This document shows, piece after piece, positions 1 to 56,080 of a stretch of DNA of 56,080 bases. Below the pieces are notes generated by a model. That model was not told the origin of the DNA, did no database searches, and was given only the letters and a program-made list of their open reading frames with translations. A program made the translations under genes and the position numbers. The DNA comes from Lentisphaerota bacterium. GTDB lineage: Bacteria > Verrucomicrobiota > Lentisphaeria > Victivallales > Victivallaceae. The DNA lies in contig SUWK01000010.1 of NCBI GenBank assembly GCA_015061525.1, positions 1 to 56,080 on the forward strand, read 5' to 3'. Position 1 is the first letter of the stretch, and each line of letters begins with the position of its first letter.

Positions 1-226
1 TCATCCTCGCAACTTTTGTTGCATCGGCTTTGCTCGCATGTAAATGCTCGCAAAGTTCATTCGCATGCGGACTGCGCGCTCGCACCCTCGCGGTGCTCGC
101 ACCCGTGCGTTGAACGTTCCACGGAGGACATCAACCAATATCGGGAACAGAGCCAAAACATTTGCAAATCCCCCTTCCCTGATGTATAGTAAATGAGCGT
201 CAGCAATCAACAGGAAAAACGATCAC
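1..226. other. 5' edge, no gene recognised
   Basis: No convincing gene. The first ~115 bases hold several TCGCA/CTCGCA words and short GC-rich inverted pieces. A 69-codon reading frame on the minus strand matches no family I know and has repetitive composition. The last 30 bases hold the AGGA ribosome site of the next gene. Confidence 0.4.
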
Positions 227-850
227 ATGGATACCGCAACAAAATTTATTTCCAGCGGCAATGACCGGCTGGATGCTCAGTTGAAATTTTCAGCTGAAAT
301 CGACAAAATGACCTCCATTTTGCGCCGCACTTTGCTCATTGACGGCAGCCGCCGCGAAAACGATGCGGAACACTCTTGGCACATCGCCGTAATGGCTCTG
401 CTCTTTGAAGAGTACGCCGCTGAAAAAGTAAATATCCTGCACGCTGTGGAAATGCTGACAGTTCACGATCTGGTGGAAATTTACGCCGGGGATACCTTTG
501 CTTACGATACCACCGGCAACGCCACCAAAGCAGAGCGGGAAAATCAGGCTGCCGACCGGCTCTTTTCCATGCTGCCGACGGAACAGGGCTCACACATCAG
601 AGGATTGTGGGAAGAATTTGATTCCGGAAAAACTCCCGATGCAAAATACGCCAACTGCCTCGACCGGATACAACCATTTTTTCACAATATGCTTACCGCC
701 GGACACACCTGGAGAAACTCCGGATACACCACCACCGCCGCCATGGTGAAAAAACGCATGGCAACCGTTGCAGAATTCATGCCGGAAGTCTACAGCTGGA
801 TGGAAAAAAATCTTGACTTTGCCGTAAAAAACAACTGGCTGTCTGAATGA
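227..850 (+). CDS. HD-domain hydrolase (HD_3 / YfbR-like nucleotidase family)
   Basis: A 207-residue cytoplasmic protein of the HD metal-dependent phosphohydrolase superfamily. The metal ligands are visible: His49 in the EHSWH segment, the His80-Asp81 pair in TVHDLVE, and Asp146 in CLDRI. Length and motif order match small HD_3/YfbR-like proteins, some of which are 5'-deoxynucleotidases; the substrate here cannot be told from sequence. The ATG is preceded by AGGA about 12 bases upstream. It stands alone, its stop six bases from the stop of the convergent kinase gene. Fold confident, activity inferred. Confidence 0.8.
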   Translation: MDTATKFISSGNDRLDAQLKFSAEIDKMTSILRRTLLIDGSRRENDAEHSWHIAVMALLFEEYAAEKVNILHAVEMLTVHDLVEIYAGDTFAYDTTGNATKAERENQAADRLFSMLPTEQGSHIRGLWEEFDSGKTPDAKYANCLDRIQPFFHNMLTAGHTWRNSGYTTTAAMVKKRMATVAEFMPEVYSWMEKNLDFAVKNNWLSE

Positions 851-855
851 CTCTG

Positions 856-2574
856 TTATTTCCGGGTTACTCTTACCATTCCGGGAACATCTCTGATATA
901 GTGATTTTTTGAATCAAAATGCACATTCTGACCGGTTTTCACCGCCGAAAGGATCTCCCGGTAAATTTCCGGACGGTGATTATTCACTGACGGGATCGTG
1001 GTCAGATGTTTCCAATCACTGCTCAAAACAACTGTGGATGGATACGTCCGGATATTCAACAATCTGAATACAGTTCCCAAATGCCTTTTCTGGGCAATGG
1101 GCATCTCCTGCTGATCGCAATCACAAAACATCAGAACAAAATCCTTTTCCAGAGCTTCCACATATTTCCGGTCAAGCATAAAAGCCGGAAACAACATCGC
1201 TCTTGAAGTGAATATCAGCAGCATTTTCCGGCTTTCACGCGCTTTTTCAGCAGCATGAGCAAAGTGATTGTGCCACTTCCCGGGAGCAGTTTTCCAACCG
1301 GTTGTACCGGAGTGTTTTTCCAGCATGTGATGGATGAGATCACGGATCTTTCCCGGATCAGCCGGTTTGAAATGGCATTTACGCTCAGTTATGGAGTTTT
1401 CACTTTGAGCAGCACTCTTTGCGGTTTGAACCTTTTTCACGACCGGAGGCGGAGCATTTTTCACGACCGGAGGCGGAGCATTTTTCACGACCGGAGGCGG
1501 AGCATTTTTCACGACCGGAGGCGGAACATTTTTCACGACAGAAGCCGCTGATACGACTTTTACCGGCTGACGTTTCCTGCTTTCCGGCAAAGTGATCCTG
1601 ACCGGGTAAAAATACAAATCCCATGCCAGAACCGCCGCGGTGGCAGCAAATATTCCGGTAAAAATCACCCGCCGGAACAACTGCTTTTTACGTTTTCTTT
1701 CATCTCCGCGTACCAGACTCCGGGAGACCGAGGCGATCATTGATTGCAGTACTGCAGCACTCTGCGGACGTTTATGGGGAGATTTTTCCATCATGCTCCT
1801 GATCAGTTCCTCCACCGGCTGCGGCAGACCGCTGCGTATTTTTCCCAACGGCGGAGCAGTATGGGAAATGACATTGACGATCGTTTGAACCGGAGTTTCT
1901 CCCTCGTAAGGCTGCTTGCCGCAAGCAAGAACGTAAAGCGTCACTCCAAGAGAATATATATCGGAACGGCTGTCTACATTGTGCGGAGACTGACACTGCT
2001 CCGGACTGGCAAATGCCGGAGTACCGAATACAGAGTAGTCTATGGTCAATGTATTATCACCGGCATCGTGTGATTTGGCAATTCCCAGATCCATCAATTT
2101 GTATTGACCGTCACTGCCGATCATGATGTTTGAGGGTTTGATATCACGGTGGACGATATGGTGTCTGTCAAGCTCCACCAATGCCCCGGCAATATCACCG
2201 GCGATCTTCAGCAACTCTTCCGCCGGAAAAATCCTGCGGGGAACGTCGGCCAGCGAACCGCCTGACAAATATTCCATGGCAATGAAAAGTTTACCGTCTT
2301 TACTGTCGCAGCCGCTGTCAAAAACCCGGACTATGTTAGGATGATCAAGTTTGTGAAAACAACGCGCCTCCTGCAGAAAACGCTTGCTGTTCACCGCCTG
2401 TTTGACCCCGGAAAAATCTTTCATCACCTTTAGTGCGTATTCCCCGCCAAGCAGCAGATGTTCCGCAAAATAAACATCTGACATGCCGCTGGATGCCAGA
2501 TGCCGGATTATACGGTATTTATCAAAAATCACCCCGGCCTGCAAAGTATGGGAGTTATCTTCATTCCCCGTCAT
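856..2574 (-). CDS. Membrane Ser/Thr protein kinase with C-terminal thioredoxin-like domain
   Basis: A 572-residue PknB/Hanks-type kinase. Residues ~17-285 hold the catalytic domain: the invariant Lys49 in YALKVM, the catalytic loop HRDIKPSN (142-149), DLG in place of DFG (162-164) and APE-like ASPEQ. A basic stretch and one membrane helix follow (~302-325), then a low-complexity stalk of four PPPVVKN(A) units (~351-380). Residues ~430-560 resemble a thioredoxin-like fold (CDCDQQ, then RTYPSTVVL with the usual cis-Pro position) but lack a CxxC pair, so it is probably a non-redox sensor domain outside the membrane. The start overlaps the preceding gene by ATGA, so it is translationally coupled in a sigma/zinc-finger/kinase operon. 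Confidence 0.88.
   Translation of the reverse strand: MTGNEDNSHTLQAGVIFDKYRIIRHLASSGMSDVYFAEHLLLGGEYALKVMKDFSGVKQAVNSKRFLQEARCFHKLDHPNIVRVFDSGCDSKDGKLFIAMEYLSGGSLADVPRRIFPAEELLKIAGDIAGALVELDRHHIVHRDIKPSNIMIGSDGQYKLMDLGIAKSHDAGDNTLTIDYSVFGTPAFASPEQCQSPHNVDSRSDIYSLGVTLYVLACGKQPYEGETPVQTIVNVISHTAPPLGKIRSGLPQPVEELIRSMMEKSPHKRPQSAAVLQSMIASVSRSLVRGDERKRKKQLFRRVIFTGIFAATAAVLAWDLYFYPVRITLPESRKRQPVKVVSAASVVKNVPPPVVKNAPPPVVKNAPPPVVKNAPPPVVKKVQTAKSAAQSENSITERKCHFKPADPGKIRDLIHHMLEKHSGTTGWKTAPGKWHNHFAHAAEKARESRKMLLIFTSRAMLFPAFMLDRKYVEALEKDFVLMFCDCDQQEMPIAQKRHLGTVFRLLNIRTYPSTVVLSSDWKHLTTIPSVNNHRPEIYREILSAVKTGQNVHFDSKNHYIRDVPGMVRVTRK
1433..1528. repeat. 24-bp tandem repeat, four copies, inside the kinase gene
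   Basis: Four head-to-tail 24 bp units encode the PPPVVKNA stalk repeats of the kinase. Copies are identical except for one base in the last. Being a multiple of three, copy number can change without breaking the frame. Confidence 0.95.
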
Positions 2575-2783
2575 ACTCTCTTCTCCTGCCGCTTTTCATC
2601 TGCTGATTCAATCCGGAGACCTTTGCGCAAACGGGTCAGAAAATTCTGTTCGTCCAACAATTTTTCCATCCGTGTCATGCACAATGGACAATTTTTCAAA
2701 TGCCTGCGGCAGCGCAATCTGAAAAGCCAGCTGCCGGTACGATTCAAAAGATGCTCAAGTTCAAAAGATTCAAAGTGCCTCAT
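2571..2783 (-). CDS. Small zinc-finger protein, putative anti-sigma factor
   Basis: A 70-residue protein. Residues ~32-37 read HLKNCPLC, the H-x3-C-x2-C motif of zf-HC2 anti-sigma domains; the rest is a charged helix with no membrane segment. The ATG at 2783 follows a GGAG site and lies 13 bases after the sigma-factor stop; its own stop overlaps the kinase start by four bases. Order sigma / zinc finger / kinase suggests it holds the sigma factor inactive and that the kinase may act on it. Role is inferred from motif and context. Confidence 0.7.
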   Translation of the reverse strand: MRHFESFELEHLLNRTGSWLFRLRCRRHLKNCPLCMTRMEKLLDEQNFLTRLRKGLRIESADEKRQEKRV

Positions 2784-2796
2784 CCGCCGGAACTCC

Positions 2797-3360
2797 TCAC
2801 ATGGAATCCAACTGCCGGATCGTCTGACGCAAATGCTCCAAAGCCCGGCTCTTGTTGACGTAGACAGCATTGACCGATATCCCGAGTCTGGCAGCAACTT
2901 CTGCCGGAGGAATCTGCTCAATGGCATACATCCGGAAAGAACGGAAGGACAACTCCTCCATATCCTTTTCCAGCACATTCAACGCTTCCTGAAAAAGATA
3001 ATTGTGCCACTCGGCATCCCATTTTTCATCAAACGCGTAATCCAGCAGCGGTTCATTGCTGCCCGGCGGCAGCAGCTCTTCTTTGCGTTTTTTCAACATC
3101 GCAAAAGTATTACTGCGGGCGATACTGCGCAAATACTCACGGAAACGGCCATGGGCACGGTCGTATTTGAAACGGCGGCAGTCACTGAAAAAAGTCAGCA
3201 TCACCTCCTGCACCAATTCATCACAACCGTCATCATCCAATCCCCACTGACTGCCGCATTTGCGGATCAACGGAGAATACATTTTCTGAAACGTTTCCCA
3301 AGATATTTCATCACCGCTGATGATCTTCTCAAGCAGTGTAACATTTGTAGTCAACGACAT
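2797..3360 (-). CDS. Sigma-70 family (ECF-like) RNA polymerase sigma factor
   Basis: 187 residues. The N-terminal half has sigma region 2 features (DDGCDELVQEVMLTFF, then RFREYLRSIARS); the C-terminal half has a region 4 helix-turn-helix (IPPAEVAARLGISVNAVYVNKSRALEHL). Its length and missing regions 1 and 3 fit ECF-type factors. First gene of an operon with the zinc-finger protein and the kinase, driven by a clear TTGACA-16-TATATT promoter just upstream. Target promoters cannot be deduced here. Confidence 0.88.
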   Translation of the reverse strand: MSLTTNVTLLEKIISGDEISWETFQKMYSPLIRKCGSQWGLDDDGCDELVQEVMLTFFSDCRRFKYDRAHGRFREYLRSIARSNTFAMLKKRKEELLPPGSNEPLLDYAFDEKWDAEWHNYLFQEALNVLEKDMEELSFRSFRMYAIEQIPPAEVAARLGISVNAVYVNKSRALEHLRQTIRQLDSM

Positions 3361-3417
3361 TATTTTTCACCAACCCCACATCAAAAATCCGGTCAGAATA
3401 CTCCGGAATATGTGCAT

Positions 3418-3445
3418 AATATAACACCGCCGGAAAGAATGTCAA
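3418..3445 (-). promoter_or_regulatory. Promoter of the sigma/zinc-finger/kinase operon
   Basis: On the minus strand: TTGACA (3445-3440), 16 bp, TATATT (3423-3418), about 58 bases upstream of the sigma-factor ATG. The -35 is a perfect sigma-70 consensus. Confidence 0.8.
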
Positions 3446-3573
3446 ATGCGGCTGTTTCAAAAGTTGCTCAAAAATCACGTTCATGTATATTCAACAAACA
3501 GCTCAGGATTCCGGCAATCCGCAGTTAACTGTTTGACTATAAATAAAAAAATTAAAAAAACATATTTGAAAGT

Positions 3574-3602
3574 TTGAAATCAATTTATTTGCATGTTATA
3601 TT
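3574..3602 (+). promoter_or_regulatory. Promoter of first CARDB protein gene
   Basis: TTGAAA, 17 bp, TATATT, with GCATG before the -10. The promoter and the 68-base leader (GGGTGA, then an A/T-rich tract) are closely matched 4.76 kb away at 8334-8362, in front of the paralogous gene. Confidence 0.8.
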
Positions 3603-3670
3603 TTAACATCAACGGGTGATTTTTAAAAATTTTTCATATACATAATCCACAGCACTACAAAGGGACAATC

Positions 3671-6043
3671 ATGAGTCTTTACTACAGAGCGGAAAATGAA
3701 AGTAACGACACGATCACAACTGCCAATACAATCCCTTCGCTCTACTCCGGGGATGAGGTGATCTTCTACGGCTCAAGCAATGCCAATACCAGAGATTACG
3801 ACTGGTTCAAATTCACCGCACACACCACCGGCTATGCTTCCATCTCCATCGACGGCACGGGAATGTACAGTCTGGCTCTCTGTGACAGATACGGTAATCC
3901 GATCAGCTCTGAATACGATTCTGAAAACCCGTCATTGACTGCTTATGTCACCAGCAATTCAACCTATTACATCTGGGTGGCGAAACACACTCTTTCAACA
4001 GAATCCCTCTCATGGACCGGGCTGCTATCCATGCCCGGCGCATCATCAACTCCATCAACTCCATCAACTCCATCAACTCCGTCAACCTCAAATGACAAAC
4101 CTGATCTGTCGATCAGCAGTTTTTCATTGAGCGATTCATCCATATCTCAGGACGAATCTGTAACGTTGAGATTTTTAGTTGACAACTACGGTTCAGCAGA
4201 GAGTCCGGAATCCGAAGCAGACATTTACATCGACGACACTTATTTCGGATCAATAGATATTCCGTCTCTTTCAACGACTTGTCCGGGGTGGTATGTTCCG
4301 GTCTCCTACAATATACCGGCCAACTCTCTTTCTGCCGGATCCCACAGCATCCGGATCAAAGCTGACGGCGACGACTCTATAGATGAATCTGATGAAAGCG
4401 ATAACTGGAGTTCCACAGAATATATCACCGTCACATCAGCAGCCAAACCGAATCTGGATGTCGATACTTACAGCGTTTCCAGCAGCAATATCAGAAGCGA
4501 TCAGACTCTCACATTGACCTTTGATGTCAATAACAGAGGGGATGCCTCCTGCGGATCGTCATATGCTTACATCTATGACGGCAGCAATTATCTTGGTTCA
4601 GTGAATGTCGGTTATCTTGCGGCTCACGGCAACGGGACATGGTACCGCACCTGTACTTATACAATCGCAGCTGGAACTCTTTCCGGCGGTTCTCACAGCA
4701 TCTGCATCAAAGCTGACGGCGGCAATACCATTGCTGAATCAGATGAATCAGACAATACGATCTGCCGCACTGTCAACGTCACGCAAGTTACCAGAGATCT
4801 GAAGATCACTGACATGCAGGTTTCCGACAACTCCATCACCACGGCACAATCAACTGTATTCACATTCAAAGTGGTCAATAACGGAAACACTGAGGTCGGC
4901 ACGACAAAACTCTATCTCAAAGCAGGAAACACCATCCTCCGGGAAGTTTCAGTCGGTGCCATCGCTGCCGGAGCCAGCCGCAACTGTCAGATCACACTTA
5001 CTTCCGGAAAACTTCCGGTCGGCACTCACCGGGTTTACGCCACAGCAGATGCTGCCAATCAGATCACGGAAACCAATGAAAACAACAACAGTGCCTACCG
5101 TACCATCACCGTATCCCGGGCAACCAGAGATCTGAAAATCTCAGACATGCAGGTTTCAAACAACTCCATTACCACTGCACAATCAACTGTGTTTACATTC
5201 AAAGTGGTCAATAACGGAAACACTGCTGTCGGCACGACAAAACTCTATCTCAAAGCAGGAAACACCATCCTCCGGGAAGTTTCAGTCGGTGCCATCGCTG
5301 CCGGAGCCAGCCGCGACTGTCGGATCACACTGCCTTCAGGCAAACTTTCCATCGGCACTCATAAAATCTACGTCACCGCAGATGCCGCCAATCAGGTTTC
5401 TGAAACTGATGAAACCAACAACTCCGCCTACCGTACCATTTTTGTAAAAAAAACCGTTCGCGATCTGAAGATATCCGATATGAATATTTCCAACGGCAAC
5501 AGTCAGAATACATCCGGTCAATTCAAATTCACTTTCAAAGTGACCAATAACGGAAACACTGCTGTCGGCACAACAAAACTCTACGTCTATGATGATGACC
5601 GGAAAATCCGGGAACTTTCCCTTGATACAGTCAATGCCGGACAGACCCGTAACTGTACATTGACAGTCAATGCCGCAACTCTCGGCGTCGGCACACACCG
5701 GATCCGGATCAAAGTTGACGGAGCCAGTCAGATTTCAGAATCCAATGAAAACAACAATTCCGCATACCGCACAGTATTCGTTGACAATGTCCGCCGGTCT
5801 GCAGATATTCCGTGGGATGAGGCGAAAATTGACTGCACCGGTGGTGATATCGAACTTTGGAAAGATGACCGTGACAACGCTTCATTGCCCCTATTTGCCG
5901 GCAGCGATGACAGCGGTCTGCTTTCCTGGGATTCCAGCGGAAGTACAAGTGATCTGTTAACAGGAGCTGTCTGTGATTCTCTGACAAACCTGACTGGTGA
6001 TGAAGAGAGTAAAAGCCGCGCTGCAAGCACACTGCTGGCCTGA
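3671..6043 (+). CDS. PPC/CARDB-repeat protein, paralogue 1
   Basis: 790 residues. Residues ~5-120 look like a bacterial pre-peptidase C-terminal (PPC) beta-sandwich (DYDWFKF, then YYIWV). A PST-repeat linker follows, encoded by a 9 bp tandem repeat near 4041-4085. Then come five CARDB-type immunoglobulin-like repeats of ~100 residues, each ending with an ES(N/D)ExxN motif. A conserved C-terminal tail of about 75 residues (ELWKDD, LLSWD, DEES, ending TLLA) is shared with the paralogue at 8429. There is no N-terminal signal peptide, so if it is extracellular it needs a signal-independent route, perhaps type I export through the tail. AGGGAC precedes the ATG. Probably a surface or adhesive protein; function unproven. 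Confidence 0.8.
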   Translation: MSLYYRAENESNDTITTANTIPSLYSGDEVIFYGSSNANTRDYDWFKFTAHTTGYASISIDGTGMYSLALCDRYGNPISSEYDSENPSLTAYVTSNSTYYIWVAKHTLSTESLSWTGLLSMPGASSTPSTPSTPSTPSTSNDKPDLSISSFSLSDSSISQDESVTLRFLVDNYGSAESPESEADIYIDDTYFGSIDIPSLSTTCPGWYVPVSYNIPANSLSAGSHSIRIKADGDDSIDESDESDNWSSTEYITVTSAAKPNLDVDTYSVSSSNIRSDQTLTLTFDVNNRGDASCGSSYAYIYDGSNYLGSVNVGYLAAHGNGTWYRTCTYTIAAGTLSGGSHSICIKADGGNTIAESDESDNTICRTVNVTQVTRDLKITDMQVSDNSITTAQSTVFTFKVVNNGNTEVGTTKLYLKAGNTILREVSVGAIAAGASRNCQITLTSGKLPVGTHRVYATADAANQITETNENNNSAYRTITVSRATRDLKISDMQVSNNSITTAQSTVFTFKVVNNGNTAVGTTKLYLKAGNTILREVSVGAIAAGASRDCRITLPSGKLSIGTHKIYVTADAANQVSETDETNNSAYRTIFVKKTVRDLKISDMNISNGNSQNTSGQFKFTFKVTNNGNTAVGTTKLYVYDDDRKIRELSLDTVNAGQTRNCTLTVNAATLGVGTHRIRIKVDGASQISESNENNNSAYRTVFVDNVRRSADIPWDEAKIDCTGGDIELWKDDRDNASLPLFAGSDDSGLLSWDSSGSTSDLLTGAVCDSLTNLTGDEESKSRAASTLLA

Positions 6044-6083
6044 ATCACACTCTTTATTTTGCCTTGAAATTGCCGTAAAAAAG

Positions 6084-6112
6084 TTGCTTTTTCCCGGTTC
6101 AGGTGTTATATT
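6084..6112 (+). promoter_or_regulatory. Promoter of gpsA-like gene
   Basis: TTGCTT, 17 bp, TATATT in the 105-base gap after the first CARDB gene, with TGT before the -10 as at several other promoters here. An AAGGA site precedes the ATG at 6149. Confidence 0.75.
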
Positions 6113-6148
6113 ACAACACATCACATACAAAAAAGGAAATTCAAAAAA

Positions 6149-7189
6149 ATGGCAACTGTTACAATAATCGGGGCGGGAATGATGGGTTCAGCACTGGCGT
6201 TCCCCGCCAGCGAAAATGGACATACTGTAAGACTGACCGGCACTCCCCTTGATAACGAGATCATAGAACATTGCAAAAAGCATGACCGCCACCCGAAGTT
6301 TGACCGTCCGTTTCCAGCCGGAGTGGAATATTACCATTTTGAAGAAATTTCCTCTGTTCTGACCGGATGCGATCTGATAATCTGCGGCGTAAGCTCGTTC
6401 GGTGTTGACTGGTTTGCTGAAAATGTTCTGCCGCTGCTGCCGCCTGATATTCCGGTGCTGTCAGTTACCAAAGGTTTGTTGGATATGGAAGACGGCTCAC
6501 TGATAACCTATCCGGAATTCTGGCAGAAGAAATTGGATGTGCTCGAAAAAAACAATGAACTCTGTGCCATCGGCGGCCCCTGCACCAGTTATGAACTGGT
6601 CGCACACGATCAGACTATCGTGGCATTCTGCGGTAGAAATATGGCAACATTGAATAAACTCAAAGAGCTGATGACCACCGGCTACTACCACATCATCACC
6701 ACGACCGATATGACCGGCATTGAAGCGGCTGTCGCTCTGAAAAACGGTTACGCTCTGGGAATTGCTCTTACCATCGGTCAGAATTTCAAACGCTGCGGCA
6801 AAGAAGAACTGCACTATAATTCCCAGGCTGCAGTTTTTTTGCAGGCATCAAAAGAGATGCACAAACTCGTCACTCTGCTCGGCGGCAATGAAGAGAGTTT
6901 TTTCACCGGTATCGGTGATCTCTATGTGACAGTTTACGGCGGCAGAACCAGACTGGTGGGAATACTGCTCGGCGAAGGTTTTACCATTGATGAAGCTCTG
7001 GAAAAACTCAAAGGCGTGACGCTGGAATCTGTCGTTGTTGCCGGAAGAGTTGCCAGAGCTTTGCGTAAACAGGCAGCAAAGAATATCGTCTGCGAAAAAG
7101 ACTTCCCGCTGCTCCTGCATGTGGACGATATCATCACCCGCAAAATGCCGGTAAATATCCCGTGGGAGAAATTCACTTCAGCTCATTGA
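6149..7189 (+). CDS. gpsA: NAD(P)-dependent glycerol-3-phosphate dehydrogenase-like protein
   Basis: 346 residues, the usual GpsA length. A Rossmann nucleotide-binding motif GAGMMGSALAF starts at residue ~8; SVTKGL and GGPCTSYELV follow at the position of the GpsA GPS motif; ALKNGYALGIA carries the catalytic Lys region; GIGDLYVT matches the GxGDLxxT signature. The enzyme makes sn-glycerol-3-phosphate from dihydroxyacetone phosphate for phospholipid synthesis. GGPCTSYE departs from the common GPSFAxE and a second GpsA may exist elsewhere, so the exact substrate is a little uncertain. Its last 17 bases overlap the convergent gene at 7173. Confidence 0.85.
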   Translation: MATVTIIGAGMMGSALAFPASENGHTVRLTGTPLDNEIIEHCKKHDRHPKFDRPFPAGVEYYHFEEISSVLTGCDLIICGVSSFGVDWFAENVLPLLPPDIPVLSVTKGLLDMEDGSLITYPEFWQKKLDVLEKNNELCAIGGPCTSYELVAHDQTIVAFCGRNMATLNKLKELMTTGYYHIITTTDMTGIEAAVALKNGYALGIALTIGQNFKRCGKEELHYNSQAAVFLQASKEMHKLVTLLGGNEESFFTGIGDLYVTVYGGRTRLVGILLGEGFTIDEALEKLKGVTLESVVVAGRVARALRKQAAKNIVCEKDFPLLLHVDDIITRKMPVNIPWEKFTSAH

Positions 7190-8141
7190 AAAGTGCTGGC
7201 AATTCATCGGGAAAAATAATCAATCCACCCTCGATGAAGTGTCCGCCGGCCCGCCAAAATTCCACCACTTTCTTCTGCAGAGATGTTTGACAAACCAGTT
7301 CGTCAACATCTTTGTTTTTAGCGGATTCATCCCAGAGCCGCCAGCGCATTGACATATCCTGCCCGATTTCCGGAATATCGAAGTTATGACCGAGATACTG
7401 GAACTGCAGGATATTGGATTTTTCCGGCAGCAATTGCCGCAGCTGGCGGTCAAGCAGCCATGAGTAACAAACAACCGCCTTATAGTGGTAATCAGGATAA
7501 AACTCCCGATAGAATTCTATCATACGTTTGATAGCGGCAATACACTCTTTTCTATCCAGCGGACCGGAAGCGGGAATATGCAAATTTATACACGGATCAA
7601 GGTGATTGACAAACTGAACGGTTCCGGCTGGCAGCTGATTCAAAGATTCCACTTGCTGCAGAACTCCGTTTTCATCCCGGTAAAAGCATCTTTTTACATT
7701 AAAATAGTGAACATCATTGCACTGCAGACGCCCGAACTGCTTGACCTGACCGGTCAGACACGCAGTTTGCCAACCAAAGATCACCCAAGTCAAACCGTAA
7801 AATCCCAAGTCCGCGACCATCGCCTTTGTCCAGACTTTCAAATCATATGAGAGCCACTCAAGCATCTGCCCGGGGAAATTATTTTTCCGGTAATACTCCT
7901 GCAGTTTTCCGGCATTGGCTGTTACTGCCAGAAAAAGGAAACGGTACTGATCGTCCTCGTTAAACGCACTTTTGACTTTCTCCTCCGGGAATCCATCACC
8001 GACTCGGGATGCGGCATCCCGGAAAAATTCCTTGTCCAATGATTTGAAAAATGGTTCAAGTTCACAGAATTTCTCCATATCCAAGTGAAAAAATTCTGCA
8101 GATTTCAACAATTCGTTCCACGTATCTGCGATTAAAACCAT
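7173..8141 (-). CDS. Acyltransferase-like protein (NAT_N / GNAT_C type)
   Basis: 322 residues. The C-terminal half (LHIPASGPLD, AVVCYSWLLDRQLRQLLP, NILQFQ) matches what I recall of the GNAT-like C-terminal domain that follows an N-acyltransferase N-terminal domain; the N-terminal half is helical. The substrate is unknown. I chose the ATG at 8141 because AGGAAG lies in front of it, and because an upstream ATG at 8186 falls inside the -10 region and would not be transcribed. It stands alone and overlaps the end of gpsA by 17 bases, tail to tail. Confidence 0.6.
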   Translation of the reverse strand: MVLIADTWNELLKSAEFFHLDMEKFCELEPFFKSLDKEFFRDAASRVGDGFPEEKVKSAFNEDDQYRFLFLAVTANAGKLQEYYRKNNFPGQMLEWLSYDLKVWTKAMVADLGFYGLTWVIFGWQTACLTGQVKQFGRLQCNDVHYFNVKRCFYRDENGVLQQVESLNQLPAGTVQFVNHLDPCINLHIPASGPLDRKECIAAIKRMIEFYREFYPDYHYKAVVCYSWLLDRQLRQLLPEKSNILQFQYLGHNFDIPEIGQDMSMRWRLWDESAKNKDVDELVCQTSLQKKVVEFWRAGGHFIEGGLIIFPDELPALFNELK

Positions 8142-8177
8142 AATATCTTCCTTTTTATGCCTGATTTTGCATGAACT

Positions 8178-8206
8178 AAAATACATCGTTGAAATATTTT
8201 TTACAA
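8178..8206 (-). promoter_or_regulatory. Promoter of acyltransferase-like gene
   Basis: On the minus strand: TTGTAA (8206-8201), 17 bp, TATTTT (8183-8178). It fixes the downstream ATG at 8141 as the start. Confidence 0.65.
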
Positions 8207-8333
8207 GTTCATTGCGGCATTTTTACAAAAAATATCTCCCAAAGCATATATGACGGTGATTTTTCGACCGGTAAATTTGTTGCAAAGCCATTAACATAAA
8301 CAAGAAAATATCAAAAAAATCTCATTTGAGAGT

Positions 8334-8362
8334 TTGCATTTCATTTTTCTGCATGTTATATT
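8334..8362 (+). promoter_or_regulatory. Promoter of second CARDB protein gene
   Basis: TTGCAT, 17 bp, TATATT, aligned with the promoter of the paralogue (3574-3602) at a constant offset of 4760 bases, including the GCATG before the -10 and the GGGTGA leader word. Confidence 0.8.
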
Positions 8363-8428
8363 ATAACGTAATTGGGTGAATTTTAAACATTTTTACAAAT
8401 GATAATCAACAAAAACAGGAGATCAGTT

Positions 8429-10762
8429 ATGAGTACCTATCACAAGAATGAAGTCGAGTACAACGATACGATGAGCTATGCTGATAATATCGGCAGCTTG
8501 TACTACGGAGACAGTGCGACTTTTTCAGGAACAAGTGACGGAGAAAAAGATAATGACTATTTCAAATTTTACGCAGGGGCCTCCGGGACTGCCGGTTTTG
8601 CCGTGAGCGGTGTCGGCGATTACGACCTGTGGCTTTACGATGCAAGCGGAACCCTGCTGGAATCAGATGTTTCATCTGATAATTCCGCCAGTTTCGCGTA
8701 CTATCTTTACAGCGGAAACACTTATTATCTCCGCGTGAGAAACTACTCATCCTCCAGTTCCGGACACTCCTGGAGCGGGGCTCTTACCATGCCCGGTTAC
8801 TCCTCCTCTACGATATACAGACCGGATCTGTCAGTCAGCAACTTCTCATTGAATAAAACAAGCATGACGACAAACGAGTCCGTCACGCTGACATTTGATA
8901 TTGACAACTATGGTAATGGAAGTGCTTCGTCCTCCCGTGCCTACATCTACGTTGACGGCAGCTACTGGGGATCAGCTTATACCGATTCTCTCAGTGCGCA
9001 CTCTTCTTCCGGTTGGTATGATCGGGTCAACTACACACTCAGCGGCCTTTCTGCCGGTACCCACACCATTCAGGTCAAAGCAGACGGTGGAAATTCCATT
9101 ACGGAGTCTGATGAATCGGATAACTGGAGTGTTACCAGATCTATTACTGTCACCAATCCTGCCAGACCGAATTTGAACGTTGACGAATATAATGTTTCCA
9201 GCAACAATATCGGTCCCAACCAGTCTGTCACTCTGACTTTTGATGTCAACAACTATGGTAATGGCAATGCCGGAGCATCATACGCGTATATCTACGATGG
9301 TGACACTTATCTCGGTTCTGTATACGTCGGCAGCCTCAGCGGCAGTGCAAGCGGCACTTGGTATCGCACCTGTACCTATACGATTGCAGCCGGAAGACTT
9401 TCTGCCGGTACTCACCGTATCTATGTCAAAGCTGACGGCGGCAACGCCATCTCTGAATCCAATGAATCGGATAACTCCTCCTATCGCACCATTACGGTTT
9501 CCAACCCCACCAGGGATTTGAAGATCACCGACATGGCGGTTTCCAGCAACAACATTACGACAGCGCAATCCACGGTATTCACTTTCCGCGTGGTCAACAA
9601 CGGCAACAGCACCGCCAGTGCGAACAGCATTGTCCTCCATGATGCCAACGGCAACATCCTCCGGGAAGTTTCTCTCGGCTCTATCGCAGGCGGCAGCAGC
9701 CGTTCCTGTCAGGTCACGCTGACTTCCGGAAAACTTTATCCCGGAGTCCAGCGGGTCTATGCCAAAGTCGATGCCTACAATCAGATCGGCGAAACCAATG
9801 AAACCAACAATACCGCGTACCGGACCATTACGGTCTCTCAGGCGACCAGAAACCTGAAGATCACCGACATGCAGGTTTCCGACAACCGCATCTCAACGGC
9901 ACAGTCCACGGTGTTCACTTTCCGCGTGACCAACACCGGCAACACTGCAGTCGGAGCAACCACGCTCTATCTGCATGACGGTTACAACGTCCTCCGCGAG
10001 GTTTCCGTCGGTTCCATCGGCGCAGGCGGCAGCCGCAACTGCTCCGTCACACTGACCTCCGGCAAACTCTCTGTCGGAACCCACAAAGTCTACGCGAAAG
10101 TCGATGCCTACGATCAGGTAGCAGAGAACAACGAGACCGACAACACATCGTACCGTACTATTTTCGTGGAAAGACCGACCCGTGATCTGAAGATTACCAA
10201 TATGAATATCTCCAATGGCAACACTCAGTACACCAACGGTCAGTTCAAATTCAACTTCCAAGTGACCAATCTTGGAAACACCTCCGTCGGAGCAACTAAA
10301 CTCTATGTTTACGATGACGGTAATTTCCTCCGGGAAGTGACTCTTGCCGGTCTCAATGCCGGACAGACCCGTAATTGTACGTTGACGATCAATGCAAGCA
10401 CTCTCGGTGTAGGTACTCATCAGATCAGAATCAAAGCCGACGGTGCCGGCCAAATCTCTGAATCCTACGAGAGCAACAACTCTGCATACCGTACCGTCTT
10501 CGTGAACAGCCTCTGGCGTTCTGCAGATATTGATGCTGATGATGCGAAACTCACCCGCAGCAGCGATGTCGAACTTTGGAAAGATGATGTTGACGGCAAC
10601 TCGTTGAATCTGCTCGCCGATGGCAACAGCGGTGATCTGCTTTCCTGGGATGCCGCAAACGGTATCAGCAGTCAGCTGCTCGGAGCGGTCGATGATACTC
10701 TCTCTTCGCTCACCAGTGATGAAGAGAGCAGAAACCGTCTTGCAGGATCTTTGCTCGCATAA
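8429..10762 (+). CDS. PPC/CARDB-repeat protein, paralogue 2
   Basis: 777 residues from the ATG at 8429, chosen for its AGGAGA site; the ATG ten codons upstream lacks one. Same plan as the protein at 3671: an N-terminal PPC-like domain (NDYFKFYAG, then YYLRV), five CARDB repeats (from YRPDLSVSNF, ARPNLNVDEY, RDLKITDMAV, RNLKITDMQV and RDLKITNMNI) and the same C-terminal tail (DVELWKDD, DLLSWD, DEES, ending SLLA). No signal peptide. The two genes share promoter and leader, so they are probably co-regulated. A terminator hairpin follows. Likely an extracellular structural or adhesive protein; the tail may be the export or anchoring signal. Confidence 0.8.
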   Translation: MSTYHKNEVEYNDTMSYADNIGSLYYGDSATFSGTSDGEKDNDYFKFYAGASGTAGFAVSGVGDYDLWLYDASGTLLESDVSSDNSASFAYYLYSGNTYYLRVRNYSSSSSGHSWSGALTMPGYSSSTIYRPDLSVSNFSLNKTSMTTNESVTLTFDIDNYGNGSASSSRAYIYVDGSYWGSAYTDSLSAHSSSGWYDRVNYTLSGLSAGTHTIQVKADGGNSITESDESDNWSVTRSITVTNPARPNLNVDEYNVSSNNIGPNQSVTLTFDVNNYGNGNAGASYAYIYDGDTYLGSVYVGSLSGSASGTWYRTCTYTIAAGRLSAGTHRIYVKADGGNAISESNESDNSSYRTITVSNPTRDLKITDMAVSSNNITTAQSTVFTFRVVNNGNSTASANSIVLHDANGNILREVSLGSIAGGSSRSCQVTLTSGKLYPGVQRVYAKVDAYNQIGETNETNNTAYRTITVSQATRNLKITDMQVSDNRISTAQSTVFTFRVTNTGNTAVGATTLYLHDGYNVLREVSVGSIGAGGSRNCSVTLTSGKLSVGTHKVYAKVDAYDQVAENNETDNTSYRTIFVERPTRDLKITNMNISNGNTQYTNGQFKFNFQVTNLGNTSVGATKLYVYDDGNFLREVTLAGLNAGQTRNCTLTINASTLGVGTHQIRIKADGAGQISESYESNNSAYRTVFVNSLWRSADIDADDAKLTRSSDVELWKDDVDGNSLNLLADGNSGDLLSWDAANGISSQLLGAVDDTLSSLTSDEESRNRLAGSLLA

Positions 10763-10779
10763 CAGATGGGCATGACCAG

Positions 10780-10817
10780 CGGCAGTTACCGGAATTGTTC
10801 CGGTGACTGCCGTTTTC
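10780..10817 (+). terminator. Rho-independent terminator after CARDB paralogue 2
   Basis: An interrupted 14-15 bp stem: CGGCAGT-ACCGGA pairs with TCCGGT-ACTGCCG around a short loop, followed by TTTTC. Confidence 0.8.
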
Positions 10818-10866
10818 ACATCTGCAAACTCACATTTAAGTTTCATAAAATTTGGAACATCAGCAG

Positions 10867-11346
10867 ATGATTATCAATGAAATAAGTTTGAGTAATTTCA
10901 GGATTTTTCCTGCGGTGGAAACGATTGTGGATTTAAATAATGTTCCACACCTTGACCACGCGGAAAAAAGTTCCATTTTACTGGCTTTGCAGAAAATTTT
11001 CGGGGAAACAACCGAAGATAACCGGGTAACTGCCGAAGATTTCAATACTCTCGGTACGATGACTGTGTCTGTAAAAATCTCCTTTCCGGAATTTGCCGAC
11101 CCCGCAGCTGCCGCAGAACCTTGTCACCGGCAATTATTCAAATATATGCAAATTGGAAGTGACGGTCAACTCTTCTGCCGTCTTTCGCTTTCAGCTTTCC
11201 GGCACGATCTGATCTCTTCCATAGAGCAGCACCTTTACTGGGAACTTCCCGGAGAGCTGCACATCCCGCTCACACCCGCTGAACACACTATATTCACTCC
11301 GGCTTTCCTTGCCGGATCCTGTTCCCGGATCATATGTCATGAGTAA
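10867..11346 (+). CDS. Truncated OLD-family-like ATPase N-terminus
   Basis: 159 residues from the ATG at 10867. EISLSNFRIFPAVE and then LDHAEKSSILLALQKIFG follow the pattern of the N-terminal AAA/ABC-type ATPase of OLD-family nucleases (NFRxF, then a GxNxxGKSSxLxAL Walker A). Here the P-loop is damaged: the glycines are gone and only KSS remains. EDFNTLGTMTVSVKISF matches the strand after the P-loop. The protein stops after ~160 residues, with no Walker B, signature motif or TOPRIM nuclease. It overlaps the helicase start by eight bases. The pair recalls GajA/GajB of Gabija defence, but this partner looks degenerate or minimal; a nuclease role is not supported. Confidence 0.5.
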   Translation: MIINEISLSNFRIFPAVETIVDLNNVPHLDHAEKSSILLALQKIFGETTEDNRVTAEDFNTLGTMTVSVKISFPEFADPAAAAEPCHRQLFKYMQIGSDGQLFCRLSLSAFRHDLISSIEQHLYWELPGELHIPLTPAEHTIFTPAFLAGSCSRIICHE

Positions 11347-13189
11347 TATTCCTGAATATCTCTCTTTGCCGCCGACTCCGGATGCTGAAATTGTGATCAG
11401 GCATCCATCATGCTGCTTTTTGATCGATTCCCCTCCCGGAACCGGCAAAACCGAAGTTCTGGCGATGAAAGCAAAACACATCTTTGCTGCTCAAAGCGAA
11501 ACTGTTCCAAAAATCCTCACCTTGAGCTTTAAACGGCACGCGGCAAATGACTTGAACAACAGAATCCGGCAATATACCCAAATACATGATGATTCCCCTG
11601 CAGATTCATTTACCTTTGACGGTTTTGCCAAAGAGCTGCTTGACCGTTTCGGTCAGCTGCTGCCGGAACAATGGCGGCCGAGTCCGGATTACTGTATAGA
11701 CACGGAACTTTTCGCACCGGCAACTGTTGCAGAAAAACTCTATCTTGCTGCCGGACACAGTTTTTTCATGTCCGATATTGAAACTCTGCCGTCACGTAAT
11801 TTTGCCCTTGAATGTATGGTAAATGAACCACTCCCGGAAGAAATGTCCTTTGACGGTACTCCGGAAAATGATATTCCGCTGCTGATGTGGCAATATTGTT
11901 TGAAACAAACTCCATCCGTTTTGGATTTCCCGCTGATTTGTGCTTTGGCAGAATTGCTGCTCCGCTGTAATCCGCAGCTTGCCAAAGCTTTGCAATGCGC
12001 TTATACACACATATTTCTGGATGAATTTCAAGATACGACGATCGCCCACTACCGCTTGTTGAAAACCGCATTTCCTCCGGGGACTCTGCCGGTTACTGCT
12101 GCCGGAGATCAACAGCAGAATATCATGCTCTGGGCAGGAGCGATGCACGGAATATTTTTTGAATTTCAACATGATTACAATGCCCCGAAAGTACTTCTTC
12201 CTTTCAACTACCGTTCAAATGGGACTCTGTTATCAATACAGAATCATCTTGCCAAATTCATGCTCGGCAAAGATGCAAAACCGCCGGTTCTTCCGGCGGT
12301 AGTCAACTCCGTCGGAGAGTGCCGTATCATGGTGTTCCCCGATGAAACTGCGGAAAGCCGCTTCGTCATTGACAAAATATGCTCTTTGCTCCAACTGCCG
12401 GATATTTCTCCACGGGATATCGGGATCATTGTCAGGCAGTTCCCGGAAAATGTTTTGAATCAGCTGCATCCGGCGGCAAGAGATCGCAGCATCCGTATCC
12501 GCAATGAAGAAAAAACCGGCAAACTCCTCGCTGAACCGGTAATCAAAATGCTTTTCGATTTATGGCACATGATCTTTTACCCTTCACCGGAAATTGAAGC
12601 ACAAGAGAGACTCATGCACTTTTTAAGTGAGCCGGCAGGAAATTACTCCACCATTTCTCCGCATGATGAACTGGACAAATTCCGTTCACAGATACTGCAC
12701 GACTTCGGTCAGCTTATGTTCACTCCGGATGATTTAACAGATCTGCTTGAAAAAAGTACAAATTTTCTGGATAAAAAACGGTTGAAAACCATCTTTTCCC
12801 GCTACCGGCAGGGTAAATATCTGGAACTTTGCCTTGCCGAACTTGCACAGCAGATCGCAGCAAGTGCATTGCCGTGCGCCGGTATCGGAGAAACTGTACT
12901 GGAATTTTCCGGTAATGACTTCATTCCACTGACCACCGTTCAACAATGCAAAGCAATGGAATATCACACTCTGTTTCTTATCAATCTTGACGGACAGGAA
13001 CTCTGGGCAGATGATGCCGATCCTTTTCAGGATCTGCCCAAAATATATCTTGCTTCTGCACGCGCACGTCAAAATCTCTATCTCACTGCAAGCCGTGAAC
13101 GCAACATGCACAGTCAGGATATGAATAATATCCGGCTGTTGAGCGATATTCTTGCTCCGGCATGGGTGATCCCGGAAATAATTTCCTGA
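11339..13189 (+). CDS. UvrD/Rep-like superfamily 1 helicase
   Basis: 616 residues from the ATG at 11339 (a TTG at 11309 would add ten). SF1A motifs are in order: Walker A SPPGTGKTEV (~residues 34-43), motif Ia LTLSFKRHAANDL, motif II IFLDEFQDTT, motif III AGDQQQNIMLW, motif IV FNYRSN, a motif V-like AMEYHTLFLI and motif VI YLASARARQNLYLTAS. It should translocate on single-stranded DNA and unwind duplexes. It is shorter than UvrD (~720) and close to GajB-like helicases. It overlaps the OLD-like fragment upstream, which supports a former two-gene defence or repair module. Its stop is seven bases from the nagA stop (convergent). Confidence 0.85.
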   Translation: MSNIPEYLSLPPTPDAEIVIRHPSCCFLIDSPPGTGKTEVLAMKAKHIFAAQSETVPKILTLSFKRHAANDLNNRIRQYTQIHDDSPADSFTFDGFAKELLDRFGQLLPEQWRPSPDYCIDTELFAPATVAEKLYLAAGHSFFMSDIETLPSRNFALECMVNEPLPEEMSFDGTPENDIPLLMWQYCLKQTPSVLDFPLICALAELLLRCNPQLAKALQCAYTHIFLDEFQDTTIAHYRLLKTAFPPGTLPVTAAGDQQQNIMLWAGAMHGIFFEFQHDYNAPKVLLPFNYRSNGTLLSIQNHLAKFMLGKDAKPPVLPAVVNSVGECRIMVFPDETAESRFVIDKICSLLQLPDISPRDIGIIVRQFPENVLNQLHPAARDRSIRIRNEEKTGKLLAEPVIKMLFDLWHMIFYPSPEIEAQERLMHFLSEPAGNYSTISPHDELDKFRSQILHDFGQLMFTPDDLTDLLEKSTNFLDKKRLKTIFSRYRQGKYLELCLAELAQQIAASALPCAGIGETVLEFSGNDFIPLTTVQQCKAMEYHTLFLINLDGQELWADDADPFQDLPKIYLASARARQNLYLTASRERNMHSQDMNNIRLLSDILAPAWVIPEIIS

Positions 13190-13196
13190 CCGGTTG

Positions 13197-14336
13197 TCAG
13201 TTCAAAACCTCATCCCCGTTGATCACAGTTGATTTTACGGTCAGCATATCATCGGCAAGAACAGTGATATCTGCTGTAAATCCTGGCAACAAAGTTCCGT
13301 ATTTATCACCAAGACCGATGGAACGGGCCGGATTAGCCGACGTCATTTGAACCGCTTCAACCGGAGTACATCCGAATTTACGGATCAAATTATTAAACGC
13401 CCGGTTCATCGTCAGGCAGGAACCGAAAATCCGATACGGCGGTTCCAATTCCCGGCAGACATCATGGTTGTCAAGTTTATACATCCTGCCGTCAGAAGAT
13501 GGATAGATCCCATCCGGCAATCCAGTTCCCATCATAGCATCTGAAATCGCAATTACCCGCCCGGTTCCCGCCGCCCGAATCGCCAACCGCACCAATTCGG
13601 CAGGAACATGTACACCATCCATTATGATCTCCAGCATCAATTGATTACAAATCAATGCCGCGTCTGTCAGTGACGGCATCGAAACACCATTTTCCACATG
13701 ACGTCCGTCATACGCATCAAAAATATGACACATCCGGCTGACTCCGGCGGAAATCGCCTGCGGCAGCTCTGCAGCTTTCATTGCAGTATGCCCGAGTGAA
13801 ACGATAACTCCACTCTCTGAGAGTTTACGGATCACCTCACTTGCACCGGGAAGTTCCGGAGCAAGCGTCACCAATTTCAAAGATCCTTCAGCACACCCGA
13901 TCCATGAATCCACCTCTTCAACATCCGGCATCCGCAACTGATTGTGATCCATGCCGCCGGCAAATTCAGCAGACAGAAACGGCCCTTCCAGATGACTGCC
14001 GAGAACTCTTGCGCCACAAACGGCCGCAGATGCTTCTTTCACCTCTTTCAAAAACGCAAGTGTCGTTGCCGGTGCCACTGTATCCAGAGTCGGCAAAAAA
14101 CCCGTAACTCCGAATTTTGGGAAAAATCCGCTCATCGGAACAACCCCGGATGCCGACACATCCGCATTCCCCAGACCGTGGACATGGGTATCTATGAATC
14201 CCGGCACGATCCAATCAGCTCCGCCACGGACTTCTCCGGAAAATTCCACATGGGTGATAACAGCATCATGCCACATTACCCTGCCGTATCCGGCATGGTC
14301 AGCACTTACAATATTTCCTTGAAAAAAATTTTTCAT
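13197..14336 (-). CDS. nagA: N-acetylglucosamine-6-phosphate deacetylase
   Basis: 379 residues, amidohydrolase fold. The metal and catalytic motifs of NagA are visible: FIDTHVHG, SHLEGPFLS, SLGHTAMKA, HIFDAYDGR, DGVHVP and the catalytic Asp in ISDAMMGTG. It converts GlcNAc-6-phosphate to glucosamine-6-phosphate and acetate in amino-sugar catabolism or cell-wall recycling. It lies 24 bases after glgB as the last gene of the glycogen operon, an unusual partner that would link amino-sugar recycling to glycogen turnover. No nagB is in the window. Confidence 0.93.
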   Translation of the reverse strand: MKNFFQGNIVSADHAGYGRVMWHDAVITHVEFSGEVRGGADWIVPGFIDTHVHGLGNADVSASGVVPMSGFFPKFGVTGFLPTLDTVAPATTLAFLKEVKEASAAVCGARVLGSHLEGPFLSAEFAGGMDHNQLRMPDVEEVDSWIGCAEGSLKLVTLAPELPGASEVIRKLSESGVIVSLGHTAMKAAELPQAISAGVSRMCHIFDAYDGRHVENGVSMPSLTDAALICNQLMLEIIMDGVHVPAELVRLAIRAAGTGRVIAISDAMMGTGLPDGIYPSSDGRMYKLDNHDVCRELEPPYRIFGSCLTMNRAFNNLIRKFGCTPVEAVQMTSANPARSIGLGDKYGTLLPGFTADITVLADDMLTVKSTVINGDEVLN

Positions 14337-14360
14337 CTTCGATATTCCTTACAGCAATAC

Positions 14361-16352
14361 TCAAAACTGCCTTTTCAACACCAATGCCGTCCGGCTCGGA
14401 AGATACAGGCGGATATATTCCCCCGAATCCTGCTCCATGGAAAAATACCGCTGCCCTGCACTTCTGCGGACAAAACCGCCGAATATAAAATCATCGCTGT
14501 CCAATACAGTGTCATAACTGCCGCGCAAAACCTCAATTTCATAATCCGTGTAAGAATTTACCGGATGAAAGTTGAAAAAGAACCAGTACCCAGCTCTTTC
14601 AAATACGATCACTTTGCTCTGATCGTCGATCCTGACACACTGAACCGGACGATTGTAAAATCCCGCCGTTCCGGCAAGTTTGGTGATCTCTCTGTCAAAC
14701 TTTGCCAATTCTCCAAAACGCAGCGCAGAATCTTTTTCCAAACTCCACTGCCGCCGGGCATGAGCCATACTCCAGTTGTTGCCCTCCCGCGGCAAATCGA
14801 TCCACTCCGGATGCCCGAACTCATTACCCATAAAATTCAAATATCCGTGTCCGGCACTTGCCGCTGTTGCCAAACGCAGCATTTTATGTAACGCAACCGC
14901 ACGGTCGACGGCAAAATTGCCGGATTTTTTGTGCATGTTCCAATATATCTCCGCTCCGGTCATCCGGAAAAATGCCGTCTGTCCGCCTACGATAGCCTGA
15001 TCATGGCACTCCACATAACTGATGCTCTGCTCGTCTTTGCGGCGGTTGGTCAACTCGTTGAACAACTGAAACATATTCCATTCTTCATCAGGGATATCCA
15101 GCAGTTTGAACCACATATCCGTCACCCCCATCGCCATACGGTAATCAAAACCGATCCCTTCCGGAGAAGCAAGTCCCGGCATACCGCTCACATCTTCTGC
15201 CACAGAAACAGCATCCGGACGCAGCTGGTGGATAACACGGTTCGCCAGCGTGAGATAAGCAATAGCATCCATATCCGTATCGCCGCTGAAATACTCCCCG
15301 TAAGAGCAAAAACAATGATTCAGCCCGTGATGATTATACAACATACTGGTAACTCCGTCAAAACGGAAACCGTCAATATTGTACTCCTCCAGAAAAAAAC
15401 GGCAGTTCGACAACAGAAAACGCAGAACATTGAGCTTACCGTAATCAAAACACAGAGAATCCCATGCCTCATGTTCTCCCCGGCTGCCGCGATGGAAATA
15501 TGTCGTCCGGCTGCCGTCGATTTCCGCCAATCCCTCTTCCACATTTTTCACCGCATGCGAGTGAACCAGATCTATTATCACCCGCAAATTCAACCGGTGT
15601 GCAGTATCAACCAGATACTTGAAGTCATCAGGAGTTCCGAAACGGCTGGAAACCGCAAAAAAATTCGCCACATGATAACCGAAACTGCCGTAATACGGGT
15701 GTTCCATTATCCCCATCAACTGCACGGTATTATACCCTTTGCGGGAAATTTCCGGCAGAATTTTTTCGGCGAACTCCCGGTATGTACCAACTTTGGCTTC
15801 CTCCTGCGCTATGCCGACATGCGCCTCGTAAATCAGCGGTGCCGCCGGAGGCGGTGCCGGATAAGTAAATTTAAAAGGTTCTTCAGGCTCCCAGACCACA
15901 GCAGAAAAAAGTTTGCTTTCCCCATCCTGAAGTACATAACGGGCATAGGCCGGAATGCGCATTCCCCCTCCCCCCGGATAAGCCACAAACATCTTGTAAT
16001 GTGTGCCATGCTGGAACGTATTTGCTGGAAATACGCCCTTCCACACTCCGTTTTTCCGGGGGACAAGCGCGTACTGCTGATCGATTTGCCAATCAGAAAA
16101 ATCTCCGGTCAACACAATACTTTGAGCATTCGGTGCATACTCCCGGAATACCCATTTGCCATCTTGCTGCCTGTGCAGACCGAAATATTCATGATCATTC
16201 ACCGCCGCAACAAGCTGACGATCATAGCCGGTGATTGCCCTTTCACGTATATCCGCATACTCCCGGCGACGCTGCAGTTCCGGCAGAAAATCCCGCAAAA
16301 AGATATCTGCTGCCAACGCCTGCACCTTATTGGTCTGCCGTATCGGAGCCAT
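14361..16352 (-). CDS. glgB: 1,4-alpha-glucan branching enzyme (GH13)
   Basis: 663 residues. An N-terminal CBM48 (FREYAPNAQSIVLTGDF) precedes the GH13 barrel; the nucleophile lies in DGFRFDGVTSMLYNHHG and the acid/base in VSVAEDVSG, followed by YVECHDQ. The MLYNHHG sequence resembles the eukaryote-type GH13_8 branch rather than E. coli GlgB. It introduces alpha-1,6 branches into glycogen. I chose the ATG at 16352 because it lies one base after the glgA stop (TGA-T-ATG), which points to translational coupling; the longer frame would run back into glgA. Confidence 0.93.
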   Translation of the reverse strand: MAPIRQTNKVQALAADIFLRDFLPELQRRREYADIRERAITGYDRQLVAAVNDHEYFGLHRQQDGKWVFREYAPNAQSIVLTGDFSDWQIDQQYALVPRKNGVWKGVFPANTFQHGTHYKMFVAYPGGGGMRIPAYARYVLQDGESKLFSAVVWEPEEPFKFTYPAPPPAAPLIYEAHVGIAQEEAKVGTYREFAEKILPEISRKGYNTVQLMGIMEHPYYGSFGYHVANFFAVSSRFGTPDDFKYLVDTAHRLNLRVIIDLVHSHAVKNVEEGLAEIDGSRTTYFHRGSRGEHEAWDSLCFDYGKLNVLRFLLSNCRFFLEEYNIDGFRFDGVTSMLYNHHGLNHCFCSYGEYFSGDTDMDAIAYLTLANRVIHQLRPDAVSVAEDVSGMPGLASPEGIGFDYRMAMGVTDMWFKLLDIPDEEWNMFQLFNELTNRRKDEQSISYVECHDQAIVGGQTAFFRMTGAEIYWNMHKKSGNFAVDRAVALHKMLRLATAASAGHGYLNFMGNEFGHPEWIDLPREGNNWSMAHARRQWSLEKDSALRFGELAKFDREITKLAGTAGFYNRPVQCVRIDDQSKVIVFERAGYWFFFNFHPVNSYTDYEIEVLRGSYDTVLDSDDFIFGGFVRRSAGQRYFSMEQDSGEYIRLYLPSRTALVLKRQF

Positions 16353-16353
16353 A

Positions 16354-17871
16354 TCAATTCTGCACCAGCGGACGCGCCAGCATCGATTCGTAAATATCAA
16401 TATACGATTGAGCTGTCACATCCAGATTAAAACGCTGCTTTGCCTCATCCATGATCCGGGCAATTACCTGATTTTTCCACTCTTCATCCCGACGGTAAAA
16501 ACGCATCGCCTCATCAATGCCCCACAACAGTCCGCCGTGGTCATAGTCGCGGAAAACAAATCCATTGCCGCTCTTACCATCATCGGTAAGGTGATCCACC
16601 GTGTCATGCAAACCACCGGTATCATGCACCACCGGCAAAGAACCGTAATACTGGCTTGCCATCTGCGGCAATCCGCAAGGCTCAAAACGTGACGGCATCA
16701 ACATAAAATCCGATGCTGCAAAACCGAGATGGGACAACTCTTCATCAAAGTCACAAACCATCACTCTTTCATAAAAGTTGTGATGAGCAATGATTTCCCG
16801 AAATACTTTCTGATACGGCCCATTGGCTACAATGGCAATCTGCAAACCGCTTTCCCAGTAACGGTGAACGATCTCATAAACCAGATCGGAAAGCAATTGG
16901 CACCCCTTCTGGATCGGATCAAGCCGGTGCGGCCAGAAAAACAACGGCGCACTCTGATCGCACTTCAAGCCGGTACGCGACTGAAAGGCAATCTTATTGA
17001 TTTTTTTGCCGGTTGCAGCATTGGACCCGGTATATTTCACTTCCAGAAAATCATCATTTTCCGGGTCGTTGCTGACATCCGGCGAATTCAAAATCCCCAT
17101 CGCACAACCGGCATAATATTTGCCGGAGATCTCCCGCCGGATATTTTCCGGGACAAAGGAGTGCTGCCCATCAACGATCTCCTTCAGAAATGTCGGACTT
17201 ACCGTGTTGATGAAATGGGCGGCAAAAATTCCGCTGGTCAGAAAATCGACGGGATTGCTTTCGCGGCTCTCTTCGTAATTATACGGTGGACGCTCGTAAT
17301 ACAGATTCTGCCAGAATGGTGCCGCATCGATACCACGATCCTCAATCTGAGCAAGTGTACGTTTCTGGGTATGAATATTGTGAACAGTGAATAAACACGG
17401 TATTCCCATTCGTCTTGCCGCTGCCGGGATCAGACCGGTCATCCAGTCATTGCAATGAATGAGATCCGGCTTGACCTGCGGAATGATGTTGTTGATGACC
17501 TCACGCTGAAAAGCCAGACTCTGCATAAATGTGTCGCCGTCATAATTACCGTAAACCGAATCCCGGTAGTAAAATATCCGGTCTTCAGCCAGATGGATGC
17601 GGCTGTTGTGCAGATTGCTCATGTAAATGCGCAGTTCATCATTGATGAGATTACCGACATCTATATGAAACATCCGCCGGTAATGCGGCAAAGCTACATG
17701 CACATCTGCCCCCTGCCTGTAAAGCGCGCCGACCAGTGCCGCCGAAACATCTGCCAAGCCGCCGGCTTTGGCGCGCAAATAACCGCCCATAAAACTCATT
17801 CCGGACGGTAAGGAAGTTATTTCCGGAGTTACTACCAGGATTCTGGGATTGGATCTTCTGCTTCTTCGCAT
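16354..17871 (-). CDS. glgA: Glycogen synthase (GT5)
   Basis: 505 residues. The N-terminal KAGGLADVSAAL is the KxGGL ADP-glucose-binding motif of GT5 synthases; HCNDWMTGLIP and FTVHNIH follow, and the C-terminal domain has SRFEPCGLPQM and DTGGLHDTV. It elongates alpha-1,4-glucan from a sugar nucleotide. It sits between glgP (21-base gap) and glgB (translationally coupled). No glgC is in the window, so the ADP-glucose source must be elsewhere. Confidence 0.93.
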   Translation of the reverse strand: MRRSRRSNPRILVVTPEITSLPSGMSFMGGYLRAKAGGLADVSAALVGALYRQGADVHVALPHYRRMFHIDVGNLINDELRIYMSNLHNSRIHLAEDRIFYYRDSVYGNYDGDTFMQSLAFQREVINNIIPQVKPDLIHCNDWMTGLIPAAARRMGIPCLFTVHNIHTQKRTLAQIEDRGIDAAPFWQNLYYERPPYNYEESRESNPVDFLTSGIFAAHFINTVSPTFLKEIVDGQHSFVPENIRREISGKYYAGCAMGILNSPDVSNDPENDDFLEVKYTGSNAATGKKINKIAFQSRTGLKCDQSAPLFFWPHRLDPIQKGCQLLSDLVYEIVHRYWESGLQIAIVANGPYQKVFREIIAHHNFYERVMVCDFDEELSHLGFAASDFMLMPSRFEPCGLPQMASQYYGSLPVVHDTGGLHDTVDHLTDDGKSGNGFVFRDYDHGGLLWGIDEAMRFYRRDEEWKNQVIARIMDEAKQRFNLDVTAQSYIDIYESMLARPLVQN

Positions 17872-17892
17872 TTTATCTGCTCCAAATATTTT

Positions 17893-20439
17893 TCACCGGG
17901 GCCAGCACATGAACCCTGGCACACTGTTATCCCATGCGGTTCCGGCCGCTTTTATCCGGGCGGTAAGTCCGAATCTTCCGGCAATGCAGCACTCAACTTC
18001 TCCGGCGTACAAATAGTTGCCATCGCCCCGGTCTTCCACCATGGTCAGCGCAGTAGCGGTACTGTCAATGATCTCATTGTGTGCGTTTGCACTGCCGCTG
18101 TAAGCATCGACCTCAACCTCTTCAGGACGCAGATTTCCCAGATGCACCGCGACAGAAACGGAGATCCGGTCTCCAATATGAAGATTGTTCAGAGTACCAT
18201 TGACAACCGGATTTGCAATGGAAAGTTTACCTCCTTCAAAATTCTCCACCAGACGTTTTTTCACTTCAACCAGATTTTTTGCTTCAGCAGCATTGCCGGC
18301 AGTCAGGTTGCGAAATGCCTGGGCGGCAGGAACATAAAACTTGCGGTTATAATCTCCAACCATTCTGGCACTGGAAAAAAATCCCAATCCGGTGGCGATG
18401 GATGATTTCATACGGGCGATCCAGCGGCGCGGCAAATCCCCACCCTGACGCTCGTAAAAACAAGGAATGATCTCATTTTCAAGCAAATTGAAAAGCTGTT
18501 GACTCTCAAAATTATCCCGGTCTTCATCCGCGGTATAATAATCATTGCCCTCGATCGCCCAACCGTTCTCACCATTGTAAGCCTCTGCCCACCAGCCATC
18601 AAGAATACTGCAGTTGATAACACCGTTGATCGCAGCTTTCATACCGGATGTGCCGCTGGCCTCCTGAGGACGGCGGGGAGTATTGAGCCAGACATCGACA
18701 CCCTGTACCAGATGACGCGCCATACCGATATCGTAGTTCTCCAGAAAGAGCAGTTTATCCTGAACATTTTCTCTCTGGGCAAACTCTATCAACTGACGGA
18801 TAAGCTGTTTTCCGCCGTTATCCGCCGGATGAGCCTTACCGGCAAAGATAAACTGAACCGGATGATTTTTATCCTTGAGCAAAGCCAGCAGCCTTGCCTG
18901 ATCACGCAGCAGCAGAGTTCCGCGTTTATAGGTTGCAAACCTGCGGGCAAAACCGATAGTCAGCACATCCGGCTGCAGTACCGGACGTTTTTTATCCACC
19001 CCGAGCGAACCCTCAATCATATAGCGGAAATTGCGCTGCACCAGACGCCGGGTGTAACGAACCAGACTCTGACGGCACAACTCATGGGCAGTCCACAACT
19101 CATCATCCGGAATGGAATCAAGATCGGAAACCAGTTGAACTATATCCGGATTATTCAGCCATTTGGAGGATAAGTACCGTTCAAAAAGCCGGTTGTGTCT
19201 TGCCGATATCCAGGATGAAATATGTACTCCGTTGGTAATGTGACCGATCGGGATCTCCGCTCCGGAACGCTCCGGCCAGAGGTGTTTCCACATACCGCGC
19301 GCCACCTCACCATGCAGACGGCTGACTCCGTTGCTGTAATTTGCCGCCATGCGCAAACCGAAAACCGTCATTGACATCTCTGAAGCATGTCCGCGATCAG
19401 TAATCGGCACTCCCCAACGGATGATCCGCTCCAGATCAAATTTTGCCGAAGCAGCAAACGGAGCCAGATAAGGCTTGACCAATTCAATATCAAAGACCTC
19501 ATTACCAGCCGGAACCGGCGTATGAGTGGTAAATATATTGGAACGCCAGACAACTTCCAGTGCAACATTCGGATCATAACCGAGATCCTGCACCAAATGC
19601 TCCAATCTGGCAAGCGAAAGGAATCCGGCATGCCCCTCATTCATATGGCACACTTCCGGATCATACCCCATCGCCAGAAGAGCTTTGACACCGCCGATAC
19701 CGAGCAGCAGTTCCTGATGCAGACGCATCCTTTTATCTCCGCCGTACAACCGCCATGTGACTTCTCGCAGATCAGGCGGATTCTGCGGTAATTCTGTATC
19801 CAGTAAAAGCAGCGGTACGTTGCCGACCCACAATACCCATACCGCCGCGAAAATCTCGCGGTCGGCCAGACGCATGGAGATCGTTACCGGTTCCCCCTGC
19901 GGGGTGCAGCCTCTTTCCAGCGGCAGATCATGGATCTCGGCGACCGGATAGTGTTCAGTCTGCAATCCGGTACGGTCAAGCACCTGCCGGAAATATCCCT
20001 GCCGGTACAACAGACCAACAGCGACCAGCGGCAGTTTCATATCACTGGCTGCTTTCAGATGGTCACCGGCAAGTACGCCAAGACCGCCGGAAAAAATCGG
20101 AATACTCTCGTGAATACCATACTCAAGAGAAAAATATGCCACATTGCGCTTTTCCGGAGTAAGCACATCTTCCATCTGACGTTCAAATTCACCCTGCACA
20201 ACCTTGAGATTACGCAAAAATCCGGCATCCCGGGCAAGTTCCTCCAAACGCTTCGCGGAAACCATCCGCAGAAACATTTTCGCATTTCCGCCGACTTCGC
20301 GCCACAAATTCGGGTCGACACGCATGAAAAGCTCAATGGCATGATGGTGCCAGCACCACCAGATATTACCGGCAAGTTTTTCCAAAAAAGTCAATTCCGC
20401 AGGGATCCGGGGCGCGACATTGTAAAGCTGAAGTTCCAT
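17893..20439 (-). CDS. glgP: Alpha-glucan (glycogen) phosphorylase, GT35
   Basis: 848 residues. The N-terminal ~100 residues are the DUF3417 module typical of this phosphorylase subfamily. The catalytic part carries the pyridoxal-phosphate signature EASGTSGMKAAINGVIN, whose Lys binds the cofactor, plus ATYKRGTLL and FAGKAHPAD. It releases glucose-1-phosphate from alpha-1,4-glucan. Second gene of the operon, 28 bases after the glycogen-binding protein and 21 bases before glgA, so synthesis and breakdown enzymes are co-transcribed. Confidence 0.93.
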   Translation of the reverse strand: MELQLYNVAPRIPAELTFLEKLAGNIWWCWHHHAIELFMRVDPNLWREVGGNAKMFLRMVSAKRLEELARDAGFLRNLKVVQGEFERQMEDVLTPEKRNVAYFSLEYGIHESIPIFSGGLGVLAGDHLKAASDMKLPLVAVGLLYRQGYFRQVLDRTGLQTEHYPVAEIHDLPLERGCTPQGEPVTISMRLADREIFAAVWVLWVGNVPLLLLDTELPQNPPDLREVTWRLYGGDKRMRLHQELLLGIGGVKALLAMGYDPEVCHMNEGHAGFLSLARLEHLVQDLGYDPNVALEVVWRSNIFTTHTPVPAGNEVFDIELVKPYLAPFAASAKFDLERIIRWGVPITDRGHASEMSMTVFGLRMAANYSNGVSRLHGEVARGMWKHLWPERSGAEIPIGHITNGVHISSWISARHNRLFERYLSSKWLNNPDIVQLVSDLDSIPDDELWTAHELCRQSLVRYTRRLVQRNFRYMIEGSLGVDKKRPVLQPDVLTIGFARRFATYKRGTLLLRDQARLLALLKDKNHPVQFIFAGKAHPADNGGKQLIRQLIEFAQRENVQDKLLFLENYDIGMARHLVQGVDVWLNTPRRPQEASGTSGMKAAINGVINCSILDGWWAEAYNGENGWAIEGNDYYTADEDRDNFESQQLFNLLENEIIPCFYERQGGDLPRRWIARMKSSIATGLGFFSSARMVGDYNRKFYVPAAQAFRNLTAGNAAEAKNLVEVKKRLVENFEGGKLSIANPVVNGTLNNLHIGDRISVSVAVHLGNLRPEEVEVDAYSGSANAHNEIIDSTATALTMVEDRGDGNYLYAGEVECCIAGRFGLTARIKAAGTAWDNSVPGFMCWPR

Positions 20440-20467
20440 AGTCTGTAAATCTACCTTAAAAATGATC

Positions 20468-20755
20468 TTATTTTTCTTCTATTTGCAGCACGCTGTTCAG
20501 TGAACCGAATTCATTGGGGACAAAATCCGGATTTCCGGCATCGCTCCGCCACTGTCCATCCACGTAAAATTTATATTGGTACGTTCCCGGCGGCAGCATG
20601 AGCCGGCAGGAATAGTGTCCGTCGTTATTCCGGTCATTCAGCATTTTCACCGGCTGCCAGTCATTGAATGAACCGGCAACCGCCACTCTTTTTCCGGGAG
20701 CATCGGTGTAATTCAAAACCACGCACCGCCGCTTTGGAACAGATGTTTCTTTCAT
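20468..20755 (-). CDS. Stand-alone glycogen-binding module (CBM48/AMPK-type)
   Basis: 95 residues from the ATG at 20755, chosen for AAGGAG 10-11 bases upstream. VAGSFNDWQPVKML, YSCRLMLPPGTYQYKFYVDGQW and the terminal NSVLQIEE match the CBM48/AMPK-beta glycogen-binding fold. There is no catalytic domain. As first gene of the glycogen operon it probably tethers enzymes to the granule. An earlier in-frame ATG at 20776 lacks a ribosome site. Confidence 0.85.
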   Translation of the reverse strand: MKETSVPKRRCVVLNYTDAPGKRVAVAGSFNDWQPVKMLNDRNNDGHYSCRLMLPPGTYQYKFYVDGQWRSDAGNPDFVPNEFGSLNSVLQIEEK

Positions 20756-20806
20756 AAAAACAACTCCTTGCATCACATCACTATATATTAAAACGCCATC
20801 ACAAAT

Positions 20807-20835
20807 AATATAACTTAATGTAATGATTTTTTCAA
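20807..20835 (-). promoter_or_regulatory. Promoter of the glycogen operon
   Basis: On the minus strand: TTGAAA (20835-20830), 17 bp, TATATT (20812-20807), 51 bases before the ATG of the glycogen-binding gene. The five genes downstream have small gaps or overlaps and no visible internal terminator. Confidence 0.75.
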
Positions 20836-20847
20836 ATCATATCCGTG

Positions 20848-21726
20848 TCAAAAAGCGGTAAAAATCCCGCTCGTCCAATCTTTATCACGGAAACGTTCTA
20901 CTTCTTTCATTCCGACTTCTGCAAATGCGGCACTGACTTTATCAAAATCCCGATCAAGAATACCGGAAAGCACCAGTAATCCACCCGGAGCGACCCAACT
21001 GACAATATTGAAGCGGAAAGCAATCAGCAGATGTCCGAGAATATTGGCGCAGACCAGATCATATTTTTCCGGACGCCCCTGCCAATCAGCAGCATTACCG
21101 GTTTCAAGATTGATCTTTTCACGGACTTGGTTCATTCTGGCATTTTCATCTGCCACATTGACCGCTTCGGGATCAAAATCGAATGCATCAACCGGCCCAT
21201 ATCCCAGCAAAGCTCCGGCGATTGCCAGAATACCGGATCCGCATCCGGCATCCAACAAACTTTTTTTCTCCCCGGCAAAACGATCGATACACTTCAGACA
21301 ATAGTTGGTTGTAGCGTGCTGACCGGTTCCGAAGCTCATTCCCGGATTGATCTCCAAAACCTTTTGCCCCGGGAGCGGTTCATCATCGAGCCATGACGGA
21401 CGGATCAGCAGTTTTTCCGAAACAGCGATCGGTTTGAAATACTTTTTCCACGCTTCTGCCCATTCTGATTTGGCGATAGTAAAAATATCACCCATTGTCA
21501 AATCAACTCCGAATTCGCGCCACCCGTTCAATGCCGTCTGCAGTTTTTCTTTATTTTCCTCAGCTCCTTCCGGGGTCGTGGAATAAACCGTATGCCGGAC
21601 TGTACAGTTTTCCCGGTCAAAAAAACTGCTGAAATCCACTTCCAGAGCATTGAGCAATTCCGATGCCGGTTCAAATTCACCACTGGGATCTGCCAAATCT
21701 ATGGCGTAAAGCAATTCGTCATTCAT
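20848..21726 (-). CDS. prmA: Ribosomal protein L11 methyltransferase-like protein
   Basis: 292 residues. An N-terminal alpha/beta domain precedes a class I SAM methyltransferase domain with FGTGQHATT, LLDAGCGSGILAIAGALLG (motif I, ~residues 162-180) and ANILGHLL, the PrmA arrangement. It methylates ribosomal protein L11. Divergent from rsmD, another ribosomal methyltransferase, across a 145-base gap. Confidence 0.88.
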   Translation of the reverse strand: MNDELLYAIDLADPSGEFEPASELLNALEVDFSSFFDRENCTVRHTVYSTTPEGAEENKEKLQTALNGWREFGVDLTMGDIFTIAKSEWAEAWKKYFKPIAVSEKLLIRPSWLDDEPLPGQKVLEINPGMSFGTGQHATTNYCLKCIDRFAGEKKSLLDAGCGSGILAIAGALLGYGPVDAFDFDPEAVNVADENARMNQVREKINLETGNAADWQGRPEKYDLVCANILGHLLIAFRFNIVSWVAPGGLLVLSGILDRDFDKVSAAFAEVGMKEVERFRDKDWTSGIFTAF

Positions 21727-21801
21727 AACACAAATCTCCTTATAATTTACAAAACATGATATAAAATATCACCGTTTTATAACTTTTTAAAGTCACGGTC
21801 T

Positions 21802-21830
21802 TTGAAATCTCATCATTCCGGTGCTATCTT
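21802..21830 (+). promoter_or_regulatory. Promoter of rsmD
   Basis: TTGAAA, 17 bp, TATCTT, about 40 bases upstream of the ATG at 21872. Confidence 0.7.
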
Positions 21831-21871
21831 AACAAAACGCAAATATTTTTTACAGAAAGTTACACACACAG

Positions 21872-22441
21872 ATGAATATAATTGCCGGCTGTGCCAGAAA
21901 TCTGATCCTTGCGGATCTGCCGGACTGCGAAGTCCGTCCAACTTCCGGACGCGCCAGAAAAGCTCTTTTTGACAGTCTGGGCGACCTCTCCGGAGCCGGG
22001 ATCCTTGATCTGTGTTCCGGATCAGGAGCGTTAGCTCTGGAAGCTGCCAGCCGGAATGCAGCATGGGCGGCTATGGTGGAAATCGATCCGGCGCATGTGG
22101 AGTGCATCAGGGAGAACTGCCGCCGGATCACCGCCGCCGGTGCCGGAACAAATCTGCTGATTCTCAATTTTGATATTTGCAGCTGCCGCCGTTATCTGCC
22201 GCAACTGCCGGGGAAACCGGATGTCATCTTCGCCGATCCTCCGTATGCGGTATCTGCGGAACTGTTCAATACACTTGCGGGGGATCCGGATTTCACAACT
22301 TTCACTTCAGGAGCAAAACTGATCTGGGAAATTCCCGACACCCCCGGTGCGATGGGGGAATTCATCAATGCTCCGCACTTGAAATCCAGCCAGTTCCGCC
22401 GCTTCGGCAGTACAATTTTTCTGCAGGGAATTATCCGATGA
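21872..22441 (+). CDS. rsmD: 16S rRNA (guanine-N2)-methyltransferase, RsmD family
   Basis: 189 residues. VRPTSGRARKALFDSL is the RsmD N-terminal signature; ILDLCSGSGALALEAASR is SAM motif I and FADPPYAV the catalytic DPPY of N2-guanine methyltransferases. It modifies 16S rRNA, position 966 in E. coli numbering. The last four bases overlap the next gene's start (ATGA). Confidence 0.9.
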   Translation: MNIIAGCARNLILADLPDCEVRPTSGRARKALFDSLGDLSGAGILDLCSGSGALALEAASRNAAWAAMVEIDPAHVECIRENCRRITAAGAGTNLLILNFDICSCRRYLPQLPGKPDVIFADPPYAVSAELFNTLAGDPDFTTFTSGAKLIWEIPDTPGAMGEFINAPHLKSSQFRRFGSTIFLQGIIR

Positions 22442-23445
22442 ATATACCATTTACTCCGGCTGAACTTGATGCTCTTTTTGACCGGGCAACCCCGGTAAAA
22501 GTCGGCAAAATACGCGAAGTACGCCGTATAAACGACATGTATTTGAAACTGGATCACCGGCTGAACGGTTCTTTCAAAAAAGAGTTCAACTGTGCAAAAA
22601 AATTGAAGGACTGCGGCATTCCGGTAACTGAACCGCTGTTTTATTTACGCAGCGGGCGGGGCAACTATCTGGTGACACGTGCGTTTGACGGAGTCGCCGT
22701 AGATGAGTATTTGAAGCACCACCATGAAAGTAAAGCCTTTTTTGAAAAAGCGGCAAAACTGCTCTGCCGGATGCTGGATGCCAACTTTATTCACCGGGAC
22801 TTTCATCTGGGAAATCTGCTCTATTCTCCATCCGGGAAAAATTTTGTTCTGGTCGATGTTGATTCGGTTCAAAAAATCCCCGCATTTCTGAAGCGTTTTA
22901 TTCCGGAGGATGTGAAATTTGATCTCCTGACCGAGTTCAGAGGTTTTCTCCGCAAAAAAGAGCTGCTGGAAATTTTCACCGTTTCCGGAGTAAAAAAACC
23001 GGAAGATTTCTATACCAGAATCTTTGTCAATAATTCCGCATACGTCCGCCATTCATGGGCGAAACGCCGGGAACAGATACTGCTCGGATATCCGAAGTTC
23101 ACCACTGTTTTTGACGCCGAACTTTTTACAGCCGATGCCGATGAAAGTGAATTTGTTTCCGCAGAGCAAATGAATAGCGGCAGAGGAATATTTCTTGCAA
23201 ACTTCTATTTGGATCTGCTGAAAGTCCCCCATCGCCGGGCATTGCGGTTCAATCCGGCAGACGGTAAAGTTCTGCTGGCTGCGGAAAATCCCCGCCCTGC
23301 CCCCGCCGATGCCGCTGCAGAGATGATCGAACGGCTGCAGTTCTATGGTATAAAAACTGTTGAATCAGACTGGCGGCAGGGATCCGGAGAACTCCCGGAA
23401 CTCAACGCGCTGGAAAAAGTCGCAATCTTACCCTTTATCATGTGA
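22438..23445 (+). CDS. Kinase-like protein of the Kdo/WaaP (lipopolysaccharide kinase) type
   Basis: 335 residues from the ATG that overlaps the rsmD stop. The region 90-150 carries kinase-fold motifs: FIHRDFHLGNLLY is the catalytic loop (HRDFHxxN) and FVLVDVDSVQ replaces the DFG region; upstream FKKEFNCAKKL may supply the ATP-binding Lys. This is the WaaP/Kdo-kinase pattern, which phosphorylates LPS inner-core sugars. No membrane helix. The C-terminal ~120 residues match nothing I recognise. No other LPS gene is adjacent, so the substrate is uncertain. Confidence 0.65.
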   Translation: MNIPFTPAELDALFDRATPVKVGKIREVRRINDMYLKLDHRLNGSFKKEFNCAKKLKDCGIPVTEPLFYLRSGRGNYLVTRAFDGVAVDEYLKHHHESKAFFEKAAKLLCRMLDANFIHRDFHLGNLLYSPSGKNFVLVDVDSVQKIPAFLKRFIPEDVKFDLLTEFRGFLRKKELLEIFTVSGVKKPEDFYTRIFVNNSAYVRHSWAKRREQILLGYPKFTTVFDAELFTADADESEFVSAEQMNSGRGIFLANFYLDLLKVPHRRALRFNPADGKVLLAAENPRPAPADAAAEMIERLQFYGIKTVESDWRQGSGELPELNALEKVAILPFIM

Positions 23446-23458
23446 GGAGTTTTATCTG

Positions 23459-24997
23459 ATGGTCGCCAAACTTTACTCCGCAACCGTGATCGGTGTTGAA
23501 GCATATATCATCGAAATCGAAGTAAGCCAGACCTCGCCCTTTATCGCCGGAATGAAGGATAATACCATCTCCATCGTCGGACTGCCTGATGCAGCGGTAA
23601 AAGAGAGCCGCGACCGGATATCATCAGCTTTTATCAGTTCTGAATTTGACCCGGCACAGGGGTTTACCGTGGTCAACCTTGCTCCGGCAGATCTGCGTAA
23701 AGAGGGTGCAGCATTCGATCTGGGTATAGCCTTGGGTATGCTTGGTGCAGCCGGCAGACTTGATTGTGAAAGACTCGGCAGGATCGCTGTTCTGGGTGAA
23801 CTTGGTTTGGATGGTTCTGTTCGGCCGGTAAAAGGAGTTTTGCCGATCGCTGCAAAACTTGCCGCCGACCGGAGCGTTTCAGCTCTGCTCGTGCCTCATG
23901 CCAATGCCCGGGAAGCCGCCCTTGCTGCAGCCAACCGGCTGCCGATTTTTCAGGTCTCTACGCTTACAGAAGCAGTCGAACTGGTCAACCGCGGTCACGG
24001 TATACCATTCAAAGCAATAAACGAAGAAGCAGCCGATGCCTTCAACTGCTGCGACTTTGACGAGGTTAAAGGACAACTGCTTGCCAGACGTGCGCTGGAG
24101 ATCGCCGCCGCAGGTTCACACAATTCCCTGCTCATCGGCCCGCCAGGCACCGGCAAATCAATGCTAGCAATGCGCTTACCGGGCATACTGCCGCCGATGA
24201 CTCTGGAAGAAACTCTGGAAACCAGCCGCATCTACAGCGTTTTGGGACTGCTCTCTGCAGAACAACCGTTAATGAACCTCCGTCCGTTCCGCGCACCCCA
24301 CCACACGATTTCAGATGCCGGACTCATCGGCGGCGGCAGAGATCCCCGCCCGGGAGAGATCAGCATGGCACATAACGGAGTGCTTTTTCTGGATGAGCTG
24401 CCGGAATTTAAACGCAATGTGCTGGAAGTTTTGCGTCAGCCGTTGGAAGATGGCATCGTGAATGTTTCCCGGGCATCCGGCAGCTGCCGTTTCCCGGCGC
24501 GTTTCATGCTCTGTGCGGCGATGAACCCATGTCCCTGCGGACGTGGTGAAGTGGAACTTGGCTGTCAATGCAAAGCGGAAGAAAAAAGACGTTACCTGAA
24601 AAAACTTTCCGGGCCGCTGCTTGACCGAATCGACCTGCGCGTACCGGTTCGTCAGCTCTCTGAAGATGAACTGCTCAAAGCTCCGGATGGAGAATCCAGT
24701 GCAGTGATACGGGAACGGGTCAAAGCCGCACGTAAGATACAACAGGAACGGTACGCCGGATTCGGATTTTTCTGCAACAATCAATTGACCCCCAAAACAC
24801 TCCAGCAGTTTTGCAATTTATCAAAGTCCGGAGAAAAACTGCTCAAAGATGCAGTCAACCGTTTCAAACTCAGTCCTCGTGCCTACTCAAGAATATTGAA
24901 AGTCTCCCGGACGATCGCTGATCTTGCCGGTCAGGAACTTATTTCAGAATCCCATCTTTTTGAAGCGATCAACTACCGAAAAGGCGAACTTGAATAA
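23459..24997 (+). CDS. comM: YifB/ComM-family Mg-chelatase-like AAA ATPase
   Basis: 512 residues from the ATG with GAGGAG in front. An N-terminal ChlI/Lon-like domain (VEVSQTSPF, IVGLPDAAVKESRDR), a Mg-chelatase AAA core with Walker A IGPPGTGKSMLA (~residues 223-234) and Walker B GVLFLDELPEF, then a Cys-containing PCPCGRGEVELGCQC segment and a C-terminal Mg_chelatase_C domain. Full length for the family. In naturally competent bacteria ComM is a branch-migration helicase; many non-competent bacteria also carry it. Confidence 0.9.
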   Translation: MVAKLYSATVIGVEAYIIEIEVSQTSPFIAGMKDNTISIVGLPDAAVKESRDRISSAFISSEFDPAQGFTVVNLAPADLRKEGAAFDLGIALGMLGAAGRLDCERLGRIAVLGELGLDGSVRPVKGVLPIAAKLAADRSVSALLVPHANAREAALAAANRLPIFQVSTLTEAVELVNRGHGIPFKAINEEAADAFNCCDFDEVKGQLLARRALEIAAAGSHNSLLIGPPGTGKSMLAMRLPGILPPMTLEETLETSRIYSVLGLLSAEQPLMNLRPFRAPHHTISDAGLIGGGRDPRPGEISMAHNGVLFLDELPEFKRNVLEVLRQPLEDGIVNVSRASGSCRFPARFMLCAAMNPCPCGRGEVELGCQCKAEEKRRYLKKLSGPLLDRIDLRVPVRQLSEDELLKAPDGESSAVIRERVKAARKIQQERYAGFGFFCNNQLTPKTLQQFCNLSKSGEKLLKDAVNRFKLSPRAYSRILKVSRTIADLAGQELISESHLFEAINYRKGELE

Positions 24998-25042
24998 GCC
25001 GGATAAAATCCGACAAATATGGAATAATATTTCTGGTGTTGA

Positions 25043-25390
25043 CAATCGGTGCGCTGTTTTGCCGTGATAGCTGAAAAAGCAGACCCTGACTACGAATATG
25101 CTATTTCCGCCAATAAGATAGACGGCAGCACACTGTAGGGATTTTTCAAAAAGAAAAAGAGTAAAACTGAAACTGCTCCGGAAACGGCGGCAACTCCTGA
25201 AGAAAATTTAGAAGTTGAAGAAAGTTCCGAAAAAGGGAAAACGCAAACCGCAGTTCCGGAAAAAGGAACTTCTAAAGAAAACTTATCAGTTGCCCCGGCA
25301 GAGGGTTCCTCTTCCGTTCCCTCCGTTCCCATCCGTACCACCCCGGAGAACTTCCTAACTTGTAACCGGAAAACATCGGGGTTGTTTTAA
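25043..25390 (+). pseudogene. Remnant coding region with an in-frame TAG
   Basis: After the ComM stop, one frame reads ADPDYEYAISANKIDGSTL, then TAG (25136-25138), then GFFKKKKSKTET and a Glu/Ser/Pro-rich tail up to a TAA at 25388 inside the downstream repeat. The acidic, alanine/proline-rich tail is coding-like, but no start with a ribosome site is visible and I recognise no family. Most likely the 3' end of a decayed gene. Given the amber codons at 38-40 kb the TAG is worth noting, but one codon proves nothing. Confidence 0.35.
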
Positions 25391-25584
25391 TTGTTCGGAA
25401 AATGTCTCTCAAGCTCAAAATGGTTGCAAGTTAATAAATCATGGTCATCGTTTCGTCAACTCGCGAAAATATCTCTGTTTTTGCCTTTTTATGCAACAGA
25501 AAAAAAAGTTTTCCGCTCAATCGAAAGGACTTTTTCTCCGAAACAACTGCAAAAAGCCCCGAAAAACAGCTGAAGTAGCGACTT
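25376..25584. repeat. ~209 bp dispersed repeat, copy A
   Basis: Matches 28044-28251 in the same orientation over its whole length with scattered substitutions. Both begin TCGGG and end GCGACTT. The copies bracket the metallopeptidase-like and YolD-like genes. No protein family is seen in either strand. Confidence 0.85.
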
Positions 25585-25588
25585 ATGT

Positions 25589-25616
25589 TTGAAATCAGTA
25601 TATTTTATGTTATATT
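25589..25616 (+). promoter_or_regulatory. Promoter of the secreted metallopeptidase-like gene
   Basis: TTGAAA, 16 bp, TATATT with ATGT before the -10, immediately after repeat copy A. Confidence 0.75.
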
Positions 25617-25666
25617 ACTAATCATAACATAAAACATTCATTATGTGAAATTAAGTGGGGATAAAG

Positions 25667-27208
25667 ATGTTGAAGCGATTTTTATTTGTTCTTCTGTTGT
25701 TGGGATTTGTTATTTCCGTGCCGTATGAAGTTTCTGCCGCTACGAAAAAAGAAACCAGCAAAGAACGCCGGGAACGCAGAAGACGTGAACGGGAAGAAAA
25801 GAGAAAACAACGGCAGCAGAAAAATACACAACAATCCAAACACCCACAGAAAAAAAAGCAGTCATCCAAGCAAGATACCCAGCCGGCAAAACAGCCGCAG
25901 CCGAAGAAAATCATTCCAACTTTTGAAGAAAAACTTACTCCGGCACAGGTCAATCGAAAAATTCAAACAATTCGCAAGCGCATTGAAACGGCACCCGAAA
26001 ATATTATTTCCAACAAAGATAAACCCTTTCTTTTGGAAATTTTTGACGACATCGCACAAACACAAATGGGACGCTATATTTTCGAAAAAACGCATCCGGA
26101 TTTGATGTTCTGTGTCAAACCGATGGGAAGTCCCGCCTCTTATGCTTTTGGTCCAAAATGCATCAACCTTGACAAAAATTACTTCAAAGAAAATCAAACG
26201 CCAGAGGAATGGTGTAAAAAACGACTTTATTTATCGCAATCAATTGCACATGAGGCAACACACGCCATTCAACACGTCAATGACATGATGAATTGTGGTA
26301 AAATTTCTTTTGAGGAACGGATTACTATTACAAAAATCTGTGAGCTACACGCTTTATTAAACGAGAGTATTACCTCTTATCAACTTTCGAAACAACCTCA
26401 CTATAAAGCGGCAGTAAAAGCAGGAAAAACAGAAATTGTACCGGGCACACGTTTTTATGCAGAACTTTTTGATGCCTATAAAACAACGGGGCTGTCAGAT
26501 GCTAAAGCTGCCAAAGCAGCCCGTACGAAATTTGTGGAAACCTTTTGGCAAAACAACGGAGAAAAGTCTATTCAAATCGGTGAAAAAACCGTTTTTCCTT
26601 GTGAAGAATTTATTCAAAACTGGAATATATCATATAGTACCTTTGCTTTCAGAGAACTCCAAGGTAATAAAACTCCTTACCGCGAAGCGATGCGTCATCG
26701 GGGTATTGAACGTTTTCTACGCCAATTTACGCAATCTATGGATATTGATACGCCTCCTTCTTTTTTCAGAAATCCGCAAACAACAGCTTTCCATATGCCG
26801 ACTTCTAAACGGCTTCTCACTTACGCCAACGGGATTCTTAACACGGAAATGGATGCCTTAACAACGGGTATGATTACAAAGGGATACAGAAGTGGGATAC
26901 GAGCAAAGGGCCGTAAAAAGGGAGAACCTTATTATATTCTTATCAAAACACTTCATCCGCAAATTGCTTCTCAAGATCGTTCTCATACTGAATATCATGA
27001 AGGAACAAACATAAAACGGGCAACTTACACTTACAAAAACGGTAAAATGAACGGTATTTATCGGGAGTATGACCTACAAGGGCGTCAGATTATGGAAGTT
27101 CCCGTTCAAAATGATAACGTCAACGGTGAAGGATGGGTTATGGAAAACGGAAAAAAAGTTCTAAAAACATTTTTCCATAAAGCGCTTTTAAGAAATAGAA
27201 AACAATAA
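25667..27208 (+). CDS. Secreted HEATH-motif metallopeptidase-like protein
   Basis: 513 residues from the ATG behind GGGG; an upstream GTG at 25655 is less likely. Residues 1-24 form a signal peptide (basic start, LFVLLLLGFVISV core, VSA at the cleavage site). A strongly basic Lys/Arg/Gln/Pro-rich stretch (~27-80) follows. HEATH at 195-199 is a zincin HExxH motif, in the context SQSIAHEATHAIQH, like DUF6782-type putative metallopeptidases. The C-terminus has a MORN-like KNGKMNGIYREYD repeat. Composition is A/T-richer than the upstream housekeeping genes. It stands alone between repeat copies. Activity is inferred from the motif. Confidence 0.6.
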   Translation: MLKRFLFVLLLLGFVISVPYEVSAATKKETSKERRERRRREREEKRKQRQQKNTQQSKHPQKKKQSSKQDTQPAKQPQPKKIIPTFEEKLTPAQVNRKIQTIRKRIETAPENIISNKDKPFLLEIFDDIAQTQMGRYIFEKTHPDLMFCVKPMGSPASYAFGPKCINLDKNYFKENQTPEEWCKKRLYLSQSIAHEATHAIQHVNDMMNCGKISFEERITITKICELHALLNESITSYQLSKQPHYKAAVKAGKTEIVPGTRFYAELFDAYKTTGLSDAKAAKAARTKFVETFWQNNGEKSIQIGEKTVFPCEEFIQNWNISYSTFAFRELQGNKTPYREAMRHRGIERFLRQFTQSMDIDTPPSFFRNPQTTAFHMPTSKRLLTYANGILNTEMDALTTGMITKGYRSGIRAKGRKKGEPYYILIKTLHPQIASQDRSHTEYHEGTNIKRATYTYKNGKMNGIYREYDLQGRQIMEVPVQNDNVNGEGWVMENGKKVLKTFFHKALLRNRKQ

Positions 27209-27210
27209 CT

Positions 27211-27324
27211 CAACACCACGAACTTGCCAGAGCCATCGGCAAAGACGATGCTAATATATCACTGCATTATGAAATTACAATCGAAAAAAAAGAAAATAAT
27301 CAAAATTTACAAATAAAAGGATAG
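27211..27324 (+). pseudogene. 3' fragment of an unknown gene
   Basis: One base frame away from the preceding gene, 37 codons read QHHELARAIGKDDANISLHY and a charged tail, ending in TAG. It has no start of its own and looks like the leftover C-terminus of a gene lost during rearrangement here. Family unknown. Confidence 0.35.
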
Positions 27325-27325
27325 C

Positions 27326-27670
27326 CTAAAAGCTCAAATCTGTAATGTCTGATAATCGTATTTTGCAACCATCTGCCATGACGATTGTTCCGTCTGTGGC
27401 AGATATTTTTTTGACCTTGCCGGAAACTTCAATAATTGCCCCTCCGGATTTGTATTCATCCGGGACAAAATATTTGATGCGAGCTTCCGGCCGTTCTTTG
27501 ATATGGTCGGCAATATATGCCAAGCGTTCATTGATTGCTCGTTGCTCCTGCTCGTCCAGTTCCGGACGTCTTTCGGTCAACCGGGCTGTTTCAGCAACGG
27601 CATCATCATACCCCACCAAGGCTGCAAAAGGGTTCGGATGTACCACCCTGTCCACACTCGTTTTTTTCAT
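27326..27670 (-). CDS. YolD-like protein
   Basis: 114 residues. NPFAALVGYDDAVAETARLT, ELDEQE, ADHIKERPEARIKYFVPDEYKSGG and VKKISATDGTIVMADG follow closely the YolD-like family common in Firmicutes, where yolD often precedes a Y-family translesion polymerase gene. No such polymerase is adjacent. Unlike the flanking genes it is rich in CCGG, so it may derive from the host genome. It ends in TAG, so TAG acts as a stop here. The ribosome site is weak. Function in this setting is unknown. Confidence 0.7.
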   Translation of the reverse strand: MKKTSVDRVVHPNPFAALVGYDDAVAETARLTERRPELDEQEQRAINERLAYIADHIKERPEARIKYFVPDEYKSGGAIIEVSGKVKKISATDGTIVMADGCKIRLSDITDLSF

Positions 27671-28043
27671 TTTTTTATACTACTTTTGACACTATCGCTG
27701 AATAATATAATGCGGACAGAGTTGTACTACAAACAGATAAACTCTCATTTTTCATTTTCTCATCATATGAGCGGAGCGAATGCTTCATAGCGGAATGAAA
27801 TGGCTTGCCGCGACATAATGAAATGAAGACGGGAGCTGCTTCATCCGTCTTCGCCCTTGCGAGCTACGCCGTGACAAGTCTGAAAAGGCGTTTTATGAAG
27901 CACTTTGTGTCTTGCACGCCTCCGGCGTGTCAAGCACACAAAAGTATGAAGCGCAGCTTACGCTGCATGAAGCGGCACTGCGTGCCATGAAGCGAAGCCT
28001 TTTCAGGCTTCATGTTTTTTGCCCATTTGGGCAAAAAAAATGG
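27671..28043. other. Hairpin-rich non-coding stretch with an ATGAAGCG repeat
   Basis: From 27905 to 28034 there is a run of short hairpins: a long one at 27905-27942 (TGTG...ACGCC TCC GGCGT...CACA), then GCAGC/GCTGC, GGCA/TGCC, GAAGCC/GGCTTC and TTGCCC/GGGCAA. The word ATGAAGCG recurs at 27946, 27967 and 27987, giving a period of 20-21. No gene is visible. The last hairpin before repeat copy B is followed by an A-run and may also end minus-strand transcripts. Confidence 0.6.
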
Positions 28044-28251
28044 TCGGGATTGTTTTAATTGTTCTGAAAATGTCTCTCAAGCTCAAAATGGTTGCAAGTT
28101 AATCAATTATGGTCATCGTTTCGTTATCTCGCGAAAACATCTCTGTTTTTGCCTTTTTATGCAACAGAGAATACTTTTCTGCTCAATCAAAAGGAGTTTT
28201 TCTCCGAAACAAATGCAAATTGCCTCGAAAAAAGATGTTAACTTGCGACTT
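28044..28251. repeat. ~208 bp dispersed repeat, copy B
   Basis: Direct copy of 25376-25584 with scattered substitutions. It ends about 110 bases before the GH1 gene. Confidence 0.85.
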
Positions 28252-28358
28252 TTGAATTTTTCCAATTATTTTCAGGCAATTTCAAATAGAGAACAAACGG
28301 AATTCCAGTATGACCAAAAGTCGTGTCTGAAATTCCGTATACACTGTCCAGCTGGAAA

Positions 28359-29708
28359 TTAAGCTATTCTTCCCGTGCGAATCAATTCTTTGAAGAATTT
28401 GGCACTGAGTTTGGGAATGCGTTCCAAAGTCCGATAATTGACAAATGTCAAGCCGAAACGACGGCGGTAGCCAGAACCCCATTCCAGATTATCCAAAAAG
28501 CTCCAATGTAAATAACCAGTAATCGGAATGCCATCGCGAATAGCGCGGCTCATCGATTCCAGATATGATCGCAAATATTTAATACGGAAAATGTCATAAA
28601 CCTCACCGTCGGCAGCAGGCAGATCCATATTGGAAAGTCCGTTTTCAGAAATAATGATCTCTTTGGGCTTCCACAATTCGTTGATGATACGGCAGCCCCA
28701 GTAAATCACCGCAGGCTGGAATATTACACTGCATTCAGGTAATTCAGAAGATGTATCGAAATTGAATATTTCGTATTTCTTTTCCGATTCAGGGGCATAT
28801 CGGACCAATTTGCCGTAATAAATATTCAATCCGAGGAAGTCCATTGGCGCAGAGATCAGTTTGAAATCACCATCCTGAACAATCGGAGCATCGGCACCCT
28901 CTGCTTCAAGATAAGAGTCTGGATATCCCCCCTCCATAATAGCAGTCAGAAAATGTCCGTTGACCTCGCGGAAAGCCCGTTTTGCCGCATCAACGTGTTC
29001 AGGGGTATCCAGCACAGGGGTGAAAAATACGGGATTCTCTGCGAGGCTGACTCTGGCATCTGGCACGATATCACGCAAAACCTGCAAGCCCATCCCGTGA
29101 GCCAGAAGCATATTATGACGAACTTGATTGTGTTCCTTTTTGCTTAAACGCAAACCAGGAGCGCAAATGCCATTCAGATAGCCTTGATCGACACAGCCGA
29201 GAAGTTCGTTGACGGTGAAAAAGTTTTTGCAGCGTCCTTCCAGGGCTTTGGCAGTTTCCGCTACATAATCGGCAAAATACTTGACACACTCTCTTGATTG
29301 CCAACCGCCGTATTTCTGTTGCAGAGCTAACGGAAGATCCCAGTGATAAAAGGTGATATAAGGTTCAATACCGTTTGCCAGCAGCTCATCACACAGGCGT
29401 TTATAATAATCGATCCCTTTGGGATTCATTTTGCCAGTTCCTTCCGGGAAAATACGGCTCCACGCCAAACTGAAACGGTACGCATCAAAACCGATATCGC
29501 GCATAATTGCCACATCGCGTTTATACAGATGATACTGATCACAGGCGACATCTCCTGTTCCGTTATCCATAATGGCGGTGTGACCTTTTTCAAATTCATT
29601 CCAGATAGACGGACCTTTGCCATCTTCAAAGGCGGCACCTTCCACCTGATAACTGGAAGTTGCAGAACCCCAAATAAAATTTTCTGGAAAATCTCTTCTC
29701 GTATTCAC
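28359..29708 (-). CDS. Family 1 glycoside hydrolase (beta-glucosidase-like)
   Basis: 449 residues, full length for GH1. FIWGSATSSYQVEGAAFEDG is the N-terminal signature. The acid/base is Glu168 in TVNELLG, where most members have TxNEP; the nucleophile is Glu355 in IISENG. YLHWSFLDNLEW is the usual C-terminal aglycone-site motif. No signal peptide, so it acts on imported beta-glycosides in the cytoplasm. Last gene of a minus-strand run of carbohydrate enzymes, with AAGGATA before the start. Confidence 0.92.
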   Translation of the reverse strand: MNTRRDFPENFIWGSATSSYQVEGAAFEDGKGPSIWNEFEKGHTAIMDNGTGDVACDQYHLYKRDVAIMRDIGFDAYRFSLAWSRIFPEGTGKMNPKGIDYYKRLCDELLANGIEPYITFYHWDLPLALQQKYGGWQSRECVKYFADYVAETAKALEGRCKNFFTVNELLGCVDQGYLNGICAPGLRLSKKEHNQVRHNMLLAHGMGLQVLRDIVPDARVSLAENPVFFTPVLDTPEHVDAAKRAFREVNGHFLTAIMEGGYPDSYLEAEGADAPIVQDGDFKLISAPMDFLGLNIYYGKLVRYAPESEKKYEIFNFDTSSELPECSVIFQPAVIYWGCRIINELWKPKEIIISENGLSNMDLPAADGEVYDIFRIKYLRSYLESMSRAIRDGIPITGYLHWSFLDNLEWGSGYRRRFGLTFVNYRTLERIPKLSAKFFKELIRTGRIA

Positions 29709-29818
29709 AATAAATATTATCCTTATGATTAAAAAATTGGTAAAAACTCTGATTTTTCTTTATGAAAAATGTTTGACATACGATTTTTTTCGGTCTGAAA
29801 TAAAACTTTTTTAATAAT

Positions 29819-32113
29819 TCACCCTTCTTCTTTGATTTTGTGAAGCAGACAGCATATAAAACTCTGAAATCCGTGACAGCAGCTGGCATAAGGCTGCTTA
29901 TGTTCCCACAATGTGCCTGTCAGTTTTGCCATTTTAAGGCAATACTCTTTGATAGTTTCTGCCGCCAGATCCTTCTGTCCAGTCTGAATGAGCAATTCAA
30001 GCCGCATAATCGCTCCCATAAACATATTGACAGGGTAAACTTTTTCCCATTTTTTTTCTGTATCACGCTGCGTGCCGAAATCACCCACCAGGCAATGCCA
30101 CAATGCCGAATGAGTTTCAACTGTTGCTGTACCGAAATAAAAAGCATAATACTGACACACTTCTGTGGTGTCGGGAAGAATATTCAAAGTCCCATCCTCT
30201 TTTCTTTCAGCGTGATCCCTGAAAAATTGACCGTCAAAAGATTGTTCCAGAATAGTTTGACGCATTGTCTGTGCGCGCTCATTCCATTCGGGGATGTTAT
30301 AGAGTTCTGCCATAACTTCCAAAGTGCGGGCATAGAGCATATTGATCGGATAATTGACATCTTGCACAAAACAATTAGCTTTGCTCCATTCCACAAAAAC
30401 CCAGCTCGGGAGTTTTTCAAGCAAACCGTCTGAATTCTGAAAACGATCAATGTAGTCGATAAAGGCAAAGACTTTTTTGCGGAAATCCTCTGCCATACAA
30501 CGATCATTGGAGCGTTGTGCATATTCGCCCAGTTGCAGTAAAAGCCACATTCCCCAGTTGGGAATGAATTCTCCCGTTGTGTGATCACCAGGATATTCCA
30601 TCGGGAAAATAGCTTCTGGAATCCCAGGACAGGGCGGAGCGAGAAGAAAATTTTCCAGAAAGCACTTTTCCGCAATGGTTGAGCCTGTCAGAAAAAATGA
30701 AGCTCTGGCAATAAAAAAAGCATCAGTCAGCCAGCCAGCCCGTTCCCGAGATGGACAATCTGTAAACAGATCAACGGCATTAGCAGCAAAACTTTGCAAT
30801 CCAGCGCGGTAAATTTTTTTCAAATCCTTATCCAGTTTGGGCGATGGCGGATACAGTTTGAGCGGATTTTTATATTCCCTGAGTGAAAAATCCAGAATTT
30901 CTGCCTTTCCGCTATGCATAAAAACTTCTGCAAATTTCAATGTGCCTGGTTCGATGGTCTCCAAATCATATTCACCAGGTTCCAGTAAATCGAAAAACAC
31001 ACCTCCTGTCATATAGAGGCGCAGAGGATTCACCCCGCCATCGGGAGATTCCAATTCATCATAAAGGACGACCAACCGTCCAGGCTGATGACAGACGACA
31101 CGGATTTTAATAAAACCAGTATTGTCAGTTTTGCCTCGGTAAAGAGTTGAAATGATCGTTCCGTTATCATCGAGTCTGTATCGCGGGATCTCGGAATATG
31201 CGTTGACTTCAAGTTCCTGCTCTGGGAAACCCTTGTATCCCTCTTTTCCAGCGAGCGTAACAGAACGGTCCATTTTCGCGAGTGGTTCATTGACATAGGA
31301 ACGGCGCAAAGTTTTTACAGGCTGGAAACTTTTATCGATTTTATATTTCGGTTCATGCATCCGTGATGGAAGAAAATTCACTGGCGGACAGATCTCCAAC
31401 TCCAACGGATTAAGGTTTTTGCGTTCCACTCTCATTCGGTATGCTTCAAAAAACAATCGTTGATAGCTGTATCGGGAAACTTTTTGAATTCGTTCATTTG
31501 AGAGATCAAATGCCAAAAAATTCCGTCCAGTTGCCGCAAGGATGCGATTGCCGCAGCGAACTTCCGCTTGCAGAAAACTGGGTTGATCCATAAAGTCAAA
31601 GCTGTTGATATTTGCTCCTGAAACTTCGATTTCAAGCCTGTTTTCTCCCGAGTGAACAGCCAGCGGCAATTCAGATATGCGAAAATATCCTTTGGGACCG
31701 CGCATAGGACCGTGAGAGATAAATTGTCCATTCAATTTTACCCGAAAATAGGTTGAACCTGTAATTTTCAGAAATATCTTATCTTTGTATTCCGCGGGGA
31801 AACAGGTTGAGAAAAGAACAAAATCATTCATTTTTTCACGACGTCCACGCGGCCAGACTGGAAGTGCTTCTGCAAAAGATTCTTGCCCAGCAGGAATCAA
31901 GAGGTTTTCTGGCTGGATATCCAATATATCTGCCATTTTACGGATCGTATCTGTATTGGGGATCAAGCCGTCTTCTTCTGCTCTCCTCTGTGCGACCTGG
32001 CTGATATTCACCAAAGCAGCAAAATTTGACGGTGAAAAAGAAGAATCCGTTTTTGCTTTTTCACTGCGGAACCGGCGAAGCAGATCCCCAAATTTTTTTG
32101 ATTCAGAAACCAT
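29819..32113 (-). CDS. HTH domain fused to GH78-like alpha-L-rhamnosidase
   Basis: 764 residues. Residues ~7-73 look like an XRE-type helix-turn-helix (FGDLLRRFRSEK, FAALVNISQVAQRRAEEDGL, TIRKMADILDIQPENLL). A rhamnosidase-like N-terminal beta domain starts near 87 (WPRGRREKMNDFVLF), and the (alpha/alpha)6 catalytic domain carries DCPSRERAGW at 452-461, the GH78 signature with the general-acid region. The ATG has AAGGAG seven bases upstream, so the HTH belongs to the translated protein. No signal peptide. A DNA-binding domain on a glycosidase is very unusual; it may be a substrate-sensing regulator or a moonlighting enzyme. It lies 67 bases after the DUF4838 gene. Confidence 0.82.
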   Translation of the reverse strand: MVSESKKFGDLLRRFRSEKAKTDSSFSPSNFAALVNISQVAQRRAEEDGLIPNTDTIRKMADILDIQPENLLIPAGQESFAEALPVWPRGRREKMNDFVLFSTCFPAEYKDKIFLKITGSTYFRVKLNGQFISHGPMRGPKGYFRISELPLAVHSGENRLEIEVSGANINSFDFMDQPSFLQAEVRCGNRILAATGRNFLAFDLSNERIQKVSRYSYQRLFFEAYRMRVERKNLNPLELEICPPVNFLPSRMHEPKYKIDKSFQPVKTLRRSYVNEPLAKMDRSVTLAGKEGYKGFPEQELEVNAYSEIPRYRLDDNGTIISTLYRGKTDNTGFIKIRVVCHQPGRLVVLYDELESPDGGVNPLRLYMTGGVFFDLLEPGEYDLETIEPGTLKFAEVFMHSGKAEILDFSLREYKNPLKLYPPSPKLDKDLKKIYRAGLQSFAANAVDLFTDCPSRERAGWLTDAFFIARASFFLTGSTIAEKCFLENFLLAPPCPGIPEAIFPMEYPGDHTTGEFIPNWGMWLLLQLGEYAQRSNDRCMAEDFRKKVFAFIDYIDRFQNSDGLLEKLPSWVFVEWSKANCFVQDVNYPINMLYARTLEVMAELYNIPEWNERAQTMRQTILEQSFDGQFFRDHAERKEDGTLNILPDTTEVCQYYAFYFGTATVETHSALWHCLVGDFGTQRDTEKKWEKVYPVNMFMGAIMRLELLIQTGQKDLAAETIKEYCLKMAKLTGTLWEHKQPYASCCHGFQSFICCLLHKIKEEG

Positions 32114-32180
32114 ATATTTTCTCCTTAGATTAAAAATTTATTGCCTCATTTTTGTGTGAAACATCTATGCTGACGATGGA

Positions 32181-34157
32181 TTATCGCATATTTTTGTATC
32201 GGGAGAGAGGAAATTTTTTCCAGTGCCGATCTTCCAAAAAACGGGCGTGTCCGACATTGATCGCTCCGAGATGTTCAATGGAAGCACGATAGGCATCCAA
32301 TTTGATAACTGCTTCATCAAAGGATTTTTCGGAGGCGTTTTCTCTGTTCTTGCTGAGTGCTTCCTGATATTTACGGCATTCCATTTGAGCTGCCATAATC
32401 AGGCGGATGTGTTCTAATGCGATCCGCAGATGTTTGATTCGTTCAGCAGAAGCGGCATCCAAATCAGGGGCAGAGGCGGCCTCGTCCAGCAAACGGGCAG
32501 ATTTTGCCATTACTTCTGGCGTGAAAATATTGTCGGCGATCAAAAGCAGATTCCACTGCAATTCGCCGCCTTCATTGTTTCTGTTCTGTGCAAACGGATT
32601 TTTGAAAGGCGTTTTCATCGTGATACGGGTCAGGTATTCAAAATACTCTTTTACTTTCTCCTTTCCTGCACCGAATGCAGAGTAGAACTCATCTTTCAGG
32701 AGTTCCAGCGGGATATCACGGTCGTGATTGAGGGTCGCGATAACATAGTTGACCAATCCCTGCGCGCCAGGATGTCCAGCATATGAGTCCATATCTACGG
32801 CAACCATACTGCGTTTGGCAGAGAATGTGTAGACATCGTAGAATTCTTCGTGATATTGAATCGGAAAACAGTTGCCATCCAGTGTAAAGTTGGGGCGAAA
32901 CTGCAATGTCGCACCAGTTTTTGCCCAACCAGCCCATATATCTTTGTAACTTTTGACTTTGGCGGGATTCCATGGATACATAATCGGCGGACAGAAACGC
33001 AGATGGATGCGGTCATTGAGCTTGATCTTATCTGTTGGCGGCGCACTGTAATTGGAATAGATCAAACCAGCGATTTGAGGATTTTTCACTCCCTGCTTTT
33101 CAGCTTCTTTCTGAACTGCGAGATAGAATTGGCAATATCGGTCAGAAAGAGTTCCAAGAGCTTCGCTTTCCCAGCCCATCTTTTTCTGTGCAAAGAGTTC
33201 TTTGGCTTTTTTCAGGCGTTCTTCATCGGGAATCGGCGAGTTATCCGCTTTCAGGCAGTTGGCACAGACGCATTCACCGCCAGTGTCATTTTCATTGACA
33301 TTTATCATTCGGTCTCTACTGCCTTTCATAAATTCACGCACGATGTGTTTTATCAGAGATTCAGAAGTGACACACATACTGACATCTCTGGGATAACCAT
33401 AACTCCACATATATGGATTCGGTCTGCGGGTCCCATCTGGCAAAAGGCTGAAAAATTCTGGATGGGTTTTGCCGTATTCATTAAAGTATTTTCCGAAAGC
33501 GTGACCGTTTGAATAGATACTGCGGTGGTTGAAACGGTGACGCAGCAGCCACTTTGCCTGATCGTCAAAGAACTTTTTGCGATTTTCGGCAGAAGACCAG
33601 TGAAATTTACCATCAGTAATACGCCACATACTGGATTTGAGTTTAGCTTGAACTTTTACGATGCCTTCTTTTAAGGAAAGATTTTTATGTTTCGGAATGA
33701 TTTCCCCAGTTTTTCCAGGCCAGATCCAACGGATACCGATCTTTTTTTCCAAAAATTCATAAGTTGCATACAATGTGCCAATGCTGTTATTGGAATCATA
33801 AAGTTTGCCGCTGCCGTCTTTACCGACGATTTTGATATCACTCTTGCCGATTTCGATGATCCCTGAATCAAGAGCCATTTCATCTGACTTGAATTTCTGA
33901 TTTGCCCGACAGCTTCCCAGATAGATATAGGATTTATCCTGCTGAACATCTGTCTCTTTTATGATCGGCAGTTTCTCGCTGGCTGCCATCTCCAAATGGC
34001 AGGATATCTCTTGTGCCGCATATTCTACGGTGGGATATGCTTTTTCGGGAATGACAATCCCTGAAACGGTCAATTTACCGTTTTTTATCAGCTCCATTGC
34101 CGACAATGTGTCGGTGAACAATATCGGCAACAGAAAAACGAATAATAAATTTTTCAT
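32181..34157 (-). CDS. Secreted DUF4838 protein, putative glycosidase
   Basis: 658 residues with a signal peptide (MKNLLFVFLLPILFTDTLSA). The N-terminal ~130 residues (VEYAAQEISCHLEMAASEKLPII, YIYLGS) resemble the alpha-glucuronidase-like N-terminal domain found before DUF4838; the central part has NVNENDTGGECVCANCLKAD and GLIYSNYSAPP, typical of DUF4838. These are predicted TIM-barrel glycosidases of polysaccharide-degrading Lentisphaerota, Planctomycetes and Bacteroidetes; the substrate is not known to me. It lies 21 bases after the next secreted enzyme gene. Confidence 0.75.
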   Translation of the reverse strand: MKNLLFVFLLPILFTDTLSAMELIKNGKLTVSGIVIPEKAYPTVEYAAQEISCHLEMAASEKLPIIKETDVQQDKSYIYLGSCRANQKFKSDEMALDSGIIEIGKSDIKIVGKDGSGKLYDSNNSIGTLYATYEFLEKKIGIRWIWPGKTGEIIPKHKNLSLKEGIVKVQAKLKSSMWRITDGKFHWSSAENRKKFFDDQAKWLLRHRFNHRSIYSNGHAFGKYFNEYGKTHPEFFSLLPDGTRRPNPYMWSYGYPRDVSMCVTSESLIKHIVREFMKGSRDRMINVNENDTGGECVCANCLKADNSPIPDEERLKKAKELFAQKKMGWESEALGTLSDRYCQFYLAVQKEAEKQGVKNPQIAGLIYSNYSAPPTDKIKLNDRIHLRFCPPIMYPWNPAKVKSYKDIWAGWAKTGATLQFRPNFTLDGNCFPIQYHEEFYDVYTFSAKRSMVAVDMDSYAGHPGAQGLVNYVIATLNHDRDIPLELLKDEFYSAFGAGKEKVKEYFEYLTRITMKTPFKNPFAQNRNNEGGELQWNLLLIADNIFTPEVMAKSARLLDEAASAPDLDAASAERIKHLRIALEHIRLIMAAQMECRKYQEALSKNRENASEKSFDEAVIKLDAYRASIEHLGAINVGHARFLEDRHWKKFPLSRYKNMR

Positions 34158-34178
34158 ATTTACAAGTTTGAAAGAGGC

Positions 34179-36329
34179 TTATTTCAAAAGATACACTTCC
34201 GCTTTTTCAGGACGGACAGTACCAGAAACTCCGATCATCAACGCCAAATAATGAACATTATCGGGAACTTTTACACGGAAAGAACCCGTACAGCGTTGAT
34301 TCTGATCTGGTTTGACGGGCAATATTTTCTGCTGACTTCCAGCAGTCCAGCGTTTGTCGGCATTTCCCCAGTTGGCGATGAGAAAAATCTCCGACGAGCT
34401 TTGACAGGAGATACGCAATTCGTAGCATTGTCCTGGGGTCACTTTTACAAATTGGTGGATCGAACCGCTGACAACATTCTCGACAACCCCTTTCAAAACA
34501 TCGCTGTTCTGCTGTTTTCGGGCAACAAATTTTCCATTGAAATTTTTGTTCTGCCAGAATGCCCAGCCGCGAATTGCAGCATTCTGTTTTGTACCAGTAA
34601 ATTCAGGATTTTGCAGCAGATTGTTTCCAGAAACCATCATACCGATTCCTGCGTTGGGATCGGGCGGGTACTTATTTCCAGCGGGAACTGCCGTTTTTTT
34701 GACCATCGGTTTCAGAGCTTTTGGGGAATCTTCAAAGTTATCCAGCATAAAGAGTTCGCAACTTTCCAGAATGGCATTGTCCGCACTTCCATTCTGATTC
34801 TGGACATTGATGTTTAGAAAGAGGTGCGGAGCTTCATTCGGGACGGTTAGAATGATATTTAACACTTCACTTTTTCCAGTCGGTTTGATTTCGCTGTTGA
34901 AATCTGTTCCGAGCAGCCAGTCGCTGTGATTGGGAACAAAACGCCAGATCGTTTTGATTTTCATCGTCACCGCTGGCGATTCCATATCCCGATTGATCCT
35001 GCCTTTCACGCGCAAAAGATAACGGTTGCCAGGAATCAGTGAAACGATTTGGGTCAAATTGGTGTTGACCGCATTGCGGAAATAAAGAGATTTTCCATTG
35101 CCATCGGGCAGAACTTCAACAGTTCCGTTGGAATTTTTTCCCTGCCAGATTCCCCAGTATTTTGGCATTTTGCCATTGGTCTCATTGAAATTTGAGTTGC
35201 GTAACACGCTTTTTTTATTCTTTTGGGCGACCTCTTTTTCAGCATATTTTACAGGGTCACTGGCAGCTCGGAAAATTTCTGTGATCCCTGGCAGCCAGGC
35301 TTCCCATTTATTGGCATTCCAGCCATCGACTTTGCCGCCGTGCCAGGAGCGGAATTCACTCCAAGTCCACACATATTCATCGGAAACTGACAATGCAGCT
35401 TCCAGATGACGGCGCAGAAACTCACTGAGACTGAGGGTGCCGATCCCTTTGCTTATGATTTTGTTCCAGAGAAATGGTTTCTGTCGGGGAATGATCGCTT
35501 CCAGATACAGTGCTGCGGAGTAACTTGTTTGCTGGTAATATTTATGGCGGTTTTGCGGATCGATCAGATACGCTCCTTTTTTACAATCTGTATATCCTTT
35601 ACGGAAATCAGAAATATCTTTTGCCGTATAGCCGCTGTATTCGTGACCGTCAACAATTTTTGCCTGCGGTGGAAGTACATCATAAATGCCATTTATGAAA
35701 CTGCGGAAAATCGGACTGCCTTCGGCATAGGCCATCCAGAAATAACTGAAAAGCGTCATATCTGGATATTCACCGAAAATAGCGTTTCCGAATTCCTGTC
35801 CGCGCTGACGGGCTTTCTGAACGATTTCTTCCATCGAATGATTTTTTACATTGATCTTCTGCCAGAGATAAGCGTCGTATTCTTCTGGATCAAAAATCAA
35901 ACCTTTCATTCCTGTTTCTCTGGCAATGCGGGAAACCAGACGGAAGTTGTTGCAAACAGTTTCCCAATCCTGATCAGAAAACCATTCCACATTACCAGGA
36001 ACGACACCAGTCGCCAGAAAGTTATCAGTAAACTGGATAAAATCAGTATTTTTCAGATTGTCGATATCTTCTTGGAACCATTCATACTGCCAGCGCACTT
36101 TGCCGAAAATCGTTTTGTAGCTTTGCTTTTTTATTTTGCCTTCACCTTGCGGAGTAAGAATGATACGGATACCCTGATACGGAGTGGAAGACTCTATCTG
36201 TCTGATATTTTGGCGCAAAACGGCGGCAGTCGGATTGGACCAGGAACATTCGATCAGTTTTTTTACGGGAGCTGCCATCGCTCCAACAGCGATGACGGAT
36301 AACAAAAGAGTATATTTTAATTTCTGCAT
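34179..36329 (-). CDS. Secreted TIM-barrel-like protein with two C-terminal beta-sandwich modules
   Basis: 716 residues with a signal peptide (LLLSVIAVGAMA). The first ~370 residues read like a glycosidase barrel (MKGLIFDPEEYDAYLW, TLFSYFWMAYAE, DEYVWTWSEFRSWHGG), with acidic pairs that could be catalytic. Two C-terminal modules start near LRNSNFNETNGKMPKYWGIW and LLQNPEFTGTKQNAAIRGWAFW, the pattern of CBM4/9-like carbohydrate-binding domains. I recognise no specific GH family. It lies 21 bases after the prepilin 3' part and 21 before the DUF4838 gene, so all belong to one transcription unit. Confidence 0.6.
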   Translation of the reverse strand: MQKLKYTLLLSVIAVGAMAAPVKKLIECSWSNPTAAVLRQNIRQIESSTPYQGIRIILTPQGEGKIKKQSYKTIFGKVRWQYEWFQEDIDNLKNTDFIQFTDNFLATGVVPGNVEWFSDQDWETVCNNFRLVSRIARETGMKGLIFDPEEYDAYLWQKINVKNHSMEEIVQKARQRGQEFGNAIFGEYPDMTLFSYFWMAYAEGSPIFRSFINGIYDVLPPQAKIVDGHEYSGYTAKDISDFRKGYTDCKKGAYLIDPQNRHKYYQQTSYSAALYLEAIIPRQKPFLWNKIISKGIGTLSLSEFLRRHLEAALSVSDEYVWTWSEFRSWHGGKVDGWNANKWEAWLPGITEIFRAASDPVKYAEKEVAQKNKKSVLRNSNFNETNGKMPKYWGIWQGKNSNGTVEVLPDGNGKSLYFRNAVNTNLTQIVSLIPGNRYLLRVKGRINRDMESPAVTMKIKTIWRFVPNHSDWLLGTDFNSEIKPTGKSEVLNIILTVPNEAPHLFLNINVQNQNGSADNAILESCELFMLDNFEDSPKALKPMVKKTAVPAGNKYPPDPNAGIGMMVSGNNLLQNPEFTGTKQNAAIRGWAFWQNKNFNGKFVARKQQNSDVLKGVVENVVSGSIHQFVKVTPGQCYELRISCQSSSEIFLIANWGNADKRWTAGSQQKILPVKPDQNQRCTGSFRVKVPDNVHYLALMIGVSGTVRPEKAEVYLLK

Positions 36330-36350
36330 ATCATATTCTTTCTCTGTATG

Positions 36351-37046
36351 TCACATCCCCCATACGCCATTAACATAAAAGATGTTTTTGTAGGTGTCAT
36401 TTTGCGGAGGTGCGTTTTTATCACTCTGGGAGATATTCATAGATTCAGCATGACCGTCCAACATCAGCAAATTGGTATTGTTGCTATGGATCATAACGCC
36501 GAGATATTTCACATTGTTGGCGTTGGCCCAGTTGAACATAAAAGTGGTTCCGCTCGCTGCCTCTGAGGCTGGTTTATCTCGGTCTGCCATAACACAAAGG
36601 CTGGATACATTTTTGATTTGAGAGGCTTTGCGGACACGATTCCAGTAAGCATCCGCAGTAATGTTGCAGGTTTCCTGATTGGGGATATAACAGGTTTTAT
36701 TGAGCGATACTGATTTCCAGGAGCCTCTTTCAAGAGCGTGTTCTGCTGTCGGCTGTGAACCAGACGGGCAGTAGTAGGAGCCAGGAATCAATCCGCCTTC
36801 GCTGGCACCGATATACGGGATGAAGCTGAAAAACATATTCATCGCTTTCGGACCTTTGCTTTCGTCGGTGATATTTTGATTATCGTGTACAGGCAGATAT
36901 CCGTCGTAATCTGTAATATACATCTCATAGCACGTGCCGAGCTGTTTCAAATTGTTGATACAGCTTGCAGCCCGTCCGCGTTCACGCGCACTGTTCAATG
37001 CGGGAAGCAATATCGCTGCCAATATCGCGATGATGGCGATAACGAC
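36351..37046 (-). pseudogene. 3' part of a split prepilin-type (DUF1559, H-X9-DG) gene
   Basis: From the element boundary at 37046 the minus strand reads [20 protein letters not shown], then the pseudopilin body ([22 protein letters not shown]) and near the end [16 protein letters not shown], an H-x9-DG motif. The FTLIELLV peptidase site that should precede it is missing; the upstream bases are the element's inverted end. The matching 5' part lies 6 kb away at 43071-43477. An ATG at 37121 inside the element could start a hybrid without the cleavage site. Such pseudopilin-like proteins often stand at the head of carbohydrate gene clusters in this phylum, as here. Confidence 0.75.
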
Positions 37047-37079
37047 GGTAACATCACATCTCTGCTGTGATTTTTTCAA
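37047..37079 (+). repeat. Left inverted end (putative att half-site)
   Basis: Reads inward GGTAACATCACATCTCTGCT and on to TGATTTTTTCAA. Compared with the right end read inward it differs at four positions and lacks three bases over 37. The flanking prepilin codons resume directly outside it. Confidence 0.8.
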
Positions 37080-37120
37080 AAATTGTAATGCTTTTATTAT
37101 CAGCCAATTACAAATTATCA

Positions 37121-37342
37121 TTATTTCTTTTTCTGATTATTACGGCGTTCAAGCTCTGCTTGCAATTCTTCTGTCGGCAATGTTGCAAGGCTTTTTCTCA
37201 CTTCATTTTTTGCTTTTGCGGCGGCAACCGCAGAAATCAGCTCCTTATATTGCTTTGTCAACTGCTGAATTTCGGCGGTCGGAAGCCCCTTCAGTGTCGC
37301 CTTGAACGCCTTAACTTCTTCTGATTCCTTAATCCGTGCCAT
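37121..37342 (-). CDS. Small basic helical protein of the element
   Basis: 73 residues, Lys/Glu/Ala-rich with heptad-like spacing (two predicted helices around [16 protein letters not shown] and [13 protein letters not shown]). A strong AAGGAGG site and a TTGAAT-17-TATTTT promoter precede the ATG, so it is a real gene. No family recognised. Its place between the left end and the divergent resolvase suggests a DNA-binding or recombination-accessory role, but that is a guess. Confidence 0.6.
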
Positions 37343-37386
37343 AATTGAACCTCCTTGTATTAGTTAATGGTTATGTATTCTGCAAT

Positions 37387-37415
37387 AAAATACCACGCAT
37401 TCTTGAAAAATTCAA
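37387..37415 (-). promoter_or_regulatory. Promoter of the 73-residue gene
   Basis: On the minus strand: TTGAAT (37415-37410), 17 bp, TATTTT (37392-37387). It lies in the 316-base divergent gap before the resolvase gene; the gap also holds A/T-rich runs and a CGGCG/CGCCG inverted pair. Confidence 0.65.
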
Positions 37416-37520
37416 ATCGGAAAATCAGAAAAAATACAAAAAAAAATCGTCGGCGTATTCGCCGCAAATAAATTTTTTCAAAAAAATCAAAAATTAGCCG
37501 ACAAATAACAAATAATAGAC

Positions 37521-37549
37521 TTGATTAATTATAAGAAGGATGCTATCTT
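37521..37549 (+). promoter_or_regulatory. Promoter of the small serine resolvase
   Basis: TTGATT, 17 bp, TATCTT, about 110 bases upstream of the ATG; the long leader may hold the resolvase binding sites. Confidence 0.65.
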
Positions 37550-37658
37550 GAAGGCGTGCAAAAAAGGAATGATTATTGCACGGTAATTTTTAAGAAAATT
37601 TGAGCAGAAAAAAACAAGAAAAATCAACAAGGTTTTCTGGACGATACAGGAGGATAAA

Positions 37659-38243
37659 ATGAGAGTTGCAATTTACGGCAGAGTTTCAACTATTGGCAAA
37701 GGTCAAGATGTGGAAAATCAAGCAAGGTTATTGAGAGAATATTGCTCTGATAATAATTTTGAAATCGTTGCTGAAATAACGGAAAATATCAGCGGTGGAA
37801 AAAAAGCCGATGAAAGAAAAGGTATGAAAGAATTATTTTCTCTCTGCCATCGCAAAAAAGTTGATATGGTGTTGTTCTTTGCACTCGATCGGCTCTCTCG
37901 CCGTGGTGTGCGTGATACGCTTGATATTCTGAGCTATTTCGACGGTTGCGGTGTAAAATGGCACTCATATTCTGAACCATACCTCAGCACCGCTTGCGGT
38001 GGTGTGTTCTCGGAAGCTCTGATCTCCATTCTCGCCGCCCTTGCCAAACAAGAAAAGCAGAGAATTTCTGAGAGAGTTACCGCCGCATTGGCAAAGAAAA
38101 AAGCCCAGGGGGTTAAGCTCGGTCGCCCCATTACCGCAGATAAAGAAAAGGTTATTGAACTGCGGAACAATGGTCTTTCACTTGCGGCGATTGCCAAAGA
38201 ATTAAACATAAGCAAAAGCAGAGTTTTTCAGCTGTGTAATTAA
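37659..38243 (+). CDS. Small serine recombinase (resolvase/invertase)
   Basis: 194 residues. The N-terminal catalytic domain has YGRVS with Ser10 as nucleophile, LFFALDRLSRRG with the conserved Arg pair, and the E-helix LAALAKQEKQRISERV. LGRPI leads into a C-terminal helix-turn-helix (ELRNNGLSLAAIAKELNISKSRVFQL). Full length for the Tn3-resolvase/Hin type. AGGAGG precedes the ATG. It contains no TAG and ends in TAA. In this element it may resolve dimers or invert a segment, separate from integration by the large recombinase. Confidence 0.92.
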   Translation: MRVAIYGRVSTIGKGQDVENQARLLREYCSDNNFEIVAEITENISGGKKADERKGMKELFSLCHRKKVDMVLFFALDRLSRRGVRDTLDILSYFDGCGVKWHSYSEPYLSTACGGVFSEALISILAALAKQEKQRISERVTAALAKKKAQGVKLGRPITADKEKVIELRNNGLSLAAIAKELNISKSRVFQLCN

Positions 38244-38252
38244 ATTAAAAAT

Positions 38253-38274
38253 GGCACGCCTAAAACGGCGTGCC
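38253..38274 (-). terminator. Terminator of the amber-codon operon
   Basis: Perfect stem GGCACGCC / GGCGTGCC with a six-base loop; on the minus strand it is followed by ATTTTTAA. It separates the convergent resolvase from the recoded genes. Confidence 0.75.
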
Positions 38275-38287
38275 GTATGCGAAAAAA

Positions 38288-38641
38288 TCAAAGGTAAAAA
38301 AGCTACTCTATGATCTTATTTATTTTATGTTTATAGTGCTATGTTTCGGCGGTTGAATTGGAAAAATTCAAGCAGTATAACCAAAACTAATAATCGAACC
38401 ATATTTTTAAAAATTCGCTCTTATATAGAACTTTATATTTCTTGCATATTTTGCTATTTTTTCGCTCCATGCAATATCTCTGAATGTCGGTCAATGTTCC
38501 GAAATCATAGTGCAAATAACCGTCAGCCGTAACGAACACGCCGAAATACTATTGATCGGTTATACTCGGATTGTTAATGTAGAATATACGGCTCTTGCGG
38601 AACTCTGCACGCATAGCATAAACTTTATCTCTCAAGCTCAT
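38288..38641 (-). CDS. Small gene with in-frame TAG codons (ORF2 of the recoded operon)
   Basis: From the ATG at 38641 (GGAGG upstream, start overlapping the previous gene's region by TGATATG) the frame reads MSLRDKVYAMRAEFRKSRIF, then TAG at codon 31 followed at once by YFGVFVTADGYLHYDFGTLT. Further TAGs lie at codons 85, 101 and 113, and the first TGA is at 38288-38290; no TAA occurs. In the standard code the product would stop after 30 residues. The part after codon 31 is clearly protein-like; beyond codon 85 it is less certain. No family recognised. A terminator hairpin follows. Confidence 0.55.
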
Positions 38642-38642
38642 A

Positions 38643-38843
38643 TCAACGCCCTCCGATAATAGACAAAACATATTTACGGCGGTCGAACATAGCCTCCGCA
38701 GCTCTCAGTGCTTCGCCGTATGACCCCGCCTATAATTCAATGCTGAATGTTGCATAACCGCCTTGCTTCGGCGTGCATAAAATCTTGTATTTTTTCGCCG
38801 TTAATTCGTGAGCAATACGGCGTAATTCATTAGTGATATTCAT
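38643..38843 (-). CDS. Small gene with one in-frame TAG (ORF1 of the recoded operon)
   Basis: 66 residues if codon 38 (TAG, 38730-38732) is read as an amino acid. Before it: KILCTPKQGGYATFSIEL; after it: AGSYGEALRAAEAMFDRRKY, which reads as a normal beta-strand-then-helix continuation. It ends in TGA. GGAG lies about ten bases before the ATG. The next gene's ATG follows one base after the stop. Function unknown. Truncation at the TAG would leave 37 residues. Confidence 0.6.
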
Positions 38844-38994
38844 ATAATTTTTCTCCAATTTGATTTTTTCATTTATTAAAAAAAATAAAAAATTTTATCG
38901 GTCGGCGGCAGATAATTTCACCGCCGTATAGAAATAACTTCTTTTATGCGGAATTATCGCATAATATCAAGTTCAATTCCTATATATAAAGGAA

Positions 38995-40224
38995 TTAATG
39001 CACCTTTATTTCTCCATTAAAAAGCATTTTATATGCGTAAATCATTACGTCTTTCAGCTATTCTTTATATCGCTTATCGACAATGAAACTGTCATGTATT
39101 GGCAAGCATGGCACGCCCTTCGCCGTAAAATGTGAAACAACATTGACGGCGATTCTTGCGTCGTAATTCTGCAATTTAATTCCTATACCGCTCCCGAAAC
39201 AATCAGCAATCGGCGTGTGATATTGTTTCGCCGCCGCTATGATCGGCTTAAAATCAAGTGTGTTTTTATACTCTTTTTCCAATGCTTTCAATGCGGAATA
39301 TTCCGTCTCTGCGTTAATCAATACAAGTATTGTTTTTTTTGCAATATTGCGGTTGAAATCAAAAGAATATGGATCTGATAATAGTTCAATATTACGCTGT
39401 GCATAAAGCATTGATAGGTGCAAAGTTGAGAAATCAAGCTCGACGGTATCAGCAAGGTTTATTTGTATTTTCGCACGTTCCTATTTGCCTAATTGCTGAT
39501 AGCTTATTCCCCTATATGGAATACAGTATAAGCGTCCGCCGTCATTGAATGAATTATTATTGTATATCGCCGTCAATCGTGGAAATAATCGTGTTGTAGT
39601 TCTATCGGAATTTAGCACTGTTCTGAAATCAAACTGCTAATACAATTTATTGGTTAATTCCAATTTATTTCTCAGTATTTTTGTTTCAGAATTGCCCTTG
39701 AAATTCACTCTGTTTTTATTTTGATCTTTCATAATAATTTCTTTTTCTTTTGCGGTGCAAATGTCGGAGAAATCAAGAGTATTGAATTGAGAATATAACG
39801 ACGGCAACGCCCAATATTTACTTGTTTTTCCTTTGGTATTATCGCCGAACGCTTTATATCCTTTTTTCTCTGCAATATATTTTTTCTCTGTCAAGAAATC
39901 AACGCAAAAAATAAAAATATCGTAAGAAATTAGAGAAAAAGCAAAGTTGTTATGATCGGAATAATAGCTTTTTGTTCTCGGAATTGATACGCATTTATTC
40001 GTGCGAAAAGCAACAAAAAAATTGCAAAGTAATGTTTTTAGGTAATCACGAACTTTGTATTGTGATTTTTTTGAAAAACTCTGAAAGATATTCTATCTCT
40101 ATATTTCAGCAATAATTTTTTCAGAAATTGATTTTATTTCTGAATGATCTGAAAATTTGTAAAAGTCAAATTTCATGCTCTAATCAAATAAATGTAGATC
40201 GGAAAAAAGTTCCTAATATTTCAT
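38995..40224 (-). CDS. Family-A-polymerase-like protein read through seven TAG codons
   Basis: A 409-codon frame from an ATG with AAGGAG at the right distance to a TAA at 38995. It contains TAG at codons 4, 15, 42, 44, 196, 248 and 389, and no TAA or TGA; I checked the frame codon by codon through the N-terminal third. The last 200 residues have palm-like motifs in polymerase-A order: VELDFSTLHLSMLYA (motif A), RNIAKKTILVLINAETEYSA (like the O helix) and CLPIHDSFIV (motif C, HDS for HDE). In context Gln fits every TAG (for example AEI-x-R-x-NIF and KRYKE-x-LKDV). Likely the element's replication protein. In the standard code it would be three residues long. A decayed gene is the alternative. 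Confidence 0.7.
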
Positions 40225-40260
40225 TTTTTACTCCTTAAATTTTTTCGCATTGATACTATT

Positions 40261-40288
40261 AATATAACATACTTTTAAAAAAAATCAA
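40261..40288 (-). promoter_or_regulatory. Promoter of the polymerase-like gene
   Basis: On the minus strand: TTGATT (40288-40283), 16 bp, TATATT (40266-40261), 37 bases before the ATG; nearly the same as the promoter of the large recombinase at 43019-43046, including the T-run after the -35. Confidence 0.75.
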
Positions 40289-40360
40289 CATATATTATTA
40301 GGAATATAGTAGTATAGTATATATCGGTCTATTACCATTATACGAACTTTTTTATATCGT

Positions 40361-40386
40361 TTTTATTGCTCAGCTGAGCAATAAAA
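40361..40386. terminator. Perfect 26-bp palindrome with T/A flanks
   Basis: TTTTATTGCTCAG and its exact reverse complement are joined without a loop, with A/T runs outside. It could end transcripts in either direction or bind a dimeric protein in the divergent control region. Confidence 0.5.
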
Positions 40387-40413
40387 AAAGTCGGAAATTC
40401 CTAAATTATCAGA

Positions 40414-40442
40414 TTGATTTTTCGCCGTCGGCGTGGTATAGT
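40414..40442 (+). promoter_or_regulatory. Rightward promoter of the element's control region
   Basis: TTGATT, 17 bp, TATAGT. It would start a transcript near 40449 that runs through the large inverted repeat into the nuclease gene. The spacer contains CGCCG/CGGCG, a small palindrome. Confidence 0.6.
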
Positions 40443-40517
40443 ATAACAATGTTCAACTTAATGGAGGTTGCGAACTGATTTTTATAGAATGATGATATAA
40501 CGTTACTTATTGAGGGT

Positions 40518-40640
40518 CACGTCCGAACTACCACAATACAGCCGTCGCCCCTATACACAGCTAATCTCGATATGTGCCGTGTGCATACACGGTGCATTTC
40601 GTTGTGTATTAGCTGTGGAGCTGTGGTAGGCTCGGACGTG
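40518..40640. repeat. Large nested inverted repeat (possible origin, res site or structured leader)
   Basis: Outer arms CACGTCCGA-ACTACCACA (40518 on) and TGTGGTAG-TCGGACGTG (ending 40640), middle arms CACAGCTAAT (40556-40565) and ATTAGCTGTG (40608-40617), and an inner hairpin CCGTGT GCAT ACACGG near 40578-40593. No gene inside. It lies between the polymerase-like gene and the nuclease, so a replication origin is plausible; a recombination site or an RNA switch are alternatives. Confidence 0.65.
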
Positions 40641-40678
40641 GTACATTCGGAATGCACCTCTTTTTTTTACGGCACGGC

Positions 40679-41155
40679 ATGAAAACAGCACTCTATATTA
40701 TACTCTTATTTTTTCCTGTTCAGCTCATTTTTTCAGCTGAAATAATCGGTGAAGTTGTCGGCGTGAGCGACGGCGACACTATTACTATTATTGACACTAC
40801 CAACCGCCGTTATCGCATACGCCTGGATCGGATCGACGCGCCAGAACGCCGACAGCCATTCGGCAAAAAATCGAAACAATATTTATCCGCTCTGATATTC
40901 GGAAAACAAGTCAGAATTGAATACGGCAAAAAAGATCGTTATGATAGAATATTAGGCATTGTTTTTCTTGGCGAAAAAGAAATCAACTTGGTTATGGTGC
41001 AGCACGGCATGGCGTGGCACTATTCATACTATGATAAGACGGAATGTTACGCCGCCGCCGAACGTGAAGCTCGGCGTAAAAAAATAGGTTTATGGAGCGA
41101 TCCGAACCCCGTAAACCCATACGATTTTAGGAAACGCAAAAGAACGCAAAAATAA
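40679..41155 (+). CDS. Secreted thermonuclease-family (SNase) protein
   Basis: 158 residues from the ATG at 40679, which begins a signal peptide (MKTALYIILLFFPVQLIFSA); an in-frame ATG at 40652 would add nine residues in front. Neither has a clear ribosome site. EVVGVSDGDTITII and RIRLDRIDAPERRQPFGKKS are the SNase signature with calcium-binding Asp and catalytic Arg; YGKKDRYDRILGIV is the second motif, with D where the catalytic Glu usually lies. Such nucleases are frequent on conjugative and integrative elements. It contains no TAG and ends in TAA. Confidence 0.82.
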   Translation: MKTALYIILLFFPVQLIFSAEIIGEVVGVSDGDTITIIDTTNRRYRIRLDRIDAPERRQPFGKKSKQYLSALIFGKQVRIEYGKKDRYDRILGIVFLGEKEINLVMVQHGMAWHYSYYDKTECYAAAEREARRKKIGLWSDPNPVNPYDFRKRKRTQK

Positions 41156-41227
41156 GCCATTCTGGCGGCGATCAACGATAATGCAATTAGTTTATACCCA
41201 TTGCCATTTATCGCCGTTATACGGCGG

Positions 41228-42991
41228 TTATTGGCGAAATAATCGTATGCAATAAGTCGGTGTATCAAGTAACGTTTCAGCCTTTTTATTCCTAAATTCT
41301 TGAATTGGTTTATCAACACAATAAAAATTAATAAATGTGAAAAATTCTTTATCAAGAAATCGGCTGTCATCGTAATCACTCTTTACCATTGGTGCGTTAG
41401 TAACTTCGATCCACGGCAACACCTTTTGACCTCTTTTATTTATCATAATTCGTGGTATTGTGAACTGATTGCCATCGGTAAGGTGTATCGTAATAGCATT
41501 GTCAGAAACAATAATTTCTTTAATTGTTTCTTCTAAAAGTCGCTTATAATCATGTTCTTGCAACTTCATCAAGTTTTGAATTTGAAAAAAATCTTGTTCT
41601 ATTTTTTCTCGCAATTCAGAGTAATTTTTTTCCTTTTGAGTTTTAATTTCTTCAAGCTCATTTTTCAAGCGGTTTATTTCTTTGTTTAATTCGTCAATCA
41701 TTGGGCGTATAAGCTCGATATCTTCAATATTTTTTGCAAGTTTGAATTTCACCTCTTTTTCTGTGTTTTTTTGATCGATTTGTGCTTTTATTTCGTCCTC
41801 ATGGCTGTCGATATTTTTTATGTCAATCAACTGTTTTCTGCTCTTTATGCAATTGACAATAAAAAGTCCTTGCAAAGTAGTATATAATGATTGATTATGG
41901 AAATTATAATTAGTTCTAATTCTCAACGTATGTGAACCATCATTTATACAGCGATATACAATTCCATTATCAAACGAAACAGTTAATTTTCTTCCGCATT
42001 CACACCGCAAAAAACCGCTAAAAGGCAAAAAGTGACGTTGCTTGTTTTCCTTCAAATTGTATTTTTGATAACCATGTTTTTTTTCTGCCATTTTACGTTG
42101 AACCTCGATATATTCTGAATACGTTATAGGGGGATTGTCAACATTTCTTGCTTTGCATAAATCACCGTCAGTATTTCGCATATATCCACAATATATTGGA
42201 TTGGTTAATATGTGAATAATATTTGTTCCGTAAAACTGTTTTGCCTTACGCCTAATCCCCTTAAATGTATAGTATGGTATGAGGTGTTTATATTTTTGAT
42301 TTATTCTGTGTAATATTTCAGAATATGAACGTCCTTCTAATACGGCAGTATATATGTATTTTATCATTTCGGCGTATTTGGGATCAAACGTAATTCGCCG
42401 ATTTTTACTCAGTGTTCCAAACGCTGTTGTTACGGCGAGAAAAGAATTTTTACGTTTTTCAATACTCTGTATTGACGTTACTTTTTTTCGGTGTAAACTC
42501 TCATATTCGATTGCGTCACGAAATGATTTCATTATTTGCTGCATTCTGTCGGTGAAATCAAACGTAGAATTATTGTATGCTTCCGCAATAGAACATCGGT
42601 TATTAAGCAAAAATAAAGTAATGTAATTACCTAAGTTGGAATTTCTTGCATTACGGTATATGCGGTCTGTATCATGGCATACAATATAGTCTATTTTATT
42701 GTGTTCGATACAATCGAAAGCACGCCCTAATTCCTCTTTGTATTCTTTACGATTGGGAGTGCGTTGCTCCTTTTTCCACTCTTGAAAACCATCATCGTAT
42801 ATAGCACGTTCAATGCCTTGCTCTGTTAGCGGATACAGTTCACTCGATGTATTATAATCGCAGTATTCGCCGATTATGGTAATATTATTTTTTTCGCAAT
42901 ATGCCCGACACGTTTCCAACTGTCCCTCAATGGAAAGACTTTCATTTTCACTGCCGAAACTTTGTCGGCAATATATTACGGCTGTTTTCAT
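41228..42991 (-). CDS. Large serine recombinase (putative element integrase)
   Basis: 587 residues. The catalytic domain begins AVIYCRQS with Ser11 as nucleophile, with DYIVCHDTDRIYRN later; a recombinase domain follows (NPIYCGYMRN), then a zinc-ribbon-like segment (LRCECGRKL) and a long coiled coil (~420-500, EINRLKNELEEIKTQKEK). This is the plan of phage/ICE-type serine integrases. It starts 79 bp from the right end of the element and reads inward from a promoter partly inside the end repeat. AAGGAG precedes the ATG. No TAG inside; it ends in TAA. The sequence between the catalytic and zinc segments looks intact. Confidence 0.92.
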   Translation of the reverse strand: MKTAVIYCRQSFGSENESLSIEGQLETCRAYCEKNNITIIGEYCDYNTSSELYPLTEQGIERAIYDDGFQEWKKEQRTPNRKEYKEELGRAFDCIEHNKIDYIVCHDTDRIYRNARNSNLGNYITLFLLNNRCSIAEAYNNSTFDFTDRMQQIMKSFRDAIEYESLHRKKVTSIQSIEKRKNSFLAVTTAFGTLSKNRRITFDPKYAEMIKYIYTAVLEGRSYSEILHRINQKYKHLIPYYTFKGIRRKAKQFYGTNIIHILTNPIYCGYMRNTDGDLCKARNVDNPPITYSEYIEVQRKMAEKKHGYQKYNLKENKQRHFLPFSGFLRCECGRKLTVSFDNGIVYRCINDGSHTLRIRTNYNFHNQSLYTTLQGLFIVNCIKSRKQLIDIKNIDSHEDEIKAQIDQKNTEKEVKFKLAKNIEDIELIRPMIDELNKEINRLKNELEEIKTQKEKNYSELREKIEQDFFQIQNLMKLQEHDYKRLLEETIKEIIVSDNAITIHLTDGNQFTIPRIMINKRGQKVLPWIEVTNAPMVKSDYDDSRFLDKEFFTFINFYCVDKPIQEFRNKKAETLLDTPTYCIRLFRQ

Positions 42992-43018
42992 GTTTTATCT
43001 CCTTAATTCTCAGCCGAT

Positions 43019-43046
43019 AATATAACATATATCTTGAAAAAATCAA
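43019..43046 (-). promoter_or_regulatory. Promoter of the large serine recombinase, overlapping the right end
   Basis: On the minus strand: TTGATT (43046-43041), 16 bp, TATATT (43024-43019). The -35 lies inside the terminal inverted repeat, so recombinase bound at the site would also control its own gene. Confidence 0.75.
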
Positions 43047-43070
43047 TGGCAGTAGAGATATGAGGTGACC
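43034..43070 (-). repeat. Right inverted end (putative att half-site)
   Basis: Read inward on the minus strand: GGTCACCTCATATCTCTACT, then GCCATTGATTTTTTCAA. It is the inverted partner of 37047-37079. Confidence 0.8.
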
Positions 43071-43128
43071 ACCAGCAATTCTATCAAAGTGAATGCGCTC
43101 TTGGGAAGAGGGGAAAAACTTCTTTTCA

Positions 43129-43186
43129 CGGGAAAAGAGGTTTTTCCCCTCTCCCCAAACCCCACTCCCTTTTTCAAGAAAAGCGG
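43129..43186. repeat. 58-bp repeat, copy 1
   Basis: Nearly identical to 43288-43345 (one difference seen), direct orientation, 159 bp apart; both lie in the module between the two FTLIELLV codings. The C/T-rich core contains CCCCTCTCCCCAAACCCCA. Confidence 0.9.
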
Positions 43187-43287
43187 AATTCTTTGTGATG
43201 ATAAATCCGAGCCCCAGCGAAGCGACTCGTCACGGCGTAGTGAAACGAAGACGGAAGGGCGAGTTTTTTCGCAACCCGCCGAGCGGG

Positions 43288-43345
43288 CGGGAAAAGAGGT
43301 TTTTCCCCTCTCCCCAAACCCCACTCCCTTTTTCAAAAAAAGCGG
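43288..43345. repeat. 58-bp repeat, copy 2
   Basis: Second copy of the C/T-rich 58 bp unit at 43129-43186. Confidence 0.9.
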
Positions 43346-43580
43346 ACTTCTTTGTTGAGTTGCAACCGCACTTTTTTGTGCAAAGAAATGCCATGATGAG
43401 ATAACAGTACTTACCAGAAGCTCAATAAGAGTAAATGTATGTTTTCCCTGTTGAATGTCCTTTTTTCCGTAATTCATCTTTTGATTCTCCTTTTTGGTTA
43501 TCGGATAACAGACCATAACTTGAATTGTGATTTCGTTGATGTATGTTTTGCTTTTTCAATTCAAGATTCTGCACATCACT

Positions 43581-43609
43581 AATTATACACAAAGAGAATG
43601 AAAAAATCA
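43581..43609 (-). promoter_or_regulatory. Promoter of the prepilin gene (and formerly of the enzyme cluster)
   Basis: On the minus strand: TTGATT (43609-43604), 17 bp, TATAAT (43586-43581), about 104 bases before the prepilin ATG. The 6 kb insertion now separates it from the 3' prepilin part and the carbohydrate genes that follow at 36-28 kb. Confidence 0.75.
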
Positions 43610-43653
43610 ACATTCAAAAAATGGAAAAAAGGGTCAAGACTGGCAAGATAGAA

Positions 43654-44484
43654 TCATTTGCAATCTTTTGGGGAAAAACCGAAATGTTTTTTAAATGTTT
43701 TTGAAAAATAAGCTGGATCGGAAAATCCGCATTGCGCTGCACAATCAGAAAGATTATAAGTTTTTTCCCGCAAAAGCTGATATGCCGCCTGCATACGAAT
43801 GGCTCGCAGATATTCGCAGAAAGATAGTTCACTGGCGTGGCGAAACGCCCGAATCAAAGTGGAACGGCTGACTTTCATTTGATTTGCAACATATTCAATA
43901 CCGATATTTTCTGAATAATGGCTGCATATATAACTTTGAGCGTCATAGACCATCTTGGTAAAGGTGTTTTTTTCTTCTCCTGTACAGGATATAGTGTTTT
44001 TTTGTTCCGAAAAAACATTTCTCCACGCAATACTGAGCAGATGTGCCAGACTTGCTTCAGCAACATAAATATCCTCAGGGTGTTCATATTCGTTTAACCG
44101 CAACATATCAAACAGCAGAAGAATTTGATGCTTATCTGTTGGCCGTACCGTTTTTAAACAATCTGGTGCGGCGTGGGCAAAAAATTTATCAGCCGTTTTC
44201 CATTTGAATTTGATGGTAAAAATTTCCAATCCTTTGGTTACTTTGAAAATATCTTTATGCTTTACTCCGCTGGGAATAAAAAGCGTATCATTTTTTCCCG
44301 CAGGATATTCTTTTCCCGATTCCAGATGTAGAACCATCGAACCGTTGATTATATGGCACACCTCATTGTTGGCATCAAGATGGAAATTATCCGAATATTT
44401 CATCGGAACATACAATCTTGACAGATGAAAAATTTTCGGCATAGCGACGGGATTTTTTGTGAATTTATTCAGTCTGTAATACAT
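43654..44484 (-). CDS. AraC-family transcriptional regulator
   Basis: 276 residues. An N-terminal cupin-like sensor half (FHLDANNEVCHIINGSMVLHLESGKEYP, LFIPSGVKH) and a C-terminal double helix-turn-helix (~180-276: IGIEYVANQMKVSRSTLIRAFRHA, then LSDCAAQCGFSDPAYFSKTFKKHFGFSP). It probably senses a sugar and controls the flanking hydrolase genes. Same strand as the prepilin and GH genes. AGGAAAG lies ~11 bases before the ATG. Confidence 0.9.
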   Translation of the reverse strand: MYYRLNKFTKNPVAMPKIFHLSRLYVPMKYSDNFHLDANNEVCHIINGSMVLHLESGKEYPAGKNDTLFIPSGVKHKDIFKVTKGLEIFTIKFKWKTADKFFAHAAPDCLKTVRPTDKHQILLLFDMLRLNEYEHPEDIYVAEASLAHLLSIAWRNVFSEQKNTISCTGEEKNTFTKMVYDAQSYICSHYSENIGIEYVANQMKVSRSTLIRAFRHASELSFCEYLRAIRMQAAYQLLREKTYNLSDCAAQCGFSDPAYFSKTFKKHFGFSPKDCK

Positions 44485-44525
44485 TACTGTTGAAACTTTC
44501 CTGTTGATTCAGTTTTCAATAATTT

Positions 44526-44716
44526 TTATAACAACTTACTGCTTTCTGGTAAAATGTCATTAAATGTTTGCTTATAAGTCATCGTCTTTGGTATCCGTGA
44601 CGCAGGATCAAGTTCCGACAAGTCTGCGACCGCATACGCTGCAAGAGCCTTGGCGGACCAAAGACATTCTCGCAAATTGGAACTGGATAACGGTTTCCCT
44701 GATTCTATACTGGTAG
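44526..44716 (-). pseudogene. Possible 3' gene fragment between AraC and the GH gene
   Basis: In the 220-base gap one minus-strand frame stays open for ~60 codons and reads NLRECLWSAKALAAYAVADL, then SELDPASRIPKTMTYKQT, ending in TAA. It reads like the C-terminus of a protein but has no start; it begins in another frame within the end of the upstream gene. Chance is possible. No family recognised. Confidence 0.25.
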
Positions 44717-46492
44717 ATTCACCGCAGTCACCGAAAATAATGAATCAGGGGAATCTGGAAATGAATCATCGGAAAGATAAAGTCCCATATTCATAATATC
44801 TTCCTCTGCCAGCAGCAGATCGATCCCCGCATAAGGTTGCAGGGGGCGGGATAATTCTATAAGTTCCTGACGGGCCTCTATCTCATCACAGATCAAAGTA
44901 TGCAATTTTTCTTTTTGTTTTTGTTCAAACGCCTCTGCCGCCAACAGTGTTCGTGCCACAGATACGATCACTTTGGCGTACAACTCGATTTGCAACGCTT
45001 CCATCGCGGCATTTTTTGCACCGAATGGCACCTCTGAGTCATTCAATTTTTCAGCAAGTGTACGGAATACTTCCGCACACTTACGGTAAGATTCCGCATC
45101 CTCCTTACGGCGGTCAAAATACATTTGCACCGAGGTTCCGAAAAATGATATCTGTTGCGCTCCCCAAGTGTGCAGAATGCTGCGAAGATATTGCGGGATC
45201 AATGGTTGAAAGAACTGTCCGTGTCCGCCGCACCTGCCTACTGCAAAACTCAAACGGGATGACCATCCGCAGAGAGCTTCGGAATCCAGAACATCATCAA
45301 ACTTTTTCCACGCCGCCAAAGCACATTCTATCAAGCTATGATCTGTGTCTTTGATTTTATAGTGATCCGTCACGGCACTGCGCAGAATTTCATTATCGGA
45401 TTTTTCTGGGTGCTGAATGATTTTTTTTTGAACTGAATGGCAGGCATCTGGCAGATAAGGCGGGCGGGCTCCCCAGAAATCAACAATGACATCAGCTTCT
45501 GGAATTTCTGAAAGTGTTCGGTAAAGACTCAATGTTTTCAGAGCAAAAGGCATATTGGAACAGACTGGATCGTATTGTTCTGATTGGGTGATTTCTGAAA
45601 ATATCATCATCTTGCGCTGCTGTTTTCTGCACAGCTCTGCCGCTTTCTGAAAAAAAGTTCCCTTCCTGACAAAAGTTCCCCACGGTTGCAGATAAGTCAT
45701 AGTACAGCCGCGCCGCTCAACCGTGACATTATCATTGATCGTGATTCCGACGCCGATACCTGGTGATAATTTATTCAAAGTTGATTCAATGATCTCGGGT
45801 TTTATCGCGGGATCTGCTCCTGGCTGCTCGATATTCCAAAAAGCATAATAAAGAGAAACTTTGCTATCCAATGCCGCACGCAGATGGTTGATGTGTCGGA
45901 TCATTCTCTCATATTGTGTCAATCCTGTTGCCTGACAGCGGGGACATTCATCGGTACAGATCCCGTAAGAGAAATCTCCTGGGAAATACATAATCCCTGT
46001 CAGTTGCGGATATTCTGCCGTCAGTTTCTGGAACAATTCATCGTAAAACTCCTGAACGGTTTTATGGGATATACACAGAGGATCACTGATCTTCCAGGAA
46101 TAATTTTTTCCGAATAATTCAGGTGTCCGATTCTGTTTTGCGCGCAATTCCAGTTTCGTATGACGGTCAATATACTGTGATTGGATAAAAGATGAATGTT
46201 GAGTTCCGATAGTATCCCAAATGCAGAAATACGGTTTCAGTTCATATTTTGCCAAAAGATCAAATCGTCGGTGCATTTCCCGTCTCACATATGCAGAAGT
46301 ATATGGCATCAAATCAGGGATCGCTGTCGTTGCGACCATACTTTCCACAAAAAAAGAATCAGGTCCGAACCCGCATCCGCCATTGACAAAAACGGCATTG
46401 AATCCAGCATCGCTGATTTTTTGCAGATTTTCCGCAGAAAAATCCCCCGCACTCCGAGCTCCAAATCGTTCCAGTGAAGTTATTCTATCCAT
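44705..46492 (-). CDS. TIM-barrel glycoside-hydrolase-like protein, family unknown
   Basis: 595 residues from the ATG at 46492, chosen for the GGAGG six bases before it; an upstream ATG at 46537 lacks one. The first ~350 residues read like a (beta/alpha)8 glycosidase: ISDAGFNAVFVNGG, YELKPYFCIWDTIG, LTGIMYFPGDFSYGICTDECPRC and VSLYYAFWNIEQP, with a Cys-rich loop like that of DUF4838 proteins. The C-terminal third is helical. No signal peptide. It ends in TAG. Probably a cytoplasmic glycosidase of the same utilisation locus; substrate unknown. Confidence 0.55.
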   Translation of the reverse strand: MDRITSLERFGARSAGDFSAENLQKISDAGFNAVFVNGGCGFGPDSFFVESMVATTAIPDLMPYTSAYVRREMHRRFDLLAKYELKPYFCIWDTIGTQHSSFIQSQYIDRHTKLELRAKQNRTPELFGKNYSWKISDPLCISHKTVQEFYDELFQKLTAEYPQLTGIMYFPGDFSYGICTDECPRCQATGLTQYERMIRHINHLRAALDSKVSLYYAFWNIEQPGADPAIKPEIIESTLNKLSPGIGVGITINDNVTVERRGCTMTYLQPWGTFVRKGTFFQKAAELCRKQQRKMMIFSEITQSEQYDPVCSNMPFALKTLSLYRTLSEIPEADVIVDFWGARPPYLPDACHSVQKKIIQHPEKSDNEILRSAVTDHYKIKDTDHSLIECALAAWKKFDDVLDSEALCGWSSRLSFAVGRCGGHGQFFQPLIPQYLRSILHTWGAQQISFFGTSVQMYFDRRKEDAESYRKCAEVFRTLAEKLNDSEVPFGAKNAAMEALQIELYAKVIVSVARTLLAAEAFEQKQKEKLHTLICDEIEARQELIELSRPLQPYAGIDLLLAEEDIMNMGLYLSDDSFPDSPDSLFSVTAVNLPV

Positions 46493-46694
46493 TCCAGCCT
46501 CCCTCTGCCTGAAATTTTTTATCGTTCGGTTTGCCATAGTGATTGATTTTCGATCTTTACATCAAAAACTGCTTTCTGCAACAGCGTCGCAGCAAACTTG
46601 TCCGAAATGTTTTTTCAGACAAAAACGGATATGCCGCAGCTGGTGCATATCAATGTTGACGAGCCAATGCGCTATGCAAATATTCTACCGCTAT

Positions 46695-46723
46695 AAAATA
46701 TATGCTAAAAGCGAAAAAATCAA
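46695..46723 (-). promoter_or_regulatory. Promoter of the TIM-barrel enzyme gene
   Basis: On the minus strand: TTGATT (46723-46718), 17 bp, TATTTT (46700-46695), ~200 bases before the ATG. The T-run after the -35 is shared with the promoters at 43604 and 43041. Confidence 0.6.
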
Positions 46724-46850
46724 CACCTCAAAACCGTGAAAAAAGGGTCAATATCTGTAAAATCGGTTCTTTTGCAATATCCTGACAGTCACATGGTTCG
46801 CAACGAAAAAAATGACGATTGAAAAGTGAAAAAAAAACTCTGAATGAGAC

Positions 46851-46879
46851 TTGTATTTCATCGCTGGATATGCTATTTT
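46851..46879 (+). promoter_or_regulatory. Promoter of the beta-galactosidase gene
   Basis: TTGTAT, 17 bp, TATTTT in the 425-base divergent gap; the rest of the gap holds A/T-rich sequence and no gene. Confidence 0.65.
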
Positions 46880-46905
46880 ACAGCATTTTCAAGGGACTAA
46901 AATAG

Positions 46906-50052
<3,147 letters not shown>

Positions 50053-50186
50053 AAAATCGTTCGGATGAAGTTGCTGCTTGCCAATGCTGTAAATCCGATC
50101 AAGACCAACGTCCACACCTTTTTCACTTTTCTTTTACCCTTTCTTTGTTGCCGGTTGTGTCTATATCTTACTGTGCAAAACAATCG

Positions 50187-50264
50187 TTTTCTTACACTAT
50201 GCGCTTAAAATATCGCCACAGCTAGGACATTTTGCGTCCAAGCGGCGAAAAGTTATTAACAATT
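50187..50264. repeat. ~78 bp direct repeat, copy 1, at the end of the ftsK-like gene
   Basis: Begins TTTTCTTACACTA, contains an imperfect hairpin (GCTAGGAC ... GTCCAAGC) and ends CGAAAAGTTATTAACAA. The TTA inside the last word supplies the stop codon of the minus-strand fusion gene. The partner copy is at 52589-52665. Confidence 0.8.
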
Positions 50265-52526
50265 TAATTTTTCGTTTGTCCGCACTTGTGGATTTGTGTC
50301 TATGATATGTTTTACACAACTTTTTATTTCATCATAAGCTGCATATGCCCCTTGTACACGCTCGATTTCCATGCTGGAACTGGTCATGACCAACATATCC
50401 CCCATTCCAAGCAACTTTTCTGCACCGGGGGTATCCAGCACCACCCGACTGTCAACCAGACTGCGTACCTGGAAGCACAACCGGGTCGGCAAATTAGCTT
50501 TGATAACACCGGTAATGATATTGGTACTGGGACGCTGGGTGGCAACAATAATGTGGATTCCGGCAGCACGGCCTTTCTGGGCAATACGGGTAATGTTGGT
50601 TTCCACATCTTTTTTGGCCTCGGTCATCATCAGGTCAGCAAGCTCGTCCAGAATGATTACCAGCAATGGCATTTTTGCCGGAATAACATTGCCGTCATCA
50701 TCATATTCCGGTTCAGCCGGAACCGGACGGCTGTTGAATTCGGAAAGTTTTTTCACTCCAACTTTTGCCAGCACATGATAACGGCGATCCATCTCATTTG
50801 CCGCCCAACGCAAAGCGATCGGCACCTTGGCGGAATCATTGATGATGGGAGTCCACAAATGCGGCAATTTGCTAAAAGTTTTGTAATTTGGGTGAGATGG
50901 ATCAAATATGAGCAGATGCAACTCATCCGGATTGAATTTAAAAAGCAAACTCATAATAAAAGTATCAATGCACACACGTTTACCGGTACCGGTAGCTCCT
51001 GCCACCAGTATATGCGGAGCTTTGGCAAGGTCAAGAATAACCGGTTTCCCGGAAACATTTTTGCCGAGTGCAAGCGGGATCTCCGCTTTGCTGTTGCGCC
51101 ACTCATCGCTCTCCATTATTGAACGCATGAATACCGCTTCTGGTTTGCTGTTGGAAACCTCGATACCAACCACAGAACGCCCGGGTATCGGTGCCAATAC
51201 CCGGATACTGGTGGCGGCAAGAGCCATACGGATATTGTCCTGGATCTGCTCAACCTTTTTAACATTGATTCCCGGAGCCAGAGTTATTTCATAACGGGTT
51301 ACCCGGGGACCGGAAACAAAACCGGTAACCCGGCCGGAAATCGCAAACTCTTCCAATGTCTGCTGGATTTTACTCCGGGCAAGTTCGATCTTATCGCTGT
51401 CCTCACCCAGAGTGCATTGAGCATCTGCAAGATTGTTCAACGGGAAATTTCCGGATGCAGGAGAAGTTTTTTCTGCGTCACTCTGAATTTCGTATCCGGA
51501 AAAAAATTTATCGATTTCCTCGCTTTCGAGAGTAATCTTCTCCAGGAGAAGTTCTGCCAGAGCAGCAACGCATTCCTGGTGTTCAGTAAGTAATTCGGTA
51601 CATTTTTTTTCTGCCTCACGGGATATGTCATTGACATCTGCTTCCAGCTTGGAATGGATGTAATTATCAGAAGCGATCAAGCCAATGCGTTTTCCCATAC
51701 CAAAATGTCGTACCATATTCAGTATAGCATTTGTAGCAAGAGTCAAATCATGTTCGCAACCGTTTGACATTTCACCGAAAAATATTCTTTCAGCAACACA
51801 TCCGCCGTATTGTGAAGCAACCTGACTTTTCATAGCGGTTTCAGTATAGATACGATCAGGATCATCCCCATGTTCCACACGTCCGAAACAGTAATGGTTC
51901 GGATCTATGGTGATAAGCTTCGGCGGTACGATTTCAGGCAGAAAGAACAAACATACCGCATGTCCGGCTTCATGGATCGCAATTCGATGACGGTATTCAT
52001 CTGAAAGGATCATCGGTTTATCTGCGCAGCAGCTGTCGTCTATCGAAAAAGTTTCCAATTCGCGCTCGACCTGTTTCCGTTTGCGGAAGTACCGCAGCAG
52101 CCACAGCGGGTATTGATAAATTGCTTTTCCCGCCGCCCACGAAACAGCCCACAGCCATAATCCGATACCCCCAAGCACAATTGCTATATATGTGCAAATT
52201 GCAAATGTCTCTTTACCTTCAGCATATATTCTTGAAACTGCGAGAATCATCGAACCGTAAAAAATCCACCCCGCCCAAACTGCAGTTTTCAGAAGAAATC
52301 CTTCCAACAGGAAAAATGCTGCGACCAATGAGAGGATCAAGCCTACCCAAATAAAACCGATACTGCACATATATATACCGGAGGCCCAAAAGAGAATACT
52401 TGTAAGTCTCAGCAAAAACTTGCCGTAATACAGTCTGCTGATCTGTTTCAAGTCAAGTGTCTGCAGGTAGTCGTAGTCAGCTGCGGAAACAGTTCTGGTC
52501 GGGCGGGGAGTCTCATTTTCTGCCAT
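50256..52526 (-). CDS. Membrane M41 (FtsH-type) protease domain fused to an FtsK/SpoIIIE motor
   Basis: 756 residues from the ATG at 52526 (AAGGAC upstream). Residues ~40-130 form about four membrane helices. Residues ~175-340 are an M41 peptidase domain without its AAA module: HEAGH at 185-189, AERIFFG (~246-252) and CEHDLTLATNAILNMV with third ligand Asp260. Residues ~375-740 are FtsK alpha and beta domains: RYEITLAPG, Walker A GATGTGKR (510-517; Ser/Thr after Lys replaced by Arg), Walker B LVIILDELAD, GIHIIVATQRPS and GAEKLLGMGDML. The DNA-reading gamma domain is missing. The frame ends inside a repeat, so the C-terminus may be cut short. Architecture new to me. Confidence 0.85.
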   Translation of the reverse strand: MAENETPRPTRTVSAADYDYLQTLDLKQISRLYYGKFLLRLTSILFWASGIYMCSIGFIWVGLILSLVAAFFLLEGFLLKTAVWAGWIFYGSMILAVSRIYAEGKETFAICTYIAIVLGGIGLWLWAVSWAAGKAIYQYPLWLLRYFRKRKQVERELETFSIDDSCCADKPMILSDEYRHRIAIHEAGHAVCLFFLPEIVPPKLITIDPNHYCFGRVEHGDDPDRIYTETAMKSQVASQYGGCVAERIFFGEMSNGCEHDLTLATNAILNMVRHFGMGKRIGLIASDNYIHSKLEADVNDISREAEKKCTELLTEHQECVAALAELLLEKITLESEEIDKFFSGYEIQSDAEKTSPASGNFPLNNLADAQCTLGEDSDKIELARSKIQQTLEEFAISGRVTGFVSGPRVTRYEITLAPGINVKKVEQIQDNIRMALAATSIRVLAPIPGRSVVGIEVSNSKPEAVFMRSIMESDEWRNSKAEIPLALGKNVSGKPVILDLAKAPHILVAGATGTGKRVCIDTFIMSLLFKFNPDELHLLIFDPSHPNYKTFSKLPHLWTPIINDSAKVPIALRWAANEMDRRYHVLAKVGVKKLSEFNSRPVPAEPEYDDDGNVIPAKMPLLVIILDELADLMMTEAKKDVETNITRIAQKGRAAGIHIIVATQRPSTNIITGVIKANLPTRLCFQVRSLVDSRVVLDTPGAEKLLGMGDMLVMTSSSMEIERVQGAYAAYDEIKSCVKHIIDTNPQVRTNEKLNC

Positions 52527-52588
52527 AATAATTGTCCTTTCATTTACGATGTATTGGTTTCTACTGAACAAACTGCGATAAAAAACGC

Positions 52589-52665
52589 TTTTCTTACACT
52601 ACGTTGTTTAGAATAACACCGGGGCTTGGACATTTTCAGTCCAAGCTCCGAAAAGTTATTAACAA
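52589..52665. repeat. ~77 bp direct repeat, copy 2, before the histidine kinase
   Basis: Same orientation as 50187-50264, with a perfect 8-bp stem GCTTGGAC / GTCCAAGC and the same CGAAAAGTTATTAACAA end. It lies six bases before the histidine kinase's first ATG and upstream of the fusion gene. Confidence 0.8.
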
Positions 52666-52671
52666 ATTTTC

Positions 52672-53718
52672 ATGACCGAACAATTAAAAAATCAGCTTAC
52701 ACAAGTTACTTTTGAACGAAATGAACGCGAAGCTTTATTTAATACAATGAGTGAAGGTGTTCTGCTCTTTCAGAGTGATGGCTTTCTGATTAGAGCGAAT
52801 AACGCTGCCGCAGAGTTATTGAAATTTGACAGGAATAAATCCTTTCATCTGAACCGTTGCCATATTCCGGAACTGGTTGAAGAAGCCCTGAAGACAATCA
52901 AAAGCGGGGAGTCTTTTGAAAAAGAGTTTTTCTTTGACCGTAACGGACAAAATATCTCTCTATGGATAAAAGGTTCCGTATTGTATAAAAGCGGAGAAAA
53001 ACGTCTGCTTCTGACAGTTACTGATTTAACCAATTTACGGAAACTGGAATTGTTCCGGGCGGATTTTATTGCCAATGTTTCCCATGAGATAAAAACACCT
53101 TTGACCTGCATTTCAGGAGCGGCGGAAGCCTTGGAAGAAACCAATAATCCCGAAAATCGGGCAAAATTGACTGCCATGCTGAAAAAGCACACAGAGAGAC
53201 TCAATAATCTGGTTAAGGATATTCTGCATCTTGCCCGATTGGAAAAATCTCCCCGCAAAGAGTCAACTGCAGAAAAAATCGTGTTAAACAGTGTTGTAGA
53301 TAATGTAATTGATATTGAAACTGACCATGCCAAAGAATGCGGTTTTGAATTAAAAGTTGCCGATAATTTGCCATTGACTGTATCAGGCGATGCGGACCTT
53401 TTGGAACAGGCATTGATAAACCTTGTAGAAAATGCACTGCGTTACAGCAATGGCAAAAACATTACCTTAAGCGTAACACAGGAAGGTGCGAATGCAATCT
53501 TGACTGTCAAAGATGATGGCATAGGTGTTGCACCTGAACATCACGACAGGCTTTTTGAACGCTTCTATCGTGTGGATAAGTCACGGAGTCGAGAACTGGG
53601 TGGCACTGGCTTGGGATTAGCAATCGTCAAACACATCGCGTTGCTTCATAGGGGAAAAGTAGAAATCATCAGTAATATTGATTCTGGTGCGGAATTTCGA
53701 ATAATACTGCCTATGTAA
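52672..53718 (+). CDS. PhoR-like sensor histidine kinase, 5'-truncated
   Basis: 348 residues: a linker (LKNQLTQVTFERNEREALF), a PAS domain (MSEGVLLFQSDGFLIRANNAA), HisKA with the phospho-acceptor His in FIANVSHEIKTPLT, and HATPase_c with the N box LINLVENALRYS and G boxes DDGIGVA and GGTGLGLAIVK. PhoR-type kinases normally begin with membrane helices and a periplasmic sensor; here the frame begins mid-linker, directly after a repeat, with no ribosome site and no response regulator next to it. The gene was probably cut by the rearrangement that placed the repeat. The catalytic part is intact; expression is doubtful. Confidence 0.8.
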   Translation: MTEQLKNQLTQVTFERNEREALFNTMSEGVLLFQSDGFLIRANNAAAELLKFDRNKSFHLNRCHIPELVEEALKTIKSGESFEKEFFFDRNGQNISLWIKGSVLYKSGEKRLLLTVTDLTNLRKLELFRADFIANVSHEIKTPLTCISGAAEALEETNNPENRAKLTAMLKKHTERLNNLVKDILHLARLEKSPRKESTAEKIVLNSVVDNVIDIETDHAKECGFELKVADNLPLTVSGDADLLEQALINLVENALRYSNGKNITLSVTQEGANAILTVKDDGIGVAPEHHDRLFERFYRVDKSRSRELGGTGLGLAIVKHIALLHRGKVEIISNIDSGAEFRIILPM

Positions 53719-53723
53719 AAAGA

Positions 53724-53760
53724 AGGGCTGTGCTGATTTTTACGTGGTCAGCATAGCCCT
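53724..53760 (+). terminator. Terminator after the histidine kinase
   Basis: A 13-base stem (AGGGCTGTGCTGA / TCAGCATAGCCCT, one mismatch) just after the TAA, followed by an A/T run. Confidence 0.8.
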
Positions 53761-54061
53761 ATTATTATATACAAACATCACAGCCCGTCTACGTAAAAAA
53801 GTTTTCATTTTGAAATTGCATATCAACAACGGGAATACTCTCTGAAATGCTATACAATAACGGAGTAGTCAAATTCTCCGGCTTTTTGCCTGCTGCACAT
53901 ATTCAAAAAGAACCAGTTCCCAGTAAAAGCTGCAATAACGTCTACTGCTATTGAAAAACAGCAGCGACTGCTTTACAAAAAATATGGGCATAAACGAAAT
54001 AATTTCCCCGCATTTTTTTATTGAACACAAAGGAATTATTCAAATTTTTTCTAAATGAGAT
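53761..54061. other. Non-coding gap before rex
   Basis: About 300 bases without a supported gene. One plus-strand frame stays open for about 50 codons (FPVKAAITSTAIEKQQRLLY) without a start site and may be a remnant. Confidence 0.4.
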
Positions 54062-54101
54062 TTGAAATTATCGTCTTTAGATGATATATTAATAACATCT
54101 A
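54062..54101 (+). promoter_or_regulatory. Promoter and possible operator of rex
   Basis: TTGAAA (54062-54067), 17 bp, TATATT (54085-54090). An inverted repeat TAGATG ... CATCTA (54078-54083 and 54096-54101) brackets the -10, a likely repressor site; it is not the textbook Rex box, so autoregulation is only a possibility. Confidence 0.6.
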
Positions 54102-54122
54102 TAGGTTAACACAAGGAATAAG

Positions 54123-54773
54123 ATGAAAATATTAAATTCACCGGCGATCCGGCGTATGCCGACTTACTTGCACCGGTTGTTCCGTTTGCGGATGTCCGGG
54201 CAAGAATGGGTTTCGTGTGCCGATCTGGCTCAATACATGAATATACCCCATATCGTCGTCAGAAAAGATATTGCCATGACCGCTTTGCCGGGCAACAAAC
54301 GTCATGGTTTCAGAGTGAATGAGCTTATAGATGCCATTTTGCGGCTGCTCGGGTGGGATAAAACCTCTTCGGCGACTTTGATCGGTGCCGGATCGCTTGG
54401 AGCAGCATTGTTGGGATTTGATGATTTTCAATCCTACAATTTCCGGATTGAGTCAGTGTTTGATTCCTCGTCGGATAAAATCGGCAGATCGATCCATGGT
54501 CATGAAGTGTATGATCTGACAGATATCCGCAAGCGCCTGAAATTTGCTCCGCCCAAAGTCGGTATCATCTGTGTTCCGGCGGTTGGCGCGCAGCTGGTCG
54601 CGGATATTTTAATTTCACTTGGGATCAAGTATATCTGGAATTTTTCCAATGTCTGTTTGAATGTCCCTCCTGATGTAATTGTCCAGCGCGAAGTGATTGC
54701 CGGCGGATTAGCCATGCTTTTTGCTAAAATCAACAAAGCCGAAAGCGGCGAAAATGTCTCCGGCGAGGAGTGA
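54123..54773 (+). CDS. rex: Redox-sensing transcriptional repressor Rex
   Basis: 216 residues. An N-terminal winged helix (RRMPTYLHRLFRLRMSGQEWVSCADLAQYMNIPHIVVRKDIAMT) and a C-terminal Rossmann domain with ATLIGAGSLGAALL (GxGxxG, ~residues 84-97), VFDSSSDKIGRSIHGHEVY and ICVPAVGAQLVADIL. Rex senses the NADH/NAD+ ratio and represses fermentation and respiration genes. AAGGAATA precedes the ATG. The stop overlaps or closely precedes the radical SAM gene, so both are co-transcribed. Confidence 0.93.
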   Translation: MKILNSPAIRRMPTYLHRLFRLRMSGQEWVSCADLAQYMNIPHIVVRKDIAMTALPGNKRHGFRVNELIDAILRLLGWDKTSSATLIGAGSLGAALLGFDDFQSYNFRIESVFDSSSDKIGRSIHGHEVYDLTDIRKRLKFAPPKVGIICVPAVGAQLVADILISLGIKYIWNFSNVCLNVPPDVIVQREVIAGGLAMLFAKINKAESGENVSGEE

Positions 54774-54787
54774 TTCGGTCCGGTATT

Positions 54788-55825
54788 ATGAAGTTTTTTA
54801 CTTCCAGCAGAGAAGCCATTGCCTTTTCCGGAGTTGATCTTCCGGCTGATTTTACCATGATAGAGGCGGTCTATCCGGTTCTGCTCAATGAATATTACCT
54901 TTCGCTGATCGACTGGCAAAATTTCCGGCACGATCCCATTGCGCTGCAATCTTTTCCGCAGCAGGCGGAGCTGGCTGATGAAATATCCAGTTCCGATCCG
55001 CTTGCTGAGGAGAAACAAATGCCGGTACCGCGGCTGATCCATCGTTTCAAAGACCGGGTGGTGATCCTTGCCAACAGCCATTGTGCGATGCGATGCCGGT
55101 TCTGTTTCCGCAAACGGGAATGGGCAAACGGTGCTTCTCTGCCGCCGTTAACCGACGGTGAATTGGATGAAATCATCAGTTATTTGCAGAAACACCCGGA
55201 AATCAGAGAAATCCTGTTATCCGGCGGAGATCCGCTGATGCTTGCTGAAAAACGGCTGCTGGAGATATTGCATCGCCTTAAAGCCGTACCGTCAATAGAT
55301 ATCATCCGGGTCGCCAGCCGTATTCCGGTCGTTTGGCCGGACAGAATAACTCCGTCTCTTGCCGCTGCTCTCGGTGATATTCCGGGAGTGTGGTTTGCAA
55401 CCCATTTCAACCATCCGCGCGAAATCACCCCGGATTCTGCCGCAGCCTGTACCAGATTGGTGAAAGCCGGTGTTCCGGTGATAAATCAGACTGTTCTGTT
55501 GAAAGATGTCAATGATCGGGCGGAAATTCTGGAAGAACTTTTCCGCAAACTGGTTGCATTGCGGGTCAAGCCGCATTACCTGTTTCACGTCGATCCGGTA
55601 CGCGGAGTACGTCATTTTGCCACCGGCATTGAATGCGGTCTGGAAATATTGAGAACTTTCCGTGCCACCCTGTCTTCACTTGCAGTGCCAACTTTTGCCA
55701 TAGATCTGCCGGAAGGCGGTGGTAAAGTTGCTTTGCAGCCGGATTATCGCGTTGACGGCAAATATCCGGATATTCACGGTGAAAAATTGATCGCTTACGA
55801 CGGAAAACTTCCGGATTCACTTTGA
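54788..55825 (+). CDS. KamA-family radical SAM protein (lysine 2,3-aminomutase / EpmB-like)
   Basis: 345 residues from the ATG at 54788; a GTG at 54770 directly after GAGGAG is an alternative that overlaps the rex stop. CAMRCRFCFRKR (~residues 103-114) is the [4Fe-4S] CxxxCxxC site; EILLSGGDPLML, VASRIPVVWPDRIT and HFNHPREIT are KamA-family motifs, and LPEGGGKVALQPDY carries the pyridoxal-phosphate Lys. The length (345) is nearer EpmB, which makes beta-lysine for elongation factor P, than full aminomutase (~416). No epmA or efp gene is in the window to decide. Confidence 0.85.
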   Translation: MKFFTSSREAIAFSGVDLPADFTMIEAVYPVLLNEYYLSLIDWQNFRHDPIALQSFPQQAELADEISSSDPLAEEKQMPVPRLIHRFKDRVVILANSHCAMRCRFCFRKREWANGASLPPLTDGELDEIISYLQKHPEIREILLSGGDPLMLAEKRLLEILHRLKAVPSIDIIRVASRIPVVWPDRITPSLAAALGDIPGVWFATHFNHPREITPDSAAACTRLVKAGVPVINQTVLLKDVNDRAEILEELFRKLVALRVKPHYLFHVDPVRGVRHFATGIECGLEILRTFRATLSSLAVPTFAIDLPEGGGKVALQPDYRVDGKYPDIHGEKLIAYDGKLPDSL

Positions 55826-55830
55826 ATCCT

Positions 55831-55840
55831 CCCCCCCCCC
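55831..55840. repeat. Ten-base C tract after the radical SAM gene
   Basis: A run of ten C (two more C stand just before an interrupting T) starting six bases after the stop. Slippage here would not alter a protein but could affect transcript ends. Confidence 0.9.
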
Positions 55841-55925
55841 AATGTATCCCGGCATTAGGTAAAACAGGTGTAATCTTTTTTGCCTGTGATGATAAAAAAA
55901 TATCAATAAAATACTGTTCCGGCTC

Positions 55926-55954
55926 TTGCATTTTCGAAAGCAGGGTGATATATT
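55926..55954 (+). promoter_or_regulatory. Promoter of the gene running off the window
   Basis: TTGCAT, 17 bp, TATATT, about 70 bases before the final ATG. Confidence 0.7.
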
Positions 55955-56026
55955 AGGTATCAGATGATAAAAACAGAACATCTGATGATAATAAAAAATC
56001 ATCCAACAACCCATAAGGAGTTTAAT

Positions 56027-56080
56027 ATGGACAAGAAAGTGAAAACCACCCCCGAAGTCGCCCCTGAAGTAAAAGAGGCA
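56027..56080 (+). CDS. Start of an unknown gene, cut by the window end
   Basis: AAGGAG seven bases before an ATG, then 18 codons rich in Lys, Thr, Pro and Glu (MDKKVKTTPEVAPEVKEA). Too little to assign; a disordered N-terminus. Confidence 0.6.
   Translation, partial: MDKKVKTTPEVAPEVKEA

Follow-up and report, generated by a model that had tools for sequence, protein, structure and literature searches.

The window, a 56,080-nucleotide stretch of DNA from a Lentisphaerota bacterium, carries a gene in which an XRE helix-turn-helix (HTH) is fused to a GH78-like enzyme. The fusion is real, rare and of single origin. As the preliminary description of the window had claimed, the HTH is in frame with a full GH78-like protein: both parts lie in a single 764-aa frame and both appear in the predicted structure. 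That description had also taken the AAGGAG site before the ATG as a sign that the HTH is translated, and the site indeed stands 7 bases from the ATG. Its limits for the HTH, residues ~7-73, come close to the domain found here (residues 1 to ~76), and the DCPSRERAGW that it reported is present at residues 452-461. The features discussed below are as follows.

29819-32113, minus strand: fused gene, XRE HTH plus GH78-like (alpha-L-rhamnosidase fold) enzyme; 764 aa, one frame, ATG start
32121-32126, minus strand: Shine-Dalgarno-like AAGGAG of the fused gene, 7 bases upstream of the ATG, between it and the DUF4838 gene
31886-32113, minus strand: XRE HTH domain, residues 1-76, from stand-alone XRE relatives, structure prediction and Foldseek
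31883-31900, minus strand: linker predicted with low confidence (residues 72-77, pLDDT under 50), at the place where unfused homologues begin
29822-31879, minus strand: GH78-like enzyme, residues 79-764, with N-terminal beta domains and a helical (6-hairpin) catalytic domain
30722-30760, minus strand: catalytic segment, residues 452-464, DCPSRERAGWLTD; D452, E457 and D464 align with D567, E572 and D579 of BsRhaB (2okx)
29903-29905, minus strand: E737 (in GTLWEH), aligned with E841 of BsRhaB
28359-29708, minus strand: downstream neighbour, a GH1 family beta-glucosidase
32181-34157, minus strand: upstream neighbour, a DUF4838 protein

The two parts of the fused protein

The absence of the N-terminal segment from nearly all homologues would be consistent with an assembly or start-codon error, where the HTH is a separate gene or translation begins further in. 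However, the identical architecture is found in an independent metagenome-assembled genome of another species (MAG RGIG9948, from yak rectum, here G136), on a 76.7-kb contig (JAGCNI010000009.1), which argues against an assembly error; the two fused proteins share 77% identity over 761 residues, with no internal indel. Moreover, a clear Shine-Dalgarno precedes the first ATG, while the in-frame ATG at residue 60 lacks such a site and there is no start codon near residue 79 of the fused gene, where homologues begin. Given the second genome and the one clear Shine-Dalgarno, an artefact of assembly or start choice was rejected as highly improbable.

Structure prediction, which the preliminary description had proposed as a check, confirmed in models that the N-terminal segment is an XRE helix-turn-helix. 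An AlphaFold model of residues 1-79 with 11 relatives has five helices (residues 4-22, 28-34, 39-48, 54-63 and 69-72, the third being the recognition helix) and a mean pLDDT of 86. The same five helices appear in the full-length model, whose alignment contained just one other fused sequence; there, pLDDT in blocks of ten runs from ~60 to 85, breaks at residues 72-77 and is followed by a confident enzyme. Top Foldseek matches of the HTH model are XRE-type regulators with probability 1.00 and E-values of 0.002 and above, values this high being usual for so short a domain, and they include SinR, ImmR (7t8i), C.BclI, P22 c2 and the N-terminal domain of CapH. Prediction and Foldseek thus agree on the five-helix XRE/Cro-C1 fold, with helices 2-3 as the HTH.

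The HTH and enzyme parts were aligned separately. Pfam HTH_31 matches weakly, with E=0.26 for the whole protein and 0.0078 for residues 1-97, both below the curated cut-off, and the isolated window domain scores 16.9 bits against a cut-off of 27, short of the curated XRE model. The G136 copy likewise scores 20.2 with HTH_3 against a cut-off of 23. Scored with a profile built on stand-alone XRE proteins of the same class, one row of which (L078) was short and wrongly extracted, the window HTH reaches 52.9 bits and the G136 HTH 50.5 bits. The window HTH also matches transcriptional regulators in PHROGs (E=5.6e-4).

For the enzyme part, Pfam Bac_rhamnosid6H (PF17389) matches residues 428-663 above the cut-off (E=4.9e-14). 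The best Foldseek match of the whole model is BsRhaB (2okx, E=4.5e-26), and the top matches (2okx, 3cih, 6i60, 6gsz, 3w5n and 4xhc) are all rhamnosidases, which identifies the 6-hairpin catalytic domain. A HMMER alignment of the family to 2okx places the four acids D452, E457, D464 and E737 on D567, E572, D579 and E841, the catalytic acids of BsRhaB, although the E737/E841 match falls in a low-scoring third stretch of the alignment. The preliminary description had suggested checking the conservation of the catalytic acids, and all four are invariant across 26 homologues. According to PMC4690510, the catalytic-acid position of BsRhaB is occupied by a Glu. The enzyme part therefore looks active from its retained residues, and activity is expected; since all four acids are retained, a dead-enzyme sensor was rejected in its simple form. 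By family the enzyme would be an alpha-L-rhamnosidase, but its clade is divergent and may use a different sugar.

Origin of the fusion

Relatives of the source genome are Lentisphaeria/Victivallaceae MAGs, many of them from animal guts. Among the 80 best relatives of the protein in GTDB genomes, with N-termini judged by eye, no further HTH fusion was seen; their N-termini are mostly signal-peptide, lipoprotein-like or twin-arginine-like, with some short cytoplasmic starts. No signal peptide was found in the 764-aa fused protein. The nearest unfused homologues, of the same genus and 56-59% identical, begin near residue 79. A tree of 26 sequences groups the two fused proteins as a clade (100/100) nested in a clade of eight (100/100), whose remaining six members are unfused, lack signals and start just before the enzyme. 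These six clade-mates around the fused pair suggest, most simply, a single gain of the HTH, within a clade already without a signal peptide. The preliminary description had taken homologues without the N-terminal 85 residues as evidence against the HTH. Nearly all homologues are of that kind, and yet the HTH is real, because it would have been gained late.

The nearest relatives of the HTH are stand-alone XRE proteins of Lentisphaeria, about 121-147 aa long and 28-39% identical. When 387 genomes of the phylum were searched with the XRE profile, the strong stand-alone relatives lay in frames 121-223 residues long, and the window HTH alone lay in a long frame. In five of six stand-alone loci, a gene encoding HExxH adjoins the XRE gene, following it. 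In one such pair that was tested, this gene is a Peptidase_M78 scoring as CapP and its XRE partner scores as CapH (PADLOC). XRE-COG2856 pairs are described as mobile stress-response regulators, in which ImmR is cleaved by ImmA (PMC2701414). Judged by sequence relationship, the HTH derives from CapH/ImmR-like XRE regulators. While it is homologous to the HTH of these regulators, which are paired with M78 (IrrE/ImmA/CapP-like) peptidases, the fusion keeps just the first ~76 residues, joined to the enzyme, and has neither the C-terminal part nor the peptidase partner; no M78 gene was found among the scanned neighbours of the window and G136 fused genes. At the G136 junction, XRE-like sequence runs to ..ALAEK and enzyme-like sequence starts from DSFAVAVPVW.

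A separate observation concerns a recurring Lentisphaeria set (L094, L095, L096, L098 and partly L099) of an XRE regulator, an M78/HExxH peptidase, and proteins of ~390 aa and ~330 aa. Neither of the last two proteins is matched by Pfam or PADLOC in L094, and the set resembles CapH-CapP-like regulation of an unknown system.

The CysS proteins of G136 and the window genome are 61% identical, compared with 80% for the fused enzyme part. This difference, based on one housekeeping protein, suggests that the fused gene probably moved horizontally between gut Lentisphaeria. No relative was found in viral contigs, and plasmids gave only a weak match, to the enzyme domain.

Selection on the HTH and its possible functions

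Comparison of the window and G136 copies indicates that the HTH is under purifying selection, much weaker than that on the enzyme. The HTH has a pN of 0.297, whereas other stretches of 76 codons average 0.114 and do not exceed 0.169. Its pN/pS is 0.63 versus 0.195 for the enzyme, and its changes fall near-evenly over the codon positions (24, 26 and 27). These figures would fit a chance fusion whose tolerated HTH supplies the start codon and decays under weak constraint, as would the changes at core and recognition-helix positions and the existence of just two known fused copies. However, neutral drift was rejected: in simulations without selection, 0 of 400 runs reached the observed HTH identity of 52.6% at a divergence of 0.7-1.1, where 18-29% is expected (at 0.5, 4 of 400 did), and the two copies are free of indels. 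A strict neutral passenger is thereby rejected. With the XRE fold still confidently predicted and the fusion having persisted in two families of the order, a decaying leftover is unlikely.

The recognition helix is among the most diverged parts of the HTH and departs from the stand-alone XRE consensus. It is identical at 4 of 10 positions between the two copies, versus 7 of 9 in the flanking turns; elsewhere, identity is 2/9 in the last helix, 9/19 in the first helix and 3/4 to 4/5 in loops and turns. In helix 3, the window copy has Gln42 at a position where 9 of 10 stand-alone relatives, and also G136, have Leu. The fold thus appears to be kept, while nothing points to a conserved operator; the specificity may have been retuned after transfer, or DNA binding may have been lost.

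The preliminary description had proposed that the protein could link the binding of substrate by its hydrolase fold to control of the cluster, and this was not supported. Housekeeping genes surround the G136 fused gene, and there is no further glycosidase in its vicinity. Upstream of the two fused genes, operator-like inverted repeats did not clearly exceed chance, and the two regions have no 9-mer in common. Given the missing repeat, the absence of a glycosidase cluster around the G136 copy and the poorly matching recognition helix, control of the cluster is unsupported. The window fused gene has no neighbours in common with the G136 copy or with six unfused homologues, and a regulator of a conserved sugar cluster is accordingly unsupported as well.

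Two other loci in the window may be recorded here. The stretch at 37659-42991 is AT-rich (GC about 0.35-0.41) and resembles a mobile element; it contains a serine resolvase and a large recombinase and lies between the glycosidase genes and an AraC-type regulator (43654-44484). One open reading frame at 50256-52571 (minus strand) matches Peptidase_M41 (188-355) together with FtsK alpha and FtsK/SpoIIIE (388-682).

The preferred reading, held tentatively and at somewhat less than even probability, is a trigger enzyme of local scope that regulates itself locally and does not act as a cluster regulator. In a single event, a cytoplasmic, catalytically competent GH78-like glycosidase would have acquired its N-terminal XRE domain from a CapH/ImmR-like repressor. 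Because the fused protein lacks a signal peptide and is nested in a signal-less clade, it should meet DNA. It would hydrolyse a terminal alpha-linked sugar in the cytoplasm, by family an alpha-L-rhamnoside. The fused protein may dimerise, as several GH78 enzymes are homodimers (PMC4690510). Its paired HTHs could then bind a site near the protein's own promoter, and enzyme level, perhaps with substrate occupancy, would feed back on expression of the fused gene. Consistent with a trigger enzyme are the fusion in two assemblies, the predicted XRE fold, the selection on the HTH and the invariant catalytic acids; the high pN of the HTH, the diverged recognition helix, the lack of an upstream repeat or 9-mer and the unconserved neighbours argue against it.

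Alternatively, the XRE domain may serve structure or oligomerisation in an otherwise ordinary cytoplasmic glycosidase, operator recognition having been lost. This explanation is somewhat unlikely. It would account for a segment held by selection while its recognition helix drifts, and for an operator search that found none. Methylphosphonate synthase (6b9s) is also among the Foldseek matches of the HTH model, and the HTHs of this enzyme and of hydroxypropylphosphonic acid epoxidase (HPPE) are not known to be regulatory. The HPPE dimer has been compared with XRE regulator dimers (PMC3406030). However, the unfused homologues at 56-59% identity do without the domain, and the linker is predicted to be flexible, which does not point to a tight structural role. 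A stronger version of regulation, where the glycoside hydrolase is a one-component transcription factor and substrate occupancy of its active GH78 site switches DNA binding by the captured HTH, is quite unlikely.

Known enzymes with DNA-binding folds

The closest enzyme of known structure, BsRhaB of Bacillus sp. GL1 (PDB 2okx), has the same fold and aligned catalytic acids; it lacks the HTH and is 13% identical to the window protein in structural alignment. PutA and BirA, like the window protein, unite an intact enzyme with a DNA-binding fold in a single polypeptide, and both are described as enzyme-repressors (PMC6978683). While regulation has been shown for these two proteins, the window protein, a glycoside hydrolase with an XRE-type HTH, is known by architecture, and its likeness to trigger enzymes is one of architecture only. 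HTH-enzyme fusions are thus already known, and the combination of XRE with a GH78-like enzyme is a variant of them. In hydroxypropylphosphonic acid epoxidase and methylphosphonate synthase, an XRE fold also precedes the enzyme; these differ in enzyme class, and the window fusion is represented by just two HTH-bearing members of a large enzyme family. In a partial literature collection, no relevant paper was found on GH78 with an HTH or on a trigger-enzyme glycoside hydrolase.

The same genome contains a possible second HTH-enzyme fusion (L045; G000:C21, about 70634-70786, minus strand). In its frame of at least 577 aa, the translation, read by eye, has an XRE-like domain, a cupin-like region and an AMP-binding (acyl-CoA synthetase-like) enzyme.

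Should the HTH of the fused protein be functional, a glycosidase would sense its substrate and regulate its own gene with no additional sensor, and the differing recognition helices of the two natural copies would make a test direct. If it is not functional, the fusion would show how a metabolic enzyme can acquire, and keep, a repressor domain that came from a mobile CapH/ImmR-like cassette, a caution against inferring regulation from domain architecture alone.

Follow-up and report, generated by a model that had tools for sequence, protein, structure and literature searches.

TAG as a sense codon in the replication genes of a small integrated element from a Lentisphaeria bacterium

Phage satellites such as the P4-like elements and PICI are small, and combine an integrase with a replication protein in the absence of structural genes. 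Stop-codon recoding has so far been a phage subject, and code switching is said to have been proposed by Borges in 2022 as a form of lytic control; in some ciliates, the nuclear code reads TAG as Glu. The crAss-like, Lak, and phAss-1 phages (code 15), as they are summarised in the literature, use TAG in some genes and the standard code in others, within a host that itself keeps the standard code. The recoded crAss-like phages are described as limiting the alternative code mostly to late genes (PMC7886860), a Sup tRNA was reported as detectable in 52.4% of predicted code-15 phages (PMC11210395), and the isotypes predicted for one set of Sup-CTA tRNAs were Gln, Trp, Ile, and Tyr, and not Glu (PMC10879173). 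In the trypanosomatid Blastocrithidia, the nuclear code is reported to assign UAR to Glu (PMC12153298).

The window analysed here, a stretch of 56,080 nucleotides from a Lentisphaerota bacterium (contig SUWK01000010.1 of assembly GCA_015061525.1), holds an integrated element which resembles the code-15 phages in that only some of its genes contain in-frame TAG, the rest and the host keeping to the standard code. It differs from them in its length of about 6 kb, in having no structural genes, and in that no suppressor tRNA is seen in element or host; its TAG codons lie in replication genes rather than late genes, at columns that favour Glu over Gln. The initial annotation held that the element does the same as the crAss-like and Lak phages, a parallel which found no support; about half of those carry a Sup-CTA tRNA, and they read TAG as Gln. 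In size and make-up, the element is like the satellites named above, except that no capsid-remodelling or packaging genes were recognised and that its helper is a proposed one. Full-length homology and a similar fold link its polymerase to the phrog_4756 proteins of Vibrio, Aeromonas, and Shewanella phages and integrative elements, and in several Lentisphaeria elements the phrog_4756 relatives have a recombinase as neighbour, as in the window. The Blastocrithidia and ciliate codes differ from that of the element in being eukaryotic, genome-wide, and host-encoded. Recoding occurs here in a non-phage-like integrated element of a standard-code bacterium with no visible decoder, and in genes on which replication of the element presumably depends.

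The integrated element and its open frames

The element and its genes are laid out as follows (window coordinates).

37056..43062, no strand: integrated element of about 6 kb, ends approximate, with imperfect terminal inverted repeats, within a prepilin-type gene
Element ends, from both end sequences: left CATCACATCTCTGCTGTGATTTTTTCAA; right, as reverse complement, CCTCATATCTCTACTGCCATTGATTTTTTCAAG
36351-37060 and about 43062-43516: prepilin halves flanking the element
37121..37342, minus: left-end ORF of 73 aa with no assigned function
37659..38243, plus: small serine recombinase (resolvase/invertase), standard code, TAA end
38288..38671, minus: third gene, 127 codons, four in-frame TAG, TGA end
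38643..38858, minus: small (second) gene, one in-frame TAG at 38730-38732, TGA end, weakly DpnD/PcfM-like
38995..40224, minus: 409-codon gene with seven in-frame TAG and a TAA end, for a family A DNA polymerase-like protein (phrog_4756)
40518..40645, no strand: long hairpin, 128 bp, in the polymerase-nuclease gene interval, possible origin or structured RNA
40652..41155, plus: staphylococcal-nuclease-like protein (SNase-like), standard code, TAA end
41228..42991, minus: large serine recombinase, likely integrase, standard code, TAA end

The G+C content is 33-39% inside the element against 43-47% outside. A large serine recombinase, att-like ends, and a target gene interrupted by the insertion mark it as a serine-recombinase integrative element, and its pairing of an integrase with a replication gene is that of a phage satellite, no phage structural gene having been matched among its seven ORFs. 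No close relative of the large serine recombinase was seen among 60 genomes; since the element cuts a type IV prepilin-like gene in two, the recombinase may target the prepilin gene family. Beyond the right border, in host DNA that forms the leader region of the prepilin gene, TTTTTCCCCTCTCCCCAAACCCCACTCCC segments are repeated at 43101-43158 and 43280-43335, one of them inside a 27-bp palindrome. The hairpin, which separates the nuclease gene from the promoter of the polymerase, is nearly perfect, with a stability far above that of shuffled sequences (z -4.5 and -5.8); it matched no Rfam family and is a candidate replication origin.

Translation of 38995-40224 confirmed the 409-codon minus-strand frame of the initial annotation, with TAG at codons 4, 15, 42, 44, 196, 248, and 389 and no internal TAA or TGA. 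The small neighbour with its single TAG was likewise recovered, and the third frame, for which one to four TAG had been given, proved to hold four; its probable start is an ATG at 38641, immediately after the stop of the second gene. Pfam, PDB sequence, and phage searches yielded nothing useful for these two genes. All three TAG-bearing genes close with TAA or TGA and the recombinases and nuclease with TAA, in keeping with the earlier statement on how the genes of the element end.

Three genes with 12 TAG and no other internal stops present the pattern of a code-15 recoded phage. At the polymerase gene's own base composition, random stops would be TAA in 52% and TAG in 24% of cases, which gives a probability of about 3e-8 for 12 of 12 stops being TAG (4e-5 for the seven of the polymerase alone) and bears out the excess over chance claimed at the outset. 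The remaining five frames of the same DNA contain 18 to 38 stops each, mostly TAA or TGA. As the polymerase frame was chosen post hoc, an independent copy constitutes the stronger test.

A second copy and the polymerase family

Such a copy was found by a search of 149 related genomes in Lentisphaeria bacterium RGIG4094 from roe deer caecum, which belongs to another species of the genus and is the nearest copy-bearing relative. Its polymerase is 49% identical over the whole length and contains five TAG and neither TAA nor TGA. Three TAG codons coincide between the two copies, and a promoter-like motif is common to them.

40213..40215, minus: TAG codon 4 of the polymerase, TAG in RGIG4094 too
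40180..40182, minus: TAG codon 15 of the polymerase, TAG in RGIG4094 too
39058..39060, minus: TAG codon 389 of the polymerase, TAG in RGIG4094 too; column mostly Glu in relatives
40331..40351, minus: promoter-like motif AAAAGTTCGTATAATGGTAAT upstream of the polymerase, 20/21 bases common to RGIG4094

Differences between the two copies by codon position number 148/119/229, of 405, and the dN/dS of the polymerase is about 0.12, with dS near saturation. In a neutral simulation from the polymerase gene, about 16 TAA or TGA codons arose, and none of 2000 runs ended with zero. The DNA upstream of the polymerase has diverged except for the 21-base promoter-like motif AAAAGTTCSTATAATGGTAAT, for which viral contigs returned 30 matches, about chance level by estimate. 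The RGIG4094 copy is placed after a tRNA-Arg gene and adjoins a tyrosine-recombinase-like integrase; its element is incomplete because the contig stops 0.7 kb past the polymerase. Only these two TAG-bearing copies are known.

With its TAG codons opened, the protein matches the phrog_4756 profile over its full length (E 4.2e-56, residues 16-400 of 409), and its AlphaFold2 model has a mean pLDDT of 90. The best PDB matches of the predicted fold are DNA polymerase I structures (E 7e-6, with a TM of only about 0.3); on the viral side, phage members of the family match best. The signatures of a family A DNA polymerase are present, namely D264 in motif A, an R-x3-K helix (R292/K296) in motif B, and H377-D378 in motif C; all 28 residues invariant across nine relatives, the window protein included, are kept, with every TAG codon lying outside them. 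The profile match, the invariant residues, and the predicted fold support a family A DNA polymerase-like protein spanning the TAG codons, as had been proposed from the order of its motifs.

In several relatives, the polymerase also lies near a serine or tyrosine recombinase, judged from sequence. One genome (G065, L100:6906-13397) has polymerase, third-gene-like, small second-gene-like, and tyrosine-integrase-like genes within about 7 kb, all in standard code, and three of its proteins (138-146 aa), which have no TAG, can be aligned with the third gene of the window over almost all of its length. No in-frame TAG series was seen in the scanned relatives except the RGIG4094 copy. Two proteobacterial family members (L178 and L187) have TAA or TGA in frame, an ordinary decay unlike the TAG-only pattern. 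In viral contigs, single-protein scans with the polymerase, with each small gene, and with the two-copy alignment found no TAG-bearing relative, and those contigs carrying the polymerase family showed no TAG-specific gain in open reading.

Purifying selection acts on the polymerase frame across TAG codons, some of which the two diverged copies have in common. Given the second copy, the coincident TAG codons, the dN/dS, the simulation, the shared motif, the invariant residues, and the fold, we conclude that this lineage was already using TAG as sense before the window and RGIG4094 copies diverged, and has done so since.

The amino acid at TAG

At the TAG columns of the polymerase, relatives have mostly acidic or polar residues. 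Family-profile log-odds over eight columns placed Glu above Gln by 9.6 nats, a score reached by none of 5000 draws from variability-matched Gln columns and by less than 1% of draws from Glu columns; the signal is above that of even typical Glu columns, and an effect of column selection is likely. Site likelihoods, obtained on a fixed tree of 103 sequences from present-day residues with no sequence reconstruction, ranked Glu (0) and Asp (-0.3) ahead of Asn (-2.8), Lys (-6.2), and Gln (-9.2). Calibrated on known residues, they were compatible with Glu and not with Gln, a contrast that is artificially sharpened because some calibration columns include the sister's identical residue; columns 416 and 418 are poorly aligned. 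At the TAG columns of the third gene, the three G065 proteins have E,E,Q; E,E,E; A,A,E; and F,F,F. In the second gene, Gln is aligned opposite TAG, but the TAG had been entered as Gln, and a gap-free reading leads to Glu.

The initial assignment of TAG to Gln found no support in the columns, which are Glu-like in both the profile and the likelihood analysis. A Gln reading as in the code-15 phages differs from our main explanation in the residue only and is otherwise compatible with it; we consider it possible, at a probability clearly short of even. A single step leads from CAG to TAG, and all bacterial and phage reassignments of TAG known to us, pyrrolysine aside, are mainly to Gln. Set against this are the deficits of Gln relative to Glu (or Asp), 9.6 nats in the profile and 9.2 in the tree likelihood, together with the third-gene columns. 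Weighing the aligned columns against the strong prior that favours Gln, we give Glu about an even chance or a little more; if confirmed, it would be, to our knowledge, the first TAG = Glu outside eukaryotes, with no bacterial or phage precedent.

Decoding in a standard-code host

The window assembly (2.83 Mb, 89.6% complete) and that of RGIG4094 are both incomplete MAGs (90 and 92%). RF1 is present in the host, where TAG terminates a few percent of genes: 1 of 33 long ORFs in the window, and 4 of 64 close to tRNA loci of the same assembly. Of the genes of the element, those for replication have TAG as sense and the window recombinases lack it; the host uses it as a stop. The initial picture of a recoded non-phage-like element accordingly stands as to sense TAG in replication genes beside standard recombinases, on the strength of the second copy, selection, fold, and motif, and is unsupported as to Gln and phage-like decoding.

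The CUA-anticodon tRNA that the initial annotation had called for was seen neither in the element, nor in either host genome, nor by anticodon-loop pattern in the 34-genome genus. RF00005 gave 40 tRNAs over the family cut-off in the window assembly and 45 in RGIG4094, and ARAGORN found no CUA anticodon on the stretches fetched from both; ARAGORN did not recognise as tRNAs two more weak RF00005 matches in RGIG4094 (E up to 10). The CUA-loop pattern returned only tRNA-Arg(UCU)-form sequences across all 34 genomes, and a suppressor-tRNA-like match to a TCTAA pattern also turned out to be tRNA-Arg(UCU). The window copy of the element contains no tRNA and thus no suppressor of its own, and no CUA-type tRNA lies near the polymerase relatives. 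Pyrrolysine decoding was set aside, with PylS over the cut-off in none of the 34 genomes and in 1 of 14 control genomes. Among viral contigs, a search for Glu-type CUA anticodon arms gave no match belonging to a CUA tRNA, and no supplier of a suppressor was found there.

With RF1 present, TAG used as a host stop, and no CUA tRNA seen, the decoder must come from elsewhere; at seven TAG per message, ordinary leakiness could hardly yield protein. The explanation towards which we lean, at slightly better than an even chance, is that of a serine-recombinase integrative element of ~6 kb, probably of satellite or small plasmid-like type, whose replication operon uses TAG as sense, most likely for Glu, and is translated only when a TAG-recoding replicon supplies the suppressor. 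In the resting host, RF1 would end the polymerase at codon 4 and leave the element silent, and only the standard-code recombinases could work, holding it integrated. A TAG-recoding replicon, most likely a phage, would on entry bring a CUA suppressor tRNA, upon which the polymerase would be made and the element would replicate alongside the newcomer. Such a division between two codes would be akin to that reported for the recoded crAss-like phages, with their mostly late-gene use of the alternative code (PMC7886860). We infer this dependence on a helper from the absence of a decoder in the two incomplete MAGs. Were the decoder to come from an infecting replicon, the genetic code would act as a sensor for that replicon.

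The strictest form of this explanation is more doubtful, and we advance it only tentatively: TAG = Glu replication genes silenced by RF1 and switched on solely by the suppressor tRNA of a recoded phage or plasmid, such that the element would be a code-gated satellite, its polymerase translation needing a suppressor in trans. No description of genetic-code control as a satellite switch was found in the literature, and if true it would be, as far as we know, the first case of a replicon taking the genetic code of another as its signal for induction.

It is less probable again, and on balance unlikely, that the host, an unassembled part of its genome, or a resident plasmid encodes an amber suppressor on which the element relies, perhaps at low level or with an unusual structure. 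The completeness of 90-92% and the frequent failure of plasmids to be binned leave room for such a gene, and about half of predicted code-15 phages are likewise reported without a detectable Sup tRNA (PMC11210395); it is opposed by the lack of CUA among the 40 and 45 tRNAs at E up to 10, by the purely tRNA-Arg(UCU)-form matches in the genus, and by RF1, the use of TAG as a stop, and the absence of PylS over the cut-off. We find it improbable that the element in its complete form encodes a suppressor itself, or that it is what remains of a larger recoded element or prophage after loss of the suppressor: the RGIG4094 element is incomplete, and recoded phages are described as often bearing Sup-CTA, yet in the window element both recombination ends are present and a tRNA is lacking, and the polymerase relatives have none of this kind nearby. 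A decaying pseudogene with stops that are TAG by accident is very improbable, for although the standard code breaks the frame seven times and the gene is known here from sequence alone, the second copy, the invariant residues, the fold, the simulation, the promoter motif, and the probability of about 3e-8 speak against it and would leave room solely for a loss of function confined to the window copy and very recent, against which the shared TAG codons count.

The integrase beside the RGIG4094 polymerase has a standard-code end at TAG (L019:17802-17804), and read-through would add about 14 residues; TAG would therefore serve as both stop and sense in one element.
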